Shown here piece by piece: positions 1 through 64,000 of a stretch of DNA of 64,000 nt; positions within the stretch are counted from its first letter, which is position 1; the number at the start of each line of letters is the position of its first letter. Origin of the DNA: Pseudomonadota bacterium. GTDB lineage: Bacteria; Bdellovibrionota; UBA1018; CAIMNF01. The DNA lies in the NCBI GenBank assembly GCA_027491115.1, contig JAIXWV010000016.1:74657-138656 (forward strand). Direction: 5' to 3'. The position numbers were made by a program, and so were the translations under genes. The notes below the pieces were generated by a model, which was not told the origin of the DNA, did not search any database, and saw only the letters and a program-made list of their open reading frames with translations.

Positions 1-420
1 GAACCAATCCTCCGGATTCGAGGGGAGGGACTCCCCGCCCTGGAAGTTGAGGGAGCAGGCAGTAATTCGCTTGGTCCGGGTCACTTCGTCGCTCGTGCAG
101 AGAGGAGCTCCTTGGGTCCTGCAAATCACGGGTCGCGATCCATAAGTGGTGCACTGGTCGGCAACCAAGAAAGCGCAGGTCCCGGGGCGGTTCCGGGTCC
201 AGGCCTCCCTGAGGCTCCCGCGGACCGAATCCTCCAAACCCGTGAATTCCTCAAGAATCAGGGCGGCCTCACCCGGATGAATCGAGAATTCCGCGCCGCA
301 GCAAGAGGCGCACCCGGAAGCGCAACGCATCTCTGATTCGTATCGGATCAGAATCCTTGAAAATAGCCCACTTGCATTAGCTTGGAGGGACCGGAAGGGG
401 TTCGTGTTCTGGGAGTTCAT
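1..420 (-). CDS. YkgJ-family cysteine cluster protein (partial, C-terminus off the left edge)
   Basis: Reading leftward from an ATG at 420 the frame stays open for all 140 codons to the window edge. About residue 33 there is a C-x3-C-x2-C-C cluster (CASGCASCC), then a short helix-like stretch, then CAFL...CTTYGSRPVICR and further cysteines. This is the layout of the YkgJ/UPF0153 family, whose conserved cysteines are thought to bind zinc or an iron-sulfur cluster; no precise reaction is established. An internal ATG at 330 would begin right at the cluster, so 420 is preferred, although the Shine-Dalgarno is weak. The gene diverges from the tRNA-tuf operon. Family assignment is firm, function unknown. 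Confidence 0.85.
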   Translation of the reverse strand, partial: MNSQNTNPFRSLQANASGLFSRILIRYESEMRCASGCASCCGAEFSIHPGEAALILEEFTGLEDSVRGSLREAWTRNRPGTCAFLVADQCTTYGSRPVICRTQGAPLCTSDEVTRTKRITACSLNFQGGESLPSNPEDWF

Positions 421-476
421 GGGGGTTCCGTAACCCGCTCCGGGCGAGGATGCAAGGCTGGGTGGGGCGTTTTTGG

Positions 477-506
477 TTGACAAACAGGGCCGCTCTTGGA
501 AAAGAT
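477..506 (+). promoter_or_regulatory. Possible promoter of the tRNA-tuf operon
   Basis: A perfect -35 hexamer TTGACA lies at 477-482, and an 18-base spacer leads to a poor -10 (AAAGAT, 501-506). It is about 70 bases ahead of the first tRNA, where a stable RNA promoter is expected. The weak -10 keeps this tentative. Confidence 0.4.
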
Positions 507-576
507 GTGGCGTTATCAAAAGTCAGAGGTGTGCGTCGGGGTTCCGGCGTACAAGTTTGAATTTCGAGGATGAGGC

Positions 577-652
577 GCTGGATTAGCTCAGTTGGTAGAG
601 CAGCTGTTTTGTAAACAGCAGGTCATCGGTTCGAGTCCGGTCTCCAGCTCCA
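577..652 (+). tRNA. tRNA-Thr (anticodon TGT)
   Basis: A 76-base cloverleaf with encoded CCA. The acceptor GCTGGAT pairs with the 3' strand except at 7-66 (U-C). The anticodon loop TTTGTAA gives TGT, and the T arm has GGTTCGAGTCC. It is first in the Thr-Tyr-Gly-Thr-tuf order known from many proteobacteria. An imperfect inverted repeat in the flanks (TTGAATTTCGAGG before, CCTCGGATTCAA after) could bring the ends together for processing. Confidence 0.97.
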
Positions 653-677
653 GCCTCGGATTCAAGTTTTGGCGAAT

Positions 678-763
678 GGTGAGGTTCCGGAGCGGTCAAA
701 CGGACCAGACTGTAAATCTGGCGGCGTCAGCCTTCGAAGGTTCGATTCCTTCCCTCACCACCA
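678..763 (+). tRNA. tRNA-Tyr (anticodon GTA)
   Basis: An 86-base class II tRNA with a long variable arm. Acceptor GGTGAGG pairs with CCTCACC, followed by A and encoded CCA. The anticodon loop CTGTAAA gives GTA. It is second in the tRNA cluster; its 3' end abuts a perfect 10-bp hairpin. Confidence 0.97.
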
Positions 764-793
764 CTTAAAACTTTGTAACAACTGTTTTAAGTG
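762..793 (+). other. Intergenic hairpin between tRNA-Tyr and tRNA-Gly
   Basis: CACTTAAAAC (762-771) and GTTTTAAGTG (784-793) are perfect reverse complements around a 12-base loop. The first bases overlap the CCA of tRNA-Tyr. There is no T-run after it, so it is more likely a processing signal than a terminator. Confidence 0.7.
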
Positions 794-796
794 ATA

Positions 797-898
797 GTTT
801 GAAAATTCGGGCGGGAGTAGCTCAATTGGCTAGAGTATCAGCCTTCCAAGCTGAGGGTTGCGGGTTCGAGACCCGTCTCCCGCTCCAAATTTTCAAAC
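797..898 (+). repeat. 11-bp inverted repeat bracketing tRNA-Gly
   Basis: GTTTGAAAATT (797-807) and AATTTTCAAAC (888-898) are exact reverse complements lying immediately outside the tRNA-Gly. In the primary transcript they would form a long stem closing off the tRNA, a plausible substrate for endonucleolytic release. Confidence 0.7.
811..887 (+). tRNA. tRNA-Gly (anticodon TCC)
   Basis: A 77-base cloverleaf ending in encoded CCA. Acceptor GCGGGAG pairs with CTCCCGC. The anticodon loop CTTCCAA gives TCC, and the T arm is CGGGTTCGAGACCCG. Third in the tRNA-tuf operon. Confidence 0.97.
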
Positions 899-932
899 CG
901 CGATTCTGGCTGGTTGGACAAATCAAATCGAT

Positions 933-1007
933 GCTGATGTAGCTCAGTGGTAGAGTACTCCCTTGGTAAGGGAGAGGTCGTGGGTTCAATCCCCATCATC
1001 AGCTCCA
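933..1007 (+). tRNA. tRNA-Thr (anticodon GGT)
   Basis: A 75-base cloverleaf with encoded CCA. Acceptor GCTGATG faces CATCAGC. The anticodon loop CTTGGTAA region gives GGT, complementing the TGT isoacceptor upstream. It directly precedes tuf, with a 122-base leader between. Confidence 0.97.
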
Positions 1008-1129
1008 TTTGACTTGATCAAAAAGCCTGAAAAAAACACTGGATTTTCGAAGGATTTTCTTGGTAAGTACTGAGGACACCAGAAAATCCATAGGATCATT
1101 TTCTTTAACCGGGAAAGGGAGAGACTACT

Positions 1130-2320
1130 ATGTCTAAAGAAAAATTCGAGCGGTCGAAACCGCACTGTAACATCGGAACCATTGGTCACGTCGACCACGG
1201 AAAAACTACTCTGACTTCCGCGATCACCAAGGTGCTCGCAAAAGCAGGTCGTGCCAAGGCGATGGACTACGCCAGCATCGACAAGTCCCCTGAAGAAAAA
1301 GAGCGTGGGATTACAATCAACACCACCCACGTCGAGTACGAAACTGAAAATCGTCACTACGCACACGTGGATTGCCCGGGTCACGCCGACTACGTGAAGA
1401 ACATGATCACCGGTGCCGCCCAGATGGACGGCGCGATTCTGGTTTGTTCCGCTTCCGACGGCCCGATGCCTCAGACCCGCGAGCACATCCTGCTTGCCCG
1501 TCAGGTTGGCGTTCCTGCGATCGTCGTGTTCCTGAACAAGTGCGACATGGTGGATGATGCCGAACTGATCGACCTGGTTGAGATGGAAGTTCGCGACCTC
1601 CTCACCAAGTACAACTTCCCTGGCGACACCATCCCTGTGATCCGCGGATCCGCCCTCAAGGCTTCCGAAGGTGATGCTGGCGAGCTCGGCGAAGCTGCAA
1701 TCATGAAGCTCATGGCTGCCGTGGATGCCTCCATTCCTCAGCCTGCCCGTCTTCTTGACAAGCCCTTCCTGATGCCTGTGGAAGACGTGTTCTCGATCTC
1801 TGGTCGCGGAACCGTTGTCACCGGTCGTATCGAGCGTGGCGTTCTGAAGGTTGGCGATGAAGTTGAAATCATCGGTATCCGTCCGACCACCAAGACCACC
1901 ATCACCGGAATCGAAATGTTCCGTAAGCTCCTGGACTCCGGCGAAGCTGGCGACAACATCGGCGCCCTCCTCCGTGGTACCAAGAAAGAAGACGTCGAGC
2001 GTGGACAGGTTCTGGCGAAGCCAGGTTCTGTTACTCCTCACAAGAAGTTCAAGGGCGCTGCCTACATCCTCACCAAGGAAGAAGGTGGACGTCATACTCC
2101 ATTCTTCAAGGGCTATCGTCCTCAGTTCTACTTCCGTACAACTGATGTGACCGGTGTTGTGACTCTTCCAGAGAACGTGGAAATGGTCATGCCTGGCGAC
2201 AACATCTCCATGGAAGTCGAGCTGATCACTCCAATCGCGATGGAAAAAGACCTGCGCTTCGCAATTCGCGAAGGTGGTCGTACCGTCGGCGCGGGCGTTG
2301 TGTCCGAAATCGTAGAATAA
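1130..2320 (+). CDS. tuf: Translation elongation factor Tu
   Basis: A 396-residue GTPase that delivers aminoacyl-tRNA to the ribosomal A site. The G1 loop GHVDHGKT is at residues 19-26, the switch I threonine lies in [10 protein letters not shown]3 is DCPGHADY and G4 is NKCDM. Domain II ([13 protein letters not shown]) and domain III follow at full length. The ATG at 1130 has the purine-rich AAGGGAGAG 7 bases ahead. It is the last gene of the tRNA-Thr/Tyr/Gly/Thr operon, so tRNAs and their carrier are co-transcribed, and a strong terminator follows. Whether the genome has a second tuf cannot be seen here. Confidence 0.99.
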
Positions 2321-2331
2321 TCCAATTCACG

Positions 2332-2365
2332 GGTGGCTCCGGACTCCGGAGCCACCTGTTTTTTT
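2332..2365 (+). terminator. Rho-independent terminator of the tuf operon
   Basis: A perfect 11-bp GC-rich stem, GGTGGCTCCGG (2332-2342) with CCGGAGCCACC (2346-2356), has a 3-base loop and a run of seven T after TG. A second small stem, AATTGGA/TCCAATT (2366-2386), lies between it and tRNA-Trp. Confidence 0.92.
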
Positions 2366-2391
2366 AATTGGAGTTTGGTTCCAATTTATGG

Positions 2392-2467
2392 AGGCCGGTA
2401 GCTCCAACGGTAGAGCAACGGATTCCAAATCCGTGGGTTGTGGGTTCGAATCCCTCCCGGCCTGCCA
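2392..2467 (+). tRNA. tRNA-Trp (anticodon CCA)
   Basis: A 76-base cloverleaf with encoded CCA. Acceptor AGGCCGG pairs with CCGGCCT, and the anticodon loop TTCCAAA gives CCA. It lies between tuf and secE, as in many proteobacteria, and only 26 bases before secE, so it is probably processed from the secE-nusG transcript. Confidence 0.97.
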
Positions 2468-2493
2468 TCAAACAAACCAAAGAAACTGAAAAA

Positions 2494-2868
2494 ATGGAAA
2501 ATCAGAGACAAAAATGGGTCAATATGACGTTCCTCTTCGCCTCCTTGATGGTGGCGGGAGTGGCGTTTGTCGGCCTCTCGAAGCTGAGTGCGGTTTACAA
2601 TCTCGAATCGAGCATCAAACAGATCGATCTGTATCTCCGGATGGGGTCGATCGCTCTCGGTGCCGTTCTGGGTTTCGGTCTCTATTTCAATGACAAGTCC
2701 AATGCGTTCATGAACGAGGTGGTTCTGGAAATGTCCAGAGTCACCTGGCCCGCGTCCAAGGATACGACCAACGCGACCATTTGGGTGATTCTGTTCGTCA
2801 TCGTGGCCGGCGCTCTTTTGGGGGCGTTCGACTCGCTCTGGTCGTGGATCATCAAGATGCTCCTGTAG
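2494..2868 (+). CDS. secE: Preprotein translocase subunit SecE
   Basis: A 124-residue inner-membrane protein that clamps SecY in the SecYEG channel. Three hydrophobic segments are visible: about residues 11-28, 49-65 and 96-124, the three-helix form of proteobacterial SecE. The conserved cytoplasmic motif before the last helix reads EMSRVTWPASKD. The ATG at 2494 is chosen because the frame further upstream runs through tRNA-Trp; an ATG at 2523 is possible but would shorten the N-terminus. The ribosome site is weak (AAAGAAAC). nusG follows after 26 bases. Confidence 0.95.
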   Translation: MENQRQKWVNMTFLFASLMVAGVAFVGLSKLSAVYNLESSIKQIDLYLRMGSIALGAVLGFGLYFNDKSNAFMNEVVLEMSRVTWPASKDTTNATIWVILFVIVAGALLGAFDSLWSWIIKMLL

Positions 2869-2894
2869 TCGGGCGGGATTTTCGGATTATTTTT

Positions 2895-3452
2895 ATGGAA
2901 AACACAGAGAATTCTACACTTCCGGAAATGTGCTGGTACGTGGTTCATACGTACTCCGGTTTCGAGCACAAGGTGAAGATCTCCCTTGAGGAGCGTGCCA
3001 AATCTTTGAAGAAGGAAAAATTCTTCGGTGAGGTGGTCGTACCCGAGGAGAACGTCGTGGAGCTCGTGAAGGGCGTTAAGCGCACCACTAAGCGCCGTTT
3101 TTTCCCGGGCTATATCCTGGTGAAGATGGTCTTGACGGACGAGACCTGGCACATTGTGAAGAACACCCCCAAGGTCACCGGCTTTGTGGGTGACAAAGTG
3201 AAGCCGGTACCGGTTTCCGAGTCCGAGATCATGCGGATGACCAACAGGATTGTCGAAGGACAGGCCAAGCCTCGTCCGAAGGTTTCCTTCCAGGAAGGTG
3301 AGACGGTCAAGGTGGTCGATGGTCCTTTCTCCAACTTCAACGGCACGGTCGAGGAAGTGAATCAGGACAAGGGCAAGGTCAAAGTGTTGGTGAGCATCTT
3401 CGGGCGTTCGACTCCCGTGGAGCTCGATTTTATTCAAGTTGAAAAAGTTTAA
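2895..3452 (+). CDS. nusG: Transcription termination/antitermination protein NusG
   Basis: A 185-residue protein with the NGN domain (WYVVHTYSGFEHKVK near residue 14, then FFPGYILVKM) and a C-terminal KOW domain (GETVKVVDGPFSNFNGTVEE). NusG binds RNA polymerase at the clamp and couples it to Rho or the ribosome. The start at 2895 has no clear Shine-Dalgarno; the T-rich stretch GGATTATTTTT precedes it. Placement between secE and rplK is canonical. It therefore sits in one operon with the ribosomal stalk proteins and the polymerase subunits it acts on. Confidence 0.97.
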   Translation: MENTENSTLPEMCWYVVHTYSGFEHKVKISLEERAKSLKKEKFFGEVVVPEENVVELVKGVKRTTKRRFFPGYILVKMVLTDETWHIVKNTPKVTGFVGDKVKPVPVSESEIMRMTNRIVEGQAKPRPKVSFQEGETVKVVDGPFSNFNGTVEEVNQDKGKVKVLVSIFGRSTPVELDFIQVEKV

Positions 3453-3476
3453 TCGATCTGATAGGAAGGTCCCCTT

Positions 3477-3902
3477 ATGGCAAAGAAAGTGACAGGACAA
3501 ATCAAGTTGCAAATCCCCGGTGGCGCCGCAAATCCGGCCCCGCCAGTGGGTCCCGCTCTCGGTCAGCGTGGTGTGAACATCATGGAATTCTGCAAGGCCT
3601 TCAATGCGAAGACCGCAGATCAAAAAGGAATGATCATCCCGGTGATCATCACCGTTTACTCTGATCGTTCCTTCACCTTCATCACCAAGACGCCCCCAGC
3701 GGCAGTTCTGCTGTTGAAGGCTGCGAAGCTTGAAAAAGGATCCGGCGAACCGAACCGTAAAAAAGTCGGCTCCGTGACCCGCAAGCAGATCGAAGACATC
3801 GCCAAGATCAAGATGCCCGACCTGAACGCCGCCACCGTGGAAACCGCGATGAACTCCATCGAAGGTACCGCTAAGAGCTGCGGACTGACCGTTCAGGGTT
3901 GA
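3477..3902 (+). CDS. rplK: 50S ribosomal protein L11
   Basis: A 141-residue L11, the usual length. It starts [16 protein letters not shown], and the [19 protein letters not shown] segment is the conserved proline-rich N-terminal domain that touches EF-G and release factors. The C-terminal RNA-binding domain ([20 protein letters not shown]) binds the GTPase-associated region of 23S rRNA. AGGAAGG lies 7 bases before the ATG. The spacer to rplA is unusually long (164 bases) and may hold regulation. Confidence 0.98.
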
Positions 3903-4066
3903 GGTTTCCGGCTGAAAAATTTCAGATTCCCGTTCCTGCTGGGGCCGGGGTCGATACTGGTGTGAATCAGTGAATTAAAATGGAGCAGTAAACAGGACCT
4001 CTTAAGGTCCAAACATTTGGGAGCTACCGGACTGGTTCCGGGGCGTTCGAACCAAAGGAGAAAAAC
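3903..4066 (+). promoter_or_regulatory. rplK-rplA leader with small hairpin
   Basis: A 164-base gap in an otherwise tight operon. It contains the hairpin GGACCT-CTTA-AGGTCC (3995-4010) without a T-run and an AT-rich TTAAAAT (3976-3982) that could be a -10. The rplA-rplJ gap is only 18 bases, too short for the usual L10 leader, so autoregulation by L1 or L10 may act here instead. Function is inferred. Confidence 0.4.
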
Positions 4067-4828
4067 ATGGCAAAGAAAAAAGCGGAAGGCGCCAATCAGG
4101 CATCCGCTCCTAAGAATCCGATCGTGGCCAAGTTCGGCAAGCGTTATGCTGCAGCTCTGGCTCAAGTTGACGTTCAAAAACTCTACAGCCTGGACGAAGC
4201 ATTCGAGTTGATCTGTAAGATCGCCGGAGCGAAATTCGATGAAACCATCGATGCGTCTTTCATTCTCGGTGTGGATACCAAGCAAGGCGACCAGCAGGTT
4301 CGTGGTGCAGTGGTTCTTCCTCACGGAACAGGTAAGAAGCTGAAGATCGCTGTCGTTGCCAAGGGTGAGAAGGCTAAAGAAGCCGAGGCTGCGGGTGCCG
4401 ACATCATCGGCGCTGAAGACCTCATCGAGCGGATCCAGGGTGGATTCCTGGATTTCGACAAGCTCATCGCGACCCCCGACATGATGGTGCCGATCTCCAA
4501 AGTCGGTAAGATCCTCGGACCTCGTGATCTCATGCCGAACCCGAAGCTCGGAACCGTCACTCTCGACGTCACCAAGGCTGTCAATGAACAGCGTAAGGGT
4601 AAGGTCGAGTATCGCGCGGAAAAAGCCGGTATTGTTCACGTTAAAGTTGGCAAGAAGTCTTTCGGTGCTCAAAAGCTGAAGGAAAACTTCCTGGCTGTGG
4701 CCGGAGCGCTCATGCGCGCCAAGCCTCCAACCAGCAAGGGTACCTATATGAAGGCGATCACTATCGCTGCAACCATGAGCCCGGGCGTGAAGCTCGAGGT
4801 CTCTGAAGCGACCGCAAGCGGCAACTGA
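4067..4828 (+). CDS. rplA: 50S ribosomal protein L1
   Basis: A 253-residue L1, roughly 20 longer than the typical 230 because of an Ala/Lys/Pro-rich N-terminal extension ([18 protein letters not shown]) before the conserved start KRYAAAL. Conserved parts are LPHGTGKK near residue 87 and the second domain [19 protein letters not shown]1 forms the mobile stalk near the E site and can repress its own mRNA. AAAGGAG precedes the ATG. rplJ follows after 18 bases. Confidence 0.97.
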
Positions 4829-4846
4829 GGTTGAGGAGTAAAGATC

Positions 4847-5362
4847 ATGGATCGTACTAACAAGGAAAATCTGGCGGCGACACTGAGGGAAAAATTCCAG
4901 AAGGCGAACATCACCTTCTTCGCAGACTACAAGGGGCTCAAGTCCTCCGAGGCGGACAATCTCCGTCGTGCTCTGCGCGCTCAAAAAGCTGAAGTGAAAG
5001 TTCTGAAAAACAACATCGGCCGTCTCATCACCAAGGGTGGCGAGATGGGTGAGGATGCCAAGGGTGTGATGGATCGTGTGGTCGGTCCGACTCTCGTGGC
5101 GTTTGCGTATGGTGATCCTGCGGCGGCAGCGAAGGCATTCAATGATTTCGCCAAGGCTCACGAAGCGCTCAAGATCAAGGAAAGCCTTTTCGGGAAGAAG
5201 CTTCTTTCGCCAGCCGAGGTCACTCAGCTTGCGGAGCTTCCTTCAAGGGAAGTCCTTTTGTCGATGCTACTCTCGGTCTTCAACGGACCTGTGCGTAGTT
5301 TCGTGACCGTGTTGGGTCAGCTCGAGAAGAAAAGAACCGAGTCTGAGTCGGCCGGCAACTAA
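4847..5362 (+). CDS. rplJ: 50S ribosomal protein L10
   Basis: A 171-residue L10, the base of the L7/L12 stalk. The N-terminal globular domain contains FFADYKGLKSSEADNLRR and VLKNNIGRL, and the C-terminal helix that binds L7/L12 dimers includes FNGPVRSFVTVLGQLEKKR. GAGGAG lies upstream of the ATG at 4847. The stalk operon order rplK-A-J-L is intact. Confidence 0.97.
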   Translation: MDRTNKENLAATLREKFQKANITFFADYKGLKSSEADNLRRALRAQKAEVKVLKNNIGRLITKGGEMGEDAKGVMDRVVGPTLVAFAYGDPAAAAKAFNDFAKAHEALKIKESLFGKKLLSPAEVTQLAELPSREVLLSMLLSVFNGPVRSFVTVLGQLEKKRTESESAGN

Positions 5363-5408
5363 AACCAGTTTCGTGAAGAACGAATAAAAGAAGAAGAGGA
5401 ACAAAATC

Positions 5409-5786
5409 ATGTCTACCGTATCCAAAGAACAAGTCATCACTTACATTGAAAACCTGTCCGTCCTCGAGCTTTCCAAGCTCGTGAAGGAACTCGAAGAGAA
5501 ATTCGGCGTGTCCTCCGCTCCGGTCGCTATGGCCGTTGCCGGTGGCGCAGTCGGTGGTGCTCCTGCTGCTGAGAAGACCGAGTTCGACGTCATCCTGACC
5601 TCCGGTGGAGACAACAAGATTAACGTGATCAAAGAAGTCCGTGCGATCACCGGTCTGGGTCTCAAGGAAGCCAAGGACCTCGTTGAAGGTGCTCCTAAGG
5701 CTGTGAAGGAAGGCGTTGCCAAGAAAGACGCTGAAGAAATGAAGAAGAAGCTCGAAGCGGCTGGCGCCAAAGTAGAGCTCAAGTAA
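5409..5786 (+). CDS. rplL: 50S ribosomal protein L7/L12
   Basis: A 125-residue stalk protein that recruits translational GTPases. It has an N-terminal dimerisation helix pair, an Ala/Gly-rich hinge ([16 protein letters not shown]) and the globular C-terminal domain with [32 protein letters not shown] precedes the ATG. It is followed by two hairpins before rpoB, which would allow more stalk protein than polymerase to be made. Confidence 0.98.
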
Positions 5787-5802
5787 TTGAAAGCAATGGG
5801 CT

Positions 5803-5900
5803 TTTCACCCAAAACCGGGTGAAAGTCGGTTCCTCTTCAATTTTCGGTTCAGGCACAAATCCGTGAGAAGCCGGGTTTGTGCCTGAATCATTGTTTTTTT
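5803..5900 (+). terminator. rplL-rpoB attenuator: two hairpins, the second with a T-run
   Basis: The first stem is TTTCACCC/GGGTGAAA (5803-5810, 5817-5824). The second is a perfect 12-bp stem, TTCAGGCACAAA (5848-5859) with TTTGTGCCTGAA (5876-5887), followed by TCATTG and seven T. The E. coli rplL-rpoB spacer has a partial terminator in the same place, so partial termination is the likely role. Confidence 0.75.
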
Positions 5901-6109
5901 ATTCAAAATAGGTTATCAGTTGGGGTTCGGACAATCCCAATGACACGATTCGAGCTTTAGCCAGTGCGGAATATGGCTCACCCGGAAGGCACATGAAGTG
6001 GCTTCCAGGATGGGGATGGTTGCGTCAGCAGCCGTCCACCGAGTGAGCGGACAAATGGTCTGGCGGACGAGTGGAATGTTTTTTTGTTTTGTCGGCTAAA
6101 GGAGAATTC
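5901..6109 (+). other. Remainder of the rplL-rpoB spacer
   Basis: This stretch holds no recognised gene. No convincing promoter was found. It ends in the AAAGGAG ribosome site of rpoB (6098-6104). Confidence 0.5.
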
Positions 6110-9100
6110 ATGATCGCACCGTTCACAGAAGGTCAAAGAGTAAGACGCGAGTTTTCGAAAATCAAAACTCCTCTTGAAATCCCCAACCTGATCGAGCTCC
6201 AGAGACGCTCTTACGATCTTTTCCTTCAGGCCGATGTTCCGGCCGATCGCCGTCTCAACACCGGCCTCCAGGCCGTATTCAAATCCATTTTCCCCATCGA
6301 GGACTTCGACAAGACCGCAGCCCTCGAGTTCGAGAGCTACACCCTCGAGAAGCCAAAATACGATGTGAACGAGTGCCGCCAGCGAAGCGGAACTTATGCG
6401 GCTCCTCTCAAGATCACCGTCCGCTTGGTGGTTTACGATGTCGAAGAAGAAACTGGAAACCGCAACATCCGCGACATCAAGGAGCAAGAAGTGTTCATGG
6501 GTGAAATCCCACTCATGACCGAGAGCGGATCCTTCATCATCAACGGCACCGAGCGGGTGATCGTCTCCCAGCTCCACCGTTCTCCCGGTGTGATTTTCGC
6601 ACATGACCACGGCAAGGGGCATTCTTCGGGCAAGATCCTTTATTCTGCCCGGATCATCCCGCATCGTGGATCGTGGCTCGATTTCGAGTTCGACCACAAA
6701 GACCACCTCTACGCCCGGATCGATCGCAAGCGGAAGCTCCCTGCGACCACTCTCCTGAAGGCCCTCGGCATGACTGTGACCGAGATCCTGAACCGTTTCT
6801 ACAAGATCGAAACCCTCCAGATCGAAGCGGAAGGAAAGAGTGCTCAGTTTTTCCGTGTGGTGAATCTCGAGATTCTCGCAGGTCAGCGCGCCGAGCACGA
6901 CATCCACGATCCGAAGACCAAGGATCTGATCATTGCCAAGAATCGCAAGTTCAGCACCACCGTCATCGAGAAGCTCCGTGCGGCAGGCGTGAAGCGTCTC
7001 GAAATCCCGCAGGAGGCCATGATCGGTCGTGTGCTTTCCGAGGATCTGGTCGACAAAAAGACCGGTGAAGTTCTCATGGAGGCCAACGAGGAGATCACCG
7101 AGTCCAAATTGAAGGACTTGGTCGCCAAGAAGGTCAAAGACCTCCGCGTGATTTACACGGACAACCTCACCCATGGTTCGTTCATCCGTGACACCTTGAT
7201 GATCGACAAGATCAACACTCCTGAAGAGGCGTTGATCGACATCTACAAGCGCATGCGCCCGGGGGATCCTCCAACTCTCGATGCCGCTCGCGTTCTTTTC
7301 CAGAACCTCTTCTTCGATGTCGAGCGCTATGACCTCTCGCTCGTCGGTCGGATGAAGTTCAATCAGAAGTTCCCTGAGAACAAAGACAGCAAAGAGTCCA
7401 CGATCCTGACCCATCAGGACGTTCTCTCCACACTGTTCTATCTCTGTGAGTGCAACAACGGCCGTGGCGTGATCGACGATATCGACAACCTCGGAAACCG
7501 CCGTGTTCGCGCCGTGGGTGAGTTGGTCGAGAACCAGTTCCGTATCGGTCTCGTCCGGATGGAGCGCGCCGTGAAGGAGCGCATGAGCATCCAGGAGATC
7601 GAGACCCTGATGCCGCACGACCTCATCAACCAGAAGCCGGTTTCGGCGGTGGTGAAAGAGTTCTTCGGTTCGAGCCAGCTGTCCCAGTTCATGGATCAGA
7701 CCAACCCGCTTTCCGAAGTGACCCACAAGCGTCGTCTCTCGGCGCTCGGGCCCGGAGGTCTGACTCGTGACCGTGCCGGTTTCGAAGTCCGGGACGTTCA
7801 CAACACCCACTACGGCCGGATTTGTCCGATCGAGACTCCTGAGGGTCCGAACATCGGTTTGATCGCATCCCTTTCGACTTTCGCCCGCGTGAACGAGTTC
7901 GGATTCATCCAGACTCCTTATCGTGTAATCAAAGAGCGCAAGGTGACGGATGAAATCCAGTTCTTCACAGCGACCGAAGAAGAGAACAGGATCATCGCCC
8001 AGGCCAACGCGGATGCACTCGCCAAGAAGAAGTTCGAAACCGAACATGCTCCTGCGCGGAAGAAGGGTGAATTCGCCCTTGTGAACTCCGACGACATTGA
8101 GCTCATGGATGTTTCCTCGAGTCAGCTGGTTTCGATCGCAGCTTCGTTGATTCCGTTCCTGGAGCACGACGATGCGAACCGGGCTCTCATGGGATCGAAC
8201 ATGCAACGCCAGGCGGTACCTCTGCTGCGTTCCAAGGCTCCGCTGGTCGGAACCGGGATCGAGCGAGTTGTGGCCCGTGACTCCGGTCACGTGATCACCT
8301 CCAAGCACGAAGGTGAAGTGCTGATGGTGGATGGTGGCAAGATTGTGGTCCGTCGCACGGACGATCTTTCCGAGGACGAGTCCGGCGTCGACATTTACAA
8401 CCTGACCAAGTACATGCGTTCTAACCAGAACACCTGTGTGAACCAGCGGGCTGTGGTCCGTGTGGGCGACAAGGTGAAGGTGGGCGATGTCCTTGCCGAC
8501 GGTCCTTCCACCGACGCCGGTGAGTTGGCCCTCGGTCAGAACATGCTCGTGGCATTCATGCCTTGGGGTGGTTACAACTTCGAGGACTCCATTCTGATCT
8601 CCGAACGCGTGATCAAGGATGACGTCTTCACTTCGGTGCACATCGAAGAATACGAGTGCATGGCCCGAGACACCAAGCTCGGTAAGGAAGAGATCACTCG
8701 CGATATTCCGAACGTGGGCGAAGAAGCCCTGAAGGACATCGACGAGAGCGGGATCATTCGCATCGGTGCGGAAGTGAAGCCCGGCGACGTCCTGGTGGGT
8801 AAAGTGACTCCGAAGGGCGAGACCCAGCTCTCTCCTGAAGAGAAGCTCCTCCGGGCGATTTTCGGCGAGAAGGCCGGCGATGTCCGCGACACCTCTCTTC
8901 GTGCTCCTTCCGGCGTGTACGGTACTGTGATCAGCGCTCAGGTGCTGGCTCGCGAGGGTACCGAGCATGACGAACGCTCCAAGCAGATCCAGGAAGAGTC
9001 GGTGGCCAAGATCCTTCGCGATCAGAAGATCGAGATCGATGCGATCAAGCACACCACTTACGAGCGGGTTGCCAAGGTTCTGAGTGGCGCGACCACCACG

Positions 9101-10252
9101 GGCAAGCTTCTTTCCGAAGACGGATCCGAAGAGCTTCTCACCAAGGGACAGAAGCTGGATCTGGCGACTCTCGAGAAGGTTCCGTTTGAGCTCCTCGGCT
9201 TCATTCCTGTGAAGAGTGATCTCGAGCAGGAAGTTACGAATCTCGTGAAGGGTGCCAAGAACCGTATCGAATCCGTGCGCTTCGTCTTCAAGGAAAAGAC
9301 CGAAAAGCTGAAGCGCGGTGATGATCTCGCCCCGGGCGTCATCAAGATGGTGCGCATCCAGATCGCGATCAAGAGGAAGCTCCAGGTCGGCGACAAGATG
9401 GCCGGCCGTCACGGTAACAAGGGTGTGATCTCCCGGATCATGCCGATGGAAGACATGCCTTACACCGCGGACGGACGTCCTGTGGACATGGTATTGAACC
9501 CACTCGGCGTTCCTTCCCGGATGAACATCGGGCAGTTGCTCGAACTCACTCTCGGTTGGGCTGCCAAGGGTCTGGGCGACAAGATCACCCACTACCTCGA
9601 GCAATACAAGCCGGAGAACATCCGCAAGCTCCTGAAGGACGTGTATCCTGACAAATCGGTTCAGGACTATTTGGGCAAGGCCTCTGACGAGGATCTGATC
9701 CGGATGGCCCGTCACCTCAAGGACGGGGCTCACTTCTCTTCACCTGTATTCGACGGTGCGTCGGAAGGCGACATCGAGAAGATGTTGAAGCTCGCCGATC
9801 TTCCTTCCTTGGGTAAAACCACGCTGTACGATGGCGTGTCCGGGGAACCGTTCGCGGAGGAAGTGACCGTCGGAGTGATGTACATCCTCAAGTTGCATCA
9901 CCTGGTCGAAGAAAAGATCCACGCCCGTTCCATCGGGCCTTACAGTCTCGTCACGCAGCAGCCGCTCGGGGGTAAAGCCCAGTTCGGTGGTCAGCGTCTC
10001 GGAGAGATGGAAGTGTGGGCGCTCGAGGCTTATGGCGCGGCTCACGCACTCCAGGAATTCCTCACGGTGAAGTCGGACGACGTCACCGGCCGTAACCGGA
10101 TGTACGAAGCGATTGTGAAGGGTGAGCAGCTCCTCGAGCCGGGTCTCCCTGAGTCCTTCAACGTTCTGGTGAAGGAACTCCAGTCTCTCGCGCTCAACGT
10201 CGAGTTGATCGAAGAGGAAGACAACAAGGAACTGAAGGCGGATTTACTCTAA
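6110..10252 (+). CDS. rpoB: DNA-directed RNA polymerase subunit beta
   Basis: A 1380-residue beta subunit. Conserved landmarks are the N-terminal [19 protein letters not shown], the rifampicin region [32 protein letters not shown], the fork loop [14 protein letters not shown] and the active-centre [15 protein letters not shown]. At the C-terminus [24 protein letters not shown] anchors to beta-prime. The stretch [18 protein letters not shown] has the wild-type-like rifampicin-sensitive residues (D, H, R). The ATG at 6110 follows AAAGGAG; an upstream in-frame GTG at 6071 lacks conservation. rpoC begins 58 bases later after a GC-rich hairpin. Confidence 0.98.
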
Positions 10253-10263
10253 ATCATCCAGTG

Positions 10264-10291
10264 GTCGCGGGCCCCGACGGGGGTCCGCGAC
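10264..10291 (+). other. GC-rich hairpin in the rpoB-rpoC gap
   Basis: GTCGCGG (10264-10270) pairs with CCGCGAC (10285-10291), and the interior CCCC/GGGG can extend the stem. There is no T-run. It may stabilise or pause the transcript, or serve as a cleavage site between the two subunit mRNAs. Confidence 0.55.
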
Positions 10292-10310
10292 TCTCAATGA
10301 GGGCAAGAAC

Positions 10311-13300
10311 ATGAAAGATTTGTTGAATTTTTTTGATAAGCCGAAAGATCCACTGAGCTTCAAGGGAATCCGTATTTCCCTGGCATCTCCCGAGAAAATC
10401 CGCGAATGGAGTCTCGGAGAGGTGAAGAAGCCCGAAACCATCAATTACAGGACCTTCAAGCCCGAGCGCGACGGTTTGTTCTGTGCCAAGATCTTCGGGC
10501 CGGTCAAGGACTACGAATGTAACTGCGGTAAGTACAAGCGGATGAAGCACCGCGGAGTGGTTTGCGAGAAGTGCGGAGTGGAAGTGATCCAGTCCAAGGT
10601 TCGTCGTGAGCGTCTCGGTCACATCGAGCTTGCGAGCCCGGTGGCCCACATCTGGTTCCTCCGTTCCGCTCCTTCACGGATCGGCGCCCTCCTGAACTTC
10701 AGCCTGAAAGACCTCGAAAAGGTCCTTTACTGCGAGTCCTATGTGATGCTCGACAAGGGTAACTCTGACGTCGAAGAGGGGACCATTCTCACCGAGGAGA
10801 AGTACAACCAGCTCATCACCGATGGAATCGCCTTCACTGCCGGAATGGGTGGCGAAGCGATCCGCGAGCTCCTCCGCAAGATCGACATCGACCTCGAATC
10901 CAGGAAGTTGCGGATGGCTCTCAAGGAGACCACCTCCGAGGCCCAGCGCACCAAACTTTCCAAGCGTCTTTCGGTCGTGGAAGCTTTCAAGTCCAGCGGC
11001 ATGAACAAGCCCGAGTGGATGATGCTCGACGTGATCCCGGTCATCCCACCCGAACTGCGTCCGCTCGTTCCCCTCGATGGAGGCCGTTTCGCCACCTCCG
11101 ATTTGAACGACCTTTATCGCCGGGTCATCAACCGGAACAACCGTCTCAAGCGCCTGGTCGAGCTGAACGCTCCGGACATCATCATCCGGAACGAGAAGCG
11201 CATGCTCCAGGAGTCTGTCGACGCTTTGTTCGACAACGGCAAGCGCGGCAAGGTCTTCACCGGACCGAACAAGCGCCCTCTGCGTTCTTTGTCCGACATG
11301 CTGAAGGGTAAGACCGGCCGTTTCCGTCAGAACCTTCTCGGAAAGCGTGTGGATTACTCCGGCCGTTCCGTGATCGTCGTCGGTCCCGAGCTCCGCTTGC
11401 ACCAGTGCGGTCTTCCGAAACTGATGGCACTCGAGCTCTTCAAGCCGTTCATCTTCAACAAGCTGATCGAATACGGTCATGTGACCACGATCAAGTCCGC
11501 CAAGAAGATGGTCGAACAACAACGCCAGGAAGTGTGGGACATCCTCGAGGAAGTGGTCAAGGAGCACCCTGTGCTGCTGAACCGCGCTCCGACCCTTCAC
11601 CGTCTCGGGATCCAGGCTTTCGAGCCGATCCTGATCGAAGGTAAGGCGATCCAGCTTCACCCACTCGTCTGTACCGCATTCAATGCGGACTTCGACGGTG
11701 ACCAGATGGCCGTTCACGTGCCGCTCTCGATCGAAGCACAGATCGAAGCCCGTGTTCTGATGATGTCGACCAACAACATCCTTTCTCCTGCACACGGCAA
11801 GCCCATCATCGTACCGTCCCAGGACATCGTCCTCGGGATGTACTACATGACCCGTGAGCGTCCGTTCGCCCGCGGTGAAGGGAAGATCTTCTCCAATCCG
11901 ATCGAAGTGCGTTTCGCCTACGACTCCGGTGTGGTGGATCTCCAGGCCCGCATCAAGTGCCGGATCAACGGAAAGCTCGAAGAGACCACTGTCGGTCGCG
12001 CCCTGCTCTCCGAAATCGTTCCGACCGAGATCGAGTTCAAAACTTTCAACCGGGTTCTCGGTAAGAAGGAATTGGCCGAATTGATCGATGTCTGTTTCCG
12101 TAAGACCGGCAACAAGAAGACCGTCATCCTCGCGGATCAGATCATGCAAACCGGTTTCCGTCAGGCAATGAAAGCCGGGATCTCGATTTCGATCCACGAC
12201 ATGATCATCCCCTCCGAGAAGAAGGGACTGGTCGACACTGCTTACGGTCAAGTCCAGGAAATCGAGAACCAGTACCAAGAAGGTCTGATCACCGATGGCG
12301 AGCGCTACAACAAAGTGATCGACATTTGGGCACAGACCGCGGAACAGGTCACCATGGCGATGATGAAGCACATCTCGACCCAGACCTACCACGCTCCAGA
12401 AGGCTGGACCGGTAAGGACAAGACCCTGACCGGTCCTGCGTTCAACTCGGTGTTCATCATGGCCGATTCCGGAGCCCGGGGCTCGAACGCGCAGATCCGT
12501 CAGTTGGCGGGAATGCGGGGCCTCATGGCCAAGCCGAGCGGGGACATCATCGAAACCCCGATCATCGCGAACTTCCGCGAAGGTCTGTCGGTTCTCCAGT
12601 ACTTCGTTTCGACCCACGGAGCGCGTAAGGGTCTCGCCGATACCGCTCTCAAGACTGCGAACTCCGGGTACCTCACCCGCCGTCTCGTGGACGTGGCCCA
12701 GGACGTGATCGTGACCGAATTCGACTGTCACACCAAGGATGGAATCGTCATGACCGCTCTCATCGAGGGCGGCGAAGTGATCGAGTCCCTGACCAGCCGG
12801 ATCCTCGGACGTGTCACCCTCGAAGACGTGCTCCATCCGAACTCCGGAGAAGTCATGTACAAGGAAGGCACCTTGCTCGAAGAAGAGCAAGTGAAGGCCA
12901 TCGAGCTCGCCGGCGTGGATCAGGTTCTGATCCGGTCCGTGCTCACCTGTCAGTCCCGTTGGGGCATCTGCGCCGCTTGTTACGGACGCGATCTCGGACG
13001 TGGACGTCCGGTGAACATCGGTGAAGCCACCGGGGTCATCGCCGCACAGTCCATCGGGGAGCCGGGAACCCAGCTCACCATGCGGACCTTCCACATCGGT
13101 GGCGCGGCTTCCCGTTCCGCCGAACAGTCCACCCTCCAGGCCAAGACCAAGGGTACGGTAAAGTTCCACAACGTGAACACCGTGAAGAGTCGCGACGGAT
13201 CCACCATTGTGATGGGTCGTAACGGCGAAGTCACTGTGATCGACGCCAACAACCGTGAGCGTGAGCGCTACTCTGTTGTGTACGGAGCGAAGCTCCTCAT

Positions 13301-14450
13301 CGCCGACGGCACCGCAGTCGAGCGGGGAACCATGATCGCCGAGTGGGATCCGTATTCTACTCCGATCATCTCCGAAGTCGGCGGTCGTCTCGTGTACGAA
13401 GACCTCGAAGAAGGCGTGACCATGCAAGAACAGCATGACGCCGTCACCGGTCTCTCACACAAGGTGATCATCGAGTCCAAGACCGACAAGCGCCCGAAGG
13501 TCATGGTCAAAGACGCCAATGGCAATGTGGTCCAGGTCCCGGCCTCCAAGCGGATGGGTGTGTATAACCTCCCTGTCGGCTCGAACCTGATCGTGGACAA
13601 GGACTCAGACATCCTCCCGGGTGATCTGATCGCCAAGATCCATCGCGAGACCTCGAAGACCAAGGACATCACCGGGGGTCTTCCTCGGGTTGCCGAGCTT
13701 TTCGAAGCTCGTAAGCCCAAGGATTCCTCGACAGTCTCCGAGATCGACGGCACCGTCTCTTTCGGCAAAGACACCAAGGGTAAGCGCAAGCTCATCGTCA
13801 CCGCCGATGAAGGTTCCTTTAAGGAGTACAGCATCTCCAAGGGCCGTCACTTGACTGTGAACGAAGGCGACTATGTCAAGAAGGGTGAGCCCCTCTGCGA
13901 CGGTCCGGTCAATCCGCACGACATCCTCAAGGTTCTCGGCGACAAAGCACTTGCCAAGTACCTGGTGGACGAAGTCCAGGAGGTCTACCGCCTCCAGGGT
14001 GTGAAGATCAACGACAAGCACATCGAAGTGATCGTTCGTCAGATGCTCCGCAAGGTGAAAGTGATCGAGAGTGGCGACACCCGGTTCCTTTCCGGTGAAT
14101 CGGTCGAGAGGTTCCAGTTTGACGAAGAAAACCGCAAGGTTCTCGGCAACGGCGGGACCCCGGCGACCTACGAGCCTCTGTTGCTCGGGATCACCAAAGC
14201 GTCCCTGACCACCGAGAGCTTCATCTCGGCGGCGTCTTTCCAGGAAACCACCAAGGTGCTCACCGAAGCCGCGATCAATGGCAAGGTCGACTATCTGAAG
14301 GGCCTGAAGGAGAACGTGATCATGGGTCGTTTGATCCCGGCCGGAACGGGTCTCGGCAAGTACCGTAGCCTGGTATCTAAAGTGGTCGAGACCACGGTCG
14401 AGACCGCTCCTTCCCAAGAGGCGGAAACCGCTTCCCTGAGAAGCATGTAA
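10311..14450 (+). CDS. rpoC: DNA-directed RNA polymerase subunit beta-prime
   Basis: A 1379-residue subunit carrying the catalytic centre. The zinc-binding cysteines near the N-terminus are C70, C72, C85 and C88. The Mg-binding NADFDGD is at residues 458-464, and the bridge/trigger region includes the second zinc site (C-x...[15 protein letters not shown]) and [21 protein letters not shown]. The length and uninterrupted C-terminus match proteobacterial RpoC. GAGGGCAAG precedes the ATG. A terminator starts 8 bases after the stop. Confidence 0.98.
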
Positions 14451-14457
14451 TGTTATG

Positions 14458-14492
14458 ATCCGGGTCTGGCCGATGGTCAGATCCGGATTTTT
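14458..14492 (+). terminator. Terminator of the rpoBC operon
   Basis: ATCCGGGTCTGGCC (14458-14471) pairs with GGTCAGATCCGGAT (14475-14488), a 14-bp stem with two mispairs or wobbles, followed by five T. It ends only 4 bases before tRNA-Val. Confidence 0.8.
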
Positions 14493-14495
14493 GGA

Positions 14496-14570
14496 GCGAG
14501 CATAGCTCAGCGGTAGAGCACTACCTTCACACGGTAGGGGTCACAGGTTCAAATCCTGTTGCTCGCACCA
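14496..14570 (+). tRNA. tRNA-Val (anticodon CAC)
   Basis: A 75-base cloverleaf. Acceptor GCGAGCA pairs with TGCTCGC, and encoded CCA is present. The anticodon stem CTACC/GGTAG closes loop TTCACAC, giving CAC. It begins just after the rpoC terminator T-run. Confidence 0.95.
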
Positions 14571-14597
14571 TTCTTCTTCGATATAAGTTTTGCATCC

Positions 14598-14673
14598 GGG
14601 CGATTAGCTCAGTTGGTAGAGCAGGATGTTTACACCGTCAAGGTCGGGAGTTCGAGCCTCTCATCGCCCACCA
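14598..14673 (+). tRNA. tRNA-Val (anticodon TAC)
   Basis: A 76-base cloverleaf with acceptor GGGCGAT/ATCGCCC and encoded CCA. The anticodon loop TTTACAC gives TAC. The anticodon stem has one mismatch at its outer pair (G27-A43). It sits 27 bases after the CAC isoacceptor and shares its terminator. Confidence 0.94.
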
Positions 14674-14688
14674 AATATTGAATAGTTA

Positions 14689-14720
14689 AAAGCCCGACTT
14701 CCAAGAGGTCGGGCTTTTTT
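14689..14720 (+). terminator. Terminator after the tRNA-Val pair
   Basis: AAAGCCCGAC (ending 14698) pairs with GTCGGGCTTT (from 14708) around a 9-base loop, running into TTTTTT. Confidence 0.9.
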
Positions 14721-14765
14721 CATTTTTTTTGTGTTTCAGAGAATGAGTCCGTTAAACTGAGACGG

Positions 14766-16976
14766 ATGAGACTGTCACTGATCGGCATTTTTTCGTTCTG
14801 GGTCCTGCTCACTCCGGGGTTGTCCGGTGCGTATCAGTTTCCGGCGGATCCCAAGCTATGGACCGATGCCGAGGTCGAGTCGTTTCTCTTTTTGAGTCAG
14901 ATCCAGGGAAAAACCGGGCTCAACAAGGACAGTAACTTGTGTATCGCCATCACCGAACCGGTCCCGGGTGGTAAACAGACCATGCGCATCATTTCCAAGG
15001 TCGGCGACAACGGGAAGGGCGGGCTGTTCATAACTGGAAAAGCCGAGATCGCAAAAGGGTCTCCCGAAGAAGAGGATCTGAATCGCATCAAGCAAATCGC
15101 CACCATGGCCTCGGGTTACCAGGCGGCGATCATGGACTACGATGAGTCCAAGGGCATGCCCACGGTGAACCCGGACACCAAGAGTTACATGAGTGCTCAG
15201 GTGATCGGCTATACCGATGGCGAAGGGATTGGAAGGCAGCTCTCCGCTTCTCTCAGCAATTCCGGTCAGACTTACACCACGAACAAGGAGTTGGGGATGT
15301 ACCGCGCAAAGTACTTGTCCACCCAACTGGGGCTTTCGAATTCCTTCGGGCAGGTTATCCAGTCGAGCATCCAGGCCGAACCGGCCATGAAGGACGAAAA
15401 ATACAAGGGCATCAGGGATTGTGCAACCTGGCGGACTGCCGAGGTGCGCATGTCATTCCAGACCGGCTCCAAGGTCACCGACTCGGCCACCTGGGCCATG
15501 GCCACCCAAATGGCGCCCGAGAAGCAGCGATTGATGATGCAGTACGAGGCTGCTCGCCAGATGCGCGAGGCGCTGACCACACTGAACGCCCAGGTGATGC
15601 GGGTCGAAAAACCCTGGCCCTCGCCTTCGCCCGGGGGGACGCCCAATCCGACTGACAGACCCTTTTACGAGATGAATGCGAATTTCCAGAGTTATTGCGA
15701 TGTAGCAATCAAATGGTTCAAGCAATACCGTGAGGTGGACAGAACTTACGTGGCCCTTACGGGTTGTAAATTATTTCCGAACACAGCCGGGCGTGGGGCC
15801 TGTTACTACGGATGCGATCAGGGGCGGCTGAGTCTGACGCCACCGAATTCCCTGGCGGGTTCACCCATTTCTTTCAGTCCCTATTTCTCGCCCAAAGAAG
15901 CGAAAGATCTTGCAACCGGGGTGAACCCGGTCAGTTACAAGCAATTTGAAAAACTCAGTGAATCGGCAAAAAAGGACCCGGGCATCGTAGCCGCGCTGAA
16001 AGTCATGCAGGATGAGCGTGCCTCGAAGCTCGACGGAGTGCTCAAGGCCTCTTTCCCGGAGTGTGCGGCAAGTGAATCCTCCCTCAATGACTTGAAGACC
16101 CTCATGGCCCAGGTCATCCCGGTGCTTTCATCCTGCAGGGCCCAGAGTCCGATTCCGGAAGTGAAAGGCGATAGTGCCACCTGTGCCCAAGCCGCCACGC
16201 TCAAGGCGGCGAATGGAACCGGCATGTCGGGACGGCTGATGAAGTGCATCAGCATGAAGCGGGTGATGGATTCCATGTACGGACAAGGAGAATGCCGACC
16301 CGGAAAAGAGTTCACGAAGGTGACTTTCCCGCACATGAACGCGAACTTGGGTTGCAAGTACTGTGGAAGCGGATGGAGCACGCACGGTGGAGCGGCGGAA
16401 TTCAAGGAGCGCTATGATTTCAGTGTGACGCATTTTCATGATGAGAACACCACGACGACTGTTCCCACCTTCGGAGCCTTGCAGAAGCCCGGGATCCATC
16501 AGATCTCGAATTGTGCGGATTGTAGCTGTACCGAGAAGTCGAAAAAACTCGCGAAAATATTCACCGTAGAGGAGGCGAGCAGCGATAAGTCGGTCATCGA
16601 TACTGTCGACAAGAACAGCTGCTACTGCACGCCCCCGGTGGCACCTTCCTGTGCGGTTGGGCCTCAGGGCGCGACCGGAGAAAGTACGGGAACCTCCCTC
16701 GGGCAGAAATACTTTTTTGATTCGTGCGCCCAGAAGTTCGTAGCGGTCGCCACGCCCGGAACCGGTAAGGATGCCAAAAGCGTCCAGATCCTCAATCTGG
16801 TCCAGCAGTTCAACTCCGGTTGCGGAAACGATCCGAAACAGTGTGTCCCGACCTTGGCCGATGCCCGCTCCAAGGTGAACAAAATGCTGTGCGAATCACA
16901 AGGGGTGAAGATTCCCACCGACGATCCGATCCTGGATTGCTCGAAAGAGGCCGGAGTGACCTTCGATCAGGACTAA
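14766..16976 (+). CDS. Secreted cysteine-rich protein with an OmpA-like domain
   Basis: A 736-residue protein with a signal peptide (MRLSLIGIFSFWVLLTPGLSG, cleavage near residue 22). Around residues 145-235 the pattern GYTDGEG, then NKELGMYRAKYLSTQL, then WRTAEVRMSF matches the spacing of OmpA-C-like peptidoglycan-binding domains, though it is divergent. The C-terminal half has many cysteines, for example CKYCGSGW, NCADCSCTEK and CYCTPP, suggesting disulfide-stabilised periplasmic or surface modules. No catalytic motif was recognised. The gene stands alone after the tRNA terminator and converges with the rhodanese gene, overlapping it by 4 bases. The OmpA-like call is moderate; overall function is unknown. 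Confidence 0.7.
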   Translation: MRLSLIGIFSFWVLLTPGLSGAYQFPADPKLWTDAEVESFLFLSQIQGKTGLNKDSNLCIAITEPVPGGKQTMRIISKVGDNGKGGLFITGKAEIAKGSPEEEDLNRIKQIATMASGYQAAIMDYDESKGMPTVNPDTKSYMSAQVIGYTDGEGIGRQLSASLSNSGQTYTTNKELGMYRAKYLSTQLGLSNSFGQVIQSSIQAEPAMKDEKYKGIRDCATWRTAEVRMSFQTGSKVTDSATWAMATQMAPEKQRLMMQYEAARQMREALTTLNAQVMRVEKPWPSPSPGGTPNPTDRPFYEMNANFQSYCDVAIKWFKQYREVDRTYVALTGCKLFPNTAGRGACYYGCDQGRLSLTPPNSLAGSPISFSPYFSPKEAKDLATGVNPVSYKQFEKLSESAKKDPGIVAALKVMQDERASKLDGVLKASFPECAASESSLNDLKTLMAQVIPVLSSCRAQSPIPEVKGDSATCAQAATLKAANGTGMSGRLMKCISMKRVMDSMYGQGECRPGKEFTKVTFPHMNANLGCKYCGSGWSTHGGAAEFKERYDFSVTHFHDENTTTTVPTFGALQKPGIHQISNCADCSCTEKSKKLAKIFTVEEASSDKSVIDTVDKNSCYCTPPVAPSCAVGPQGATGESTGTSLGQKYFFDSCAQKFVAVATPGTGKDAKSVQILNLVQQFNSGCGNDPKQCVPTLADARSKVNKMLCESQGVKIPTDDPILDCSKEAGVTFDQD

Positions 16977-17395
16977 GGCTGAGTATTCTGTGATTTCATT
17001 CCTGCGCCGACCAAGCCCGAATAACCACCTGCATTCCGGACTTTGAATCCGCGTTTTTCGAGGATGGATGCCGCCTGGCCGGAGCGATTTCCGCTCCGAC
17101 AATACAGCAGGATCTCTTTCGAGCGATCCAGCTTGGCGAGTTCAGCCTCGGTGCTTGACGAGTTCTCTTTGAGTCCCGACAGTGGAATCCACCTTGCTCC
17201 TTCCACCATTCCGGCATCGACTTCGTCTCTCTCACGGACGTCGACAAAAATGCCCTCTCCAGCTTTCATGGATTGGACCGCCTCTTCAGGTTTGATGTGA
17301 TGTTTGGAGAGTCGATTGGCCATTCCGGATTGGAAAAAAAGGATCGTTGCTGCCAGGGCCATCAAAAACGCATTCAGGACATTTTTCTTCGTCAT
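16973..17395 (-). CDS. Membrane-anchored rhodanese-like sulfurtransferase
   Basis: A 140-residue protein with an N-terminal hydrophobic segment (about residues 8-24) acting as anchor or signal. A single rhodanese domain follows, with FVDVRERDEVDAGMVEGA and the active-site loop CRSGNRSG, where the cysteine carries the persulfide. Such domains move sulfane sulfur between acceptors. GAGGATG lies ahead of the ATG. It lies 9 bases downstream of a broken metallo-hydrolase of the persulfide-dioxygenase type, which suggests the pair once handled persulfides at the envelope. Confidence 0.88.
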   Translation of the reverse strand: MTKKNVLNAFLMALAATILFFQSGMANRLSKHHIKPEEAVQSMKAGEGIFVDVRERDEVDAGMVEGARWIPLSGLKENSSSTEAELAKLDRSKEILLYCRSGNRSGQAASILEKRGFKVRNAGGYSGLVGAGMKSQNTQP

Positions 17396-17404
17396 GGGAC
17401 ATCC

Positions 17405-18087
17405 TCATTTGAAGTTGTGGAGAAGGGATTCCTTGAGCAGTTTCGGCGGGCGACCGACCCAAGCTCCGCCATCATTCAGGTACTCTTCCTGGGATTGACC
17501 CAAGGCAGGATTGATGCGCAATTGTGTGGCCCAGCTGCTGATTCGTCCCCCCTCCTGGTCATGGCCGGGAAGCATGATTTGTTCCGGACCCAATAGGGCC
17601 TTCAATTTCTGGAGACTCTCAAAATGCTCGATGGGGTTTCCTGTGGGGAGATCGTCGCGACCTGTGTCAGCATAAAACACGGTGTCGCCAGTGAAGGCAA
17701 AGGGGCCCCAAACCGGGGTCAGGCCATCCCAAGTGTGGCCAGGTGTGACCAAAAGGTCTAGCGGACCAGCAGCCGTCGAAATTCGGGTATCTTTAAGGGA
17801 GTCTTCAGGACTTCAGCGAGGACCGAAGCGCCACTGAGGTGGTCGGCATGAGTGTGGGTATCAATGACTGCTAAATAGCGATAACCCACGAGCTCTTGAG
17901 AAACTTGAACAGAAAGCTCGTGGTCGTCCAGCAGGGGATCTATCCAGAGCGCTTCCTGCGAACCACGATTGAATGCCAAATAGCTTAGGTTGTCCTCATT
18001 CACCAAAATCTTCAGCTCCCACGGCGAGGGAAGGATGGATCCATCCAGGCAGAGGGAGCTGAAGTTTTTGATAATCGCACGATTCAT
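17405..18087 (-). pseudogene. Metallo-beta-lactamase-fold hydrolase, persulfide-dioxygenase-like, broken by frameshift
   Basis: The 5' part starts at ATG 18087 and carries the metal motif THTHADHLSG, then stops at TAG 17760-17758. The 3' part continues in another frame with VTPGHTWDG, FTGDTVFYADTGRDD and LPGHD, the remaining MBL/ETHE1-type motifs. The whole span is 683 bases, not divisible by three. Restoring frame near 17779-17784 gives a continuous product, and the stretch between HADH and PGHT looks about 15 residues shorter than in ETHE1-type enzymes. This points to a real deletion rather than a single miscalled base. ETHE1 enzymes oxidise glutathione persulfide; the adjacent rhodanese supports that role. 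A sequencing error remains possible. Confidence 0.8.
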
Positions 18088-18131
18088 GCGACTAAATATA
18101 ACTTATAAATAATATTATACAAGAATTATAT

Positions 18132-18566
18132 CTAGTTCTTCTGGCCGGATGAGCGTTTCGAGTTGATTCGGAAGGTGCCTTTTTTGGGGTCCAGGCTCCT
18201 GACGCTGACAGAATTACGGATCTGGGACACATTGCCCTCTGCATCCATGGTGTCTTGAGCCATGGAAAGCTCGATCACATTACCGTTCGACCGTGCATGA
18301 ACCACATCACGAATGTTGTCGATCTCGATCTTCTGACCTTCGGCCATCGGGTCTTCGGGCATGGCGACGAGCGTGAGGAGCATTCCATTCATGGCCGGAT
18401 CCCAGGCGCATTTGCCGATCAGGTTTGCGTAGGCGTAACCCTTAAGGGGGAGTTGCTTTAGGAAGCAAAGGTCCAGGTCGTCCTGTGTTTTTGTCGCGGT
18501 AACAATGGTTTGAGCATTGGCGGTGAAAGAAAGCAAAAGGGCGGTAATGACGAGTGAGGTTTTCAT
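18132..18566 (-). CDS. Small secreted protein of unknown function
   Basis: A 144-residue protein with a signal peptide (MKTSLVITALLLSFTANAQ, cleavage after residue 18 or 19). The mature part has two cysteines (DLCFLKQ and GKCAWD) that could form one disulfide. No family was recognised. AAGGAG precedes the ATG closely. The upstream region is shared with the divergent DUF2237 gene and contains TTGACA on the minus strand (complement of 18620-18625). The gap to the metallo-hydrolase gene downstream is very AT-rich. Confidence 0.75.
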   Translation of the reverse strand: MKTSLVITALLLSFTANAQTIVTATKTQDDLDLCFLKQLPLKGYAYANLIGKCAWDPAMNGMLLTLVAMPEDPMAEGQKIEIDNIRDVVHARSNGNVIELSMAQDTMDAEGNVSQIRNSVSVRSLDPKKGTFRINSKRSSGQKN

Positions 18567-18618
18567 GATTCTCCTTTGGGATGAATGGAAGCGGTATGGT
18601 TAACGCAGCGCAGCGTGC

Positions 18619-18647
18619 TTGTCAAGGAGGTGTTTCTAAATTAAATA
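18619..18647 (+). promoter_or_regulatory. Candidate promoter of the DUF2237 gene
   Basis: TTGTCA (18619-18624) and TTAAAT (18641-18646) are separated by 16 bases and lie just ahead of the ATG at 18654. A minus-strand TTGACA overlaps the same -35, so the two divergent genes may compete for polymerase. Confidence 0.4.
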
Positions 18648-18653
18648 CCGACC

Positions 18654-19022
18654 ATGTCCCTTCAAAAGAATGTGCTTGGAACCCCTCTTCGAACCTGTTC
18701 CCGGGATCCTCTGACCGGGTTTTTCCGGAACGGCTGCTGTGAAACGGACGGGGAGGATGCGGGGGAGCACACCGCCTGTGTTCGGGTCACCGCGAAGTTT
18801 CTCGATCACCAGAAAAGTGTGGGTAATGATCTCAGTACCCCCTTCCCGCAATTCGGCTTTCCCGGGCTAAGTCCGGGTGATCAGTGGTGCGTGTGTGCTG
18901 GTCGATATGTTCAAGCCTATCGCGCCGGTATCCGTGCCCCATTGGTGCTCGAGGCGACTCACGAGAGTCTGCTGGATTATCTTTCAATAGAGGAGTTGAA
19001 GGCGGTTGCCATCGATTTTTGA
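18654..19022 (+). CDS. DUF2237 family protein
   Basis: A 122-residue protein matching the DUF2237 family nearly end to end: NVLGTPLRTCSRDPLTGFFRNGCC, then GEHTACVRVT, GNDLSTPFPQFGFPGL and GDQWCVCAGRYVQAYRAG, ending in VLEATHESLLDYLSIEELK. The family is small and widely spread in bacteria with several conserved cysteines; its biochemical role is not established. It starts at ATG 18654 with a candidate promoter close by and lies 69 bases before cysK, possibly in one transcript. Confidence 0.9.
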   Translation: MSLQKNVLGTPLRTCSRDPLTGFFRNGCCETDGEDAGEHTACVRVTAKFLDHQKSVGNDLSTPFPQFGFPGLSPGDQWCVCAGRYVQAYRAGIRAPLVLEATHESLLDYLSIEELKAVAIDF

Positions 19023-19091
19023 GCGCTGCAGCCTTTTTTGTGTCAAAACACCGTCCTTTCTCCCGAATTCCTGTCGGGCTATTCTCATGGC

Positions 19092-20084
19092 ATGTCCATG
19101 TACCCCTCCATTCTCGACACCATTGGTGCAACGCCACTCGTCCCATTTCAAAAACTGACTCGTGGCCTTACTGCTCGGGTGCTCTTCAAGCTCGAGTTCT
19201 TCAATCCGCTCGGATCAGTGAAGGACAGGATTGCCATGAGCATGATCTCCGAAGCCGAGAAATCCGGTGACCTGCGAACCGGCATGAGGATCATCGAGCC
19301 CACTTCAGGCAATACCGGAATCGGGCTCGCGTTCGTTTGTGCGGCCAAAGGTTATCCACTCACCCTTGTGATGCCCGAGACCATGTCCCAAGAACGCAGG
19401 ACCCTGCTCCTGTTGCTGGGAGCCGATCTGGTTCTCACCCCGGGTGCGCTCGGAATGAAGGGTGCGATCGCCAAATCCATCGACCTTCTTGCGCAGACTC
19501 CGAATTCCTACATGCCCCGGCAGTTCGAAAACGGCGACAACCCCCTCATTCATTATCGCACCACGGGCCCTGAAATCTGGAATGACACGGCCGGTACGGT
19601 CGATGTGGTGATTTGCGGCGTCGGCACCGGTGGGACCTTCAGCGGGGTTGGCAAGTACCTGAAGGAGCAGAAACCCTCCTTGAAGATGGTGGCCGTCGAG
19701 CCCGCCGAATCGCCCGTCATCTCGGGGGGCAAGCCAGGTCCTCACAAGATCCAAGGGATCGGAGCCGGGTTCGTGCCGAAGAATTTCGACCGGAGTCTTC
19801 TGGATTCGGTGGAGGCGGTATCGAGCGACGAGGCCCTTGCCATGGCCAAGAAAGTCATCCGCGAGGAAGGGGTGCCTGTGGGCATCAGTTCGGGTGCGGC
19901 CATCACGGCGGCCTTACGGGTTGCGGCCAAACCTGAGAACTCCGGCAAAACGATCGTGGTCATCCTCGCCAGCCACACCGAGCGCTACCTTTCCACCTTG
20001 CTCGGAGAGGAAGCCCGGGTTCGTGCCCAAGCTCTCCCGACGGATGTGGTCACCGAAGAGATGCTCGGACGGGTGAAGGTCTGA
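19092..20084 (+). CDS. cysK: Cysteine synthase (O-acetylserine sulfhydrylase)
   Basis: A 330-residue PLP enzyme that makes L-cysteine from O-acetylserine and sulfide. The Schiff-base lysine is K44 in NPLGSVKDRIA. The substrate loop is TSGNTGIGLA and the phosphate-binding glycine loop is GVGTGGTFSGVG. The C-terminal ISSGAA motif holds the serine that contacts the PLP nitrogen. Starts at 19092 or 19098 both fit; an upstream in-frame TTG-type start adds non-conserved residues. No clear Shine-Dalgarno. The gene ends 13 bases from the convergent DUF493 gene. Confidence 0.95.
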   Translation: MSMYPSILDTIGATPLVPFQKLTRGLTARVLFKLEFFNPLGSVKDRIAMSMISEAEKSGDLRTGMRIIEPTSGNTGIGLAFVCAAKGYPLTLVMPETMSQERRTLLLLLGADLVLTPGALGMKGAIAKSIDLLAQTPNSYMPRQFENGDNPLIHYRTTGPEIWNDTAGTVDVVICGVGTGGTFSGVGKYLKEQKPSLKMVAVEPAESPVISGGKPGPHKIQGIGAGFVPKNFDRSLLDSVEAVSSDEALAMAKKVIREEGVPVGISSGAAITAALRVAAKPENSGKTIVVILASHTERYLSTLLGEEARVRAQALPTDVVTEEMLGRVKV

Positions 20085-20097
20085 GTTCTCCGGTTTC

Positions 20098-20385
20098 CTA
20101 GAGAATGTAAATCAAGTCGTTGATTTTCTGGGTCTCGACCGCGAGTGCGATCACTTCGTCTGCGGTTGCGGCGTGGTACTCGTAGGTCAGAGAAATGTGT
20201 TTTCCTGAGGCGCTCAGGCGCTCCGAGCTCCGGGTGAGTCCGATGAACTTTTTCTCGAACTCCTCGACAGCAACTTTGAAAATCGACGAATTCTTGCCGA
20301 TGAACTTGTGGGTGTACACGCAGGGGAAGGTGTAGTGGGCCTCTAACAGGGTGCGGAATTTCTCGAACGGGTCGGCGGTGCTCAC
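20098..20385 (-). CDS. DUF493 (YbeD-like) protein
   Basis: A 95-residue protein with the DUF493 fold pattern: FEKFRTLLEAHYTFPCVYTHKF near the start, then SSIFKVAVEEF, and a C-terminal TRSSERLSASGKHISLTYEYHAATADEVIAL. Family members are small ferredoxin-like proteins, some regulatory (E. coli YbeD near lipB). A GTG at 20385 gives the usual family length; a TTG at 20478 would add 31 non-conserved residues and overlap the rpsB promoter, so it is less likely. The Shine-Dalgarno is poor. Confidence 0.82.
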   Translation of the reverse strand: MSTADPFEKFRTLLEAHYTFPCVYTHKFIGKNSSIFKVAVEEFEKKFIGLTRSSERLSASGKHISLTYEYHAATADEVIALAVETQKINDLIYIL

Positions 20386-20471
20386 AGTACTCTGGCTTTT
20401 AACAGCATTCCTGAGGGAAGGAAAGTTGCGGGACGTTCTCGGCGTCAAGAGTGACGCGGTGCGTTTTTGAT

Positions 20472-20500
20472 TTGACAAAAGCCGGGTGGCTCCTTGGAAT
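20472..20500 (+). promoter_or_regulatory. Promoter of rpsB-tsf
   Basis: TTGACA (20472-20477), a 17-base spacer and TGGAAT (20495-20500). This would give a leader of about 185 bases ahead of rpsB, long enough for S2-mediated autoregulation as known in other bacteria. A small hairpin, GCTAT/ATAGC, lies in the leader near 20527-20540. Confidence 0.55.
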
Positions 20501-20691
20501 CAGGATTGCGAAAAATCCCCAAACACGCTATCTCTATAGCCCGAATACACACACTTCCAATAAAACGTGGTGTCAGGTTTCCTTCTGGAGCCCTGATTCA
20601 GGAAGTGGAGGAATAACCGCGGGATCTCCAAATCCTTTCCTTGAAAAGAAGACGATTTGCATTCCCGCTTCAATCGGAAAGGAACAAGGCA

Positions 20692-21540
20692 ATGCCTAAT
20701 ATCTCCATGAAAGACATGCTCGAAGCAGGGGTCCACTTCGGTCATCAGACCAATCACTGGAACCCAAAGATGAAACCTTATGTCTACGGTGCCCGTAACG
20801 GGATTTACATCGTGGACCTCCAACAGACCGTCGAGCGCGCCCGTAAGGCTTGCGACTTCATCAAGTCCGTTACTGCTGAAGGCAAAAAGGTGATCTTCGT
20901 CGGCACCAAGAAGCAAGCCAAGGAAGTGGTTGAAAAAGAAGCTCAGCGTGCAGGCATGTACTATGTGACCGAGCGCTGGCTCGGTGGCATGCTCACCAAC
21001 TTCCAAACCGTTAAAGCCTCGATCGATCGCCTGAAGAAGATCGAATCCCTGAAGGCCTCTGACGGTTGGAATGACTACACCAAGAAAGAACAATCCGGTT
21101 TCGACCGCGAGCTCATGAAGCTGAAGCGCGGCCTCGGCGGGATTCAGGAAATGAAGAAGCTTCCCGGTGCGATGTTCATCATCGACACCACCAAAGAAGC
21201 CAATGCGATCAAGGAAGCCCGTCGTCTCGGGATCCCGACTGTCGCCATCGTCGACACCAACTGTGACCCCTCCGGAATCGATTTCGTCATTCCCGGAAAC
21301 GACGACGCTTTCCGCTCCGTCAACCTCTTCGCCAAGATGATCGCTGACGCGTGCCTCGAAGGCACGACCGTTCACCAAGAGAAGCTCCGTGCCGCGGGTG
21401 CGGCCTCTTCCAAGGACGAAGACGACTCCGCAGGTAAGAAGGTCTCCCGTTTCGAAGGTGACATCGACCTGAAGGGTGTCGACGCTGCCGACCTCGAGGC
21501 GATGGAACAGACTGAAACCACCGAAACTGAAACCAAGTAA
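20692..21540 (+). CDS. rpsB: 30S ribosomal protein S2
   Basis: A 282-residue S2. Conserved signatures are MKDMLEAGVHFGHQTNHWNPKM, YIVDLQQTVERA, VIFVGTKKQA, RWLGGMLTNFQT and PGNDDAFRSV. It is somewhat longer than the E. coli protein because of an acidic C-terminal tail rich in Glu and Thr (MEQTETTETETK). The ATG at 20692 follows AAAGGAACAAGG; the frame continues upstream without conservation. tsf begins 20 bases after the stop, the common rpsB-tsf pair. Confidence 0.97.
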   Translation: MPNISMKDMLEAGVHFGHQTNHWNPKMKPYVYGARNGIYIVDLQQTVERARKACDFIKSVTAEGKKVIFVGTKKQAKEVVEKEAQRAGMYYVTERWLGGMLTNFQTVKASIDRLKKIESLKASDGWNDYTKKEQSGFDRELMKLKRGLGGIQEMKKLPGAMFIIDTTKEANAIKEARRLGIPTVAIVDTNCDPSGIDFVIPGNDDAFRSVNLFAKMIADACLEGTTVHQEKLRAAGAASSKDEDDSAGKKVSRFEGDIDLKGVDAADLEAMEQTETTETETK

Positions 21541-21560
21541 TCCCGAAAGGAATCCTGACT

Positions 21561-22466
21561 ATGCAAATCACTGCTGAACAGGTAGCCAAGCTCCGCGAGC
21601 GTACTGGTGCGGGAATGATGGATTGCAAGAAGGCACTCACTGAAAATGCGGGTGACTTCGACAAAGCCATCGAATACCTCCGCAAAAAAGGCATTGCTTC
21701 CGCTTCCAAGAAGGCTGGACGAACTGCCAAAGACGGAACCGTGTTCTCCTTGATCGACACCGACCAGAAGGCCGCTGTGATCGTGGAGGTCAATTGTGAA
21801 ACCGACTTCGTCGCCAAGACGGAGAATTTCCAGAAGTTCGTGACCGGAATCGCCCGTCATATCGCCAAGGCTAATCCCGAGAACGCCACCGCCCTCCTGG
21901 CCCAGAAAATGGATTCAGGAACGACTGTGGAGGAGTTCGTCAAGGAAGCCATCGCGGCCTTGGGTGAGAACATCATGGTCCGTCGCTTTGCCCGCTATCC
22001 AATCGCCGCAGGCAAAGAAGTGAAGAGCTACATCCACATGGGTGGAAAAGTGGGCGTGTTGGTGGAAGTGAATCTCGCCAATGCGACCAAGTCCACTCAA
22101 GAGCCTTTCGCGGGTTACATCCGTGACCTGTGCATGCATGTTGCGGCCGCAAGCCCGCTCTACCTCAAGCCTGAGGAAGTGCCGGCCGACGTCGTGACCA
22201 AGGAGAAGGAAATCGCTCTGGCTCAACTTCAGGGGCAGAACAAGCCTGCGGACGTTCTCGAGAAGATCGCTTCCGGTAAGATCAACAAGTACTATGAAGA
22301 GACTTGCCTGATTCGCCAGAAGTTCGTCAAAGACGACAAGAAGACGATCGAGGCTCTGACCAATGAGACCGGTAAATCGATCGGCGAAACGATCAGTATC
22401 GCCCGTTTCACTCGTTTCGTCCTGGGTGACGGCGTTGAAGTCGTCGCCGAGGAGACCCAACACTGA
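21561..22466 (+). CDS. tsf: Translation elongation factor Ts
   Basis: A 301-residue nucleotide exchange factor for EF-Tu. The N-terminal UBA-like domain starts ITAEQVAKLRERTGAGMMDCKKAL, and the core contains VEVNCETDFVAKTENF, which contacts EF-Tu. The length is typical. AAAGGAATC precedes the ATG. It is followed by a strong terminator only 7 bases after the stop. Confidence 0.97.
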   Translation: MQITAEQVAKLRERTGAGMMDCKKALTENAGDFDKAIEYLRKKGIASASKKAGRTAKDGTVFSLIDTDQKAAVIVEVNCETDFVAKTENFQKFVTGIARHIAKANPENATALLAQKMDSGTTVEEFVKEAIAALGENIMVRRFARYPIAAGKEVKSYIHMGGKVGVLVEVNLANATKSTQEPFAGYIRDLCMHVAAASPLYLKPEEVPADVVTKEKEIALAQLQGQNKPADVLEKIASGKINKYYEETCLIRQKFVKDDKKTIEALTNETGKSIGETISIARFTRFVLGDGVEVVAEETQH

Positions 22467-22473
22467 GAACCTG

Positions 22474-22507
22474 GGGGCCTTGATTTCGATCAAGGCCCCT
22501 TTTTTTT
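22474..22507 (+). terminator. Terminator between tsf and pyrH
   Basis: An 11-bp stem, GGGGCCTTGAT/ATCAAGGCCCC, is closed by a stable TTCG tetraloop and followed by eight T. The T-run ends 7 bases before the pyrH ATG. Confidence 0.9.
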
Positions 22508-22514
22508 CGCCATT

Positions 22515-23231
22515 ATGAAAAGAGAACCGTACAAAAGAGTTCTGTTGAAGTTGTCTGGAGAGGCCCTCGCTGGAGATCTTGGCTACGGGATCGATACCGA
22601 TACCCTGGATGTGATTGCCAACGAGGTGAAACAACTCCGGGATGCAGGGACCGAAGTCGCCATTGTCGTCGGCGGAGGGAACATCTTCCGTGGTGTCAAG
22701 GGTGCGACCAAGGGGATGGATCGGGCTACGGCCGACTACATGGGGATGTTGGCCACCGTACTGAACTGCCTCGCGCTCCAGGACTCTCTCGAGCGGAAGA
22801 ACGTTTACACCCGTGTGCAATCCGCGATCGAGATGCGGGCGCTCGCCGAGCCGTACATCCGGCGGAAAGCCGTCCGCCATCTGGAAAAGGGCCGCGTGGT
22901 GATTTTCGCGGCAGGAGTGGGGAGTCCCTACTTCACCACCGACACAACCGCCGCACTCCGCGCAATGGAGATGAACTGTCAGGTGTTGCTGAAGGGAACC
23001 AGTGTCGACGGGATTTACACCGCCGATCCGAAGCTCCATCCGGAAGCGACCCGATTCGAGGATTTGACCTACATGGACGTGCTCCAGAAGCGTCTCAAGG
23101 TCATGGATTCCACCGCCATCTCCCTCTGTATGGACAACAAGCTCCCGATCATCGTCTTCAATTTGCGCGATCGGGGAGCGATGGCCAAAGTCATCCGGGG
23201 TGAACCCATCGGCACCCTGGTCCACGTTTGA
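22515..23231 (+). CDS. pyrH: UMP kinase
   Basis: A 238-residue amino-acid-kinase-fold enzyme that phosphorylates UMP to UDP. Visible motifs are [11 protein letters not shown] at the N-terminus, [10 protein letters not shown], the region [16 protein letters not shown] and the nucleotide site TDTTAALRA followed by [13 protein letters not shown]. The length is standard. The ATG is only 7 bases after the tsf terminator T-run and has no Shine-Dalgarno. Expression therefore depends on read-through or an unseen start mode. frr follows after 25 bases. Confidence 0.97.
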
Positions 23232-23256
23232 AACCAGATTTTCCAAGGAGGACATC

Positions 23257-23811
23257 ATGTCCAAAGCACTCACCGATCTGACCGCACAATCCGACAAAAC
23301 CATCCAGTCCCTCCAGAAGGACCTCCTCAAGGTCCGTACCGGACGCGCTTCGACCGCCTTGATCGATCATGTCCATGTGGACTACTACGGCTCGAAAACC
23401 GCCATCAGCCAGGTGGCGAACCTGACCACTCCCGATGCCCGCACGATCCAGATCGTGGCCTGGGAAACTTCGATGCTCGGAGCGATCGAAAAAGCGATTC
23501 TCGAGGCGAACGTCGGTTTCACCCCGCAGAATGACGGCAAGGTCATCCGAATCACCATGCCTCCTCTCACCGAAGAGCGCCGTAAAGAGATGGTGAAGAT
23601 GATCAAGAAGATGGGAGAAGACGCCAAGATCGCCATCCGGAACCATCGTCGCGATGCCAACGAGGATGTGAAGAAGCAAGAGAAGGACAAAGTCCTCTCC
23701 GCCGATGAGTCCAAGAAATTCCAGGAGCAGATCCAGAAGAAGACCGACGAAAAAGTCGCCGATATCGACAAGATCATCGCGACCAAAGAAAAAGAGATCA
23801 TGACGATCTAG
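23257..23811 (+). CDS. frr: Ribosome recycling factor
   Basis: A 184-residue RRF that splits post-termination ribosomes with EF-G. The tRNA-like domain I helices contain LLKVRTGRASTALIDHV, and domain II includes YYGSKTAISQVANL. The C-terminal helix is rich in Lys/Glu (EERRKEMVKMIKKMGED). AAGGAGG lies 6 bases ahead of the ATG at 23257. The pyrH-frr-uppS-cdsA-rseP order is conserved in many bacteria. Confidence 0.97.
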   Translation: MSKALTDLTAQSDKTIQSLQKDLLKVRTGRASTALIDHVHVDYYGSKTAISQVANLTTPDARTIQIVAWETSMLGAIEKAILEANVGFTPQNDGKVIRITMPPLTEERRKEMVKMIKKMGEDAKIAIRNHRRDANEDVKKQEKDKVLSADESKKFQEQIQKKTDEKVADIDKIIATKEKEIMTI

Positions 23812-23818
23812 TCCAGTC

Positions 23819-24535
23819 GTGACCGTGTCCAATCTGCCCGCCCACATTGCGATCATCATGGACGGGAACGGTCGTTGGGCCGTTTCGAGGGGATATCCGC
23901 GCTTTTACGGGCACATCCGGGGTGCCGCACGTGTGCGCGAAATTGTCCGGGAATGTCGAACTCTCGGGGTTCGCGCCCTCACTCTGTATGCCTTCTCCAC
24001 GGAGAATTGGAAGCGTCCGGAAGATGAACTTTCTGTGCTGTGGACACTCCTTCGTAAGTACATCCGTCGTGAGGTGGCCGAGCTGAAAGAAAACGGAATC
24101 CGCCTCCGCGTGATCGGTGAGTGGACGAGGCTTCCCGAGGAGGCGCGACGCGAGCTGGTGGCGGCCATGGAAATGCTCGCTGATGGCAAAGAAATGGACC
24201 TGGTGTTTGCGCTCTCCTACGGTTCCCGTGCCGAAATCACCGATGCGATACGGAAAATCGCGTCGGACTGTGAGCGCGGAATCCTGAAGGCTTCCGAGAT
24301 TACGGAAGCCACCCTAGAGAGTCGGTTGTGGACATCGGAATTGGGTGCTCATTCGGATGTTGATTTCATGATACGGACCAGTGGTGAGCAGCGGCTCAGT
24401 AATTTCCTCCTTTGGCAGTGTTCCTATGCCGAGTTTGACTTTCCTGAAACGCTCTGGCCGGAATACACGGTGAGCGAGTTCCGGAAATCCCTGGAACGTT
24501 ATGGCGCAAGAAAGCGCCGGTTTGGCGGACTATGA
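23819..24535 (+). CDS. uppS: Undecaprenyl diphosphate synthase
   Basis: A 238-residue cis-prenyltransferase making the C55 lipid carrier for peptidoglycan and other glycans. Motifs are HIAIIMDGNGRWAVSRG (catalytic Asp in the DGNGRW loop), LTLYAFSTENWKRP and, near the C-terminus, FMIRTSGEQRLSNFLLWQCSYAEF. The start is GTG at 23819, with a second GTG 6 bases on. It begins 7 bases after frr and overlaps cdsA by 4 bases (ATGA), so the two are translationally coupled. Confidence 0.96.
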   Translation: MTVSNLPAHIAIIMDGNGRWAVSRGYPRFYGHIRGAARVREIVRECRTLGVRALTLYAFSTENWKRPEDELSVLWTLLRKYIRREVAELKENGIRLRVIGEWTRLPEEARRELVAAMEMLADGKEMDLVFALSYGSRAEITDAIRKIASDCERGILKASEITEATLESRLWTSELGAHSDVDFMIRTSGEQRLSNFLLWQCSYAEFDFPETLWPEYTVSEFRKSLERYGARKRRFGGL

Positions 24536-25398
24536 GTGAAAATTTGAAAAAGCGTATTGGTACGGCCCTGATTGGGGTGCCGGTGATTCTTTGGTTGCTG
24601 CTCGGGCTCGGAGTCGGGGGCGTTGCGTTCTTCGCCTGGGTGGTTTCAATGGGTATGCTGTACGAGTTTTGCAGGATGTTTCTCGGTCTGGCGGATGCAC
24701 GTGAAAAGACCGCTCTCATGCTCCTGGTCGGAACCATTGCGCACGCACTCAATTACGTGATTCCGGTAGGTTTGCCCGCCGTGGTCCTGGCGTTGGTTCC
24801 CTTTATCCTGTTTTTTCTCTATTTCCTTTTCACGGTGCCCCGAGTCCTCGGATACGGCGGTCGTGAGGCGCTCAACAGTCCCGAGGGGACTGAGGCGCTC
24901 GCTTCCCACGTCCGCGAGTTGATGGCCCTTGGGTTTGGTTGGGTTTATTGTGTGTGGTTTCCGCTCTTGATGGTAGGGATCCGCAGCATGATCGAAGGAA
25001 AGCACTGGCTCATGCTCACGATGATTGTGATCTGGTCCGGAGACACCTTCGCTTATTTTGCGGGGCGTTTTTTCGGTAAACGGAAACTCTTCGAAATGGT
25101 GAGTCCAAAGAAGACCTGGGAAGGGGCCTGGGGTGGGACCTTGGGTGCCTGCGTTCTTGCGGGAGTCTATGCGTGGTGGTTTTTACCCTATGAGTCCCCG
25201 TGGTTCGTGGGTGTTATGATTTTGACTTTAAGTGCTGCCGGGATTGTCGGCGATCTTGCGGAGAGTCTTTTGAAGCGGGCGTCCAAAGAAAAGGACTCCG
25301 GATCCATTCTCCCGGGTCATGGTGGCTTCATGGATCGCTTCGACGGGGTGGTTTTCGCGCTACCCGTCACTTACTTGATGCTCCGGTTTCTGGCTTGA
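24532..25398 (+). CDS. cdsA: Phosphatidate cytidylyltransferase
   Basis: A 288-residue polytopic membrane enzyme that makes CDP-diacylglycerol from phosphatidate and CTP. About eight hydrophobic segments are seen. The C-terminal family signature is SLLKRASKEKDSGSILPGHG followed by GFMDRFD, and SPKKTWEGAWGG is also present. It starts within the uppS stop (ATGA). Its product feeds the phosphatidylserine synthase encoded 2.6 kb downstream. Confidence 0.96.
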   Translation: MSENLKKRIGTALIGVPVILWLLLGLGVGGVAFFAWVVSMGMLYEFCRMFLGLADAREKTALMLLVGTIAHALNYVIPVGLPAVVLALVPFILFFLYFLFTVPRVLGYGGREALNSPEGTEALASHVRELMALGFGWVYCVWFPLLMVGIRSMIEGKHWLMLTMIVIWSGDTFAYFAGRFFGKRKLFEMVSPKKTWEGAWGGTLGACVLAGVYAWWFLPYESPWFVGVMILTLSAAGIVGDLAESLLKRASKEKDSGSILPGHGGFMDRFDGVVFALPVTYLMLRFLA

Positions 25399-25486
25399 TG
25401 CGTGATTGATCGCGAGATCGAGATTCTCGACTAGGATCGAGGCCCCAATCCCGCTATCCTATGGTGACGAAAGTGCAGGTGTCCTG

Positions 25487-27097
25487 GTGATTTCTTTAAT
25501 CGGTTTCGTGCTGGTCCTGATTCCGCTTGTGGTCGTCCATGAGCTCGGGCATTTCCTTTTTGCCAAACTCTTCGGCGTCCGGGCTGACGCCTTCTCGGTC
25601 GGCTTCGGGCCCGTGCTTTGGAAAAAAACCTACGGTGAGACCGAGTTTCGACTTTCCGCCATTCCGCTCGGTGGGTACGTGAAATTGCTCGGCGAGGATC
25701 CTACGGCACCGCTGACAGACGAGGAGCGGAAGCGCGCTCTCCACTCGCAGGTGCCTTGGAAGCGTTTTTTCATCTTTTTCGGTGGACCCTTGTTCAACTT
25801 CATCTGGGCAGCATTGGTGTTCATGGCGATGATGGTGATCGGTGAGCAACAGGTGGCGACGGTGGTGGGTCGGGTTCTCCCCGATACCCCGGCCGCAACC
25901 GCTGGCTTGCTTCCCGGTGACAGGATTCTTTCCGTCGCAGGTGAGCCGGTTTCGAAGTTCGAAGAGCTCATGCAGAAGATTTCCGATCGTCCTTCCACAG
26001 AGGTGGTCCTCGAGGTGGAGAGGAATTCCAATCGCATGAGTTTGCGGGCTCTGACCGGAACCGAAGACGGTTTCACCCAATATGGTGAGAACAAGCCGGT
26101 AGGCTACCTCGATGGTCTGATTCCTTCAGGGCGCTCCGGGAAGATCGGGATTTCGTCTCCGATGAGCCCGGCCGCAAAGGCAGGAATGAAGTCCGGGGAT
26201 GAGCTGGTTTCATTCATGGGCAAGCCCCTAAAGAGCTTCGAGGAATTCGAGGCGGCTTATGCCGTTGCCTCGGGCCCGTTTCGTTTCGAGGTCAAGACCG
26301 ATCAAAAGGTCCGCGAAGTCACTCTCGATGCCAAGTCCACGGGGAACCCGGGAGTCGATCTCGGAATCTTCTCTTCGGAACTGTTCGTTGAGCAGGCGGT
26401 CAAGGATTCTCCGGCAGAGAAAATCGGGATTCGCAAGGGCGATCAACTGGTGGCCGTGAATGCGGTTCCGATCCGGAGCTTCTTCGAGCTCCGCAAGAAC
26501 ATTCAAAAAGCGGGTGAGGCCCACGGTAAGCTGAACCTGACTGTCGTCCGCGAGGGAAAGACGGTCACCTACGAAGTCATTCCGACCATGACGACCGAGC
26601 GTGATCCCATGCTGAAAACGCTGAAGCAATTCACTGTGGGCGTCATTCCGGTTGCGACCATGCTTGAGCCGGAAATGGTGATCGAACGGGTCTTGAACCC
26701 TTTCGTTCTCGTTTACAAGGGCGTCGCAAGAATGATCGATCTGAGTGTGCGGAACGTAGTGTCGATTGGCAAGATGATCCAAGGCCAGGTCTCGGTGAAA
26801 TCACTGGGCGGGCCCATCCTGATCGGCAAGCTCGCCGGAGACTCGATCAGTCGTGGGCTCTTGGATTTTCTGAGAATGATGGCGATCCTTTCCATCGGCC
26901 TCGGCGTGTTGAACATCCTGCCGATTCCTGTATTGGACGGAGGTCACATCGTCCTGCTCGGTATCGAGTCGATCCGTGGAAAAGCACTTTCCTTGAAGCA
27001 GCTCGAGGTGGCGCAGACGGTCGGTCTCGTCTTCATCCTTCTCATCATGATCGTCGTGATGAAAAACGACATCTCCAGATTGCCGATTTTCAACTGA
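25487..27097 (+). CDS. rseP: RIP site-2 zinc metalloprotease with three PDZ-like domains
   Basis: A 536-residue intramembrane protease. TM1 holds the zinc motif HELGH, and the C-terminal TM region holds NILPIPVLDGGH. Between them three PDZ-like segments can be read: around VVGRVLPDTPAATAGLLPGD, IGISSPMSPAAKAGMKSGD and VEQAVKDSPAEKIGIRKGD. E. coli RseP has two, so this copy is longer. Such proteases cut anti-sigma factors and signal-peptide remnants. The GTG at 25487 is chosen because it places the first membrane segment at the N-terminus; upstream TTG-led sequence is not conserved. Confidence 0.93.
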   Translation: MISLIGFVLVLIPLVVVHELGHFLFAKLFGVRADAFSVGFGPVLWKKTYGETEFRLSAIPLGGYVKLLGEDPTAPLTDEERKRALHSQVPWKRFFIFFGGPLFNFIWAALVFMAMMVIGEQQVATVVGRVLPDTPAATAGLLPGDRILSVAGEPVSKFEELMQKISDRPSTEVVLEVERNSNRMSLRALTGTEDGFTQYGENKPVGYLDGLIPSGRSGKIGISSPMSPAAKAGMKSGDELVSFMGKPLKSFEEFEAAYAVASGPFRFEVKTDQKVREVTLDAKSTGNPGVDLGIFSSELFVEQAVKDSPAEKIGIRKGDQLVAVNAVPIRSFFELRKNIQKAGEAHGKLNLTVVREGKTVTYEVIPTMTTERDPMLKTLKQFTVGVIPVATMLEPEMVIERVLNPFVLVYKGVARMIDLSVRNVVSIGKMIQGQVSVKSLGGPILIGKLAGDSISRGLLDFLRMMAILSIGLGVLNILPIPVLDGGHIVLLGIESIRGKALSLKQLEVAQTVGLVFILLIMIVVMKNDISRLPIFN

Positions 27098-27104
27098 GGC
27101 GGAT

Positions 27105-27947
27105 GTGACGGACGGGCGCTACATCGCTTGGGATACTTCCTCTCTGACAGGAATCCTCTCGGCATTCGAGGTGGCCCAAGGGGCCTTGAAGCCGGTGGCG
27201 ACTTGGTCTCTCAGTCTGGAAACCTCGAAGCACTCCGAGCGCCTCCTTTGGAGCCTCGACACCGTCCTGCAAAGTGCGGGTTGGCGGATCGATCAGCTCT
27301 CCGGAATCGCGGTCGGAGTGGGGCCTGGCTCGTTCACCGGTCTTCGTATCGGGATCACCACTGCGAAGATGCTTGCCCGCACTTTGGGCATCCCGGTGAT
27401 TCCCGTTTCGAGTCTTGCCGTACTGGCCAGGGGGGCTTCTGCCTGGCTGGAGGACCGGGATGACGTCGGGTCAACCCGGATTCTCGCTGCCACGGATGCC
27501 GCCAAGGGAGAGTGGTTCGTGCTCTCTGGCTCCTGGAGGTCGGTTCGGGAGTGTGTTGCCCTTGCCGAGGGGGATTGGCATGGGGTCTGGGGTAGGGGAG
27601 TGCGTGAAGAGGTGATTTCTCCCGAGGCGGCGGTGCAAGAGCTTCTCGCCAAACTCGAGGAAAATTCCGATGTCCGCTGGATCGCTCTCGGACAGTCGGT
27701 GCTCCGGTACCCGGACCTTTTGAAGAGTTTGCCGCAATCCCGCCGGATCCTCATCGAGGACCCCGAGCTGCATCGTGTTCAGGCAACGTCCCTCATGCGC
27801 CTTGCTTTCGAGGCTGTCCAACAAGGTGTGGTCCGCTCTCCATCCGGGCTCCGTCCCCGATACCTTCGCGCATCCGAGGCCGAGATCAATCTTCAAAAAG
27901 GACGTATTCTTCCTAGCCCGGTTCACCCGCGTGGTGGAAAGTCCTGA
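27105..27947 (+). CDS. tsaB: tRNA threonylcarbamoyladenosine protein TsaB
   Basis: A 280-residue ASKHA-fold protein that partners TsaD in making t6A37 of ANN-decoding tRNAs. The N-terminus reads YIAWDTSS, followed by HSERLLWSLD and the family hallmark GVGPGSFTGLRIG. The C-terminal half is variable as usual, and the end reads LRPRYLRASEAE. The start is GTG at 27105, 7 bases after rseP, so it is in the same operon. Confidence 0.94.
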   Translation: MTDGRYIAWDTSSLTGILSAFEVAQGALKPVATWSLSLETSKHSERLLWSLDTVLQSAGWRIDQLSGIAVGVGPGSFTGLRIGITTAKMLARTLGIPVIPVSSLAVLARGASAWLEDRDDVGSTRILAATDAAKGEWFVLSGSWRSVRECVALAEGDWHGVWGRGVREEVISPEAAVQELLAKLEENSDVRWIALGQSVLRYPDLLKSLPQSRRILIEDPELHRVQATSLMRLAFEAVQQGVVRSPSGLRPRYLRASEAEINLQKGRILPSPVHPRGGKS

Positions 27948-27960
27948 ACACCGGCTTTCA

Positions 27961-27988
27961 TTGCGGTGCTCCGGCTTTCTGTTATGAT
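27961..27988 (+). promoter_or_regulatory. Candidate extended -10 promoter of pssA
   Basis: TTGCGG (27961-27966), a 16-base spacer and TATGAT (27983-27988), preceded by TGT as in extended -10 elements. Initiation about 7 bases on would give a leader of roughly 5 bases before the ATG at 28000. Confidence 0.45.
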
Positions 27989-27999
27989 CAAAGCATCGT

Positions 28000-28734
28000 A
28001 TGAAAAAGATCTATATTCTCCCGAATCTGGTGACCACCGCAAACTTGGTCTGTGGCATTCTCTCCATGATCCACTCCCTTCAGGGAGACCATTTTCGAGC
28101 AGCCTGGTACATCGTCATTGGTGCGGTTTGTGACTCCTTGGATGGTCGTATCGCCCGATTTGCGCGGGCCACTTCGGCCTTCGGGGTTCAGTACGATTCC
28201 CTCTCTGATCTCACTTCGTTCGGGATCGCTCCGGCCATCCTGCTTTATTCATTTGCAGCTCAAGACGCGAGCCTCGGGATGAGTGCCGCCGTTCTCTACG
28301 CCATAGGGGCGGCTCTTCGTCTCGCACGCTTCAATGTCAGCGTGGAAGAAAAAGATCCGACCAAGCTCGCCAAGATCCGCAAGGGTTATTTTCAGGGACT
28401 GCCCTCTCCTGCTTCGGCCGGACTGATCGTGACGACTGTTCTTGTTCAGGAAAAGTTTTCGTGGTTCCCGGTCACCAGTCTCCCGATGATCATGAGCGCG
28501 CTCGGAATCCTGTTCGGGCTGCTCATGGTCAGTCATGTGCCCTTTCCTTCGTTCAAAGAGGTGAATTGGCGCTCGAAGGGAAAAGCGTGGATCCTGCTGG
28601 TACCGGTGCTTTTCATCCTTTCGGCGATTCAAGCACCTGAGCTGACCTTGTTTTTCACCGGATACCTGTATCTGGTTTTGTCGATGATTTGGGCCGGATA
28701 CATTTGTTTCTTGAGAAAGCCACAGGAAGGCTGA
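28000..28734 (+). CDS. pssA: CDP-diacylglycerol-serine O-phosphatidyltransferase
   Basis: A 244-residue membrane enzyme of the CDP-alcohol phosphatidyltransferase superfamily. The catalytic motif is read as DSLDGRIARFARATSAFG followed by YDSLSD, giving the DG-x2-AR-x8-G-x3-D-x3-D pattern. The N-terminus ILPNLVTTANLVCG is typical of the type II enzyme. About seven hydrophobic segments. It uses CDP-diacylglycerol from CdsA to make phosphatidylserine. No Shine-Dalgarno is visible. The following gene has its own GAGGAGG. Confidence 0.95.
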   Translation: MKKIYILPNLVTTANLVCGILSMIHSLQGDHFRAAWYIVIGAVCDSLDGRIARFARATSAFGVQYDSLSDLTSFGIAPAILLYSFAAQDASLGMSAAVLYAIGAALRLARFNVSVEEKDPTKLAKIRKGYFQGLPSPASAGLIVTTVLVQEKFSWFPVTSLPMIMSALGILFGLLMVSHVPFPSFKEVNWRSKGKAWILLVPVLFILSAIQAPELTLFFTGYLYLVLSMIWAGYICFLRKPQEG

Positions 28735-28744
28735 GGAGGGTTTG

Positions 28745-30955
28745 ATGCTGGCAAGGATTCTGGCAGGATTACTATTCAGCTGGAGTGCCGGGGCCACAGT
28801 CCTCGTCAACCCGCCCGCTCCCTTGTTGCAAAGAGTCCTCGGTGAAACCGGATATACTATTTCCTTGGCGGGAAGTGCCAGTGGGAGTCCTTTTTCAGGG
28901 GTGGTCAACGGGACCGAGGGTTACCGGTTCTTGGAGACGGATTCGACCACGGTTGACGACATGGTCTGGCTCGACGTCAGCAGCAATAAACCATTCACGG
29001 TGAATGCCAATCAACACATTGTCGTGACCTTGTCCGTGAATTCGACTGCCGGGAGCGAGATCCCGCTCTATGGTGCCGGGATCGTGTCGAGCAATGTCGA
29101 GCCACCGGTTTGTGGTGCCAATGGAAACGTTTCTTGTCAGGGTTCCCGCACGGGTGCTTCGAACCTTTCTGCTTCTTATCAATTCGGTACTGTTCTCCGG
29201 GTTGGATTTTCTTTTTCGAGTTTGTGCAATACCCCGGGAGCGTCATCCGGAAGTCTCTGTGCAGGCAATGCGTACAGCACCCTGGCCGGAAAGACGCTGA
29301 CCCAACCCATCGTCGTCACCTTCAGTATAGTGAACGATTTTTTATCCACCGGAGCTGTGAGTGGCGGAAACATCGACACCACCACGTTCACTTTGGCGGT
29401 TTCAGATATTGCGCCGTTGATCTCCTGCCCATCAGGAGGGATTAGCAATTATTATTTTCCAGGAGACGGCCAGGTCTACATCAATCCTTCCAACTACAGC
29501 TCCTCGGCCGGCAGCGGGGCAACTCCAAGCGACGTAGGGGTTGCTGTCGACTCACTGTTGTTCGTCGCAAGTCGGGTGAGCTCAGGATTTCCTCTCAATC
29601 CAGTCATTTCCAGCACCCTTCCTTCGAACGAGATCACCGCCTACGTCGATGTCGCGAATGGGAATCAAGCCGTCACGGGCTTTGTGAACTCGGTGAACGG
29701 GACCGACAACGTCTATCAGGCCTACCTCCATTCCCAGAACGAGATCGGTCTGATCTCGCCACTCTCGTGTACGGTGCCGGCGCCCTATGTGGCCGCGCAG
29801 TCGATCAAGGGGGTGTTGACCGAGAGCAAATGCTTCATTGCAACGGCAGCCTACCAGGATGGGCGGGCCGCTCCTGTCATGATGCTCAGAAAATTCCGTG
29901 ACCGGATTCTCGCCAAAACCGGATTCGGTCGGGATTTCATCCGAGCCTACTACCAGCATTCACCGGCGCTAGCAGAGTGGGCCTGGGACAAGCCGGTGAT
30001 CCGTTCCATCGCACTTCGCTTACTGGCGCCGGTTGAACTGGCTGCCTGGCTCTGGCTGGAGATCTCCGGAGCCGAAGAGCCTGCTTCCACACAGCCCTAT
30101 ATCGACCGACTCAAGAAGAACGACCCCACGCTCGACATTCCGGACGAGGCCAACCCCCCTGTGGCTCCCGCGGCTCCGCCTTCACGGTCAGGGACCTATT
30201 CGCAAAGAATCCGTTCTGGTTTGTCTGAGGAGGAGTCGGTCGAGGGTTATTCCGAGAAGGAGCGGCAGAAGATCGGTGATGACCCCTGGCTCTCCGGACC
30301 GCTCGAGCTGAAGTCGGCGAAATCGGAAAAAAAAATCATCGAGCGTCCCGATATCGAATCGGCTGTAGGATTCAAGATCGGTGTCTCGCCGGGAATGACG
30401 GTCACCAATTCCACTGGTACGATCGGTTTCGATGCACTTTACGGAACGAGCTGGCAACCGGAGCTCCTGCTTCATTACGAGCGGCAATTGTTCCATTCAG
30501 AGTTTCTCGGAAGTTTTGGTGTGGGTTTCGACACTGGACTCAGTTATTCGACGGGGTACGGTCTCCTCAGCTTTAATTTCAATGGGAATTCGGTCTCTCA
30601 GACCCGATTCACCTTCCTCCAGGTTCCCTTGCTGGCGAATGCGACTTACCGGTTCAACCTGCTTAGATTTCTGCGCCCCTATGTTTCAGCAGGTGCTGGA
30701 GCGATTTTTTTCACCGAAGTTCGCGAGGATGATGCGGGTGACAAACGAGGGTATTCCTTCGCGTTCACCGGAAGTGGCGGCCTAGCACTCGCTCTCGACT
30801 TCTTTGATTCCAAAACTGCGCTCGATGGTTGGCTTTCGCGCGGAATCCAGCACACTTATCTTGTGGCTGAGTATTTTTATCTTTCGTCGTTCAATCGCAC
30901 GGGAGTTTCGTTCGGTCGTTCCGGAATCTATGCGGGATTCCTTTTCGAGATCTGA
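28745..30955 (+). CDS. Secreted CFI-box protein with C-terminal outer-membrane beta-barrel
   Basis: A 736-residue protein with a short signal peptide (about residues 1-17). Residues 20-355 are Ser/Thr/Gly-rich beta-type sequence. Residue C363 begins CFIATAAYQDGRAAPVMMLR, followed by KFRDRILAKTGFGRDFIRAYY and SPALAEWAW. This is the CFI-box domain known near the C-terminus of some secreted proteins. A Pro/Ser linker then leads to about 190 residues (from near 545) of alternating amphipathic strands ending in FLFEI, an outer-membrane barrel pattern. GAGGAGG precedes ATG 28745. truA begins 4 bases after the stop. The fusion order is unusual; function unknown. Confidence 0.72.
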   Translation: MLARILAGLLFSWSAGATVLVNPPAPLLQRVLGETGYTISLAGSASGSPFSGVVNGTEGYRFLETDSTTVDDMVWLDVSSNKPFTVNANQHIVVTLSVNSTAGSEIPLYGAGIVSSNVEPPVCGANGNVSCQGSRTGASNLSASYQFGTVLRVGFSFSSLCNTPGASSGSLCAGNAYSTLAGKTLTQPIVVTFSIVNDFLSTGAVSGGNIDTTTFTLAVSDIAPLISCPSGGISNYYFPGDGQVYINPSNYSSSAGSGATPSDVGVAVDSLLFVASRVSSGFPLNPVISSTLPSNEITAYVDVANGNQAVTGFVNSVNGTDNVYQAYLHSQNEIGLISPLSCTVPAPYVAAQSIKGVLTESKCFIATAAYQDGRAAPVMMLRKFRDRILAKTGFGRDFIRAYYQHSPALAEWAWDKPVIRSIALRLLAPVELAAWLWLEISGAEEPASTQPYIDRLKKNDPTLDIPDEANPPVAPAAPPSRSGTYSQRIRSGLSEEESVEGYSEKERQKIGDDPWLSGPLELKSAKSEKKIIERPDIESAVGFKIGVSPGMTVTNSTGTIGFDALYGTSWQPELLLHYERQLFHSEFLGSFGVGFDTGLSYSTGYGLLSFNFNGNSVSQTRFTFLQVPLLANATYRFNLLRFLRPYVSAGAGAIFFTEVREDDAGDKRGYSFAFTGSGGLALALDFFDSKTALDGWLSRGIQHTYLVAEYFYLSSFNRTGVSFGRSGIYAGFLFEI

Positions 30956-30959
30956 AGGG

Positions 30960-31862
30960 ATGAAGTACGCGCTCCGGATCTCTTACATCGGCCGGAACTA
31001 CTGCGGATGGCAGCGACAAAAAGTGGAAGAAGGGCGTAAGGATCTTCTTCCGAGTCTCCAGGAGACAGTGGAGGCCGCCCTGTCCAAAATGGCCAACCAC
31101 CCGGTGACGGTGGTGGGGAGTGGGCGGACCGATGCCGGTGTGAACGCCCTCGGTCAGGTGGTTCATTTTCGATTGCCCACTGAACGGTTCACCACGGAAG
31201 TTCTCAGGCGGGGCCTGAATTCCCTGCTCCCTCGTGACATCCGGATCATGGAGGCCATGCGCGTGCCGGAGGAGTTCCACGCGCAGAGGTCAGCCATTAA
31301 AAAGCAGTACAGTTATTACTTCTTACAGGGCCCCTCCGACTTGCCTCAATGGCGGGACGTCTCTTGGTGGATCCACCGTCGCTTGGATGAGGGGGCCATG
31401 CAAGAAGCTGTTTCCTTCCTGGTTGGGGAACATGATTTCAAAGTCTTCCAAGCCTCGGGGGGGAATCCCGGGAAATCCACAGTCAGGACCTTGCTCGAGG
31501 CCGAGGTTTCACGCCTTCCGATGCCCGCCTTTCCCGGTCAGGATTTGGACGAGGCCGGCTATTCTATGGTCCGGGTCAGGCTGGTCGGGACCGGCTTTTT
31601 GAAGCAGATGGTCCGGGGGATCGCGGGAACCTTGCTCCAGATCGGGGAAAATCACCGTAAACCTTCCGAAATGGCCGATTTGTTACGAACCGGAGACCGC
31701 CATGGGGTCGGGCCCACCGCCCCTGCAAAAGGGCTGACTTTGGAGCGGGTTTGGTATAAACCTGACCCCTATGCAAACTCAAATCAAGTTGGAAACCATT
31801 TCCCCCATTCAGAAGAAGTTCCTGGTCACCATCCCGGCCGATCGCGTCCAGAAGACCGTTGA
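30960..31862 (+). CDS. truA: tRNA pseudouridine(38-40) synthase
   Basis: A 300-residue enzyme. It starts KYALRISYIGRNYCGWQRQ, the catalytic aspartate is in GSGRTDAGVNALGQVVHF, and conserved downstream parts are LPRDIRIM, FHAQRSAIKKQYSYYF and GTGFLKQMVRGIAGTLLQIG. It modifies U38-U40 in the anticodon arm. The family end (LTLERVWY) is reached near residue 268. The last 30 codons run inside the tig gene in another frame, a 92-base overlap. The ATG at 30960 follows GAAGGG. Confidence 0.95.
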   Translation: MKYALRISYIGRNYCGWQRQKVEEGRKDLLPSLQETVEAALSKMANHPVTVVGSGRTDAGVNALGQVVHFRLPTERFTTEVLRRGLNSLLPRDIRIMEAMRVPEEFHAQRSAIKKQYSYYFLQGPSDLPQWRDVSWWIHRRLDEGAMQEAVSFLVGEHDFKVFQASGGNPGKSTVRTLLEAEVSRLPMPAFPGQDLDEAGYSMVRVRLVGTGFLKQMVRGIAGTLLQIGENHRKPSEMADLLRTGDRHGVGPTAPAKGLTLERVWYKPDPYANSNQVGNHFPHSEEVPGHHPGRSRPEDR

Positions 31863-33117
31863 GAAGAAATTCCTCGAGACTCAGAAGACGGCATCCATCA
31901 AAGGATTCCGCCCCGGCAAGGTTCCCCTGAACATGGTGAAGCAATTTTATGCAGAAGACGTGAAGCAACGCGCGCTCCAGACCTTGATCAGCGAGTCCTA
32001 CTCCGAAGCGCTCAAGCAGCATCCGCTTCGCATCGTCGGTGAGCCACAAATTGAAGGCGTTCCTCATGGGCATGAAGGTGAAGAAGGCCATCAGCACCAT
32101 CACATCCACATTCATGACGGAGAGCCCCTGTCTTTCGCCGCAACGGTGGAGATCGTTCCGGAGATCGAACCCAAAGACTACAAAGGGCTTTCTCTCGAGA
32201 AGGCTTCCGACGAAGTCAGCGCAGACGATCTCGATGCCGTACGAAAGAACCTTTTGAATCGTAAGGCCGAGATGCTTCCGGTGGATCGTGCAGCGAAGAC
32301 CGGCGATTACGTCGATTTCAAATACGAAGGTAAATTGAAGACTGACGCGGGCTTCACTCCCGATGCGAGTCTCTCAGGCAATCGCACTGCTGAGATTGGC
32401 AGCGGTCAGTTGATTCCCGAGTTCGAAGCAGGACTGATCGGTGTGAAGGCCGGTGGCGTCAACACCTTCAAGATGACTTACGCCCAGGACTACAAAGACC
32501 AGAATCTCGCCGGTAAAGAAGCCGAGTACACGGTCGATGTCCGCGAAGTGAAAGAGAAGAAGCTTCCCGAGTGGAGCGAAGAGTTCTCGAAGGAATTCGG
32601 ATACGAAAGTACCGCCGATTTCGAAACCAAGTCCAAAGAGCGTTTGGCAAAAACCAAGAAGGAAGAGAACGAAAACCTCCTTCGCAACCAGATGATCGAA
32701 AAGTTGATCGAGAAGAACACGTTCGAAGTTCCGCAAGCGCTCGTTTACAGTCAGATGCGCGCACTCGCCGACGACTACGCCAACGAGCTCAAGCGTTACG
32801 GATTCAACGACCAAATGGTCCAGTCTGCAATCATGAGCCAGCTCGAGGACTTCAAGAAGCGCGCCGAGACCCAGGTCCGCGCGGGTATCCTTCTCGATTC
32901 AATTGCCAAGAAAGAAAAGATCGAGGCGAAGGAGTCTGATCTGGATGCCGAGCTTCAGCAGATGGCTGCCGGCTTCGGCACCGATGCCCAGTCCTTGAAG
33001 TCCCGCTTCGAGGCCAATCCTCGGGACCGCTCGAACTTCGAATACCGCGTGCGCGAAGAGCTGACCATTCGGTTCATCCTCGGCGCCGCCAAGATCAAAG
33101 AGAAGAAGACCAAGTAA
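31771..33117 (+). CDS. tig: Trigger factor with a histidine-rich insertion
   Basis: A 448-residue ribosome-associated chaperone and prolyl isomerase. The ribosome-binding signature GFRPGKVP is at residues 45-52. The FKBP-type domain contains DYVDFKYEGKL and the C-terminal arms are long Lys/Glu-rich helices. Between the N-terminal domain and the linker, residues 99-115 contain eight histidines in 17 residues (pattern HGH...HQHHHIHIH), absent from ordinary trigger factors. It resembles the metal-binding tail of SlyD and may bind zinc or nickel. The start lies inside truA, and a terminator follows. Confidence 0.95.
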   Translation: MQTQIKLETISPIQKKFLVTIPADRVQKTVEKKFLETQKTASIKGFRPGKVPLNMVKQFYAEDVKQRALQTLISESYSEALKQHPLRIVGEPQIEGVPHGHEGEEGHQHHHIHIHDGEPLSFAATVEIVPEIEPKDYKGLSLEKASDEVSADDLDAVRKNLLNRKAEMLPVDRAAKTGDYVDFKYEGKLKTDAGFTPDASLSGNRTAEIGSGQLIPEFEAGLIGVKAGGVNTFKMTYAQDYKDQNLAGKEAEYTVDVREVKEKKLPEWSEEFSKEFGYESTADFETKSKERLAKTKKEENENLLRNQMIEKLIEKNTFEVPQALVYSQMRALADDYANELKRYGFNDQMVQSAIMSQLEDFKKRAETQVRAGILLDSIAKKEKIEAKESDLDAELQQMAAGFGTDAQSLKSRFEANPRDRSNFEYRVREELTIRFILGAAKIKEKKTK

Positions 33118-33142
33118 TCGGTCTTTTTAAGGTCCGTTTTCG

Positions 33143-33182
33143 AACCGCCTTCTCCGGATTCTGGGGAGGGCGGTTTTGTTTT
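33143..33182 (+). terminator. Terminator after tig
   Basis: AACCGCCTTCTCC (33143-33155) pairs with GGGGAGGGCGGTT (33163-33175) with two G-T wobbles around a 7-base loop, followed by TTGTTTT. Confidence 0.85.
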
Positions 33183-33438
33183 CACCTGTCGAGTTTCTTT
33201 ACAGCTTGGGGAGCCCAGTGCGATCTCAGTCCAGATCCTGATGGAACGATCCTTGCTCAGATCGGGGTATGTCCTCCTTTGCGCCCTCACACCACTGGAT
33301 GTTCACCTCGGCTTCGGGCGGCTTGATTCATTTTGAGTTAAACCCTTTTAGTTTCAAGCCCTTAAAAAAACCGCCCCCATCAGAACGAGGGCTTGAATCC
33401 CTCGCATTCTTCTGGCAAAACCTTTGCGGGGGTTCGGA
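33183..33438 (+). other. Intergenic region with a 10-bp inverted repeat
   Basis: No coding frame was recognised. TTCAAGCCCT (33353-33362) and AGGGCTTGAA (33388-33397) are perfect reverse complements around a 25-base loop that includes a run of seven A. The element lies about 40 bases before the phospholipase-D-like gene and may be part of its leader or operator. Confidence 0.45.
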
Positions 33439-34635
33439 ATGATCCAAGCGCACTCAAAGCTGGTTCGGTTCTTAGCGGCGGTCGCGATCGTTTCGCAGGC
33501 CTTCTTGCCGGTCGGTTTGGCTTCGGCCCAGTCGCTGGATCGCTTTTACGAAAATTCAGAAGGTCCGCCCCATCTGAGTTTGATCAATGGGGCCGAGAAA
33601 ACCCTCGAGCTCGAAGTGTACACCCTCAAAAGCTCCAAAATCATGAATGCGCTCAAGAAGGCCATGGAGCGTGGAGTGAAGCTCAGTATTGTCCAGGATG
33701 CGGATCCGGTGGATGCCTGCAAGGTCTTCTATCCGGTCGGTCCGGCCGACGATGCCAAGTGCCAGGAGATGAAGGGCTTTGTGAAACACGTCCGCAAAAA
33801 CGGGGGCGTGTACGTGCCGTTCAACAAGAATTTGTGCGCGCCGGGCGGGGTTTGTTTTCAGCATGGCAAGATCATTGTGGCGGATTCAAAGCTCGTGATG
33901 TTGAGCACCGGGAACTTCAACCCTTCCAATCTGTGTGAGAAGTCCGAAAATCCCCCGATCTGCAATCGGGACTACACGGTGGTCAGTCGGGATCCGGTGG
34001 TGGTCAAGGCGATCCAAGGCATTGTCAAGGCAGACACCGACAATCAGGTCGTAGATATTCCAGCCATTGTGAATTCCACCGGCGGGCGGATTTCGGTGAG
34101 TCCCTTCTCGCTCGATCCTTTGGTGCGCTTCATCGATTCGGCCAAGAAGACCGTCCAGCTCGAAAATCAGTATCTCAAAAACCCCGAGATGAATGCCGCG
34201 ATCGTGCGTGCTGCCCGCAGAGGGGTGAAGGTTTTCATCATGGTGGCGAGCGCTTGTGCTTTCGGCCGTCCTGACGAGAATGCCGTCGCTGGATGGACGC
34301 GCATTTACTCTGAATTCGATGCTGCCGGTGTGAACACCAAGACCTTCAATGCGAGCATCCAGGTCAATGGGCGCCCCGGTTACCTGCATACCAAAGCCAT
34401 TCTAGTGGATAGCAAGCGTGCCTGGGTTGGGTCCGTCAATGGTTCGAACGCCAGCCTGACCCGCAATCGGGAGTTTGGAATTTTCACTCAAGAACCCGAT
34501 TTTGTGAAGAAACTGGCTCAGCACATGTATCAAAATTTCACCGAACGCAATGCCCAGACCTGGAAGCAGAGCCTCCGCTGTGAAAAAGACTACAATGTTC
34601 CCGCTCCCAAGCCGGACGAAGAAGATCGCCCTTAG
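33439..34635 (+). CDS. Secreted phospholipase D-superfamily protein
   Basis: A 398-residue protein with a signal peptide (cleavage near ASA-Q, residue 31). Two HKD motifs are visible: HGKIIVADSKLVMLSTGN and, near residue 315, HTKAILVDSKRAWVGSVNG, each with H-x-K-x4-D. The two-domain layout suits a phosphodiesterase acting on phospholipid or nucleic acid, and secretion points to the periplasm or outside. Seven cysteines are grouped mainly between the two domains. The start is ATG 33439. The substrate cannot be told from sequence. Confidence 0.85.
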   Translation: MIQAHSKLVRFLAAVAIVSQAFLPVGLASAQSLDRFYENSEGPPHLSLINGAEKTLELEVYTLKSSKIMNALKKAMERGVKLSIVQDADPVDACKVFYPVGPADDAKCQEMKGFVKHVRKNGGVYVPFNKNLCAPGGVCFQHGKIIVADSKLVMLSTGNFNPSNLCEKSENPPICNRDYTVVSRDPVVVKAIQGIVKADTDNQVVDIPAIVNSTGGRISVSPFSLDPLVRFIDSAKKTVQLENQYLKNPEMNAAIVRAARRGVKVFIMVASACAFGRPDENAVAGWTRIYSEFDAAGVNTKTFNASIQVNGRPGYLHTKAILVDSKRAWVGSVNGSNASLTRNREFGIFTQEPDFVKKLAQHMYQNFTERNAQTWKQSLRCEKDYNVPAPKPDEEDRP

Positions 34636-34652
34636 ATGCAAGTCGTTTGCAT
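34636..34652 (+). promoter_or_regulatory. Palindrome upstream of the COG0523 GTPase gene
   Basis: ATGCAA-GTCGT-TTGCAT, a perfect 6-bp inverted repeat with a 5-base centre, begins immediately after the stop of the preceding gene and about 40 bases before the start of the COG0523 gene. Zur commonly controls COG0523 genes through such dyads, but this is not a known Zur box, so the regulator is unassigned. Confidence 0.4.
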
Positions 34653-34693
34653 TTGATCTTGATTCTTTCTCGTCATTTGTTTAGGACAGGGTG

Positions 34694-35890
34694 ATGAAGC
34701 TTGTTCCTGTTACCGTCCTGTCCGGCTTTCTCGGGGCCGGAAAAACCACTCTTCTGAATCACATTCTCCACAATCGGGAGGGCAAGCGAGTTGCCGTCAT
34801 TGTGAATGACATGAGCGAGGTCAATATCGACTCGGCATTGGTCAAAAACGAAATGGCGCTTTCGCGTACCGAAGAGAAACTGGTTGAGATGCAGAACGGG
34901 TGTATTTGCTGTACCCTTCGAGAGGACCTTCTGATCGAGGTCAAGAGACTTGCAACAGAAGGTCGCTTCGATCACATTTTGATTGAGAGCACCGGAATTT
35001 CGGAGCCTCTTCCGGTTGCCGAGACATTTACTTTTGAGGACGAAAACGGCGAATCCCTTTCAAGCCACGCTCGACTCGACACGATGGTGACAGTGGTGGA
35101 TGGTGCGAACTTCCTCGAGCAAGTGCAGGAGGGGCGCGAGCTCAAGGCGGATGGGTTGGAGATCAGTGAAGATGACGAGCGGACCATCACGGATCTTTTG
35201 ATCGACCAGGTGGAGTTTGCCGATGTCATCCTGGTCAATAAATCCGACTTGATGAATCCTGAGCAAAAGGATGCATTGAAGAGTTTTATCCAGCGCCTCA
35301 ATCCCGATGCGACCGTGGTGGAGACGGTGCGGTCAAATGTGAGTCTTGATTTGGTGCTCGATACGGGACGTTTCAGTTTTGAGCGTGCCCAGAGCAATCC
35401 AGGATGGCTCAAGATCATCCGCGGCGAAGAAAAATCAGAAGTGGATGAATACGGCATCGAGAGCTTCGTTTTCCGTGCGAAAGAGCCCTTTCATCCAGAG
35501 AGGCTCTGGAGCCTGTTTCACACTCCTTGGGATGGGGTGATTCGCTCGAAAGGTTTTTTCTGGATTGCCACGCGTCCCGATCTGATTGGTGTCTGGTCCC
35601 AGGCCGGTTGTGTGAGCAATGTCGAGTCCGGCGGGAACTGGTTTGCGGCGACTCCCGAGGATGAGTGGGATGTGGACGAAGAGGAGCTCAATCGCATCCG
35701 GAAACTTTGGGATCCGATGTTCGGAGATCGATTGAATGAAATCGTACTGATTGGTCAAGATTTGGACCGTGAGCGGCTGGCTGCTGCTCTCCGGGCGTGC
35801 TTGTTGACTCCCGAGGAGCAAAAGCTCGGGAGCGCTTTCTGGAGGAAGGCTCATGATCCTTTTCCTGAGTGGGAAGTGATTGAGCAATAA
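34694..35890 (+). CDS. COG0523 (CobW-family) metal-handling GTPase
   Basis: A 398-residue G3E GTPase. Walker A is [11 protein letters not shown] and the metal-binding CxCC motif is [19 protein letters not shown] and NKSDL complete the GTPase set. The C-terminal CobW domain contains [12 protein letters not shown] and VWSQAG. Family members act as zinc, cobalt or nickel chaperones, often under zinc starvation. The sequence resembles the YciC/ZigA branch more than CobW of cobalamin synthesis. The ATG at 34694 is preferred over the preceding GTG. A palindrome lies 42 bases upstream. Confidence 0.9.
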
Positions 35891-35891
35891 A

Positions 35892-35928
35892 AAAAGGCCC
35901 GGATCGGCATCCCCGACCCGGGCCTTTT
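35892..35928. terminator. Bidirectional terminator between the COG0523 gene and parB
   Basis: AAAAGGCCCGG (35892-35902) pairs with CCGGGCCTTTT (35918-35928). It has T-runs on both strands (four on plus, seven on minus) and sits between two convergent genes. Confidence 0.88.
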
Positions 35929-35947
35929 ACGTTTCAGAGAGTGTGGA

Positions 35948-36835
35948 TCAGATCCGAGAAAGGGTCTGGTCGATCGCTTCAGTAAGCTTCTTCAGTTCTT
36001 CACGCATTTCGAGCAGGCGGTCTTTACCTTCGCCCGCTTTCCAGGTGAATCCGGGAATCTTCACTTTTTTCGGAGTCACGGCGAAGAGGAAGGGCTTCGG
36101 ACCGTTTTCCTTGGGTTCAGTGTTGGTTTTCAGCACCTTTCCTTTGGTTTCTGCGATGAGTCCGGTTTCGTCTTCCTGGGTTGCTTTCGCGATGATCGAC
36201 ACGTGCTCCTCGACCGGAGAGTTCAGAAGTGTGCGAAGCAGAGCGCGACCCTTCAGGCTCTTTTCAATCAACAGCTGCTTGGTTTCGGTCGGAAGGCGTG
36301 TGAAGCCGATGCACTCGGTGACCCGGGACTTCTTCTTTCCGAACGCGGTCGCGATCGCATCGTGGCTCGGATAGGCTCCGGCCGTGATGAGGGACTGATA
36401 GCCTTCGCCTTCTTCGATCGGGTGGAGGTCCACACGGTCCAGATTCTCGCGTAGCGCGATTTCATGAACCGCTTTGTCGCTCGAGTGGATCACGCGGGCC
36501 GGAATGCGTTCCAGTCCGGCCATCTTCGAGGCCCGTAAGCGGCGCTCACCGGCGATCACTTTGTAGCGGTCGCCGTCCTGCACCACCAGGATCGGCTGGA
36601 GGACGCCGTGTTCCTTGATCGAGTGGGCGAGTGCTGCGATTTCGGTCTCGTCGAAGTGGGTCCGGACTTGGAGTTCGGAGGCGTCCACCTTGTCGACCGG
36701 GATGAAGTTCACCAAAAAGGTGGTGAGACCCTTCAGTCCGCTGTGGGTGTTGTCTGCGCTGACCCGGGCGGTGGAGTAGAGCTGCTTCAGGTAACCGCTA
36801 CCTTGACGTGTTTTTGCTTCTTTTTTCTGTTCCAT
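35948..36835 (-). CDS. parB: ParB-family partition protein
   Basis: A 295-residue DNA-binding CTPase-type partition protein. The N-terminal domain contains HSIKEHGVLQPILVV, the arginine-rich GERRLRASKMAG (box II) and ALRENLDRVDLHPIEEGEGY. An HTH region follows (IATAFGKKKSRVTECI), and the C-terminal part is basic and helical. A nonconserved N-terminal 45 residues precedes it. AGGAAGG lies ahead of the ATG. It sits 37 bases downstream of parA in one transcript and probably binds the palindromes at 38000-38089. Confidence 0.9.
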   Translation of the reverse strand: MEQKKEAKTRQGSGYLKQLYSTARVSADNTHSGLKGLTTFLVNFIPVDKVDASELQVRTHFDETEIAALAHSIKEHGVLQPILVVQDGDRYKVIAGERRLRASKMAGLERIPARVIHSSDKAVHEIALRENLDRVDLHPIEEGEGYQSLITAGAYPSHDAIATAFGKKKSRVTECIGFTRLPTETKQLLIEKSLKGRALLRTLLNSPVEEHVSIIAKATQEDETGLIAETKGKVLKTNTEPKENGPKPFLFAVTPKKVKIPGFTWKAGEGKDRLLEMREELKKLTEAIDQTLSRI

Positions 36836-36872
36836 GATGAATGTCCTTCCTGGTTGGATGAGTCTGGAGTGA

Positions 36873-37931
36873 TTAGCCGAGCAGTTCGTGGGTCAGGCCG
36901 TGGATGTCTCCCGCGGCAGTGCCCTTGGTGTTCACGTCAAGCACTGTCGTCCGGCGCTTGGTGGCTTCGTTCAGGTCCGCGCTCCGGTTGATCACCGATT
37001 TGGCGCAGTTTTCAGGAAACTGTGACCGGAGTTCGCCGAGCACTTCCTGGCTGATCACTTCGCGGTTGTCGTACATGTTCGGGATGATCTTCACATCGAG
37101 CGTGCGGCGGAATTCACGCTGCATCTCTTCGATGGTGGCCATCACGAGGGACATCCCGTGGAAGGAAAGGGGGTTCGTCGCGCAGATCACATTCACCCGC
37201 TCCGATGCCACCAGCATGGATCCGTTCAGGATCGACGCGGCCGGGTTGGTGTCGGCGACAATCAGGTCGTAATTGCCGGAGATCTTCTCGAGGGCCTCGG
37301 AAAGGCGATATTCGCGACGGGTTTTATTGTTGAGGGGGATTTCGATATTGCAGAGCTGGAGATTGGCCGGAATCAGATCGAGACCCGGGGCCACATTCAT
37401 CACGGCGTCCGCGATCGGAAGATCGTTGATCAAGACGTCGTAAATGGTCGGGCGCTCGTGGGCGTCCAGTACGTCCAGATTCACGCTCAGGTGGCCTTGT
37501 CCGTCCAGGTCGATCGCCAGAACCCGGTAACCGAGGATGGATGCCATCATGACGAACTGCGCCGTCAGGGTGGACTTTCCGGTTCCGCCCTTCACGTTGT
37601 AAAACATCTGAATCTTGTGCTTGGGATGCGCCGCAACATACTTGCTCGCTTCGTGCAGGACTTCGCTCACAATGCTGGCGCTTCCGGCCGCTTCCGCTCC
37701 TGCCCCCATGCTTTCCGGATTCACTTCCGGGTGTTGGGCTTCGTCAAACTCGCGGAGCATTTTGAAGAATTTCTGGACCTCTTCCAGGGCGATGATTTTG
37801 CGATCCACGTTGCCGATCCGCTTGCGTTCAGTGTGGATGGCGCCGTTGGACTCGAGAGCCGGGATGAGACTCTTGTCGATTTTTGCGAGTTGCGCGAACT
37901 CGTTCGGGGTGAAAACCAGTTGTTGGAACAT
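36873..37931 (-). CDS. parA: ParA-family partition ATPase with N-terminal DNA-binding domain
   Basis: A 352-residue ATPase. Residues about 5-65 look like a MerR-type winged HTH (FTPNEFAQLAKIDKSLIPALES, then KIIALEEVQKFF). The deviant Walker A motif KGGTGKST follows near residue 115, and the Walker A-prime region reads DLDGQGHLS, with Gly where most ParA proteins have Pro. The N-terminal DNA-binding domain is characteristic of plasmid-type (Ia) ParA, which represses its own operon. AAGGAGG precedes ATG 37931. The three palindromes upstream are likely its operator and/or the centromere. Confidence 0.88.
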   Translation of the reverse strand: MFQQLVFTPNEFAQLAKIDKSLIPALESNGAIHTERKRIGNVDRKIIALEEVQKFFKMLREFDEAQHPEVNPESMGAGAEAAGSASIVSEVLHEASKYVAAHPKHKIQMFYNVKGGTGKSTLTAQFVMMASILGYRVLAIDLDGQGHLSVNLDVLDAHERPTIYDVLINDLPIADAVMNVAPGLDLIPANLQLCNIEIPLNNKTRREYRLSEALEKISGNYDLIVADTNPAASILNGSMLVASERVNVICATNPLSFHGMSLVMATIEEMQREFRRTLDVKIIPNMYDNREVISQEVLGELRSQFPENCAKSVINRSADLNEATKRRTTVLDVNTKGTAAGDIHGLTHELLG

Positions 37932-37999
37932 AGATGCCTCCTTGATCTTTCCACTCAAGTGTAGAGGCTTGCCGTCAAAGATCCATCAAAATCTTCAAG

Positions 38000-38089
38000 C
38001 GGTCGCCGTGGCGACCGATCGAAGATTCATGCATCGGTCGCCACGGCGACCGGTCACATTCGGTATTTCATCGGTCGCCGTGGCGACCG
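38000..38089. promoter_or_regulatory. Three-copy palindromic parS-like array upstream of parA
   Basis: Three exact copies of an 18-bp near-palindrome, CGGTCGCC-GT-GGCGACCG, lie at 38000-38017, 38035-38052 and 38072-38089. The middle copy is reversed (centre AC). Start-to-start spacing is 35 and 37 bases, about 3.5 helical turns. The sequence differs entirely from the canonical chromosomal parS (TGTTTCACGTGAAACA). Location just before parAB implies centromere and/or operator function. Confidence 0.75.
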
Positions 38090-38103
38090 AAAGCGCGGCG
38101 ATC

Positions 38104-38889
38104 TCAAGAGCTCGCGCTCTGGTAGCGGCGCAAACCACGCTTCCAAAGAAACACGAGCGAGAGTCCGTAGAGTGAAAGCACGATCAATACGAGTCCGTAG
38201 TTCCACGCGCTCCCGCGACCGGTGAGGACTTCGGCGGGGATGGATCCCATGAAGGCGAAGGGGAGTGCGGTCTTGATCAGGTAGCGGATGGCTTGCGGAT
38301 AAAGGCCTTCGGGTTTGTTCGCAAGCGCATAAAAGGCGTAGTACAGGCGCGACACCATGATTCCGCGCTCGATCCAGAACACCCAGATCACAAAAAAGAA
38401 GCGCACGAGGTATTGGGTCAGGAGCCCGATCAGCACCCAGAAGGCGACCCCGAACCACGCGAGTCCGCCCGCAAACCCGGCCGCCTCACCGTAGTGGTGG
38501 ACCATGTAGAGGCCCAAAAACAGATTCACAATCTGGGTAAAGTTGATGTCCCGGAAGGTGGCCAGGAAGACCGCATTCGTGGGTTTGGTCAGAAGGGCGT
38601 CGAAGTCGCCGTGGTTCACCATGAACGGGAAGGTCCAGAAGGCGCGCTGGAAGAAGGTCGTGAAGAGGGAGTCCGAGGCGATGAAGAGTCCGAGAAAAAA
38701 GAACACCTGCTCGCGGGTCCATCCGTTGATCGAGAGGGTGTTCGAATAGATCACCTCAAAGAAGGCGAACTCGACCACCACCCAAACCATGTCGGCCAGG
38801 GTCAGGGCGATCGTGTTCGAGCGGTAGATGAACTCCCGTACGAAATTGTTTTTGAGGCTGGTCAGGAACACATCCCAATACACACGCAT
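38104..38889 (-). CDS. ABC-2 type transporter permease (COG3694-like)
   Basis: A 261-residue membrane protein with about six hydrophobic segments. Visible features are the opening FLTSLKNNFVREFIYRSNTIAL and the middle segment GDFDALLTKPTNAVFLATF, typical of the DUF990/COG3694 permeases that pair with a COG4587 permease and a COG4586 ATPase. It lies 3 bases after the second permease gene, last of a four-gene leftward operon. The exported substrate is unknown. Confidence 0.88.
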   Translation of the reverse strand: MRVYWDVFLTSLKNNFVREFIYRSNTIALTLADMVWVVVEFAFFEVIYSNTLSINGWTREQVFFFLGLFIASDSLFTTFFQRAFWTFPFMVNHGDFDALLTKPTNAVFLATFRDINFTQIVNLFLGLYMVHHYGEAAGFAGGLAWFGVAFWVLIGLLTQYLVRFFFVIWVFWIERGIMVSRLYYAFYALANKPEGLYPQAIRYLIKTALPFAFMGSIPAEVLTGRGSAWNYGLVLIVLSLYGLSLVFLWKRGLRRYQSASS

Positions 38890-38892
38890 GGC

Positions 38893-39696
38893 TCAGCCCC
38901 CGATTCCCTGGTAGTGGCGGATCGAGTGACGCCACACGAGTTTCACCGCCCCAAGCAGGGCCAGAATCCACAAAAGTGCGATCCCGAACTCGCGGTAAAT
39001 CTGGGCGAGCTCCCATTTGCCGAGAGCGATCTGGGTCGGGCCGTACACAAACAGATAAAACGGCGTACTCTTCCAGACCCAGGAATACTGGTCCGGAACG
39101 ATGGAGAGCGGGATCACTTCACCGCACAGGAGGCTCACCACCATGTTCTTCACCATCAAAACCGCAAAGGCGTTCTCCCAATAAAAAGCCGTGGCCGAAA
39201 GAAGCGCGCCGAAGAGGTAGCCGATCACGTTCCCCATGAGGGCGAGTGTGATCGCCAAGATCAGGTGGGCCAGGGTCAGTTGGGTGAAGGCGGTGGCGAC
39301 AAATCCGGCCAGCAGACAAAGAGTGGTGGTGTAGAGCTTTTCTCCGAAGCCCTGGAAGAACACGAACTCCACCACGCCTACCGGGCGGAGCAGGAAGTTA
39401 GAAAGCGTTCCGGTCCGGATGTGCTCGATCAACTCGAAATCATAGTCGCCGCCCCGGATCTGGCTGAAGAGCAGGGTGGTCCAGGTGTAGGCGATGAGCT
39501 CCGGATAGGCCATACCGGCGAAGGTCTCGGTGCCGCCGGACTTGAAGATCGCATTCCAAAGCATGAGTTGGATCCCGACGGGTACGATGGCCGATCCGAA
39601 GAGTCCCACAAAGAACTCCCCCCGGTAGGCCAAGGCCGCCTTGATCCCGTTCGTGATTGCCGCCCGTCTCCATTCCAGATGCCAAACGAGATTCAT
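38893..39696 (-). CDS. ABC-2 type transporter permease (COG4587-like)
   Basis: A 267-residue polytopic membrane protein with about six hydrophobic segments. The segment DYDFELIEHIRTGTLSNFLL and the following RPVGVVEF are characteristic of this permease family, where the homologous loop in the partner is GDFDALLTKP. Translation ends 3 bases before the partner permease and starts 10 bases after the ATPase gene. Confidence 0.88.
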   Translation of the reverse strand: MNLVWHLEWRRAAITNGIKAALAYRGEFFVGLFGSAIVPVGIQLMLWNAIFKSGGTETFAGMAYPELIAYTWTTLLFSQIRGGDYDFELIEHIRTGTLSNFLLRPVGVVEFVFFQGFGEKLYTTTLCLLAGFVATAFTQLTLAHLILAITLALMGNVIGYLFGALLSATAFYWENAFAVLMVKNMVVSLLCGEVIPLSIVPDQYSWVWKSTPFYLFVYGPTQIALGKWELAQIYREFGIALLWILALLGAVKLVWRHSIRHYQGIGG

Positions 39697-39706
39697 CCCC
39701 TCATCC

Positions 39707-40705
39707 TCAGTTCTGGTAGATCTTCTGGATGACCCGCTCGAGCGAGGCTTCCTGGATTCCGATGTCGGCCACTTCGAATTGGGCCAGCAATCTTTGGAAG
39801 GTCTCGGTCATTCGGGTGCGCGGGATGGTCAACAGGTAGGTGGTGGGGTCTTCCTCGTCCTTCTGGACCCGGTCCGTGGGAGCCTCCATCTTTCCGGCAA
39901 ATTCCTCGACCGCGGGCTCCGAAAGGAGCTTCACACGGAGCACGCACTCGTCCTGGCGGGTCAGGGTGAGCGGATTCCCGTCGAAGATGAGGGTGCCTTC
40001 TTTGATCAGGAGGATGCGTTTGCAGAGCTCCGAGATGTCATCCATGTTGTGCGAGGTCAGGATGATGGTCGCGCCCTCTTTCTGATTGTGGGTCCGGAGG
40101 AACTCCCGCAGGCGCTTGGCCGCGAGCACATCCAGGCCAATCGTTGGTTCATCGAGAAAGATCACCCGGGGCAGGTGGAGGATCGCACCGATCACTTCCA
40201 TCTTCATCCGCTCTCCGAGTGAGAGTCGCCGGATCTGGGTGTTCAAGTGCTTATCTACGCCAAGAAGTGTGGTGAGTTCTTCGACTCTCTTTTTATACAG
40301 CTCGCGCGGAATCTGGTAGAGCGCACGCAATAGGTCGAAGGCCTCGATGGCTGGTAGGTCCCACCACAGCTGGGCCTTCTGGCCCATCACGATCGAAATC
40401 TGCTTCCTGAACTCGAGGGACCGCTCAAACGGAGTGAAGCCGAGAACTTTGGCCTCGCCTGAGGTCGGGGGGATCAGGCCGGACAGGATCTTGAGGAGGG
40501 TGGTCTTCCCGGCGCCGTTCGCTCCGATGAGGCCAGTGAACTCACCGGACTGGATTTCGAATGAAATCCCTTTCAGTGCCTCGTGGGTCACATGCTCCGG
40601 ATTGAACAGGAGCTTTAAGGTTCCCTTCCATCCTTCTTCTTTTTTGACCGAGCGGAAGCTCCTTGCGACACCGTCGACCCGGATGGCTGGCGTGAGCGCG
40701 CTCAT
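39707..40705 (-). CDS. ABC transporter ATP-binding protein (COG4586-like)
   Basis: A 332-residue ATPase. Walker A is [12 protein letters not shown], the Q loop GQKAQLWWDL, the signature LSLGERMKME, and Walker B VIFLDEPTIGLD with switch histidine in SHNMDD. The C-terminal 90 residues after the ATPase core are family-specific. Its ATG overlaps the stop of the secreted-protein gene upstream (ATGA), so the whole set is one operon: secreted protein, ATPase, two permeases. Confidence 0.92.
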   Translation of the reverse strand: MSALTPAIRVDGVARSFRSVKKEEGWKGTLKLLFNPEHVTHEALKGISFEIQSGEFTGLIGANGAGKTTLLKILSGLIPPTSGEAKVLGFTPFERSLEFRKQISIVMGQKAQLWWDLPAIEAFDLLRALYQIPRELYKKRVEELTTLLGVDKHLNTQIRRLSLGERMKMEVIGAILHLPRVIFLDEPTIGLDVLAAKRLREFLRTHNQKEGATIILTSHNMDDISELCKRILLIKEGTLIFDGNPLTLTRQDECVLRVKLLSEPAVEEFAGKMEAPTDRVQKDEEDPTTYLLTIPRTRMTETFQRLLAQFEVADIGIQEASLERVIQKIYQN

Positions 40706-41664
40706 TCGACGATGAACCTGCGACCCACGAGCAGGGCCGGATTCAGTTCACCTTGCACAGAAGCGTTGTATTTCAGCTTGAAGGGGACCCGGTCTCCGAG
40801 ACCGTCGGCCTTGAAGAGGTTGTTCGCAAAGCCTGCGTCCACCGGAAACACGGTGATCAGTCTCGGGCGGGCCCGGTCCTTACCGTCTTTCTTATAGACG
40901 ACAGAGTAAATCAGCAAAGCCGTGTTCCGACCTGCCGTGTTCGGACGGGGGAAGGTCACGATGTCGGTACGGAGCTCGAGGGTGAACTGGTCGTTCCGGG
41001 TCCACTCGACCAAGCGGCGCACTTTGAGTGAGCCGAAAGGATAGGAGAGGAGCTCCAAGGGGGTGGTACGACCGATCTGGCCGATGGCCTCGTCGAGGAG
41101 TTTCACGGCGGGCTCATGATCCCGGAAGGCGATCTTTCCGGCGAACACGGTCAGGTTTGAAAACAGGGTCCCCTTGGGTGGGCGGCCTGAGAAGAGTCCG
41201 GCGGGAAGACCGAACCCGGATTCGATTTCGTTCCGGGTGTAGCGGAGGCGCTTGTGGCCGAAGGGCGTCTCGAGATTCGACAGGAGGTAACCGTAGGTGT
41301 GGGTCAATCCCGCGTGTCCATAGATATAGGACAAGTCATAGTTCACATTCCAAATCGTATTCAGTGCCTTCAGAACGGCCGGTGACACGGTCCTCCGGCC
41401 TGTGGAGAGGTGGCTCTCGTCGATATTCCGGCTCATCCCCCAAAGTTGGAACAGGAGGGGGGTCTCATGGTCCTGCTCGAGTTGCTTCAAGAACCCGGGA
41501 ATTCCGGCTTCGATGGCGTCCTTGATCCGGACCGGATCTTCCATTCCCTCGATGGTCCGAGTCACTTCGAACCAGGGGTGCTCCGTCTGGGCGGAGGAAG
41601 TAGGGGAGAACAGGGTCCCGAGCAGGGTCAACAGGGCCTGAAACATTGTGATTCTCGCTCTCAT
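40702..41664 (-). CDS. Secreted protein of unknown function in the ABC operon
   Basis: A 320-residue protein with a signal peptide (cleavage near SSA-Q, residue 25). No family was recognised. The sequence is mixed alpha/beta, has no cysteine and no obvious catalytic motif. It is the first gene of the exporter operon and overlaps the ATPase gene by 4 bases, so it probably acts with the transporter, for example as a periplasmic substrate or accessory factor. A later ATG at 41646 is possible. Confidence 0.72.
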   Translation of the reverse strand: MRARITMFQALLTLLGTLFSPTSSAQTEHPWFEVTRTIEGMEDPVRIKDAIEAGIPGFLKQLEQDHETPLLFQLWGMSRNIDESHLSTGRRTVSPAVLKALNTIWNVNYDLSYIYGHAGLTHTYGYLLSNLETPFGHKRLRYTRNEIESGFGLPAGLFSGRPPKGTLFSNLTVFAGKIAFRDHEPAVKLLDEAIGQIGRTTPLELLSYPFGSLKVRRLVEWTRNDQFTLELRTDIVTFPRPNTAGRNTALLIYSVVYKKDGKDRARPRLITVFPVDAGFANNLFKADGLGDRVPFKLKYNASVQGELNPALLVGRRFIVE

Positions 41665-41695
41665 GGAGGTAGTCTTGTAGCCGAAGGGACCCCAA

Positions 41696-42313
41696 ATGAA
41701 AAGCCCAGACTCCGTCGCCTACTACGAGCATCACGCCCACCGTCTCCTGGAACTCTCCGCCCGAACCCGCAATCCCGGGGAGTTGCTCCCCTTTGCCGAA
41801 ATCCTGACCCCGGGGGCGCGGGTCCTGGATCTGGGGTGCGGAGCTGGGGATGATTTGATCCTATTTTCCAAGGCGGGATTCCAGGGGGTCGGGGTCGAGC
41901 TCGGAGCCGTCCGGGCCCGGTGGGCACGGGAGAGGGTCCCCGGAGTCGAGATCCTCGAGCGGAACCTGCTGCTTCTGTCTCTCAAGGAAGGGGATTACGA
42001 CGCCATTTGGGCCAATCGCTCCCTTCATCATTTCAGCCCTGAAGAGACCCAGCGAATCGTGGCCACCGCATTCCGGGGTTTGAAGCCACGCGGAGTATTC
42101 GGTCTGATCCTTTACGAGGGAGCCGGGTCCTACGAGGACCGGGAGGGTGATCTTTCCGGTCCGTCAAGATACCTGCATCCTTGGAGCGAAAAAGCCGCCT
42201 GCTCGATGATCGAGCAAAGCGGCTTTCGTATCCGGAAGGTGGGACGTCAGCCGGCGGATCCGTCCCGGGGGCATCCGCTCCCGAGTCTGCTCCTCCTGGC
42301 TGAGAAGATTTAA
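41696..42313 (+). CDS. Class I SAM-dependent methyltransferase
   Basis: A 205-residue protein with motif I VLDLGCGAGDD near residue 43, an acidic motif II (GVGVELG) and the motif IV-like DAIWANRSLHHF. The fold is the methyltransferase-11 type. The substrate is unknown. Its 3' end overlaps the convergent Lys/Ala-rich gene by 4 bases. The start at ATG 41696 is 32 bases from the divergent secreted-protein gene. Confidence 0.85.
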   Translation: MKSPDSVAYYEHHAHRLLELSARTRNPGELLPFAEILTPGARVLDLGCGAGDDLILFSKAGFQGVGVELGAVRARWARERVPGVEILERNLLLLSLKEGDYDAIWANRSLHHFSPEETQRIVATAFRGLKPRGVFGLILYEGAGSYEDREGDLSGPSRYLHPWSEKAACSMIEQSGFRIRKVGRQPADPSRGHPLPSLLLLAEKI

Positions 42314-42813
42314 TTCGTTTTGGCTTTGGCAGCCTTGGTCGCACGAATGTTCGCACGCTGGGAGGCCATCACAGCAATGATGTCGAGGGCTTCGTAACGC
42401 AGATCGTTCTCATAAATAAAACGGTAGAAGTTTTCGATGTCCGGATGATGACGGAAATTCTTCAGGGATCCCGAGGCGGTCTCTGCTCCTGCCGTGGCTG
42501 CGGCCATGGCCAGTCCGGAGGCAGATGCCTGGGCCTGCGCAGCCTCAAGCTCTTCCTCTTCTTCTTCGTTGGTCTGACCTTCAGCTTGAATCTCAGCCTT
42601 CACTTCGAGAACCTTGGATTTCTTGTCACCCTTTTTGGTTTCGATGGCGAGTTTCACTTTGGGCTCGACTTTCTTGGTGCTCTTGGCCATGGGTTTCGCT
42701 AGAGCTTTGGTAGCAGCTTTGGAGGTCGCCTTGGCTGCCGTTTTTACGGTGGCTTTGGTCGCCTGGGTGGTTTTGGTGGTTTTTTTGCTCAGTTCTTTTT
42801 TTGCTTTTGCCAT
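42310..42813 (-). CDS. Histone H1-like Lys/Ala-rich protein with a conserved-looking C-terminus
   Basis: A 167-residue protein. Residues 1-60 are Lys/Ala/Thr-rich like histone H1 tails (repeated TKA, SKAATKALAKP), then comes an acidic stretch with EEEEEELEAA. The last 50 residues look globular (LKNFRHHPDIENFYRFIYEN and following RYEALDII). The basic tail suggests nucleic-acid binding. AAGGAA precedes the ATG. It follows the sigma54 activator gene by 31 bases in the same direction, so they may be co-transcribed. The product is unidentified beyond this composition. Confidence 0.75.
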   Translation of the reverse strand: MAKAKKELSKKTTKTTQATKATVKTAAKATSKAATKALAKPMAKSTKKVEPKVKLAIETKKGDKKSKVLEVKAEIQAEGQTNEEEEEELEAAQAQASASGLAMAAATAGAETASGSLKNFRHHPDIENFYRFIYENDLRYEALDIIAVMASQRANIRATKAAKAKTN

Positions 42814-42844
42814 GGGTTTTTCCTTCCGGGGTCAGGGGTTGGTT

Positions 42845-44227
42845 TTACAGTTTTGACTCGCTTTTGTCCAAGATTCCGTAGCGATGAAGCTTGTTATACA
42901 GGGTTTTGATGGTGATCCCGAGGCTCTGGGCCGCCCGGGTCTTGTTCCCTTCGTGGTGCTGAAGGCAACGCAGGATGTGGATCCGCTCGAGCTCTTCGAG
43001 GGCCATCTCGACCGGAGGCGGGCCGGACAGGGTGAGGGTCCCGCCCGAAATCGCCTGATCACGGATCGAGGCCGGAAGGTCCTTGGCTTCGATCTTGGAG
43101 CCGCCACTCAGGATCTGGAGACGTTCGGTCAGGTTTTGCAGCTCACGGATGTTGCCCGGCCAGCGGTAAGCCTGCATCAGGGCCAGGGCTTCAGGGTTCA
43201 GTCGGCTGTGGAGGCCGGGAGCGAAGTGCTCCATCAGGTCCTTGAGGTCTTCCATCCGGTCCCGGAGGGCGGGCGACTGGACCGTGATGGTGTTCAGTCT
43301 GTAAAAGAGGTCTTCCCGGAAGCGGCCGGCCTGGATTTCGTTCTCCAGGTCACGGTTGGTCGCGGAAACGATCCGCACATCCACCCGGATGGACTCTTTC
43401 CCACCGACGCGGAAGATTTCGCCCTCTTGGAGGAAGCGAAGGAGCTTGGACTGGAGGGAGAGGGGCAGTTCCCCGATCTCGTCGAGAAACAGCGTTCCAC
43501 CGTGAGCCACTTCGGCCAGGCCCTTTTTGGTGTTCACGGCACCGGTGAAGGAGCCCTTCTCGTGACCGAAAAGCTCCGACTCGAGCAAGGATTCGGTGAT
43601 GGCACCGCAGTTGATCGCCACGAAGGGCTGGTCTTTGCGAGGGCTCAGCTCGTGAATCCGGCGGGCGAGGAGTTCCTTGCCAGTTCCGCTTTCGCCGAGG
43701 ATCAGGACGCTAGCGGAAGTGGGAGCCACGCGTTCCACCAGGTGAAGCACTTCTTTGAGCTTTTTGCCAGAGCCGATGATGCTCGAGTGGGAGGCGGCCC
43801 TGTTCTTGGCGAGATTTTTCACGGGAGTTCCCAGGGTGAGGCCCGGGCGGACCGGGGCCAGCATCCGACCCAATTCGCTTGCGGCGAGCTCGACTAAAAT
43901 CTGCTCGCCTGCGGACCACTTGCCCTGTTCATGCGAAGCGAACAGGACGGCATTCATCTGTTGTTGATGGAGGCAGGGCACGATGAACACCTGATGAAGA
44001 GGTTCTACAATGCTCTGGCGCAGGCGGACGGCCTGGTCGAGGGTTCGAGGATCAAAGGCGGGGAACGACGATGCCGAGGTGAAAAGCTGTTGGGGGAGTC
44101 CACCCTTTGCATCGAAGCGGGCGATCGCGAACCGTGCGAAAGGAAGCTCGCGATTCAGGAATTCAAGACTGCCGTCGAATTCCTGCTGGAGCTTCTGGAT
44201 GGTGTGAAGAGCTGAGGGGCTTCCCAT
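42845..44227 (-). CDS. Sigma54-dependent transcriptional activator with N-terminal GAF-like region
   Basis: A 460-residue activator. An N-terminal sensory region of about 150 residues is GAF-like (weak). The AAA+ domain has Walker A GESGTGKE, the sigma54-contact loop GSFTGA (Ala to Ser in the usual GAFTGA), Walker [13 protein letters not shown] and the arginine-finger region [10 protein letters not shown] Fis-type HTH follows at the C-terminus ([20 protein letters not shown]). The start at ATG 44227 is the natural N-terminus; the frame upstream is nonconserved. Its promoter region is shared with the membrane protein gene at 44280. No sigma54 promoter was identified in this window. Confidence 0.9.
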
Positions 44228-44279
44228 AAGGTGCTCGGATTCTATACGCTCCGTGTAAAAAATGCAATAAAGAAATGGA

Positions 44280-46397
44280 GTGAAAAGATCGATTTTTTTG
44301 TTCTCCTTGGCTAAACTGAAACAGTGGCATCTCAATATCAGGAAAAGCACCTGGGTCATCCTTGCGGCGTATTCGGCCTCGGTGGCCTGGGCGTGGCACC
44401 AGCTCTTTCATTTTTTCACCTGGTATCACTTTGATCATGGGGGACATGCCTTTGGTGGGACCCAGCTCCTCGAGGTGGGCTACCACGGGTACCAGGATCG
44501 CGTCTTCATGGGGTCGATCCAGAATCTCTTCTACCCCCCTCTTGAGGACTTGGTTCTCGCCGGTCTGCAGCTGATAAGTGGATGGACGGGCTTCGAACTT
44601 TATCCCTTCTATGTTTCTGCCATCCTGCTCCTGTTTCTGGCATCCCAATGTTCGTGGGTATTGACCCTACAAAAGGGATGGACCCGGATGCTCTTTGCCG
44701 GAGGACTTCTCTGGTTGTTCCACATGCAAAAATTCGATTCTTCCAGCTTGCAGGGGTGGTCGATTTTTGATGCCGTGGTGATCGGACTCTCGAGTCAGTT
44801 CCTCTCGGGCATCGGATTTTTCCAACTCATGAAGGCTGCTTTCCAAAAGGAAAAGCTCTCCCGGGTACAGGTGCTGTTTTGGACCGGATTCTGCATCCTC
44901 TCTCACCTGATCACCGGGATTCTGGCCGGTCTGGTCTTTCTCCTCGTTGCTATCACCCATCGGTGGAGGCGCTCAGATGTCTTGCGGGGGATGGGGGTGC
45001 TATTCGCTGCGACCGCGTTCTTCACGGTTCCTTTTCTGGCATACAGAAATTGGATGATCTCGTCGACGATCTACTTTCAGCAGTCGATCTGGGTCCTGGT
45101 GCTCATGGGAGTTTCTGCAAGCCTGGCGCTCTGGCAACGCTGGAGAGGCGCACTCTGGCTCCTCATGGCCACCACTCTCTATGCACCGCTGATCCTGTTT
45201 CCTCATTTGGAGCAGCATTTCGGCTGGTCGATTTCCTTTCACTTCTATCGACTGGCGATGCCCGCTTGGATTTTCTTCTGGGCAGGATTGCTGTTGTCAG
45301 CTGACACGACACTGCCCCGTCGCCTGTTCCGAAGATGTCTCGAAGGTTGTATCGTAGCGGCACTCATCACCCTGGGAGCTCAGATGCGCCCCTGGTGGGA
45401 TGTTCCGACCGGGACTTTGCAACTCAAACCTCCGCTCGAGGTGCAGGTTTATCCTGAGGGTTGGAGACGTGGAACCGGGGGAAGGACCCTGGTGCTCGGC
45501 CGGACCCGGGCCTGTGATTTCGGACTCGATTACATTTTGCTCGGAGCTTTTCCCGGCTTCTCATCGATCCGGGGGCTGCACTGGGAAGGATCCACCGGAA
45601 ACGCGGTGATCAGCTCTTATCTGGTCACGCTGTTCTCGCCACCTGTGGTTCTGGATTATTTCTACCTGGAACTCAGTCAATGCGATGAGTTTGAACGTAT
45701 TCTGAAGGACGCTGTCGATGTGTTGGATATCGGCTACATTACCTACGGTGAGGTAGACCTAGGATGGATTCCTGAACCGAAGCGTTCCTGCTGGAAGCGG
45801 GTGCTCCAGACTGGATTGAAGGGAGCCTCTTTGACGCCCGGTGGAAGCTTCCGGTTCCAAGGGGAAGATCACAAAATTCTCATCGTCGATCCGAGCCTCC
45901 ATGCTCGCGCGGTCTTCTTCAATCCGCACGAATCTTATTTCGCAAATCCTTCTGGGAAGTATCCCTACTTCGGTGGGCCAGTTCTGGGCCGAATGAAGGC
46001 CGCCGTAGACGGCCTTTCTACCCGCTCACCCGGAATTTTTCCTGAGAATCGTGATCAATTCGAAAAAGAGTTGCTTCACGAATCCCAAACAACAGTCCCT
46101 CCCGGGATTCCGCAGTACACGCAGGATCCAGAGGGGCGATACCACTTTGATTTACCGTCTTCCGGTGCTTGGGTTCATCTCAGGGTTCACCCGCAGCCCG
46201 GAATGCGGATCCGGGACGAGGCGGGTCGAGACCTGCCCCTGTACAAAGCTTATCCAGGATTGGTGTTCCGCGGGGCCGGCAAAGTGACGGTCGAATACCG
46301 GAGGCCTTGGGTGATGGGGTTTTCTTACTGCATCTCGGCCGCCTTTTGGCTTGTGCTTTTGTTCCGTCGACTGCGGAAATCAATGGTTTTCGTCTAA
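44280..46397 (+). CDS. Large polytopic membrane protein with C-terminal extracytoplasmic region
   Basis: A 705-residue protein. The first 370 residues hold about nine to ten hydrophobic segments with short loops, including [15 protein letters not shown]. Residues 370-680 are a soluble domain, and a final TM ([15 protein letters not shown]) and basic tail end it. The layout recalls membrane GT-C-type or PTPS-like integral proteins, but no catalytic motif was certain. The start is GTG at 44280. It directly precedes the secreted cysteine-rich gene cluster and may belong to its export or anchoring, which is inference. Confidence 0.7.
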
Positions 46398-46453
46398 AAA
46401 AAAAGGAAGAGCTTTGAAAACCGAGCTGTTAAGATGTGGTGAGAGGGTTTCGC

Positions 46454-48895
46454 ATGTTCAAAATGGGGTGGTTGCGTTTCGGGGCGCTTTTATTCATTCT
46501 TTGCAACGCTGAATCGGCGTGGTCAGTTTGTAACCCGCCATCCGGTGGAACAGCCCGGCTGAACTCGTTCGGGGATTGTGAAATCACCTGTCCCGCGCAA
46601 TACAATCTCTCAGGTGGAGCCTGCGTTTACTCAGGAGCGGGCTCGTATACGTGTGGAGTGAGAACCCTACCCTTCCAAGGACTTCCCGGGGGTACGGGTT
46701 GTCAAATATCCAATCCGTGCGGTCCGAACCGTGTGATGAATTCGGGAATGAATGACTGCTCCTGTGCCACGGGGTATGTTTTGAATGGATCGAGCACGGC
46801 TTGTGTCCTTCCCGGCGGAAGTGGAACCGGAACCGGAGGGTCATCCACATCCAGTCCCTCTTCATGTAATGTGGGCGATCGGTGCACCAATGGAAGCTTG
46901 ACCGGATCTTGGGATGGATCTGCGTGTTGCACGTCTGGAAGTGCACCGGTTTGCCTGGCGCCCCCCATCACTTGTTCTCCCCCGCCTCCTCCTCCGACGT
47001 GTAATATTGGAGATCGGTGCACCAATGGAAGCTTGACCGGCTCTTGGGATGGCTCTGCATGCTGTACCTCCGGGAGTGCCCCGGTTTGTTTGGCCCCTCC
47101 CATCACGTGTTCTCCTCCTCCCCCTCCTGCTCCGGCGTGTAATATCGGAGATCGCTGTACCAATGGAAGTCTGAACGGGAATTGGGATGGTACTGCTTGT
47201 TGCACCACCGGACGTTTTCCGGTTTGCCTGGCTCCTCCCATTTCATGCTCGGCGCCCTTAGCAACTCCCACTCCGACACCGGCCCCCACCTGTACCAACG
47301 GATGGAGTTGCGGACCTTGCCCGAGTCGTCATACCTGCACCTACGATACCCGTGGCAATTGTTGTATCGACGTCACCGCACAAGTGTGTTTGGCCAGTTG
47401 GTCAACTTGCTCGGCTCCCCCTGCTCCGACGGCAACTCCGAGTTGTACTATCGGAGACCGGTGTACCGGTGCGGGTGGAACCTCGGGTGTGTGGTTTGAG
47501 GGCGCGGGGAATCCCTGTTGTGCAGCCGGCGGCGGATGCTGTCAGGTGGATCGAAATGGAAATCCCGTTTCCTGCTTGCTTGGGCCGTTCTCTTGTACTG
47601 GAGGACCTGCAGCGTCCCCGAGTCCGACCGTTACCCCGACTCCAATTCCCGGACAGTCGGTATGTACGGTGAACGAAACCTGCACTCAACTCGGAACCCC
47701 TTCCATACAAGGCACTTGGACAGAGCTCTGCAGTCAGGCGACCAGTCCACCGACTTGCTTTTCCTGTTGTGTGAATGGCGGGCGCTGTGTGAACGGTCCT
47801 TTTGCAGAGTGTTGGGCTCCGCCAACTCCGTCGCCGGCCCCGCCTTCTTCGGCGAATTGTTCAGTAGGCGCGGCTTGTCAGGACCAGTCTGGTTTGATTG
47901 GCTTGATGAGTGCTTCTATGGGATGTTGTGCGAGTGGGAAGTGCTTCGATCCGCCCTACACTTGTCCTCCGTTGATCGGACTCATCGCAACTCCGACCCC
48001 TCCGGCAAATGATCCCTTTGCAGATCCGATCAATACTACTACGTGCCGGAAAGGGTTCAGTAGATCAGGTGGGGGTCCGTGCCGTCCCATGCCGGATTAT
48101 CACTCCTGTTCAACACCTGCGAATTCTCAGATCATGCCATCGGTTCCAGGATCTGAAGACATCCGGAACTTTCTGAATCCGAAATTGAAGTGTTGCCTGA
48201 ACGAAATTGACGGCGCTTTCACCAGTGGGAGTCACCTGAAATTCGACTGTATCGAAAACGCAGGTGTTGCTCCCAATTTCGATTTGCTCTGGGCAGGAAA
48301 GGACCAGGATTTGAACGGCTCAGCGCCTTACGCCACGCTTCTGGCTGGTTTCGGCGGAAAGCCGATCTCCGGATTCTATGCTCTCGAAAACGGATCACTC
48401 CGCCGTTGCAGTGAATTCAGCGAATTCGCCGCCCTCGGTTCTATCCAGGGGTTCCGTGTGGATCCCGTCCAAAAAGTGGTTCAACAGGACTCGGTCGGAG
48501 CCGGACAGATGGTTTCTGTCGGATCTGCCTTACCGGTGCCGACGGGTCCATCCTTCGTGCACATCCGAACTGAGGTCCGGAAAAAAGGTAAGACTATTCC
48601 GACCACGATCGATGAAGTTCGCCGATGCCCGGTCTTGCTTCGTGCAGCAACTGTAGTTTCTTGTAAGAAGCCAGCCGCCGGGCAAGTGCCACCGAAGACC
48701 TATTCGGACCCATCAGCGCCAGCGGACAAGACTCGCTGTACGTCAGGAAGTGTGGTGCAGATTCACGTCCAACTCAGGCAGCTCCACGAGATCACAGGTC
48801 AGCCTACAATGAAAACCGTTGATACCGTGGTGGACAGCTCCCAGCTCTCTACGATTTCAGTTGAAGAAATTCTAAAGTCGCGTCGGACCCCCTGA
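46454..48895 (+). CDS. Secreted cysteine-rich repeat protein, first of three paralogues
   Basis: An 813-residue protein with a signal peptide (MFKMGWLRFGALLFILCNAE). After an EGF/TIL-like N-terminal part (CATGYVLNG) it carries seven tandem modules separated by Pro/Thr-rich linkers. The core is C-N-[VI]-GDRC-TNGSL-x-G-x-W, a CC pair and two more cysteines. The C-terminal region (about 550-813) is shared with the two following genes: LNPKLKCCLNE, FDCIEN, LLWAG, ISGFYAL, RRCSEFSEF, VRRCPVLLRAATVVSC and IHVQLRQLHEITGQPTMKT. Function unknown; a disulfide-stabilised surface or structural role is inferred. The ATG at 46454 follows GAGAGGG; a GTG at 46436 is an alternative. Confidence 0.78.
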   Translation: MFKMGWLRFGALLFILCNAESAWSVCNPPSGGTARLNSFGDCEITCPAQYNLSGGACVYSGAGSYTCGVRTLPFQGLPGGTGCQISNPCGPNRVMNSGMNDCSCATGYVLNGSSTACVLPGGSGTGTGGSSTSSPSSCNVGDRCTNGSLTGSWDGSACCTSGSAPVCLAPPITCSPPPPPPTCNIGDRCTNGSLTGSWDGSACCTSGSAPVCLAPPITCSPPPPPAPACNIGDRCTNGSLNGNWDGTACCTTGRFPVCLAPPISCSAPLATPTPTPAPTCTNGWSCGPCPSRHTCTYDTRGNCCIDVTAQVCLASWSTCSAPPAPTATPSCTIGDRCTGAGGTSGVWFEGAGNPCCAAGGGCCQVDRNGNPVSCLLGPFSCTGGPAASPSPTVTPTPIPGQSVCTVNETCTQLGTPSIQGTWTELCSQATSPPTCFSCCVNGGRCVNGPFAECWAPPTPSPAPPSSANCSVGAACQDQSGLIGLMSASMGCCASGKCFDPPYTCPPLIGLIATPTPPANDPFADPINTTTCRKGFSRSGGGPCRPMPDYHSCSTPANSQIMPSVPGSEDIRNFLNPKLKCCLNEIDGAFTSGSHLKFDCIENAGVAPNFDLLWAGKDQDLNGSAPYATLLAGFGGKPISGFYALENGSLRRCSEFSEFAALGSIQGFRVDPVQKVVQQDSVGAGQMVSVGSALPVPTGPSFVHIRTEVRKKGKTIPTTIDEVRRCPVLLRAATVVSCKKPAAGQVPPKTYSDPSAPADKTRCTSGSVVQIHVQLRQLHEITGQPTMKTVDTVVDSSQLSTISVEEILKSRRTP
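46865..48005 (+). repeat. Tandem coding repeats: seven cysteine modules
   Basis: Units start at 46865, 47000 and 47138, spaced 135 and 138 bases, with near-identical DNA. Four more divergent units follow (from about 47291, 47441, 47660 and 47850). Each module has about six cysteines, including a CC pair, and ends in a Pro/Thr linker. Near-identity of the first three implies recent duplication. Confidence 0.8.
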
Positions 48896-48898
48896 CGG

Positions 48899-48931
48899 AA
48901 CCGTCTTTTCCCGACGGTTTTGATGTATACT
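48899..48931 (+). promoter_or_regulatory. Weak terminator and possible -10 before the second paralogue
   Basis: AACCGTC/GACGGTT (48899-48905 and 48913-48919) forms a 7-bp stem with four T. TATACT (48926-48931) after it resembles a -10 element, 18 bases before the ATG at 48949. The second gene may thus have its own promoter. Confidence 0.4.
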
Positions 48932-48948
48932 GAAACCTAGGGGAAACC

Positions 48949-50838
48949 ATGGGTTCTAGGTGGGTGTTCATTGCGTCTGTTTATTTCGGACTCGGGCTTT
49001 CGAGTCTGACTGAGACTGCTTGGGCACAAGGATACGTCCCTGGCCAGTTGGGTGCCCCCCGCCCCAATCGAGTCAACCGGGATGATCAATTCGGACGGGT
49101 GAGTGGGACTTCAGGAACAGTCGAGTACGAATTCGGTTACCTCAAGGGGGGAGCAATGGACGACCCGCACAATGAGTGGCCGGTGTGTGGTCCGGGTGTG
49201 GCTACGACCAGTCCTCGAATCCCCGTTGGAGAAGATGGCACGGTGTCTTCTGCGGCCACTACCACCCGTCCCAATGCAGTCGACAATTTATCAAACACCG
49301 ATGGGTATTGGTATTTGTGGACTTCTTCAGGAAGTCCATCCTACGCCTATCGGAGAAGCAACGGTCAGGTCAACCGCTGCGCCTGCCTGTCTGACCAGAT
49401 CACCGACCCGAGCCCGCTCCCGACGTACACGGCTTCGGCTACTCGAACACCACCGGTTGAATATTCGATTGCGCCACAAAGGTTTTTACCTTCGACATAC
49501 GAAATTATCTCCGAGGCGACGTCGAACTTTTCTATTTCGAGACAATATGGGCCAGTTGCAGTATCGAACCTCGCAGTGGGAGACCCCAGGGCTTTTTCGC
49601 GATTTCATCCGGCATCTCCGACAGACAGTTATTCGGTTTGCAGTTGTCCGAACATCAATGAAAAAGCCATTCGGATCGGTATCAGCGATCAACAGTTCGG
49701 CTCTCGTTGCGAGCCGATGATCGTCGATGACCCTCCCGGGGTCCGGGTACTCGCACCTTATGGGGAATCTACGGAGTTCGAGAGGCATTATCATTCTCCC
49801 CCCAATAGTTCTCACATCCTGACTTCATGGAAGGAGCAGAGCACCGCCGACCCGCTTTCCTCCACCGTGAATTTACCAACGGAATCAAACTTGGCGATGG
49901 TCCAGCAATACCGCCGAAGAATCTGGACCTGCTCCGCACCGTATGAGCCGAACTTGGGGACGGGGAGATGCCAATACAGTCGACAAAAACACGCCTGCGG
50001 AGGGGGTTCGAGTGGGATTGCCTTGTCTCCCTATGGAGAGGTTTCGGACACGGCATCGGAGGTCAATTTCAAGAACCTCGCAAACAAAAAGTTGGCGTGT
50101 TGCCTGAATTCACATGCAGTGAGCAGCGCCGGAGTCACCCAACAGAATTTTTTGAAGTACGATTGCGTTCAAACCCAGGAGGTGGATCCCTCCGGTGCGC
50201 GGCTCGACTTCAATGCGCTCTGGGCCGGTGGGGATGATTCCTTGGATGGGGGCCAAATGAATGCGTTGGCGCTGGTGAGTGCGGTCGGCCAACCGATTAC
50301 CGGGTTTTACTCGCTTCGTGGAACGCGGTGCGGGAAGTTCAGCGAGTTCGGTGGAGAGCTTCGTCCGAAGCGGGTTCAGCCCTTTTTGATCGCGACCCAG
50401 CAAGCCAATGTCATGAGTGGGGGGGGGATCGAGAATCTTGCTGCGGCCTATCCCCTGCCGTCGGGAAATGCCTACCTGGACCTGAAGGCCGGGATTGGCA
50501 AGGATGTTCCCGATACCATCCAGGAAATGAACGAGTGCCCCATCCTGGTCCGGGCCGCCCTTGTGGTGAGTTGCCCTTCATCGAATGCAGGGACCCCCCC
50601 GGATTTAAGGTATCAGGATTCTGGCCTGATTCGTTGTCCTATGGCGGCATCGGTGGCAGTGCACCTCAGGATCGAGCAACTTTATCACATCGCAGGCCAG
50701 AGTCCGCTCAAGACCTTTGACACGCGGGCAATGAAAGACCAAATCGCTTCGCTAGATGTCGCCGAAATCATTGGAAGTAGGTTCGGTGAAACTTGTTTGC
50801 CAGGAACCCGTAGGGTGGGGGACGTATGCACGTATTGA
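48949..50838 (+). CDS. Secreted cysteine-rich protein, second of three paralogues
   Basis: A 629-residue protein with a signal peptide (cleavage near AWA-Q, residue 27). Its middle part (PVCGPG..., CACLSDQI, SVCSCPNINEKAIRI, RRIWTCSAPYEPNLGTGRC) and C-terminal part (NKKLACCLNS, KYDCVQT, LWAGGDD, ITGFYSLRG, CGKFSEFGG, MNECPILVRAALVVSCPS) align with residues about 870-1421 of the third gene and, for the C-terminal part, with the first. No repeats. It is the minimal version of the family. It starts with GGGGA before the ATG and overlaps the next gene by 13 bases. Function unknown. Confidence 0.8.
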   Translation: MGSRWVFIASVYFGLGLSSLTETAWAQGYVPGQLGAPRPNRVNRDDQFGRVSGTSGTVEYEFGYLKGGAMDDPHNEWPVCGPGVATTSPRIPVGEDGTVSSAATTTRPNAVDNLSNTDGYWYLWTSSGSPSYAYRRSNGQVNRCACLSDQITDPSPLPTYTASATRTPPVEYSIAPQRFLPSTYEIISEATSNFSISRQYGPVAVSNLAVGDPRAFSRFHPASPTDSYSVCSCPNINEKAIRIGISDQQFGSRCEPMIVDDPPGVRVLAPYGESTEFERHYHSPPNSSHILTSWKEQSTADPLSSTVNLPTESNLAMVQQYRRRIWTCSAPYEPNLGTGRCQYSRQKHACGGGSSGIALSPYGEVSDTASEVNFKNLANKKLACCLNSHAVSSAGVTQQNFLKYDCVQTQEVDPSGARLDFNALWAGGDDSLDGGQMNALALVSAVGQPITGFYSLRGTRCGKFSEFGGELRPKRVQPFLIATQQANVMSGGGIENLAAAYPLPSGNAYLDLKAGIGKDVPDTIQEMNECPILVRAALVVSCPSSNAGTPPDLRYQDSGLIRCPMAASVAVHLRIEQLYHIAGQSPLKTFDTRAMKDQIASLDVAEIIGSRFGETCLPGTRRVGDVCTY

Positions 50839-53800
50839 GAAATTCGTGGAAAGTGTTTTTGATGGTCGCGCTTTTTCTCTTGGATCCATCCACCTCGCAG
50901 GCCAGGCGGGTGCGGGGGAACAAACCCACGCCCACTCCCGTTCCGACAGTTGCCCCAGTTCTACCGGTCGTGCTTCCGGATGTTCCCCTCGCTTTCGACA
51001 CTTGCAGTTACTACGACGGCCAGGTTGAGGATTTTGATTTTCGTGATGAGCCGAATGAAAGTGTTGGAGTATGTCAGGCGGCTTGGGATCGTGCGGATCC
51101 TATGGGCGACGGGGTCTTGGAAGCGTTGGATCTGATTGCGGCAAGTGGTCGATATCCTGTTCAGTTGGATTGGGATGGCAAAACACCTTCAGGCGTGATG
51201 ATCACACCCGCCGGAGCAAAGGAGTGCCAATGTGTGGCCCGGCCTTTACCGAAGGAATTCATGACCGGTTTTCCTGAGGTGTTTTGGGGTGTTTTTGGGG
51301 GGACCAAGAATTGTGGCGTCAGAAGAGGTGCGTGGCAATTCGAGTCGTGTAAGTCTTCGGTTGTGATCGATCCGGGGACAGGGGGCTCCTGTCCGACGTT
51401 CAATCTGCTCAAGCAAGCGAGTGATGGCCCCGGAGGAGTCCGTACCCAGGTCTTCGGTCTCACTGGCTACCCAGATCCGAGTGACGTTTTTGGTTTGACG
51501 ATTTACGGGCATCACGTCACTTCAACCGGATTCAAAGAAGCTTCAAGTCATGCTAAATGGCTCACGGCACAGGTGGGCCAAACGACGCCTGAAGAATGGA
51601 ACTCGGCGGGAAAAGCACCCTTCGGTGCGAACGGATTTCCACCCAGGATCGATCCGGTGTTCAACGCAACCGATTCAGCCCATCTTTACCTCTACCTCGA
51701 TGATGCAAATCAAGCAGTACCTTGGTTCAGGTCTTCTGTCAGGCCTGAGTGCAGCGGGGGCGGGTGTCCCACCTTTGCGAATGTCTTGAACCTTCTGGAG
51801 GGGGATCGAAGACTGCAAGTGTTCAACCTGAACGGGATGTTCTCTTTGGGTGATGCCATTGGATTCAAAATTTACGGACACGACGTTTATGTGAAGTACG
51901 AATCTGGAATGGATACGATGAAGCTCGCCGAAATGCTCGCCGAGCGGATTCGTTCCATTACCCCAGATGAATGGGCCGCAGCCAATGGGGGTCAAAAGTC
52001 GATCATTGAACGAATCATGAAGTATCCAATCGAAATCGGTGTGGGTACTGACGGAACCCAGACAGTGATCAAGATGCTTCTGGATCCGGCTCAATTGGCT
52101 ATGCCGATTCTGATCACTCCGAAGGGTTCGTGTGCTCTGGGCGCTACTTTCAAATTCGACCCGAACGGAGGCTCACTCGGTGTCATCGATCAGGGGGGCT
52201 CTGGGTCGATGACTGTGGCTGTATTCAATGTGAGTGGACGCCCGATCAAGGGCTGTTCCATTTTCCCTAGTGATCCGGACAACTTCCAAATCAAAGCCGG
52301 ATCGGAGTGTGATGGTTTTGATGTGGGGGGAGCCTGCAAATTCGAGTTGATCGGATCTCCTAGTTACAGTTCATATGGAGGGGTTTCGGGAAATGTTTAC
52401 ATTGCCTGTGGAGGTGATCTGGCGATGAGCGAAGTGGCTGGTTTCCGTTACGAGATTGGTGCCATGTTGTCTGCACCCGATCTTTATCTGAAACCGCTCA
52501 CGCTTGATTTCGGGTCGATCAAGGTTGGTTCCGCCTCGGCCTCTCAGAGTGTCACGATCAACAACCTCGGCGAACAGGAGGCGCAGTCGTGCAAAGTGTA
52601 TTTAACCAACTCTGAAGATTTTCTGATCAAGAATCCAGAAGCTTGCCTCAATGTACCTGGCAAAGGAGCTTGCACCATGGATGTGGTGGCATTTCCAAAA
52701 AGCGACGGTGCCAAACGGACCACTTTGGTGGCGGAGTGCTTGAACGCTCGCGGTCAGTCGACTCCTGACGGGATCATGGTGAATTTCTCTGCGGCGACAC
52801 CCGAGCCGACACCGGTGACCACGCCCGCGCCCATGCCATTGTTGTCATTTACCTCACCGAGCAGCGCGGATTTTGGAACGGTAGTCGTGGGGAGCACCGG
52901 AGGTCCCTTGTCGTTGACCGTGGTGAACTCGGGAACCCTCGATGCTTCATTGTGTAAGTTGGCGTTCACCGGACCGGATGCGACCCAGTTCCAGTTCGAC
53001 TCGTCCTGCGGCACTGTTCCGGCCAGTAACTGTCAGGCGATGTGTCAGCAGAAGTGCCCCGCCGGCGATGTCTGCGGCTATGACGTCAAGTTGAATTGTT
53101 GTACTGACTACTCGAACCCCGCTGTTGCGATGGATTGTCCACTTTGTAAGCCAGGGGCATGTACCTTCAATTTTTCGGGAAGGCCGACCGTTGCAGGAGC
53201 CATGAAAGCCCAGGTCTCGCTTACTTGCGGAAATGGCGGATCTGCATCCAGTTCAGCAAATGGAATCACCATGAATGCGACTCAACCAGCGGGTACTCCC
53301 ACCCCGACACCGACCCCCAGTTGTTCTATGGAGGGTGCGGTGAAAATGTCTACGGATTGCGTATGTCCTGCAGGTTATGAGGTCGGAACCAATTCTTCCG
53401 GCGCGCAGGCTTGTCGTCCAGTGGTGCCCTCGAGTGAGTTCGCCAAGGCCGGAGATTCCTTCTCGGATGGCTATCCGGTTTGTGGAACCGGTCGGATGCC
53501 TCTAACTTCTAACTTTTTTTTGAGTGATCTCTCTACTCAATCGAGGCCCCTCTCGACTCATCAGTTCACGAAGCTCGGGAGTCTCTATCGTTTTGCTAAG
53601 GACAATTCACCGGCGGATCAAAACCTCGTCTCGCCACAGTATCTCTACTCGGCAGCGGGGCTGAAGCGTTGCGTGTGTTCGGCATCAGATATTGCATATG
53701 ACCCGAGCATCGCTACGGACACCACCGGGAAGCTTGTTTCCGGCTCGGGACGTTTTGTGAGTGATTTGTATGAAGTGGTCGCATCCACCTCAACTTCAAA

Positions 53801-55091
53801 TCCGAACTCGGACACCTACGCAACGGTTCCGATTGCCCACGATGGGGCAGGTAACGGTTATTCCGGATCGTTGTATTATCCTGGACATGGTGGCTCAGGT
53901 GCGGCCAAGGTGAGTTGCGGTTGTCCGAATCTGAATGAGAAAGTGACGGCGATATCAGCCTTGGCCGGTTCCGGTTATTCGTGTTCACCGGCACTCGATA
54001 CTTCGGATCCGAACACCCAGAAATACATGGTACTCGCAAATTTTGATCCAGCTGTACACGATTCATCAGCTACGACGACGCACTTGCTGGATCGCACCTC
54101 CGCAACTGCAAAGGTCACTCGTGTTCAGTTACCGACCGCGACGGGTGGATATCGGACTTACAATCGGAGGATCTGGACCTGCGCTCCACCGACTTATTTG
54201 GACGTCTCCAGCAGGACCTGCAAGATCAGGGAAAACGTTCACATGTGTGATAACGGTGATTCCTCCGGAGTGCCCTCCCCGGTGTCGCAAAATCTGAGTG
54301 GGTCCACGGCTAGAGATCAGTTTAACAATGCGGCCAATCCTAAACTGGCATGCTGTCTGAATTCTTTTGACCGGAAGAATCCATCTAACCCCTTAAAATA
54401 CGACTGTATCCAGAACGCCGATCAATCGCCTGCTGATTTTGAAAGTCTCTGGATGTCGACCGATCCGGCTGACACCGGGGGACAGGGAAATGCCATGGTC
54501 CTTACAGATGGATCCGGACGGCCGGTAACGGGTTTTTTTACCCTCACAGGTGCCCGTTGTGGTGAATACAGTGAGTTTGCGGGTCCGATCCGTGAGGCCA
54601 CTGTGAATCCAGCTCAGATCGCTACCCAGCAAAATCTGAGTGGGAATAAGTTCGATCAGAACTTCATCCAGTTCAGCGGTAACTCGATCGGGCCACCCCC
54701 TCGGGCCCTGAGTTGGTTCTCCTCGAAAAAGACTGTCCCGGATCAGGCATCTAAGCCGGCTCAAGCTGCGCGTGAATGTCCAATCCTTGCTCGGGCCGCC
54801 CTCGTGGTGACTTGCGGTTCGGATGATGTAGCCGGGCAGCTTCCCCAACGGTTTACCGATTCAAGAGGCCATGTCCACTGTCTGGCTGCCAAGTCGATCA
54901 AGGTTCATCTTCGGATTCAGCAGGTCTACAAGATCACGGGGGTTCCTCCGATCAAGACTTTTGACTCGATCATGGACCTAGAAGAGGCCAAGCGTACGAG
55001 TATCAACATGGAGGGAATGATCCGTGCCCGAGCCGGAGCGTTCTGCCCGGCAGGAACGAGTTACGCGGAGGGGAACTGCTTTTTCAAATGA
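50826..55091 (+). CDS. Giant secreted modular cysteine-rich protein, third of three paralogues
   Basis: A 1421-residue protein with a signal peptide (about residues 1-26, ending SQA-R) and a Pro/Thr linker. Two similar domains (about residues 190-280 and 315-400) each contain CPTF and a FGLTIYGHHV/GFKIYGHDV strand. Three choice-of-anchor-like immunoglobulin modules follow, for example LTLDFGSIKVGSASASQSV and ADFGTVVVGSTGGPLSL, then a cysteine-rich block (CQAMCQQKCPAGDVCGYD). The last 550 residues are the module shared with its neighbour. Translation is coupled by a 13-base overlap with the preceding gene and a 4-base overlap with the next. Likely exported and extracellular; role unknown. Confidence 0.8.
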   Translation: MHVLRNSWKVFLMVALFLLDPSTSQARRVRGNKPTPTPVPTVAPVLPVVLPDVPLAFDTCSYYDGQVEDFDFRDEPNESVGVCQAAWDRADPMGDGVLEALDLIAASGRYPVQLDWDGKTPSGVMITPAGAKECQCVARPLPKEFMTGFPEVFWGVFGGTKNCGVRRGAWQFESCKSSVVIDPGTGGSCPTFNLLKQASDGPGGVRTQVFGLTGYPDPSDVFGLTIYGHHVTSTGFKEASSHAKWLTAQVGQTTPEEWNSAGKAPFGANGFPPRIDPVFNATDSAHLYLYLDDANQAVPWFRSSVRPECSGGGCPTFANVLNLLEGDRRLQVFNLNGMFSLGDAIGFKIYGHDVYVKYESGMDTMKLAEMLAERIRSITPDEWAAANGGQKSIIERIMKYPIEIGVGTDGTQTVIKMLLDPAQLAMPILITPKGSCALGATFKFDPNGGSLGVIDQGGSGSMTVAVFNVSGRPIKGCSIFPSDPDNFQIKAGSECDGFDVGGACKFELIGSPSYSSYGGVSGNVYIACGGDLAMSEVAGFRYEIGAMLSAPDLYLKPLTLDFGSIKVGSASASQSVTINNLGEQEAQSCKVYLTNSEDFLIKNPEACLNVPGKGACTMDVVAFPKSDGAKRTTLVAECLNARGQSTPDGIMVNFSAATPEPTPVTTPAPMPLLSFTSPSSADFGTVVVGSTGGPLSLTVVNSGTLDASLCKLAFTGPDATQFQFDSSCGTVPASNCQAMCQQKCPAGDVCGYDVKLNCCTDYSNPAVAMDCPLCKPGACTFNFSGRPTVAGAMKAQVSLTCGNGGSASSSANGITMNATQPAGTPTPTPTPSCSMEGAVKMSTDCVCPAGYEVGTNSSGAQACRPVVPSSEFAKAGDSFSDGYPVCGTGRMPLTSNFFLSDLSTQSRPLSTHQFTKLGSLYRFAKDNSPADQNLVSPQYLYSAAGLKRCVCSASDIAYDPSIATDTTGKLVSGSGRFVSDLYEVVASTSTSNPNSDTYATVPIAHDGAGNGYSGSLYYPGHGGSGAAKVSCGCPNLNEKVTAISALAGSGYSCSPALDTSDPNTQKYMVLANFDPAVHDSSATTTHLLDRTSATAKVTRVQLPTATGGYRTYNRRIWTCAPPTYLDVSSRTCKIRENVHMCDNGDSSGVPSPVSQNLSGSTARDQFNNAANPKLACCLNSFDRKNPSNPLKYDCIQNADQSPADFESLWMSTDPADTGGQGNAMVLTDGSGRPVTGFFTLTGARCGEYSEFAGPIREATVNPAQIATQQNLSGNKFDQNFIQFSGNSIGPPPRALSWFSSKKTVPDQASKPAQAARECPILARAALVVTCGSDDVAGQLPQRFTDSRGHVHCLAAKSIKVHLRIQQVYKITGVPPIKTFDSIMDLEEAKRTSINMEGMIRARAGAFCPAGTSYAEGNCFFK

Positions 55092-55489
55092 GGGTTCGCT
55101 CCACTTTCGGATGCAGTTGGATCGCCGGTGCTGCACTCCTGGGATATGGCTTGCTTGCTTACTTGATTCACCGTTTCGGTGTCGAGGCAGGTTTAGATGC
55201 TTTGGCCCGATTCGGACCGCATTGTCCTGTGTTCTCGTTTACAGGGTGGAAGTGCGGATTTTGTGGAATGTCCCGTGCTTTTGTCTACTTGTTCGACGGG
55301 AGGATGGATTCCGCAGTTAGTCTCAATCTCCTCTCTGTGCCCGTGTTCATTGCAGTCCCTGGAGTGTTGATGTGGTGGTCTCTCCGGCGACCGGTATCCT
55401 TCGGGTTGCATCCCATCATTCCCCTGGTCATGTTGATGCTGCTCACGATCTACAGTTTGGTGAGGAATCTGGTTCCCGGGGTCCCTTAA
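55088..55489 (+). CDS. DUF2752 membrane protein
   Basis: A 133-residue protein with about three hydrophobic segments. The DUF2752 signature is clear: GPHCPVFSFTGWKCGFCGMSRAF, with the TG-x2-C-x2-CG-x-(S/T)R pattern, then a hydrophobic run containing SLNLLSVPVF. Other families have the same cysteine motif in small membrane proteins of unknown role. Its ATG overlaps the stop of the giant protein (ATGA), so it is coupled to it. It overlaps the convergent peptidase gene by 4 bases. A link to disulfide chemistry of the neighbours is conjecture. Confidence 0.85.
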   Translation: MRVRSTFGCSWIAGAALLGYGLLAYLIHRFGVEAGLDALARFGPHCPVFSFTGWKCGFCGMSRAFVYLFDGRMDSAVSLNLLSVPVFIAVPGVLMWWSLRRPVSFGLHPIIPLVMLMLLTIYSLVRNLVPGVP

Positions 55490-58446
55490 AAGAGTGAATC
55501 CGCTTCAATCGTGAAAAACACACGGGATTCGCCGAGTGCCTCAGTGCGGGTCCCGTTTTGGAATTCGACGTTGAATCGGAGCGGTGCGCGGAGAAGCAAC
55601 TGGGTGTCGGTTCCTAGGCCCAGACCCCAGGCGGGCATCAGGATGCTGCTATATCGACGTCCTGATACAAGCAGATTTTCCGCGAAGTTGGCATCCGCAA
55701 AGAGGAATCCATGGGTCTGTTTGATGAACGCGGGGAGTGTGCTTCTGCCCCGGAAGCTCCTGATGAGAGGAAGGTGGTACTCGAGTCCGACGGATCCTGC
55801 ATGCCTTACATTTGCGCTCAGTGCCGGATACCCCCTGAAAGAAAGCTGAGACAAGGTCGTGCCTGTTCCACGATCGAACACACTATCGATGTTCTTTCCC
55901 GCCACTTTGCTCGTGGTGAGAGCCGTGTCGGACGCACGGGTGGTCCCCATCCATCGAGCGCGGGTCCGAATGACGTGATTGGCACCAGGAGACTCATGGT
56001 GGGTCCAGCTGAAGAGATAGCGTCCGAGTGCATCCTGGGGCGTGTTGAAGCGGCTTTCCACCTGGAGGCGGAGTTCGTTTCCGATTTCATTTGTGAATCC
56101 GAGACGGGTTTTCCGGGCATCACTGAAAACCAGTGCCCCTCCGATTCCAGGTACGATTGCATTCCGATATTGAAAGTCTGGAACATCAATCGGTGCACCT
56201 GTCGAGGTGTCCTCGACACGATAGCGGGAGCCGAAAATAAATAGCGAGGGACGAAGAGTGCTCCGTACCCAGAAGATGGGGTAGGAAAGGGTCAGGACTG
56301 TGTCGAGATGGTTCCGGTAATCGGTAGGGGTGATGGTGAGGGTATTTCTAGATACGGAAAAATCGATCACCGGTCGCATACCCGAATAGGTGTACGTGAA
56401 GGTCCCGTCTACGGTCCGAGGCAGGAGGTTGTATGCGCCGGTCAGGGTGTATTGATGTTTACCTGTGGCATCGAAGCCAAGCAAGAAGCCTGAAAGCGAG
56501 GCTCCTGAGACTTCGTCGTAGCTGAATGAAGCAAGCGGTGCCCACTGGCGGGGAGCCAGGGTTTCCCAAGGGGAATACGGGCGAAGCGTTTGGGACTCTG
56601 AAGCAATTTGAGGTGAGGGCCCCAGCGCCTCAGGGATCGGGTCGGGTGCGTCCGGGGTGGCCGGGGAGCTCGGTTTTGCAGGCAGGGTCGGGAGGGTCCA
56701 CTTTACAAGCTGGTATCCGTCGGACGTCAGAAGATTCGAATGCAGTTCTCCATTTCTCGAAAACGAAGGAAAGATCGTCCCCCCAATGGAATGGGTGAGT
56801 TGAATCGATCGGTTTTTTTCAAGAAAATGGATGTTCTCGATCCCACTCCGATTTGAAATAAAATGGATTCTTCCTCCATTTGCGGAAGGAAAGCGATTCA
56901 TTGCCCCGTCTGCAAGAAGGACGCGGGGGGGGCCGCCTTTGACCGAGACAGCCTTCAGATCGGATTGTGAGCTGCCGATGGATTGTTCCGAATAGAGGAT
57001 CTCAGCGGGGCCGTTGAACGCGGGTCCGCTCATAATCGAAAAATCCTGGGGTCGTACGAGTGTCTTGATGTTCTTCAGCCTGGGTCGCCCCTGCTCTACC
57101 ACCCAGTCCGCAATATCGAGACTCTGGGTTCCCTTGCGTGTCCTCAAAAAAGAGAGCGTTCTTCCATCGGGAGAAATCGAAGGTTCTTTGGCCCGTAGTC
57201 CGGAAGAGATCTCGTGGATTTGCCCGCTGGAGAGGTCATAGGCGAATAATTCTGAATAAAGTTGGTAAGACTTCATCCGGTACAGGGCGCTGAAAATCAA
57301 AAAACGCGAGTCGGGAGTGAATGTCATCCCGGCGCCGAGGAGTTTTTCCTCAAGTCGGTATTTCTTTCCGGTTGTCAGACTCTTCAAGATCAGTCTTGCC
57401 CGGTCTTCGAGCGAACTCTCGGTATAGGCCAGCCAATTTCCATCCGGAGAGAAGGTCCCTCCGATGATGGAGTAGTCACTCGTCGCGATGGTTTGATAGG
57501 GTGTTTCTCCCGCCTTCCTAACGTCTTGGATCTGCCGGGTGAAGCGGACTTTGCTTTCACTCACAAACCGTTTCCAATAGTCCGTCCAGGATCGCCCCTT
57601 CACTGATAGCAAGTGAGAGTTGATGAAATACGGGATCCTGGACGAGGAATGAATGGAAAGCTCTCCCATTTGTTCTTCGGATTTCTGCTGGTTTTGTTTT
57701 CCAGCGTCTTTTGCGAACTGGTTCCAAAGGTGGTACCCGAACAGGTAGGGGATCTCACCCCCTGGGAAGTAAGGTGTTTCGCCGTTGACCCGATCGAGAG
57801 TGATGGCGCGGGGATGAGAGGAGTCGAGTCTTCCTTCATTGACCAAGGAACGGAGAATTCCCTCGTAATAGGGAGAGCGTCCTCGTCCCAGTCTGGAGGT
57901 ACGGGTTTCAAAGTACGTTGCCAGCCCCTCGAGCATCCACATTGGCCAGAGGCCATTTGGCCGGATCACGTCGCCGAACGTGATCCGGAGAAACTCCATG
58001 AAGCCATGGGTTGGATCAATGTTCAAAAAGTGAGTGTACTCATGAAAGACCAGGAGTTTGATCCAGTCATCGGTATAGGAGGTCGAGAACCAGGCGTCCG
58101 GAGGGGTGGCAATGAGCACAATGCCCACCCGGAGACTGGGAAGGGCGAATCCGTTGGCGGCATCCTCGTTGTCGGCGATGAGGACGGTCGTCTTGTCCCT
58201 CGGCTGCCACTTCAAGATCGGTTGAAGCACTCGGTGAGCATGCTCGAAAGCTGCTGCGGCCTTTCGAGCGAATGATTCGTATCCTTCTTCGAAAACCAAG
58301 CGGAAATGGGGGGTGTCCAGTTGCCGGTACCGGGTGTCGGGTGAAAGTCCGGCGAGCTCGAGAAAATTCTGTGCACGGGCAACCGGTGTATAGCCCGACA
58401 TTCCAAAGCCGAATGCGCAAAGGAACCCGAGCCATGCCATCCTCAT
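55486..58446 (-). CDS. Outer-membrane gluzincin-like peptidase with beta-propeller and beta-barrel
   Basis: A 986-residue protein with a signal peptide (cleavage near ARA-Q, residue 26). Residues 30-300 form a zinc-peptidase domain of the MA type: HEYTH at 135-139 with the glutamate in WMLEGLATYFE at 173. About 370-640 reads as TolB/WD40-like propeller blades (FSPDGNWLAYTE, FTPDSRFLIFS, ISPDGRTLSFLR). The last 300 residues have amphipathic strands and end in FFTIEADSLF, a barrel signature. It is thus probably anchored in the outer membrane. It overlaps ygfZ-like by 4 bases. Substrate unknown. Confidence 0.85.
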   Translation of the reverse strand: MRMAWLGFLCAFGFGMSGYTPVARAQNFLELAGLSPDTRYRQLDTPHFRLVFEEGYESFARKAAAAFEHAHRVLQPILKWQPRDKTTVLIADNEDAANGFALPSLRVGIVLIATPPDAWFSTSYTDDWIKLLVFHEYTHFLNIDPTHGFMEFLRITFGDVIRPNGLWPMWMLEGLATYFETRTSRLGRGRSPYYEGILRSLVNEGRLDSSHPRAITLDRVNGETPYFPGGEIPYLFGYHLWNQFAKDAGKQNQQKSEEQMGELSIHSSSRIPYFINSHLLSVKGRSWTDYWKRFVSESKVRFTRQIQDVRKAGETPYQTIATSDYSIIGGTFSPDGNWLAYTESSLEDRARLILKSLTTGKKYRLEEKLLGAGMTFTPDSRFLIFSALYRMKSYQLYSELFAYDLSSGQIHEISSGLRAKEPSISPDGRTLSFLRTRKGTQSLDIADWVVEQGRPRLKNIKTLVRPQDFSIMSGPAFNGPAEILYSEQSIGSSQSDLKAVSVKGGPPRVLLADGAMNRFPSANGGRIHFISNRSGIENIHFLEKNRSIQLTHSIGGTIFPSFSRNGELHSNLLTSDGYQLVKWTLPTLPAKPSSPATPDAPDPIPEALGPSPQIASESQTLRPYSPWETLAPRQWAPLASFSYDEVSGASLSGFLLGFDATGKHQYTLTGAYNLLPRTVDGTFTYTYSGMRPVIDFSVSRNTLTITPTDYRNHLDTVLTLSYPIFWVRSTLRPSLFIFGSRYRVEDTSTGAPIDVPDFQYRNAIVPGIGGALVFSDARKTRLGFTNEIGNELRLQVESRFNTPQDALGRYLFSWTHHESPGANHVIRTRARWMGTTRASDTALTTSKVAGKNIDSVFDRGTGTTLSQLSFRGYPALSANVRHAGSVGLEYHLPLIRSFRGRSTLPAFIKQTHGFLFADANFAENLLVSGRRYSSILMPAWGLGLGTDTQLLLRAPLRFNVEFQNGTRTEALGESRVFFTIEADSLF

Positions 58447-59096
58447 GGAGCAATGCTCTCCACTACGATGGTCACTTTGTCTGCATGGAGCCGCGTGCCG
58501 ATCTTCAGGTAGCGACGCCCGATCACCGCGAGTCCAAGATTTCCGCACACACTTGTCAGGACCCCGGAGTCTGATCCCGCCGCATCTGTCAGTCCTTGCG
58601 GCGGTGGAGGGAGTGGTGACTCGGCCCTGACTTGGCACAAGCGTCGGGCGGGAGAGCCGAGAGCAATGATTTTTTCGATCACTTCTTGCCCCGGATAGCA
58701 GCCTTTCTGATCGGCAATGGCATGTCCGAGATTCACCTCAAGTGGGTTCACATCGCCATCGAGTGAAAACTCTTTTCCAGCACAAGGTCTGAGCGCAAGT
58801 ATCCGTGACTCCTCGGACTCGGGTTCTTCCGAATCCGCTGAAGCGGTCGGAGTTAGGGTGTACTGCTCTCCGAAGGTGAAGCTGTCGAGTATCCCGGTGA
58901 AGTCCCCGGAAAAGGTGATGTCAGCCAGGTCCGGAGTCAGGCGCTCGATTTCGAACCAGCAGCGGATCTTCCCTGAGGGAGTGAGGAATAGTCCCTCCGC
59001 TTTTTCCTTCAATTTCAACCGTTTGATATCGGCCGAACTGATCCGATGGAGGAGGTCGAGCCCCTCGTGACCCTGAAGTAAAACCCTTTGTTTCAT
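58443..59096 (-). CDS. YgfZ/GcvT-domain (folate-binding, iron-sulfur assembly) protein
   Basis: A 217-residue protein with the YgfZ fingerprint KGCYPGQEVIEKI (E. coli KGCYTGQE). Also typical are VLLQGHEGLDLLHRISSADI near the N-terminus and VNPLEVNLGHAI before the fingerprint. YgfZ helps assemble or repair certain [4Fe-4S] enzymes using tetrahydrofolate, notably radical-SAM MiaB. RimO, a related enzyme, is encoded 3 kb away. The ATG 59096 start is chosen; the frame extends upstream without conservation. Stop and next start overlap as ATGA with the peptidase. Confidence 0.88.
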   Translation of the reverse strand: MKQRVLLQGHEGLDLLHRISSADIKRLKLKEKAEGLFLTPSGKIRCWFEIERLTPDLADITFSGDFTGILDSFTFGEQYTLTPTASADSEEPESEESRILALRPCAGKEFSLDGDVNPLEVNLGHAIADQKGCYPGQEVIEKIIALGSPARRLCQVRAESPLPPPPQGLTDAAGSDSGVLTSVCGNLGLAVIGRRYLKIGTRLHADKVTIVVESIAP

Positions 59097-59126
59097 GGTG
59101 CGATTAGAGTACATTACTTTGCACTG

Positions 59127-60122
59127 ATGAAATACCCCAAATCCCAATATTCACGGTCCATCCAGGATCAGGACCGGGTGTCGAGCCCGTTTCTGGTCAA
59201 GTACAGCGCTGTCGCCACAGGCAAGACCGGCAAGGCTTACATGAATGTCATCCTCACCGACAAGAGCGGTGACATTGAGGCGAGGATTTTCGACCAGGTG
59301 CCGAAATTCAATGCCCAAGCGGTGAAGGACGCCTATGTCCAAGTGGAGGGTCACGCTCAGAGTTTCAACGGGCGGATCCAGATTCATATCAAGAACCTGA
59401 CTGTTTTGAGGGAAGACGAGGTGGAGTCTGAAGAATACCTCCCTGCGTCTTTCTTGAACCCCGAGAAAATCTATGCGGAAGCGAAAGCGATCATCGCCTC
59501 CATGCAGGACCCTTATTATCGCGCCTTGCTCGAGTCGATTTTTGTGGATGACGCTGACATCATCGAGCGATTCAAAAGAGCACCTGCTGCCAAGAGCTTT
59601 CACCACGCATATCCGGTCGGTTTGCTCGAGCACGTTGTCTCGATTGCCAAGACGCTCGACTTTCTTGCGAATCATTACGCTCCCTATGTGGATCGCGATC
59701 TCCTGTTGGTCGGGGGGTTTTTGCACGATCTCGCCAAAATCTGGGAGCTTCAGTACGAAAAAACAACCGATTACACCACCGAGGGGCGGCTGATTGGGCA
59801 TTTGGTCATGGGTGCCGAGCTGATCGACCGGAAAATCCGGAGTCTGGATTCCCAGCCGGGCAGGTTGCCGGCCCCGTTTCCTGTCGAGAAGGCTCTCCTG
59901 GCCAAGCACGTTGTGCTCGCTCATCACGGGAAGATGGAGTTCGGATCCCCCAAAGAACCCGCGTGCCTCGAGGCGGTGATCGTTCACATGATCGACGACC
60001 TCGATTCCAAGGTGAACGCGATCCGGGTGTTCATTGAGCAAGATCCGAATCCCGGCATGTGGACTCTTCTGAATCGCAACTACGAGCGGTTCTTTTACAA
60101 ACCGGAGTGGGCCCGGAAGTGA
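59127..60122 (+). CDS. OB-fold/HD-domain 3'-5' exoribonuclease, YhaM-like
   Basis: A 331-residue protein. The N-terminal OB-fold (KTGKAYMNVILTDKSGDIEARIFD) is followed by an HD domain with HHAYPVGLLEHV, then LVGGFLHDLAKIWEL, matching YhaM-type 3'-5' exoribonucleases that use Mn. The start at ATG 59127 begins MKYPKSQYSRS. The next gene overlaps its stop by 4 bases (GTGA), and ygfZ-like diverges from it across 30 bases. Confidence 0.88.
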   Translation: MKYPKSQYSRSIQDQDRVSSPFLVKYSAVATGKTGKAYMNVILTDKSGDIEARIFDQVPKFNAQAVKDAYVQVEGHAQSFNGRIQIHIKNLTVLREDEVESEEYLPASFLNPEKIYAEAKAIIASMQDPYYRALLESIFVDDADIIERFKRAPAAKSFHHAYPVGLLEHVVSIAKTLDFLANHYAPYVDRDLLLVGGFLHDLAKIWELQYEKTTDYTTEGRLIGHLVMGAELIDRKIRSLDSQPGRLPAPFPVEKALLAKHVVLAHHGKMEFGSPKEPACLEAVIVHMIDDLDSKVNAIRVFIEQDPNPGMWTLLNRNYERFFYKPEWARK

Positions 60123-60811
60123 GCCGCGAGGCGAATCCTTTGCTGCAGGAGCTTCGGGACCGGGTGAGTCGTATTCCTCCGGTGGATGCGGGACATGATT
60201 TCCATCATGTGCTCCGGGTCGCCGGGCTTGCTGAACGCATTTTACGGGCGGAGTGTCTGCGCGTAGATGGTCGCGAGGCATTGCAAGAAGAGATCGATGC
60301 GGTGGTGGCTGCAGCGCTCTTGCACGACTGTGTGCCTGTTGCCAAGAATTCCCCTCTACGAAAAGAAAGTGCCCGCTTGTGCGCTGAAAAGGCCCAGGAG
60401 TGGCTGAATGAATTGAATTGGCGACCCGAAGCGCGGATATCCGAAATCGTGGGCGCAATCTACGATCACAGCTATTCCTCGGGTCGGGTTCCGCGGACGC
60501 GTGTGGGTCGATGCTTGCAGGATGCCGATCGTCTTGAGGCGCTGGGAGCGCTCGGCTTGTTCCGAACCATCGCCACTGGAGTCTCCATGGGGGCCGTGCT
60601 TTTCGATCCGGAAGATCCTTGGGCCGAGAATCGCGAACTTGACGACCGGAAGTACACGATCGATCACTTTTACACGAAGCTGTTGAAACTTCCCGAGACT
60701 TTTCGAACCGAGAGTGCACGATTGGAGGCGGAGGGGCGGGCGAGGTTTCTCGAGCAGTTCGCCCATCAGCTCAGACAGGAATTGCTCAGTTCAGATCGCC
60801 TAGGTCGATGA
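60119..60811 (+). CDS. HD-domain phosphohydrolase, YedJ-like
   Basis: A 230-residue protein. HD motifs are GHDFHHVLRVAGLAERI, ALLHDCV and DADRLEALGALGLFRTI, the last being the hallmark of YedJ-type HD hydrolases. The substrate is not known but may be a nucleotide. It begins GTG at 60119 within the stop of the preceding HD gene and overlaps the convergent YiiX-like gene by 26 bases. Confidence 0.87.
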   Translation: MSREANPLLQELRDRVSRIPPVDAGHDFHHVLRVAGLAERILRAECLRVDGREALQEEIDAVVAAALLHDCVPVAKNSPLRKESARLCAEKAQEWLNELNWRPEARISEIVGAIYDHSYSSGRVPRTRVGRCLQDADRLEALGALGLFRTIATGVSMGAVLFDPEDPWAENRELDDRKYTIDHFYTKLLKLPETFRTESARLEAEGRARFLEQFAHQLRQELLSSDRLGR

Positions 60812-61388
60812 AAGATCCGGATCGGATCAAATCCTCGGGCGAAACACCTGGCTCTCCGTCAGGTGGATAGCCTTTGAAGTGGTGGATCCACGCCTCCCGA
60901 TCTGCTACGAAGTGCATGGGCTTCGTCCGGACCGGGCGGGCAAGCACCGGTTCCAGGAGTTTCACCACGAGCTCTGAGCAGTAGATCTTCTCGCCCTTCT
61001 CGTCGCGATTGTCCCATAAAAACGAGGCATCATACGAAAGCCCCTCAAAAAGACGTGTAAAGCGCTCATTCAGATCCATGGGTGTGTTGGATCCGAAGAC
61101 AGGGCGGAGGATTCGGACCTTCGACCCCGGGCGGGTTTGGCGGAGGAACGATCCCAAAGAGGTCCGGTGAACCCGTCCGTGAGCTTGGAAAACCTGGGGG
61201 CCCGGAAAGAGTGTGCCCATCACGCCGACATGGGAATAGAGCGAACTCTCTTCTGCTTCGATCAAGGCGCAGAGGGAGCAAGGTAGGGATTGAAGGAGGA
61301 GGTCGCCGGTCATCAAGTCTCTGGAACTTAAAGCGAAAGCAGAATTGTTCAGAAGGCTGAACAAAATCAGAAGGGCGAGCCGTCTCAT
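60786..61388 (-). CDS. YiiX-like permuted NlpC/P60 cysteine peptidase
   Basis: A 200-residue secreted protein with a signal peptide (about residues 1-19). SLYSHVGVMG carries the candidate catalytic histidine and IYCSELVVKLL the nucleophilic cysteine, the circularly permuted order of YiiX/YebB-like NlpC/P60 proteins. These cleave peptidoglycan peptides or lipid amide bonds. An additional CSLC pair lies near residue 40. The 3' end overlaps the HD gene by 26 bases. Confidence 0.82.
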   Translation of the reverse strand: MRRLALLILFSLLNNSAFALSSRDLMTGDLLLQSLPCSLCALIEAEESSLYSHVGVMGTLFPGPQVFQAHGRVHRTSLGSFLRQTRPGSKVRILRPVFGSNTPMDLNERFTRLFEGLSYDASFLWDNRDEKGEKIYCSELVVKLLEPVLARPVRTKPMHFVADREAWIHHFKGYPPDGEPGVSPEDLIRSGSFIDLGDLN

Positions 61389-61500
61389 GGTCTGCCTGTC
61401 CTATCTCTCAAGTGTCCTCGCCGTCAACCCGTAAAACTTGACCGGAATACACAAACGGTGTATAAAATCGGCTTCCAAAAGTCCCGAAAGGAACCGAACT

Positions 61501-61998
61501 ATGCCCTCGTTTGATATATCTTCCGATGTCGATTGGCAGGAAATCGATAACGCCGTCAACACCGCTCTCAAGGAGTTGGCCACCCGCTTTGACTTCAAAG
61601 GGGTCAAAAGTGAGATCAATTTCGACAAGAAGGCTAAAACCTTGACCCTGATTTGTTCCGAAGAGGGAAAGATCGACAACCTGAAAGACATTCTCCAGGG
61701 AAAGCTGATCAAGCGAGGAGTGTCCCTGCTCTCTCTCGAGTACAAACCTCTCGAGGCGGCTTTCGGCGGTTCAGTGCGCCAAGTGATCGAGGTGCAAGCA
61801 GGAATCTCCAAGGACAAAGGCAAAGAAGTGATTGCCGTGATCAAGGATTCTAAGATCAAGGTCCAGGGCCAGATCCAGGACGAGAAGGTACGGGTCACAG
61901 GGAAAAACCGTGACGACCTCCAAGAGTGCATCGCACTCCTGAAGGGCAAACAAGACTCACTCAAACTCCCCATGCAGTTCGGAAATTTCAGAGAATAG
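61501..61998 (+). CDS. yajQ: YajQ family cyclic-di-GMP-binding protein
   Basis: A 165-residue protein matching YajQ/DUF520 over its whole length: [20 protein letters not shown], then [31 protein letters not shown] and [24 protein letters not shown]. Family members bind nucleotides, c-di-GMP in some species, and affect transcription or virulence traits. AAAGGAACCG precedes ATG 61501. rimO follows after 5 bases in what is probably one operon. Confidence 0.96.
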
Positions 61999-62003
61999 AA
62001 CTT

Positions 62004-63464
62004 ATGAAAAAATCACCTGTTTACTTTGTTTCCCTCGGTTGCCCGAAGAATCTCGTTGATTCACAAGTGATGCTCGGCAAGCTCGAGAACGACCGGTACG
62101 AAATCGCCCGCGAGCCGGATCAGGCCGAGGTGATCATCGTCAACACCTGCTCCTTCATCCAGGCGGCCAAGGAAGAGTCGATCGAAACGATTCTCGAGAT
62201 GGCCCAGTTCAAAGAAGAAGGTTCCTGCAAGGCGCTCGTCGTTTCGGGATGTCTTCCCCAGCGTTACGCCAAGGAGCTCGAAAAAGAGATGCCCGAGGTG
62301 GATCTCATGATCGGCACCGGCCAGTACCACAAGATCACCGAATTGTTGGATCTACACGAAAAGGCCCGGGATCAAGGGGCCCCGCTTCCCCAGCGCTCCT
62401 ACATCGACTTCCCTGCTTTCATCCATACCGAGAACGACGCCCGGGTTCATACGGGGGCGAGATTCTCCGGATTCCTGAAACTCTCTGAAGGGTGCAACCG
62501 CCGGTGCTCGTTTTGCATCATCCCGAAACTCCGGGGCAACGTGCGCTCCCGAACCATCGCTTCATTGGTGGAAGAAGCAAAGAAAATGGCCGCAGACGGT
62601 GTCCGCGAATTGAATCTGGTCGCCCAGGACCTCACCGAATACGGGATGGAGTGGAAATATCGCGAGAATCTCGAGCTGCTTCTGCCCGAACTTTGCAAGA
62701 TCGATGGGATTGAATGGATCCGTCTGCATTATGTGTATCCGGATGCGTTCTCCGACGAGCTGGTGGAGATCATTGCGCGTGAGCCCAAGATCGTGAAGTA
62801 CCTCGACATGCCGATCCAGCACACCAGTGACCGGGTACTCAGCCTCATGAATCGCCGTCTCACCAAGGCGAAGCTCTATGACCTGATGGGCAAGCTGAGA
62901 GAGAAGATTCCAGGGCTCGTGGTCCGGACCTCCATCATCGTCGGATTCCCGACCGAGACCGACGCCGAGTTCGAGGAGCTGTGTGATGATCTTCGCAAAC
63001 TCGATCTCGACCATGTGGGCGTGTTCAGCTACTCCAAGGAAGAGGGCACCAAAGCCGCAGAGCTCGAAGGCCACCTGCACGCCAATGTGAAACGCAAGCG
63101 TCGCAAGAAATTGATCGAACTCCTTCAGGCCCAGCGTGGATCCAAATTGTCCGAATTGATCGGGACGCGGGTCGAGGTGATGGTCGAGGGTGGTTCTGAA
63201 GAAACCGAGATGTTGATCCAAGCGCGGATGCCGACTCAGGCCCAAGAGATCGACGGGCGGGTCCTCATCAACGATCTGGGTGAGAACGAGTCCGCTCAGT
63301 TGCGTCCGGGCGATCTCGCCGAAGTCGAAATCACCGAAATTCTCGATTCGGATCTTGTCGCACGTCTGGTCCGGGTGACCCGCCCTGCGGTGATCGCCAC
63401 CCCTGGTCTCAAGACACAGATCGGCAAAGGGCTCGAGATGCGCAGTGGATCCGCGGCTCACTGA
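62004..63464 (+). CDS. rimO: Ribosomal protein S12 methylthiotransferase
   Basis: A 486-residue radical-SAM enzyme that adds a methylthio group to Asp of S12. The N-terminal MTTase domain reads FVSLGCPKNLVDSQVM, with further conserved cysteines in NTCSFI and VSGCLPQRY. The radical-SAM triad is CNRRCSFC. The C-terminal TRAM domain contains GDLAEVEITEI. It depends on the same iron-sulfur biology as YgfZ. The start ATG 62004 lies 5 bases after yajQ. Its end overlaps the queG start by 20 bases. Confidence 0.96.
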   Translation: MKKSPVYFVSLGCPKNLVDSQVMLGKLENDRYEIAREPDQAEVIIVNTCSFIQAAKEESIETILEMAQFKEEGSCKALVVSGCLPQRYAKELEKEMPEVDLMIGTGQYHKITELLDLHEKARDQGAPLPQRSYIDFPAFIHTENDARVHTGARFSGFLKLSEGCNRRCSFCIIPKLRGNVRSRTIASLVEEAKKMAADGVRELNLVAQDLTEYGMEWKYRENLELLLPELCKIDGIEWIRLHYVYPDAFSDELVEIIAREPKIVKYLDMPIQHTSDRVLSLMNRRLTKAKLYDLMGKLREKIPGLVVRTSIIVGFPTETDAEFEELCDDLRKLDLDHVGVFSYSKEEGTKAAELEGHLHANVKRKRRKKLIELLQAQRGSKLSELIGTRVEVMVEGGSEETEMLIQARMPTQAQEIDGRVLINDLGENESAQLRPGDLAEVEITEILDSDLVARLVRVTRPAVIATPGLKTQIGKGLEMRSGSAAH

Positions 63465-64000
63465 GATCCTCCAATCCGAGGGCTTTCCGGTTTCCGGTAT
63501 CGTCGATGTCGCCGCTGTCCGGGAGGAGTATGACCGGCATGCAGACCGCTATGGGAAATGGATCGCCGACGGCAAGCATGGCGAAATGGGCTATCTGTCC
63601 CGAGGTCTCGAGCGCAGGTTGAACCCGGAGCTGGTTTTCCCCGGTGTGAAGAGTGTATTGGCCGTCCTGCGTCCTTATCCGCCCCATCCGGTAGGGGACG
63701 AGGGGCTCCGCTATGCGCGTTATCTGAACGGGCCGGATTACCATGAGGTGATCCAGACGGCATTGACCCGGTCGATGGAGCGGTGGAAGTCGGAGTCAGT
63801 AGAGGGTGACGGACTCGAGTACAAGGTCTGTGTGGATACTTCGGCCGTTCTCGAGCGGACCTGGGCCCTGCTCGCCGGTCTCGGTTGGATCGGGAAAAAC
63901 ACCCTCCTCATTCATCCCCAACTGGGTTCCTATGTGTTCATCGGAGTGGTGTTCCTGAATCGTGAATTTGGCGCACGTCCGGCACCCCTGAAGGATTATT
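63445..64000 (+). CDS. queG: Epoxyqueuosine reductase (partial, C-terminus off the right edge)
   Basis: An open frame from GTG 63445 to the window end, 185 codons. It has the QueG N-terminal features: KHGEMGYLSRGLERRLNPEL, then VLAVLRPYPPHP, VDTSAVLERTWALLAGLGWIGKNTLL and GSYVFIG. QueG reduces epoxyqueuosine to queuosine in tRNA wobble positions, using cobalamin and two [4Fe-4S] clusters whose cysteines lie beyond the edge. It overlaps rimO by 20 bases in another frame. Confidence 0.93.
   Translation, partial: MDPRLTEILQSEGFPVSGIVDVAAVREEYDRHADRYGKWIADGKHGEMGYLSRGLERRLNPELVFPGVKSVLAVLRPYPPHPVGDEGLRYARYLNGPDYHEVIQTALTRSMERWKSESVEGDGLEYKVCVDTSAVLERTWALLAGLGWIGKNTLLIHPQLGSYVFIGVVFLNREFGARPAPLKDY

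Follow-up and report, generated by a model that had tools for sequence, protein, structure and literature searches.

In Geobacter, the pilin stick and the globular head are two proteins, PilA-N and PilA-C (GSU1496/GSU1497; PMC10191384, PMC5174107), and the use of the Geobacter filament is disputed (PMC9207759). In modular minor pilins, such as PilB and PilC of Streptococcus sanguinis, non-pilus domains on the pilin make the filament adhesive (PMC10191384), and in the Kil (Tad) pilus of Myxococcus xanthus, a predator, alternative tips are joined to one filament via the tiny helical pilins KilK and KilO (PMC12075869). Our literature search on "split pilin" found nothing.

Here we analysed a stretch of 64,000 nucleotides (hereafter, the window) from a bacterium of the Bdellovibrionota, in which three adjacent genes, A, B and C, code for large secreted proteins with a common C-terminal module. 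We favour, with some reserve, the interpretation that these proteins are detached, variable globular heads of split modular type IV pilins, probably minor pilins located at the tip. PilA-N/PilA-C of Geobacter is the precedent for a separate stick and head, but there one head serves each stick, the genes are adjacent and the product is the major pilin, whereas in the window clade there are several large multidomain heads whose genes are not linked to that of the stick; the likeness proposed is one of architecture. In addition, fused, adjacent and unlinked states coexist here within one order. The nearest functional analogues are the modular pilins and the Kil tips. However, PilB and PilC of S. 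sanguinis are single chains, while the graft proposed here is carried by a head that forms a protein of its own, and the Kil tips, which belong to a Flp/Tad pilus, are themselves minor pilins and have leader peptides, while the sticks described below have the GFTLxE motif of type IVa/T2SS prepilins.

Genes A, B and C and the family of their module

The preliminary description of this DNA, made from the sequence alone, reported three adjacent exported paralogues of 813, 629 and 1421 residues that join different N-terminal parts to a common core, and this was borne out by our comparisons: the three open reading frames were found, each with a Sec-type signal peptide by inspection, and the products of A, B and C contain 69, 18 and 52 Cys residues, respectively (Table 1). 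The module occupies the C-terminal ~280–300 residues of each protein and was recovered by pairwise alignment over ~250–270 residues (A–B, E = 4e-42; A–C, E = 5e-31). The motifs listed for it are present, although the start had to be corrected to N-[PK]-KL-x-CCLN and the middle to C-x-x-[FY]-SEF. The N-terminal parts indeed differ, but B, which was thought to have no shared part there, has a mid domain of ~250 residues that precedes the module in C as well. The choice-of-anchor-like domain suggested for C was confirmed (NF012200, PF15780), and only in C did a choice-of-anchor D/ASH domain score above the curated cut-off. Residues 165–313 of C (51318–51764) also matched part of a large secreted protein of G035 (L049:13605-16685; E = 2e-6), whose gene adjoins a distant module gene and a prepilin; the matching region is an accessory domain common to both proteins.

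Table 1. Features of the A–B–C locus; positions are those of the window.
Feature	Position	Strand	Basis
Gene A, secreted protein, 813 aa, 69 Cys; variable Cys-unit N-terminal part and module	46454..48895	+	ORF, pairwise comparison
135-bp tandem repeat, 2.8 copies, coding for near-identical Cys units of A	46865..47241	+	
Module of A (proposed pilin head domain)	48044..48892	+	alignment; profile link to fused pilins
Hairpin then TTTT between A and B (candidate, terminator-like)	48896..48922	+	sequence
TATACT, possible -10 of B	48926..48931	+	same sequence 5' of B in G007
Gene B, secreted protein, 629 aa; mid domain and module	48949..50838	+	ORF, pairwise comparison
Mid domain of B, common to C	49153..49950	+	B 69-629 aligned with C 875-1420, E=1e-68
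Module of B (proposed pilin head domain)	49951..50835	+	alignment, structure model
Gene C, secreted protein, 1421 aa; repeated N-terminal unit, choice-of-anchor D/ASH domains, mid domain, module	50826..55091	+	
Choice-of-anchor D/ASH domain of C	52473..52727	+	NF012200 E=5e-21; PF15780 E=3e-10
Mid domain of C, common to B	53448..54179	+	pairwise comparison
Module of C (proposed pilin head domain)	54180..55085	+	alignment
DUF2752 membrane protein, resident gene of the locus, 4-nt overlap with C	55088..55489	+	

The overlaps of B with C (13 nt) and of C with the DUF2752 gene (4 nt) are real. Of the co-expression claimed for the locus, the sequence would allow that of B, C and DUF2752 at most, but A seems to stand apart, as the candidate hairpin with its TTTT and the TATACT lie between A and B.

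The statement that the core is without an annotated domain also held: the module matched no family in Pfam, NCBIfam, PHROGs or PDB sequences, and the PHROG and domain matches in C fall outside it. In a 19-member alignment of the module the invariant columns were N, C, DC, W, P-x-x-x-RAA, C, C, Q and D. The family extends beyond this locus to other, unlinked ones; this genome has six copies, the three beyond A, B and C being on contigs C33, C3 and C8, and five congeners have about 17. Clear members are present in 5 of 11 congeners, and 6 of 11 are without them at the BLAST level, while at the profile level G002, G006, G008, G009 and G011, congeners without window-type genes, have reduced modules of their own. 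The orthologous proteins in G007 (A, B and C) and in G001 (C) are much more similar to their counterparts here than any of the paralogues is to another, and the triplication therefore predates these species.

Prepilins fused to or beside the module in relatives

The link to type IV prepilins was missed by the preliminary description and is visible only in relatives. Distant module members in other genera (G012, G035), detected with the window sequence, adjoin very short genes whose products show a type IV prepilin motif. We searched 369 genomes of the phylum with a profile built from the module core and free of pilin sequence, and its matches were confined to the same order of Bdellovibrionota, none being found in the searched genomes outside that order. 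The new matches in G004:C243, G051:C107, G019:C7 (tandem), G025:C24 and, weakly, G038 are single chains with a prepilin helix, ~60 residues and then the module, and at another new match, in G014, a short prepilin gene overlaps the start of the module gene. Outside the window clade, nine module loci detected without pilin sequence could be judged (G012:C6, G035:C5, G035:C27, G014, G051, G019, G025, G004:C243 and G038), and in each of the nine the module is either fused to a prepilin or has one next to it. The module loci of G006 and G008, which are at contig ends, were left out of the nine, as were those of G002, G009, G011 and G036, which were found through prepilins. In these last four genomes short prepilins lie directly 5' of Cys-containing secreted proteins, and profile comparison indicated that the latter carry a reduced or diverged module. 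Stick and head genes are adjacent in G012, G035, G014, G002, G009, G011 and G036.

The same motif scan gave no prepilin for the window, nor for the surroundings of the other module genes of its clade. The prepilin N-terminal motif was also absent from A, B and C, and because they have Sec-type signal peptides instead, we describe them as detached heads and not as pilins.

The prepilin assignment of the fused proteins differs in strength. G051 exceeded the cut-offs of both PF07963 (24.0 bits; cut-off 21.2) and TIGR02532 (20.4 bits; cut-off 16.3), G004 exceeded that of TIGR02532 (16.7 bits) and fell below that of PF07963 (16.2 bits), and G019, G025 and G038 were assigned by motif only. When compared with the window-clade profile, the fused proteins of G051, G004 and G025 matched at 94%, 89% and 88% probability, respectively, versus at most 5% for seven secreted or Cys-rich controls; those of G019 and G038 had no direct match to this profile and are linked only through intermediate members.

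Several of these loci have features of their own. G019:C7 (L205:4982-10168) encodes three tandem fused prepilin-module proteins. Their C-terminal collagen IV C4 (NC1) domain (PF01413), which scored above the curated cut-off, is one of animal basement membranes, here on bacterial proteins that resemble pilins. The C-terminal part of the G025:C24 protein (L206:5267-6856) resembles a phage tail-fibre-type repeat region by eye and has no family match. In G002 and G011 (L152:2321-7261, L153:3-2303), a large lipoprotein-like gene with a similar N-terminus lies, in divergent orientation, 5' of the short prepilin-module pair, and its product is a possible further partner. At the murA locus, which is the site of the C3 module copy in this genome, G003:C232 (L162:7357-9388) has two prepilin-like genes beside a 469-residue Cys-rich secreted protein; we considered this protein as a family member and rejected it, as it did not match the module profile.

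Short sticks and the proposed split pilin

This genome contains T2SS and type IV pilus genes (two MshEN ATPases, PilA-like and GspG-K-like genes) and six N_methyl-type prepilins, namely the T2SS set, one PilA-like protein and an orphan of 81 residues encoded outside the window (G000:C16:21780-22022). The orphan has a mature part of about 69 residues, scored 26.2 bits with PF07963 and 44.9 bits with an HMM of the fused N-termini, and is a short prepilin without a globular head, homologous to the N-terminus of the fused full-length proteins. The fused N-termini and the short prepilins aligned nearly gap-free over 61 residues, with gaps in two only, and the standalone sticks stop shortly after a conserved Ser. 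With the HMM of fused N-termini, 14 of 16 short prepilins scored 31–52 bits versus 12–23 bits for six ordinary pilins; the second short prepilin of this genome (17 bits) and G012a (19 bits) scored no better than the ordinary pilins. The gene of this second short prepilin-like protein lies ~12 kb 3' of the window end on the same contig, beside a DusB-like gene (G000:C39:150194-150421), and has orthologues in G001, G007 and G010.

Close orthologues of the orphan stick (E ≤ 4e-17) were found in those six congeners, and only those, that have window-type module genes, with weaker matches elsewhere, a co-occurrence that comes from twelve related genomes and is not independent of phylogeny. The stick is 100% identical in amino-acid sequence in three species despite a nucleotide difference of ~10%, whereas the heads are 56–80% identical.

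These comparisons give good support to homology between the module and the domain after the prepilin helix of the single-chain, prepilin-like proteins found in this order. They also showed that short prepilins ending just before the module domain exist as separate genes. No prepilin adjoins any window-clade head, which counts against our interpretation, and the pairing of stick and head in trans on a pilus is therefore inferred. In the structure models, the module of B had good local confidence and the remainder was poor (mean pLDDT 63), and a compact fused protein was modelled as a long helix, short helices and three strands (mean pLDDT 73). The alignments behind the models were shallow (19 and 22 sequences), and in Foldseek searches against the PDB the fused model gave no match with an E value below 7 and the module model was unmatched.

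In the mechanism that we propose, each head would be exported by Sec, become disulphide-bonded in the periplasm and bind non-covalently to the C-terminal half of a short stick. The stick would be built into a type IV filament, either a type IV pilus or a T2SS pseudopilus, and the head would thereby be carried to the surface, probably at the tip. The parts that differ between heads, such as the Cys units and the ASH/choice-of-anchor domains, may be the adhesive or receptor-binding parts, and the almost invariant stick could serve several interchangeable heads. A combinatorial pilus, in which one nearly invariant stick (possibly with a second) serves in trans at least six separately encoded, fast-diverging multidomain heads, is a more tentative proposal, which we hold to be possible.

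Alternative readings and the conserved neighbourhood

The module may derive from a pilin head and yet have left the pilus in the window clade, where A, B and C would be secreted adhesins or matrix proteins, either free or bound to the envelope, with the short prepilins serving other proteins. The window-clade heads lie at several unlinked loci with no adjacent prepilin and have gained large N-terminal parts, but the retention of the almost invariant stick in exactly those congeners that have window-type heads, together with that of the invariant core columns of the module, argues against this interpretation, and we consider it rather unlikely.

Alternatively, the heads might be non-pilin tip proteins or secretion partners that dock on a complete minor pilin, like PilY1 or the T2SS/TCP secreted effectors. 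The combination of a Sec signal peptide and prepilin neighbours is also seen with the non-pilin tip proteins PilC/PilY1 and with TcpF (PMC10191384). However, the fused relatives have the helix and then the module on a single chain, and the standalone sticks lack any head, which makes docking on a complete pilin improbable.

The gene order kept across the genus (42845–44359 and 55088–60122 in the window) is an NtrC-like gene, zero to three module genes, the DUF2752 gene, the gene at 55486, a YgfZ-like gene and an HD gene. The gap between the NtrC-like and DUF2752 genes holds module genes, LemA-like genes (in G002, by eye) or little else. We rejected sigma-54 control by the adjacent NtrC-like gene, as the regulator is also there without family genes; a convincing -24/-12 site was not found 5' of the family genes. 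A literature search on DUF2752 found nothing. The proposal of the preliminary description, a locus-specific exported system coupled to DUF2752 and to the membrane protein at 44280, fits the gene order and overlaps in the window but is very improbable and largely refuted by synteny: DUF2752 is a resident gene at the same place in G002, G003, G008, G009 and G011, which have no module genes there, the membrane protein was found at this locus in G007 and the present genome only, and half of the six module genes that this genome has lie elsewhere.

The split pilin remains the interpretation that we favour. The only split stick and head pilins that we found in the literature are those of Geobacter; if our interpretation is true, pilins have been split elsewhere too, and a head can become detached, increase in number and acquire additional domains. 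A combinatorial pilus, if it exists, would be one filament with several interchangeable surface-binding tips. A family of large unannotated proteins gains a testable role, with a new head domain defined, and our results suggest a way for relatives of predatory bacteria to vary what their pili touch.
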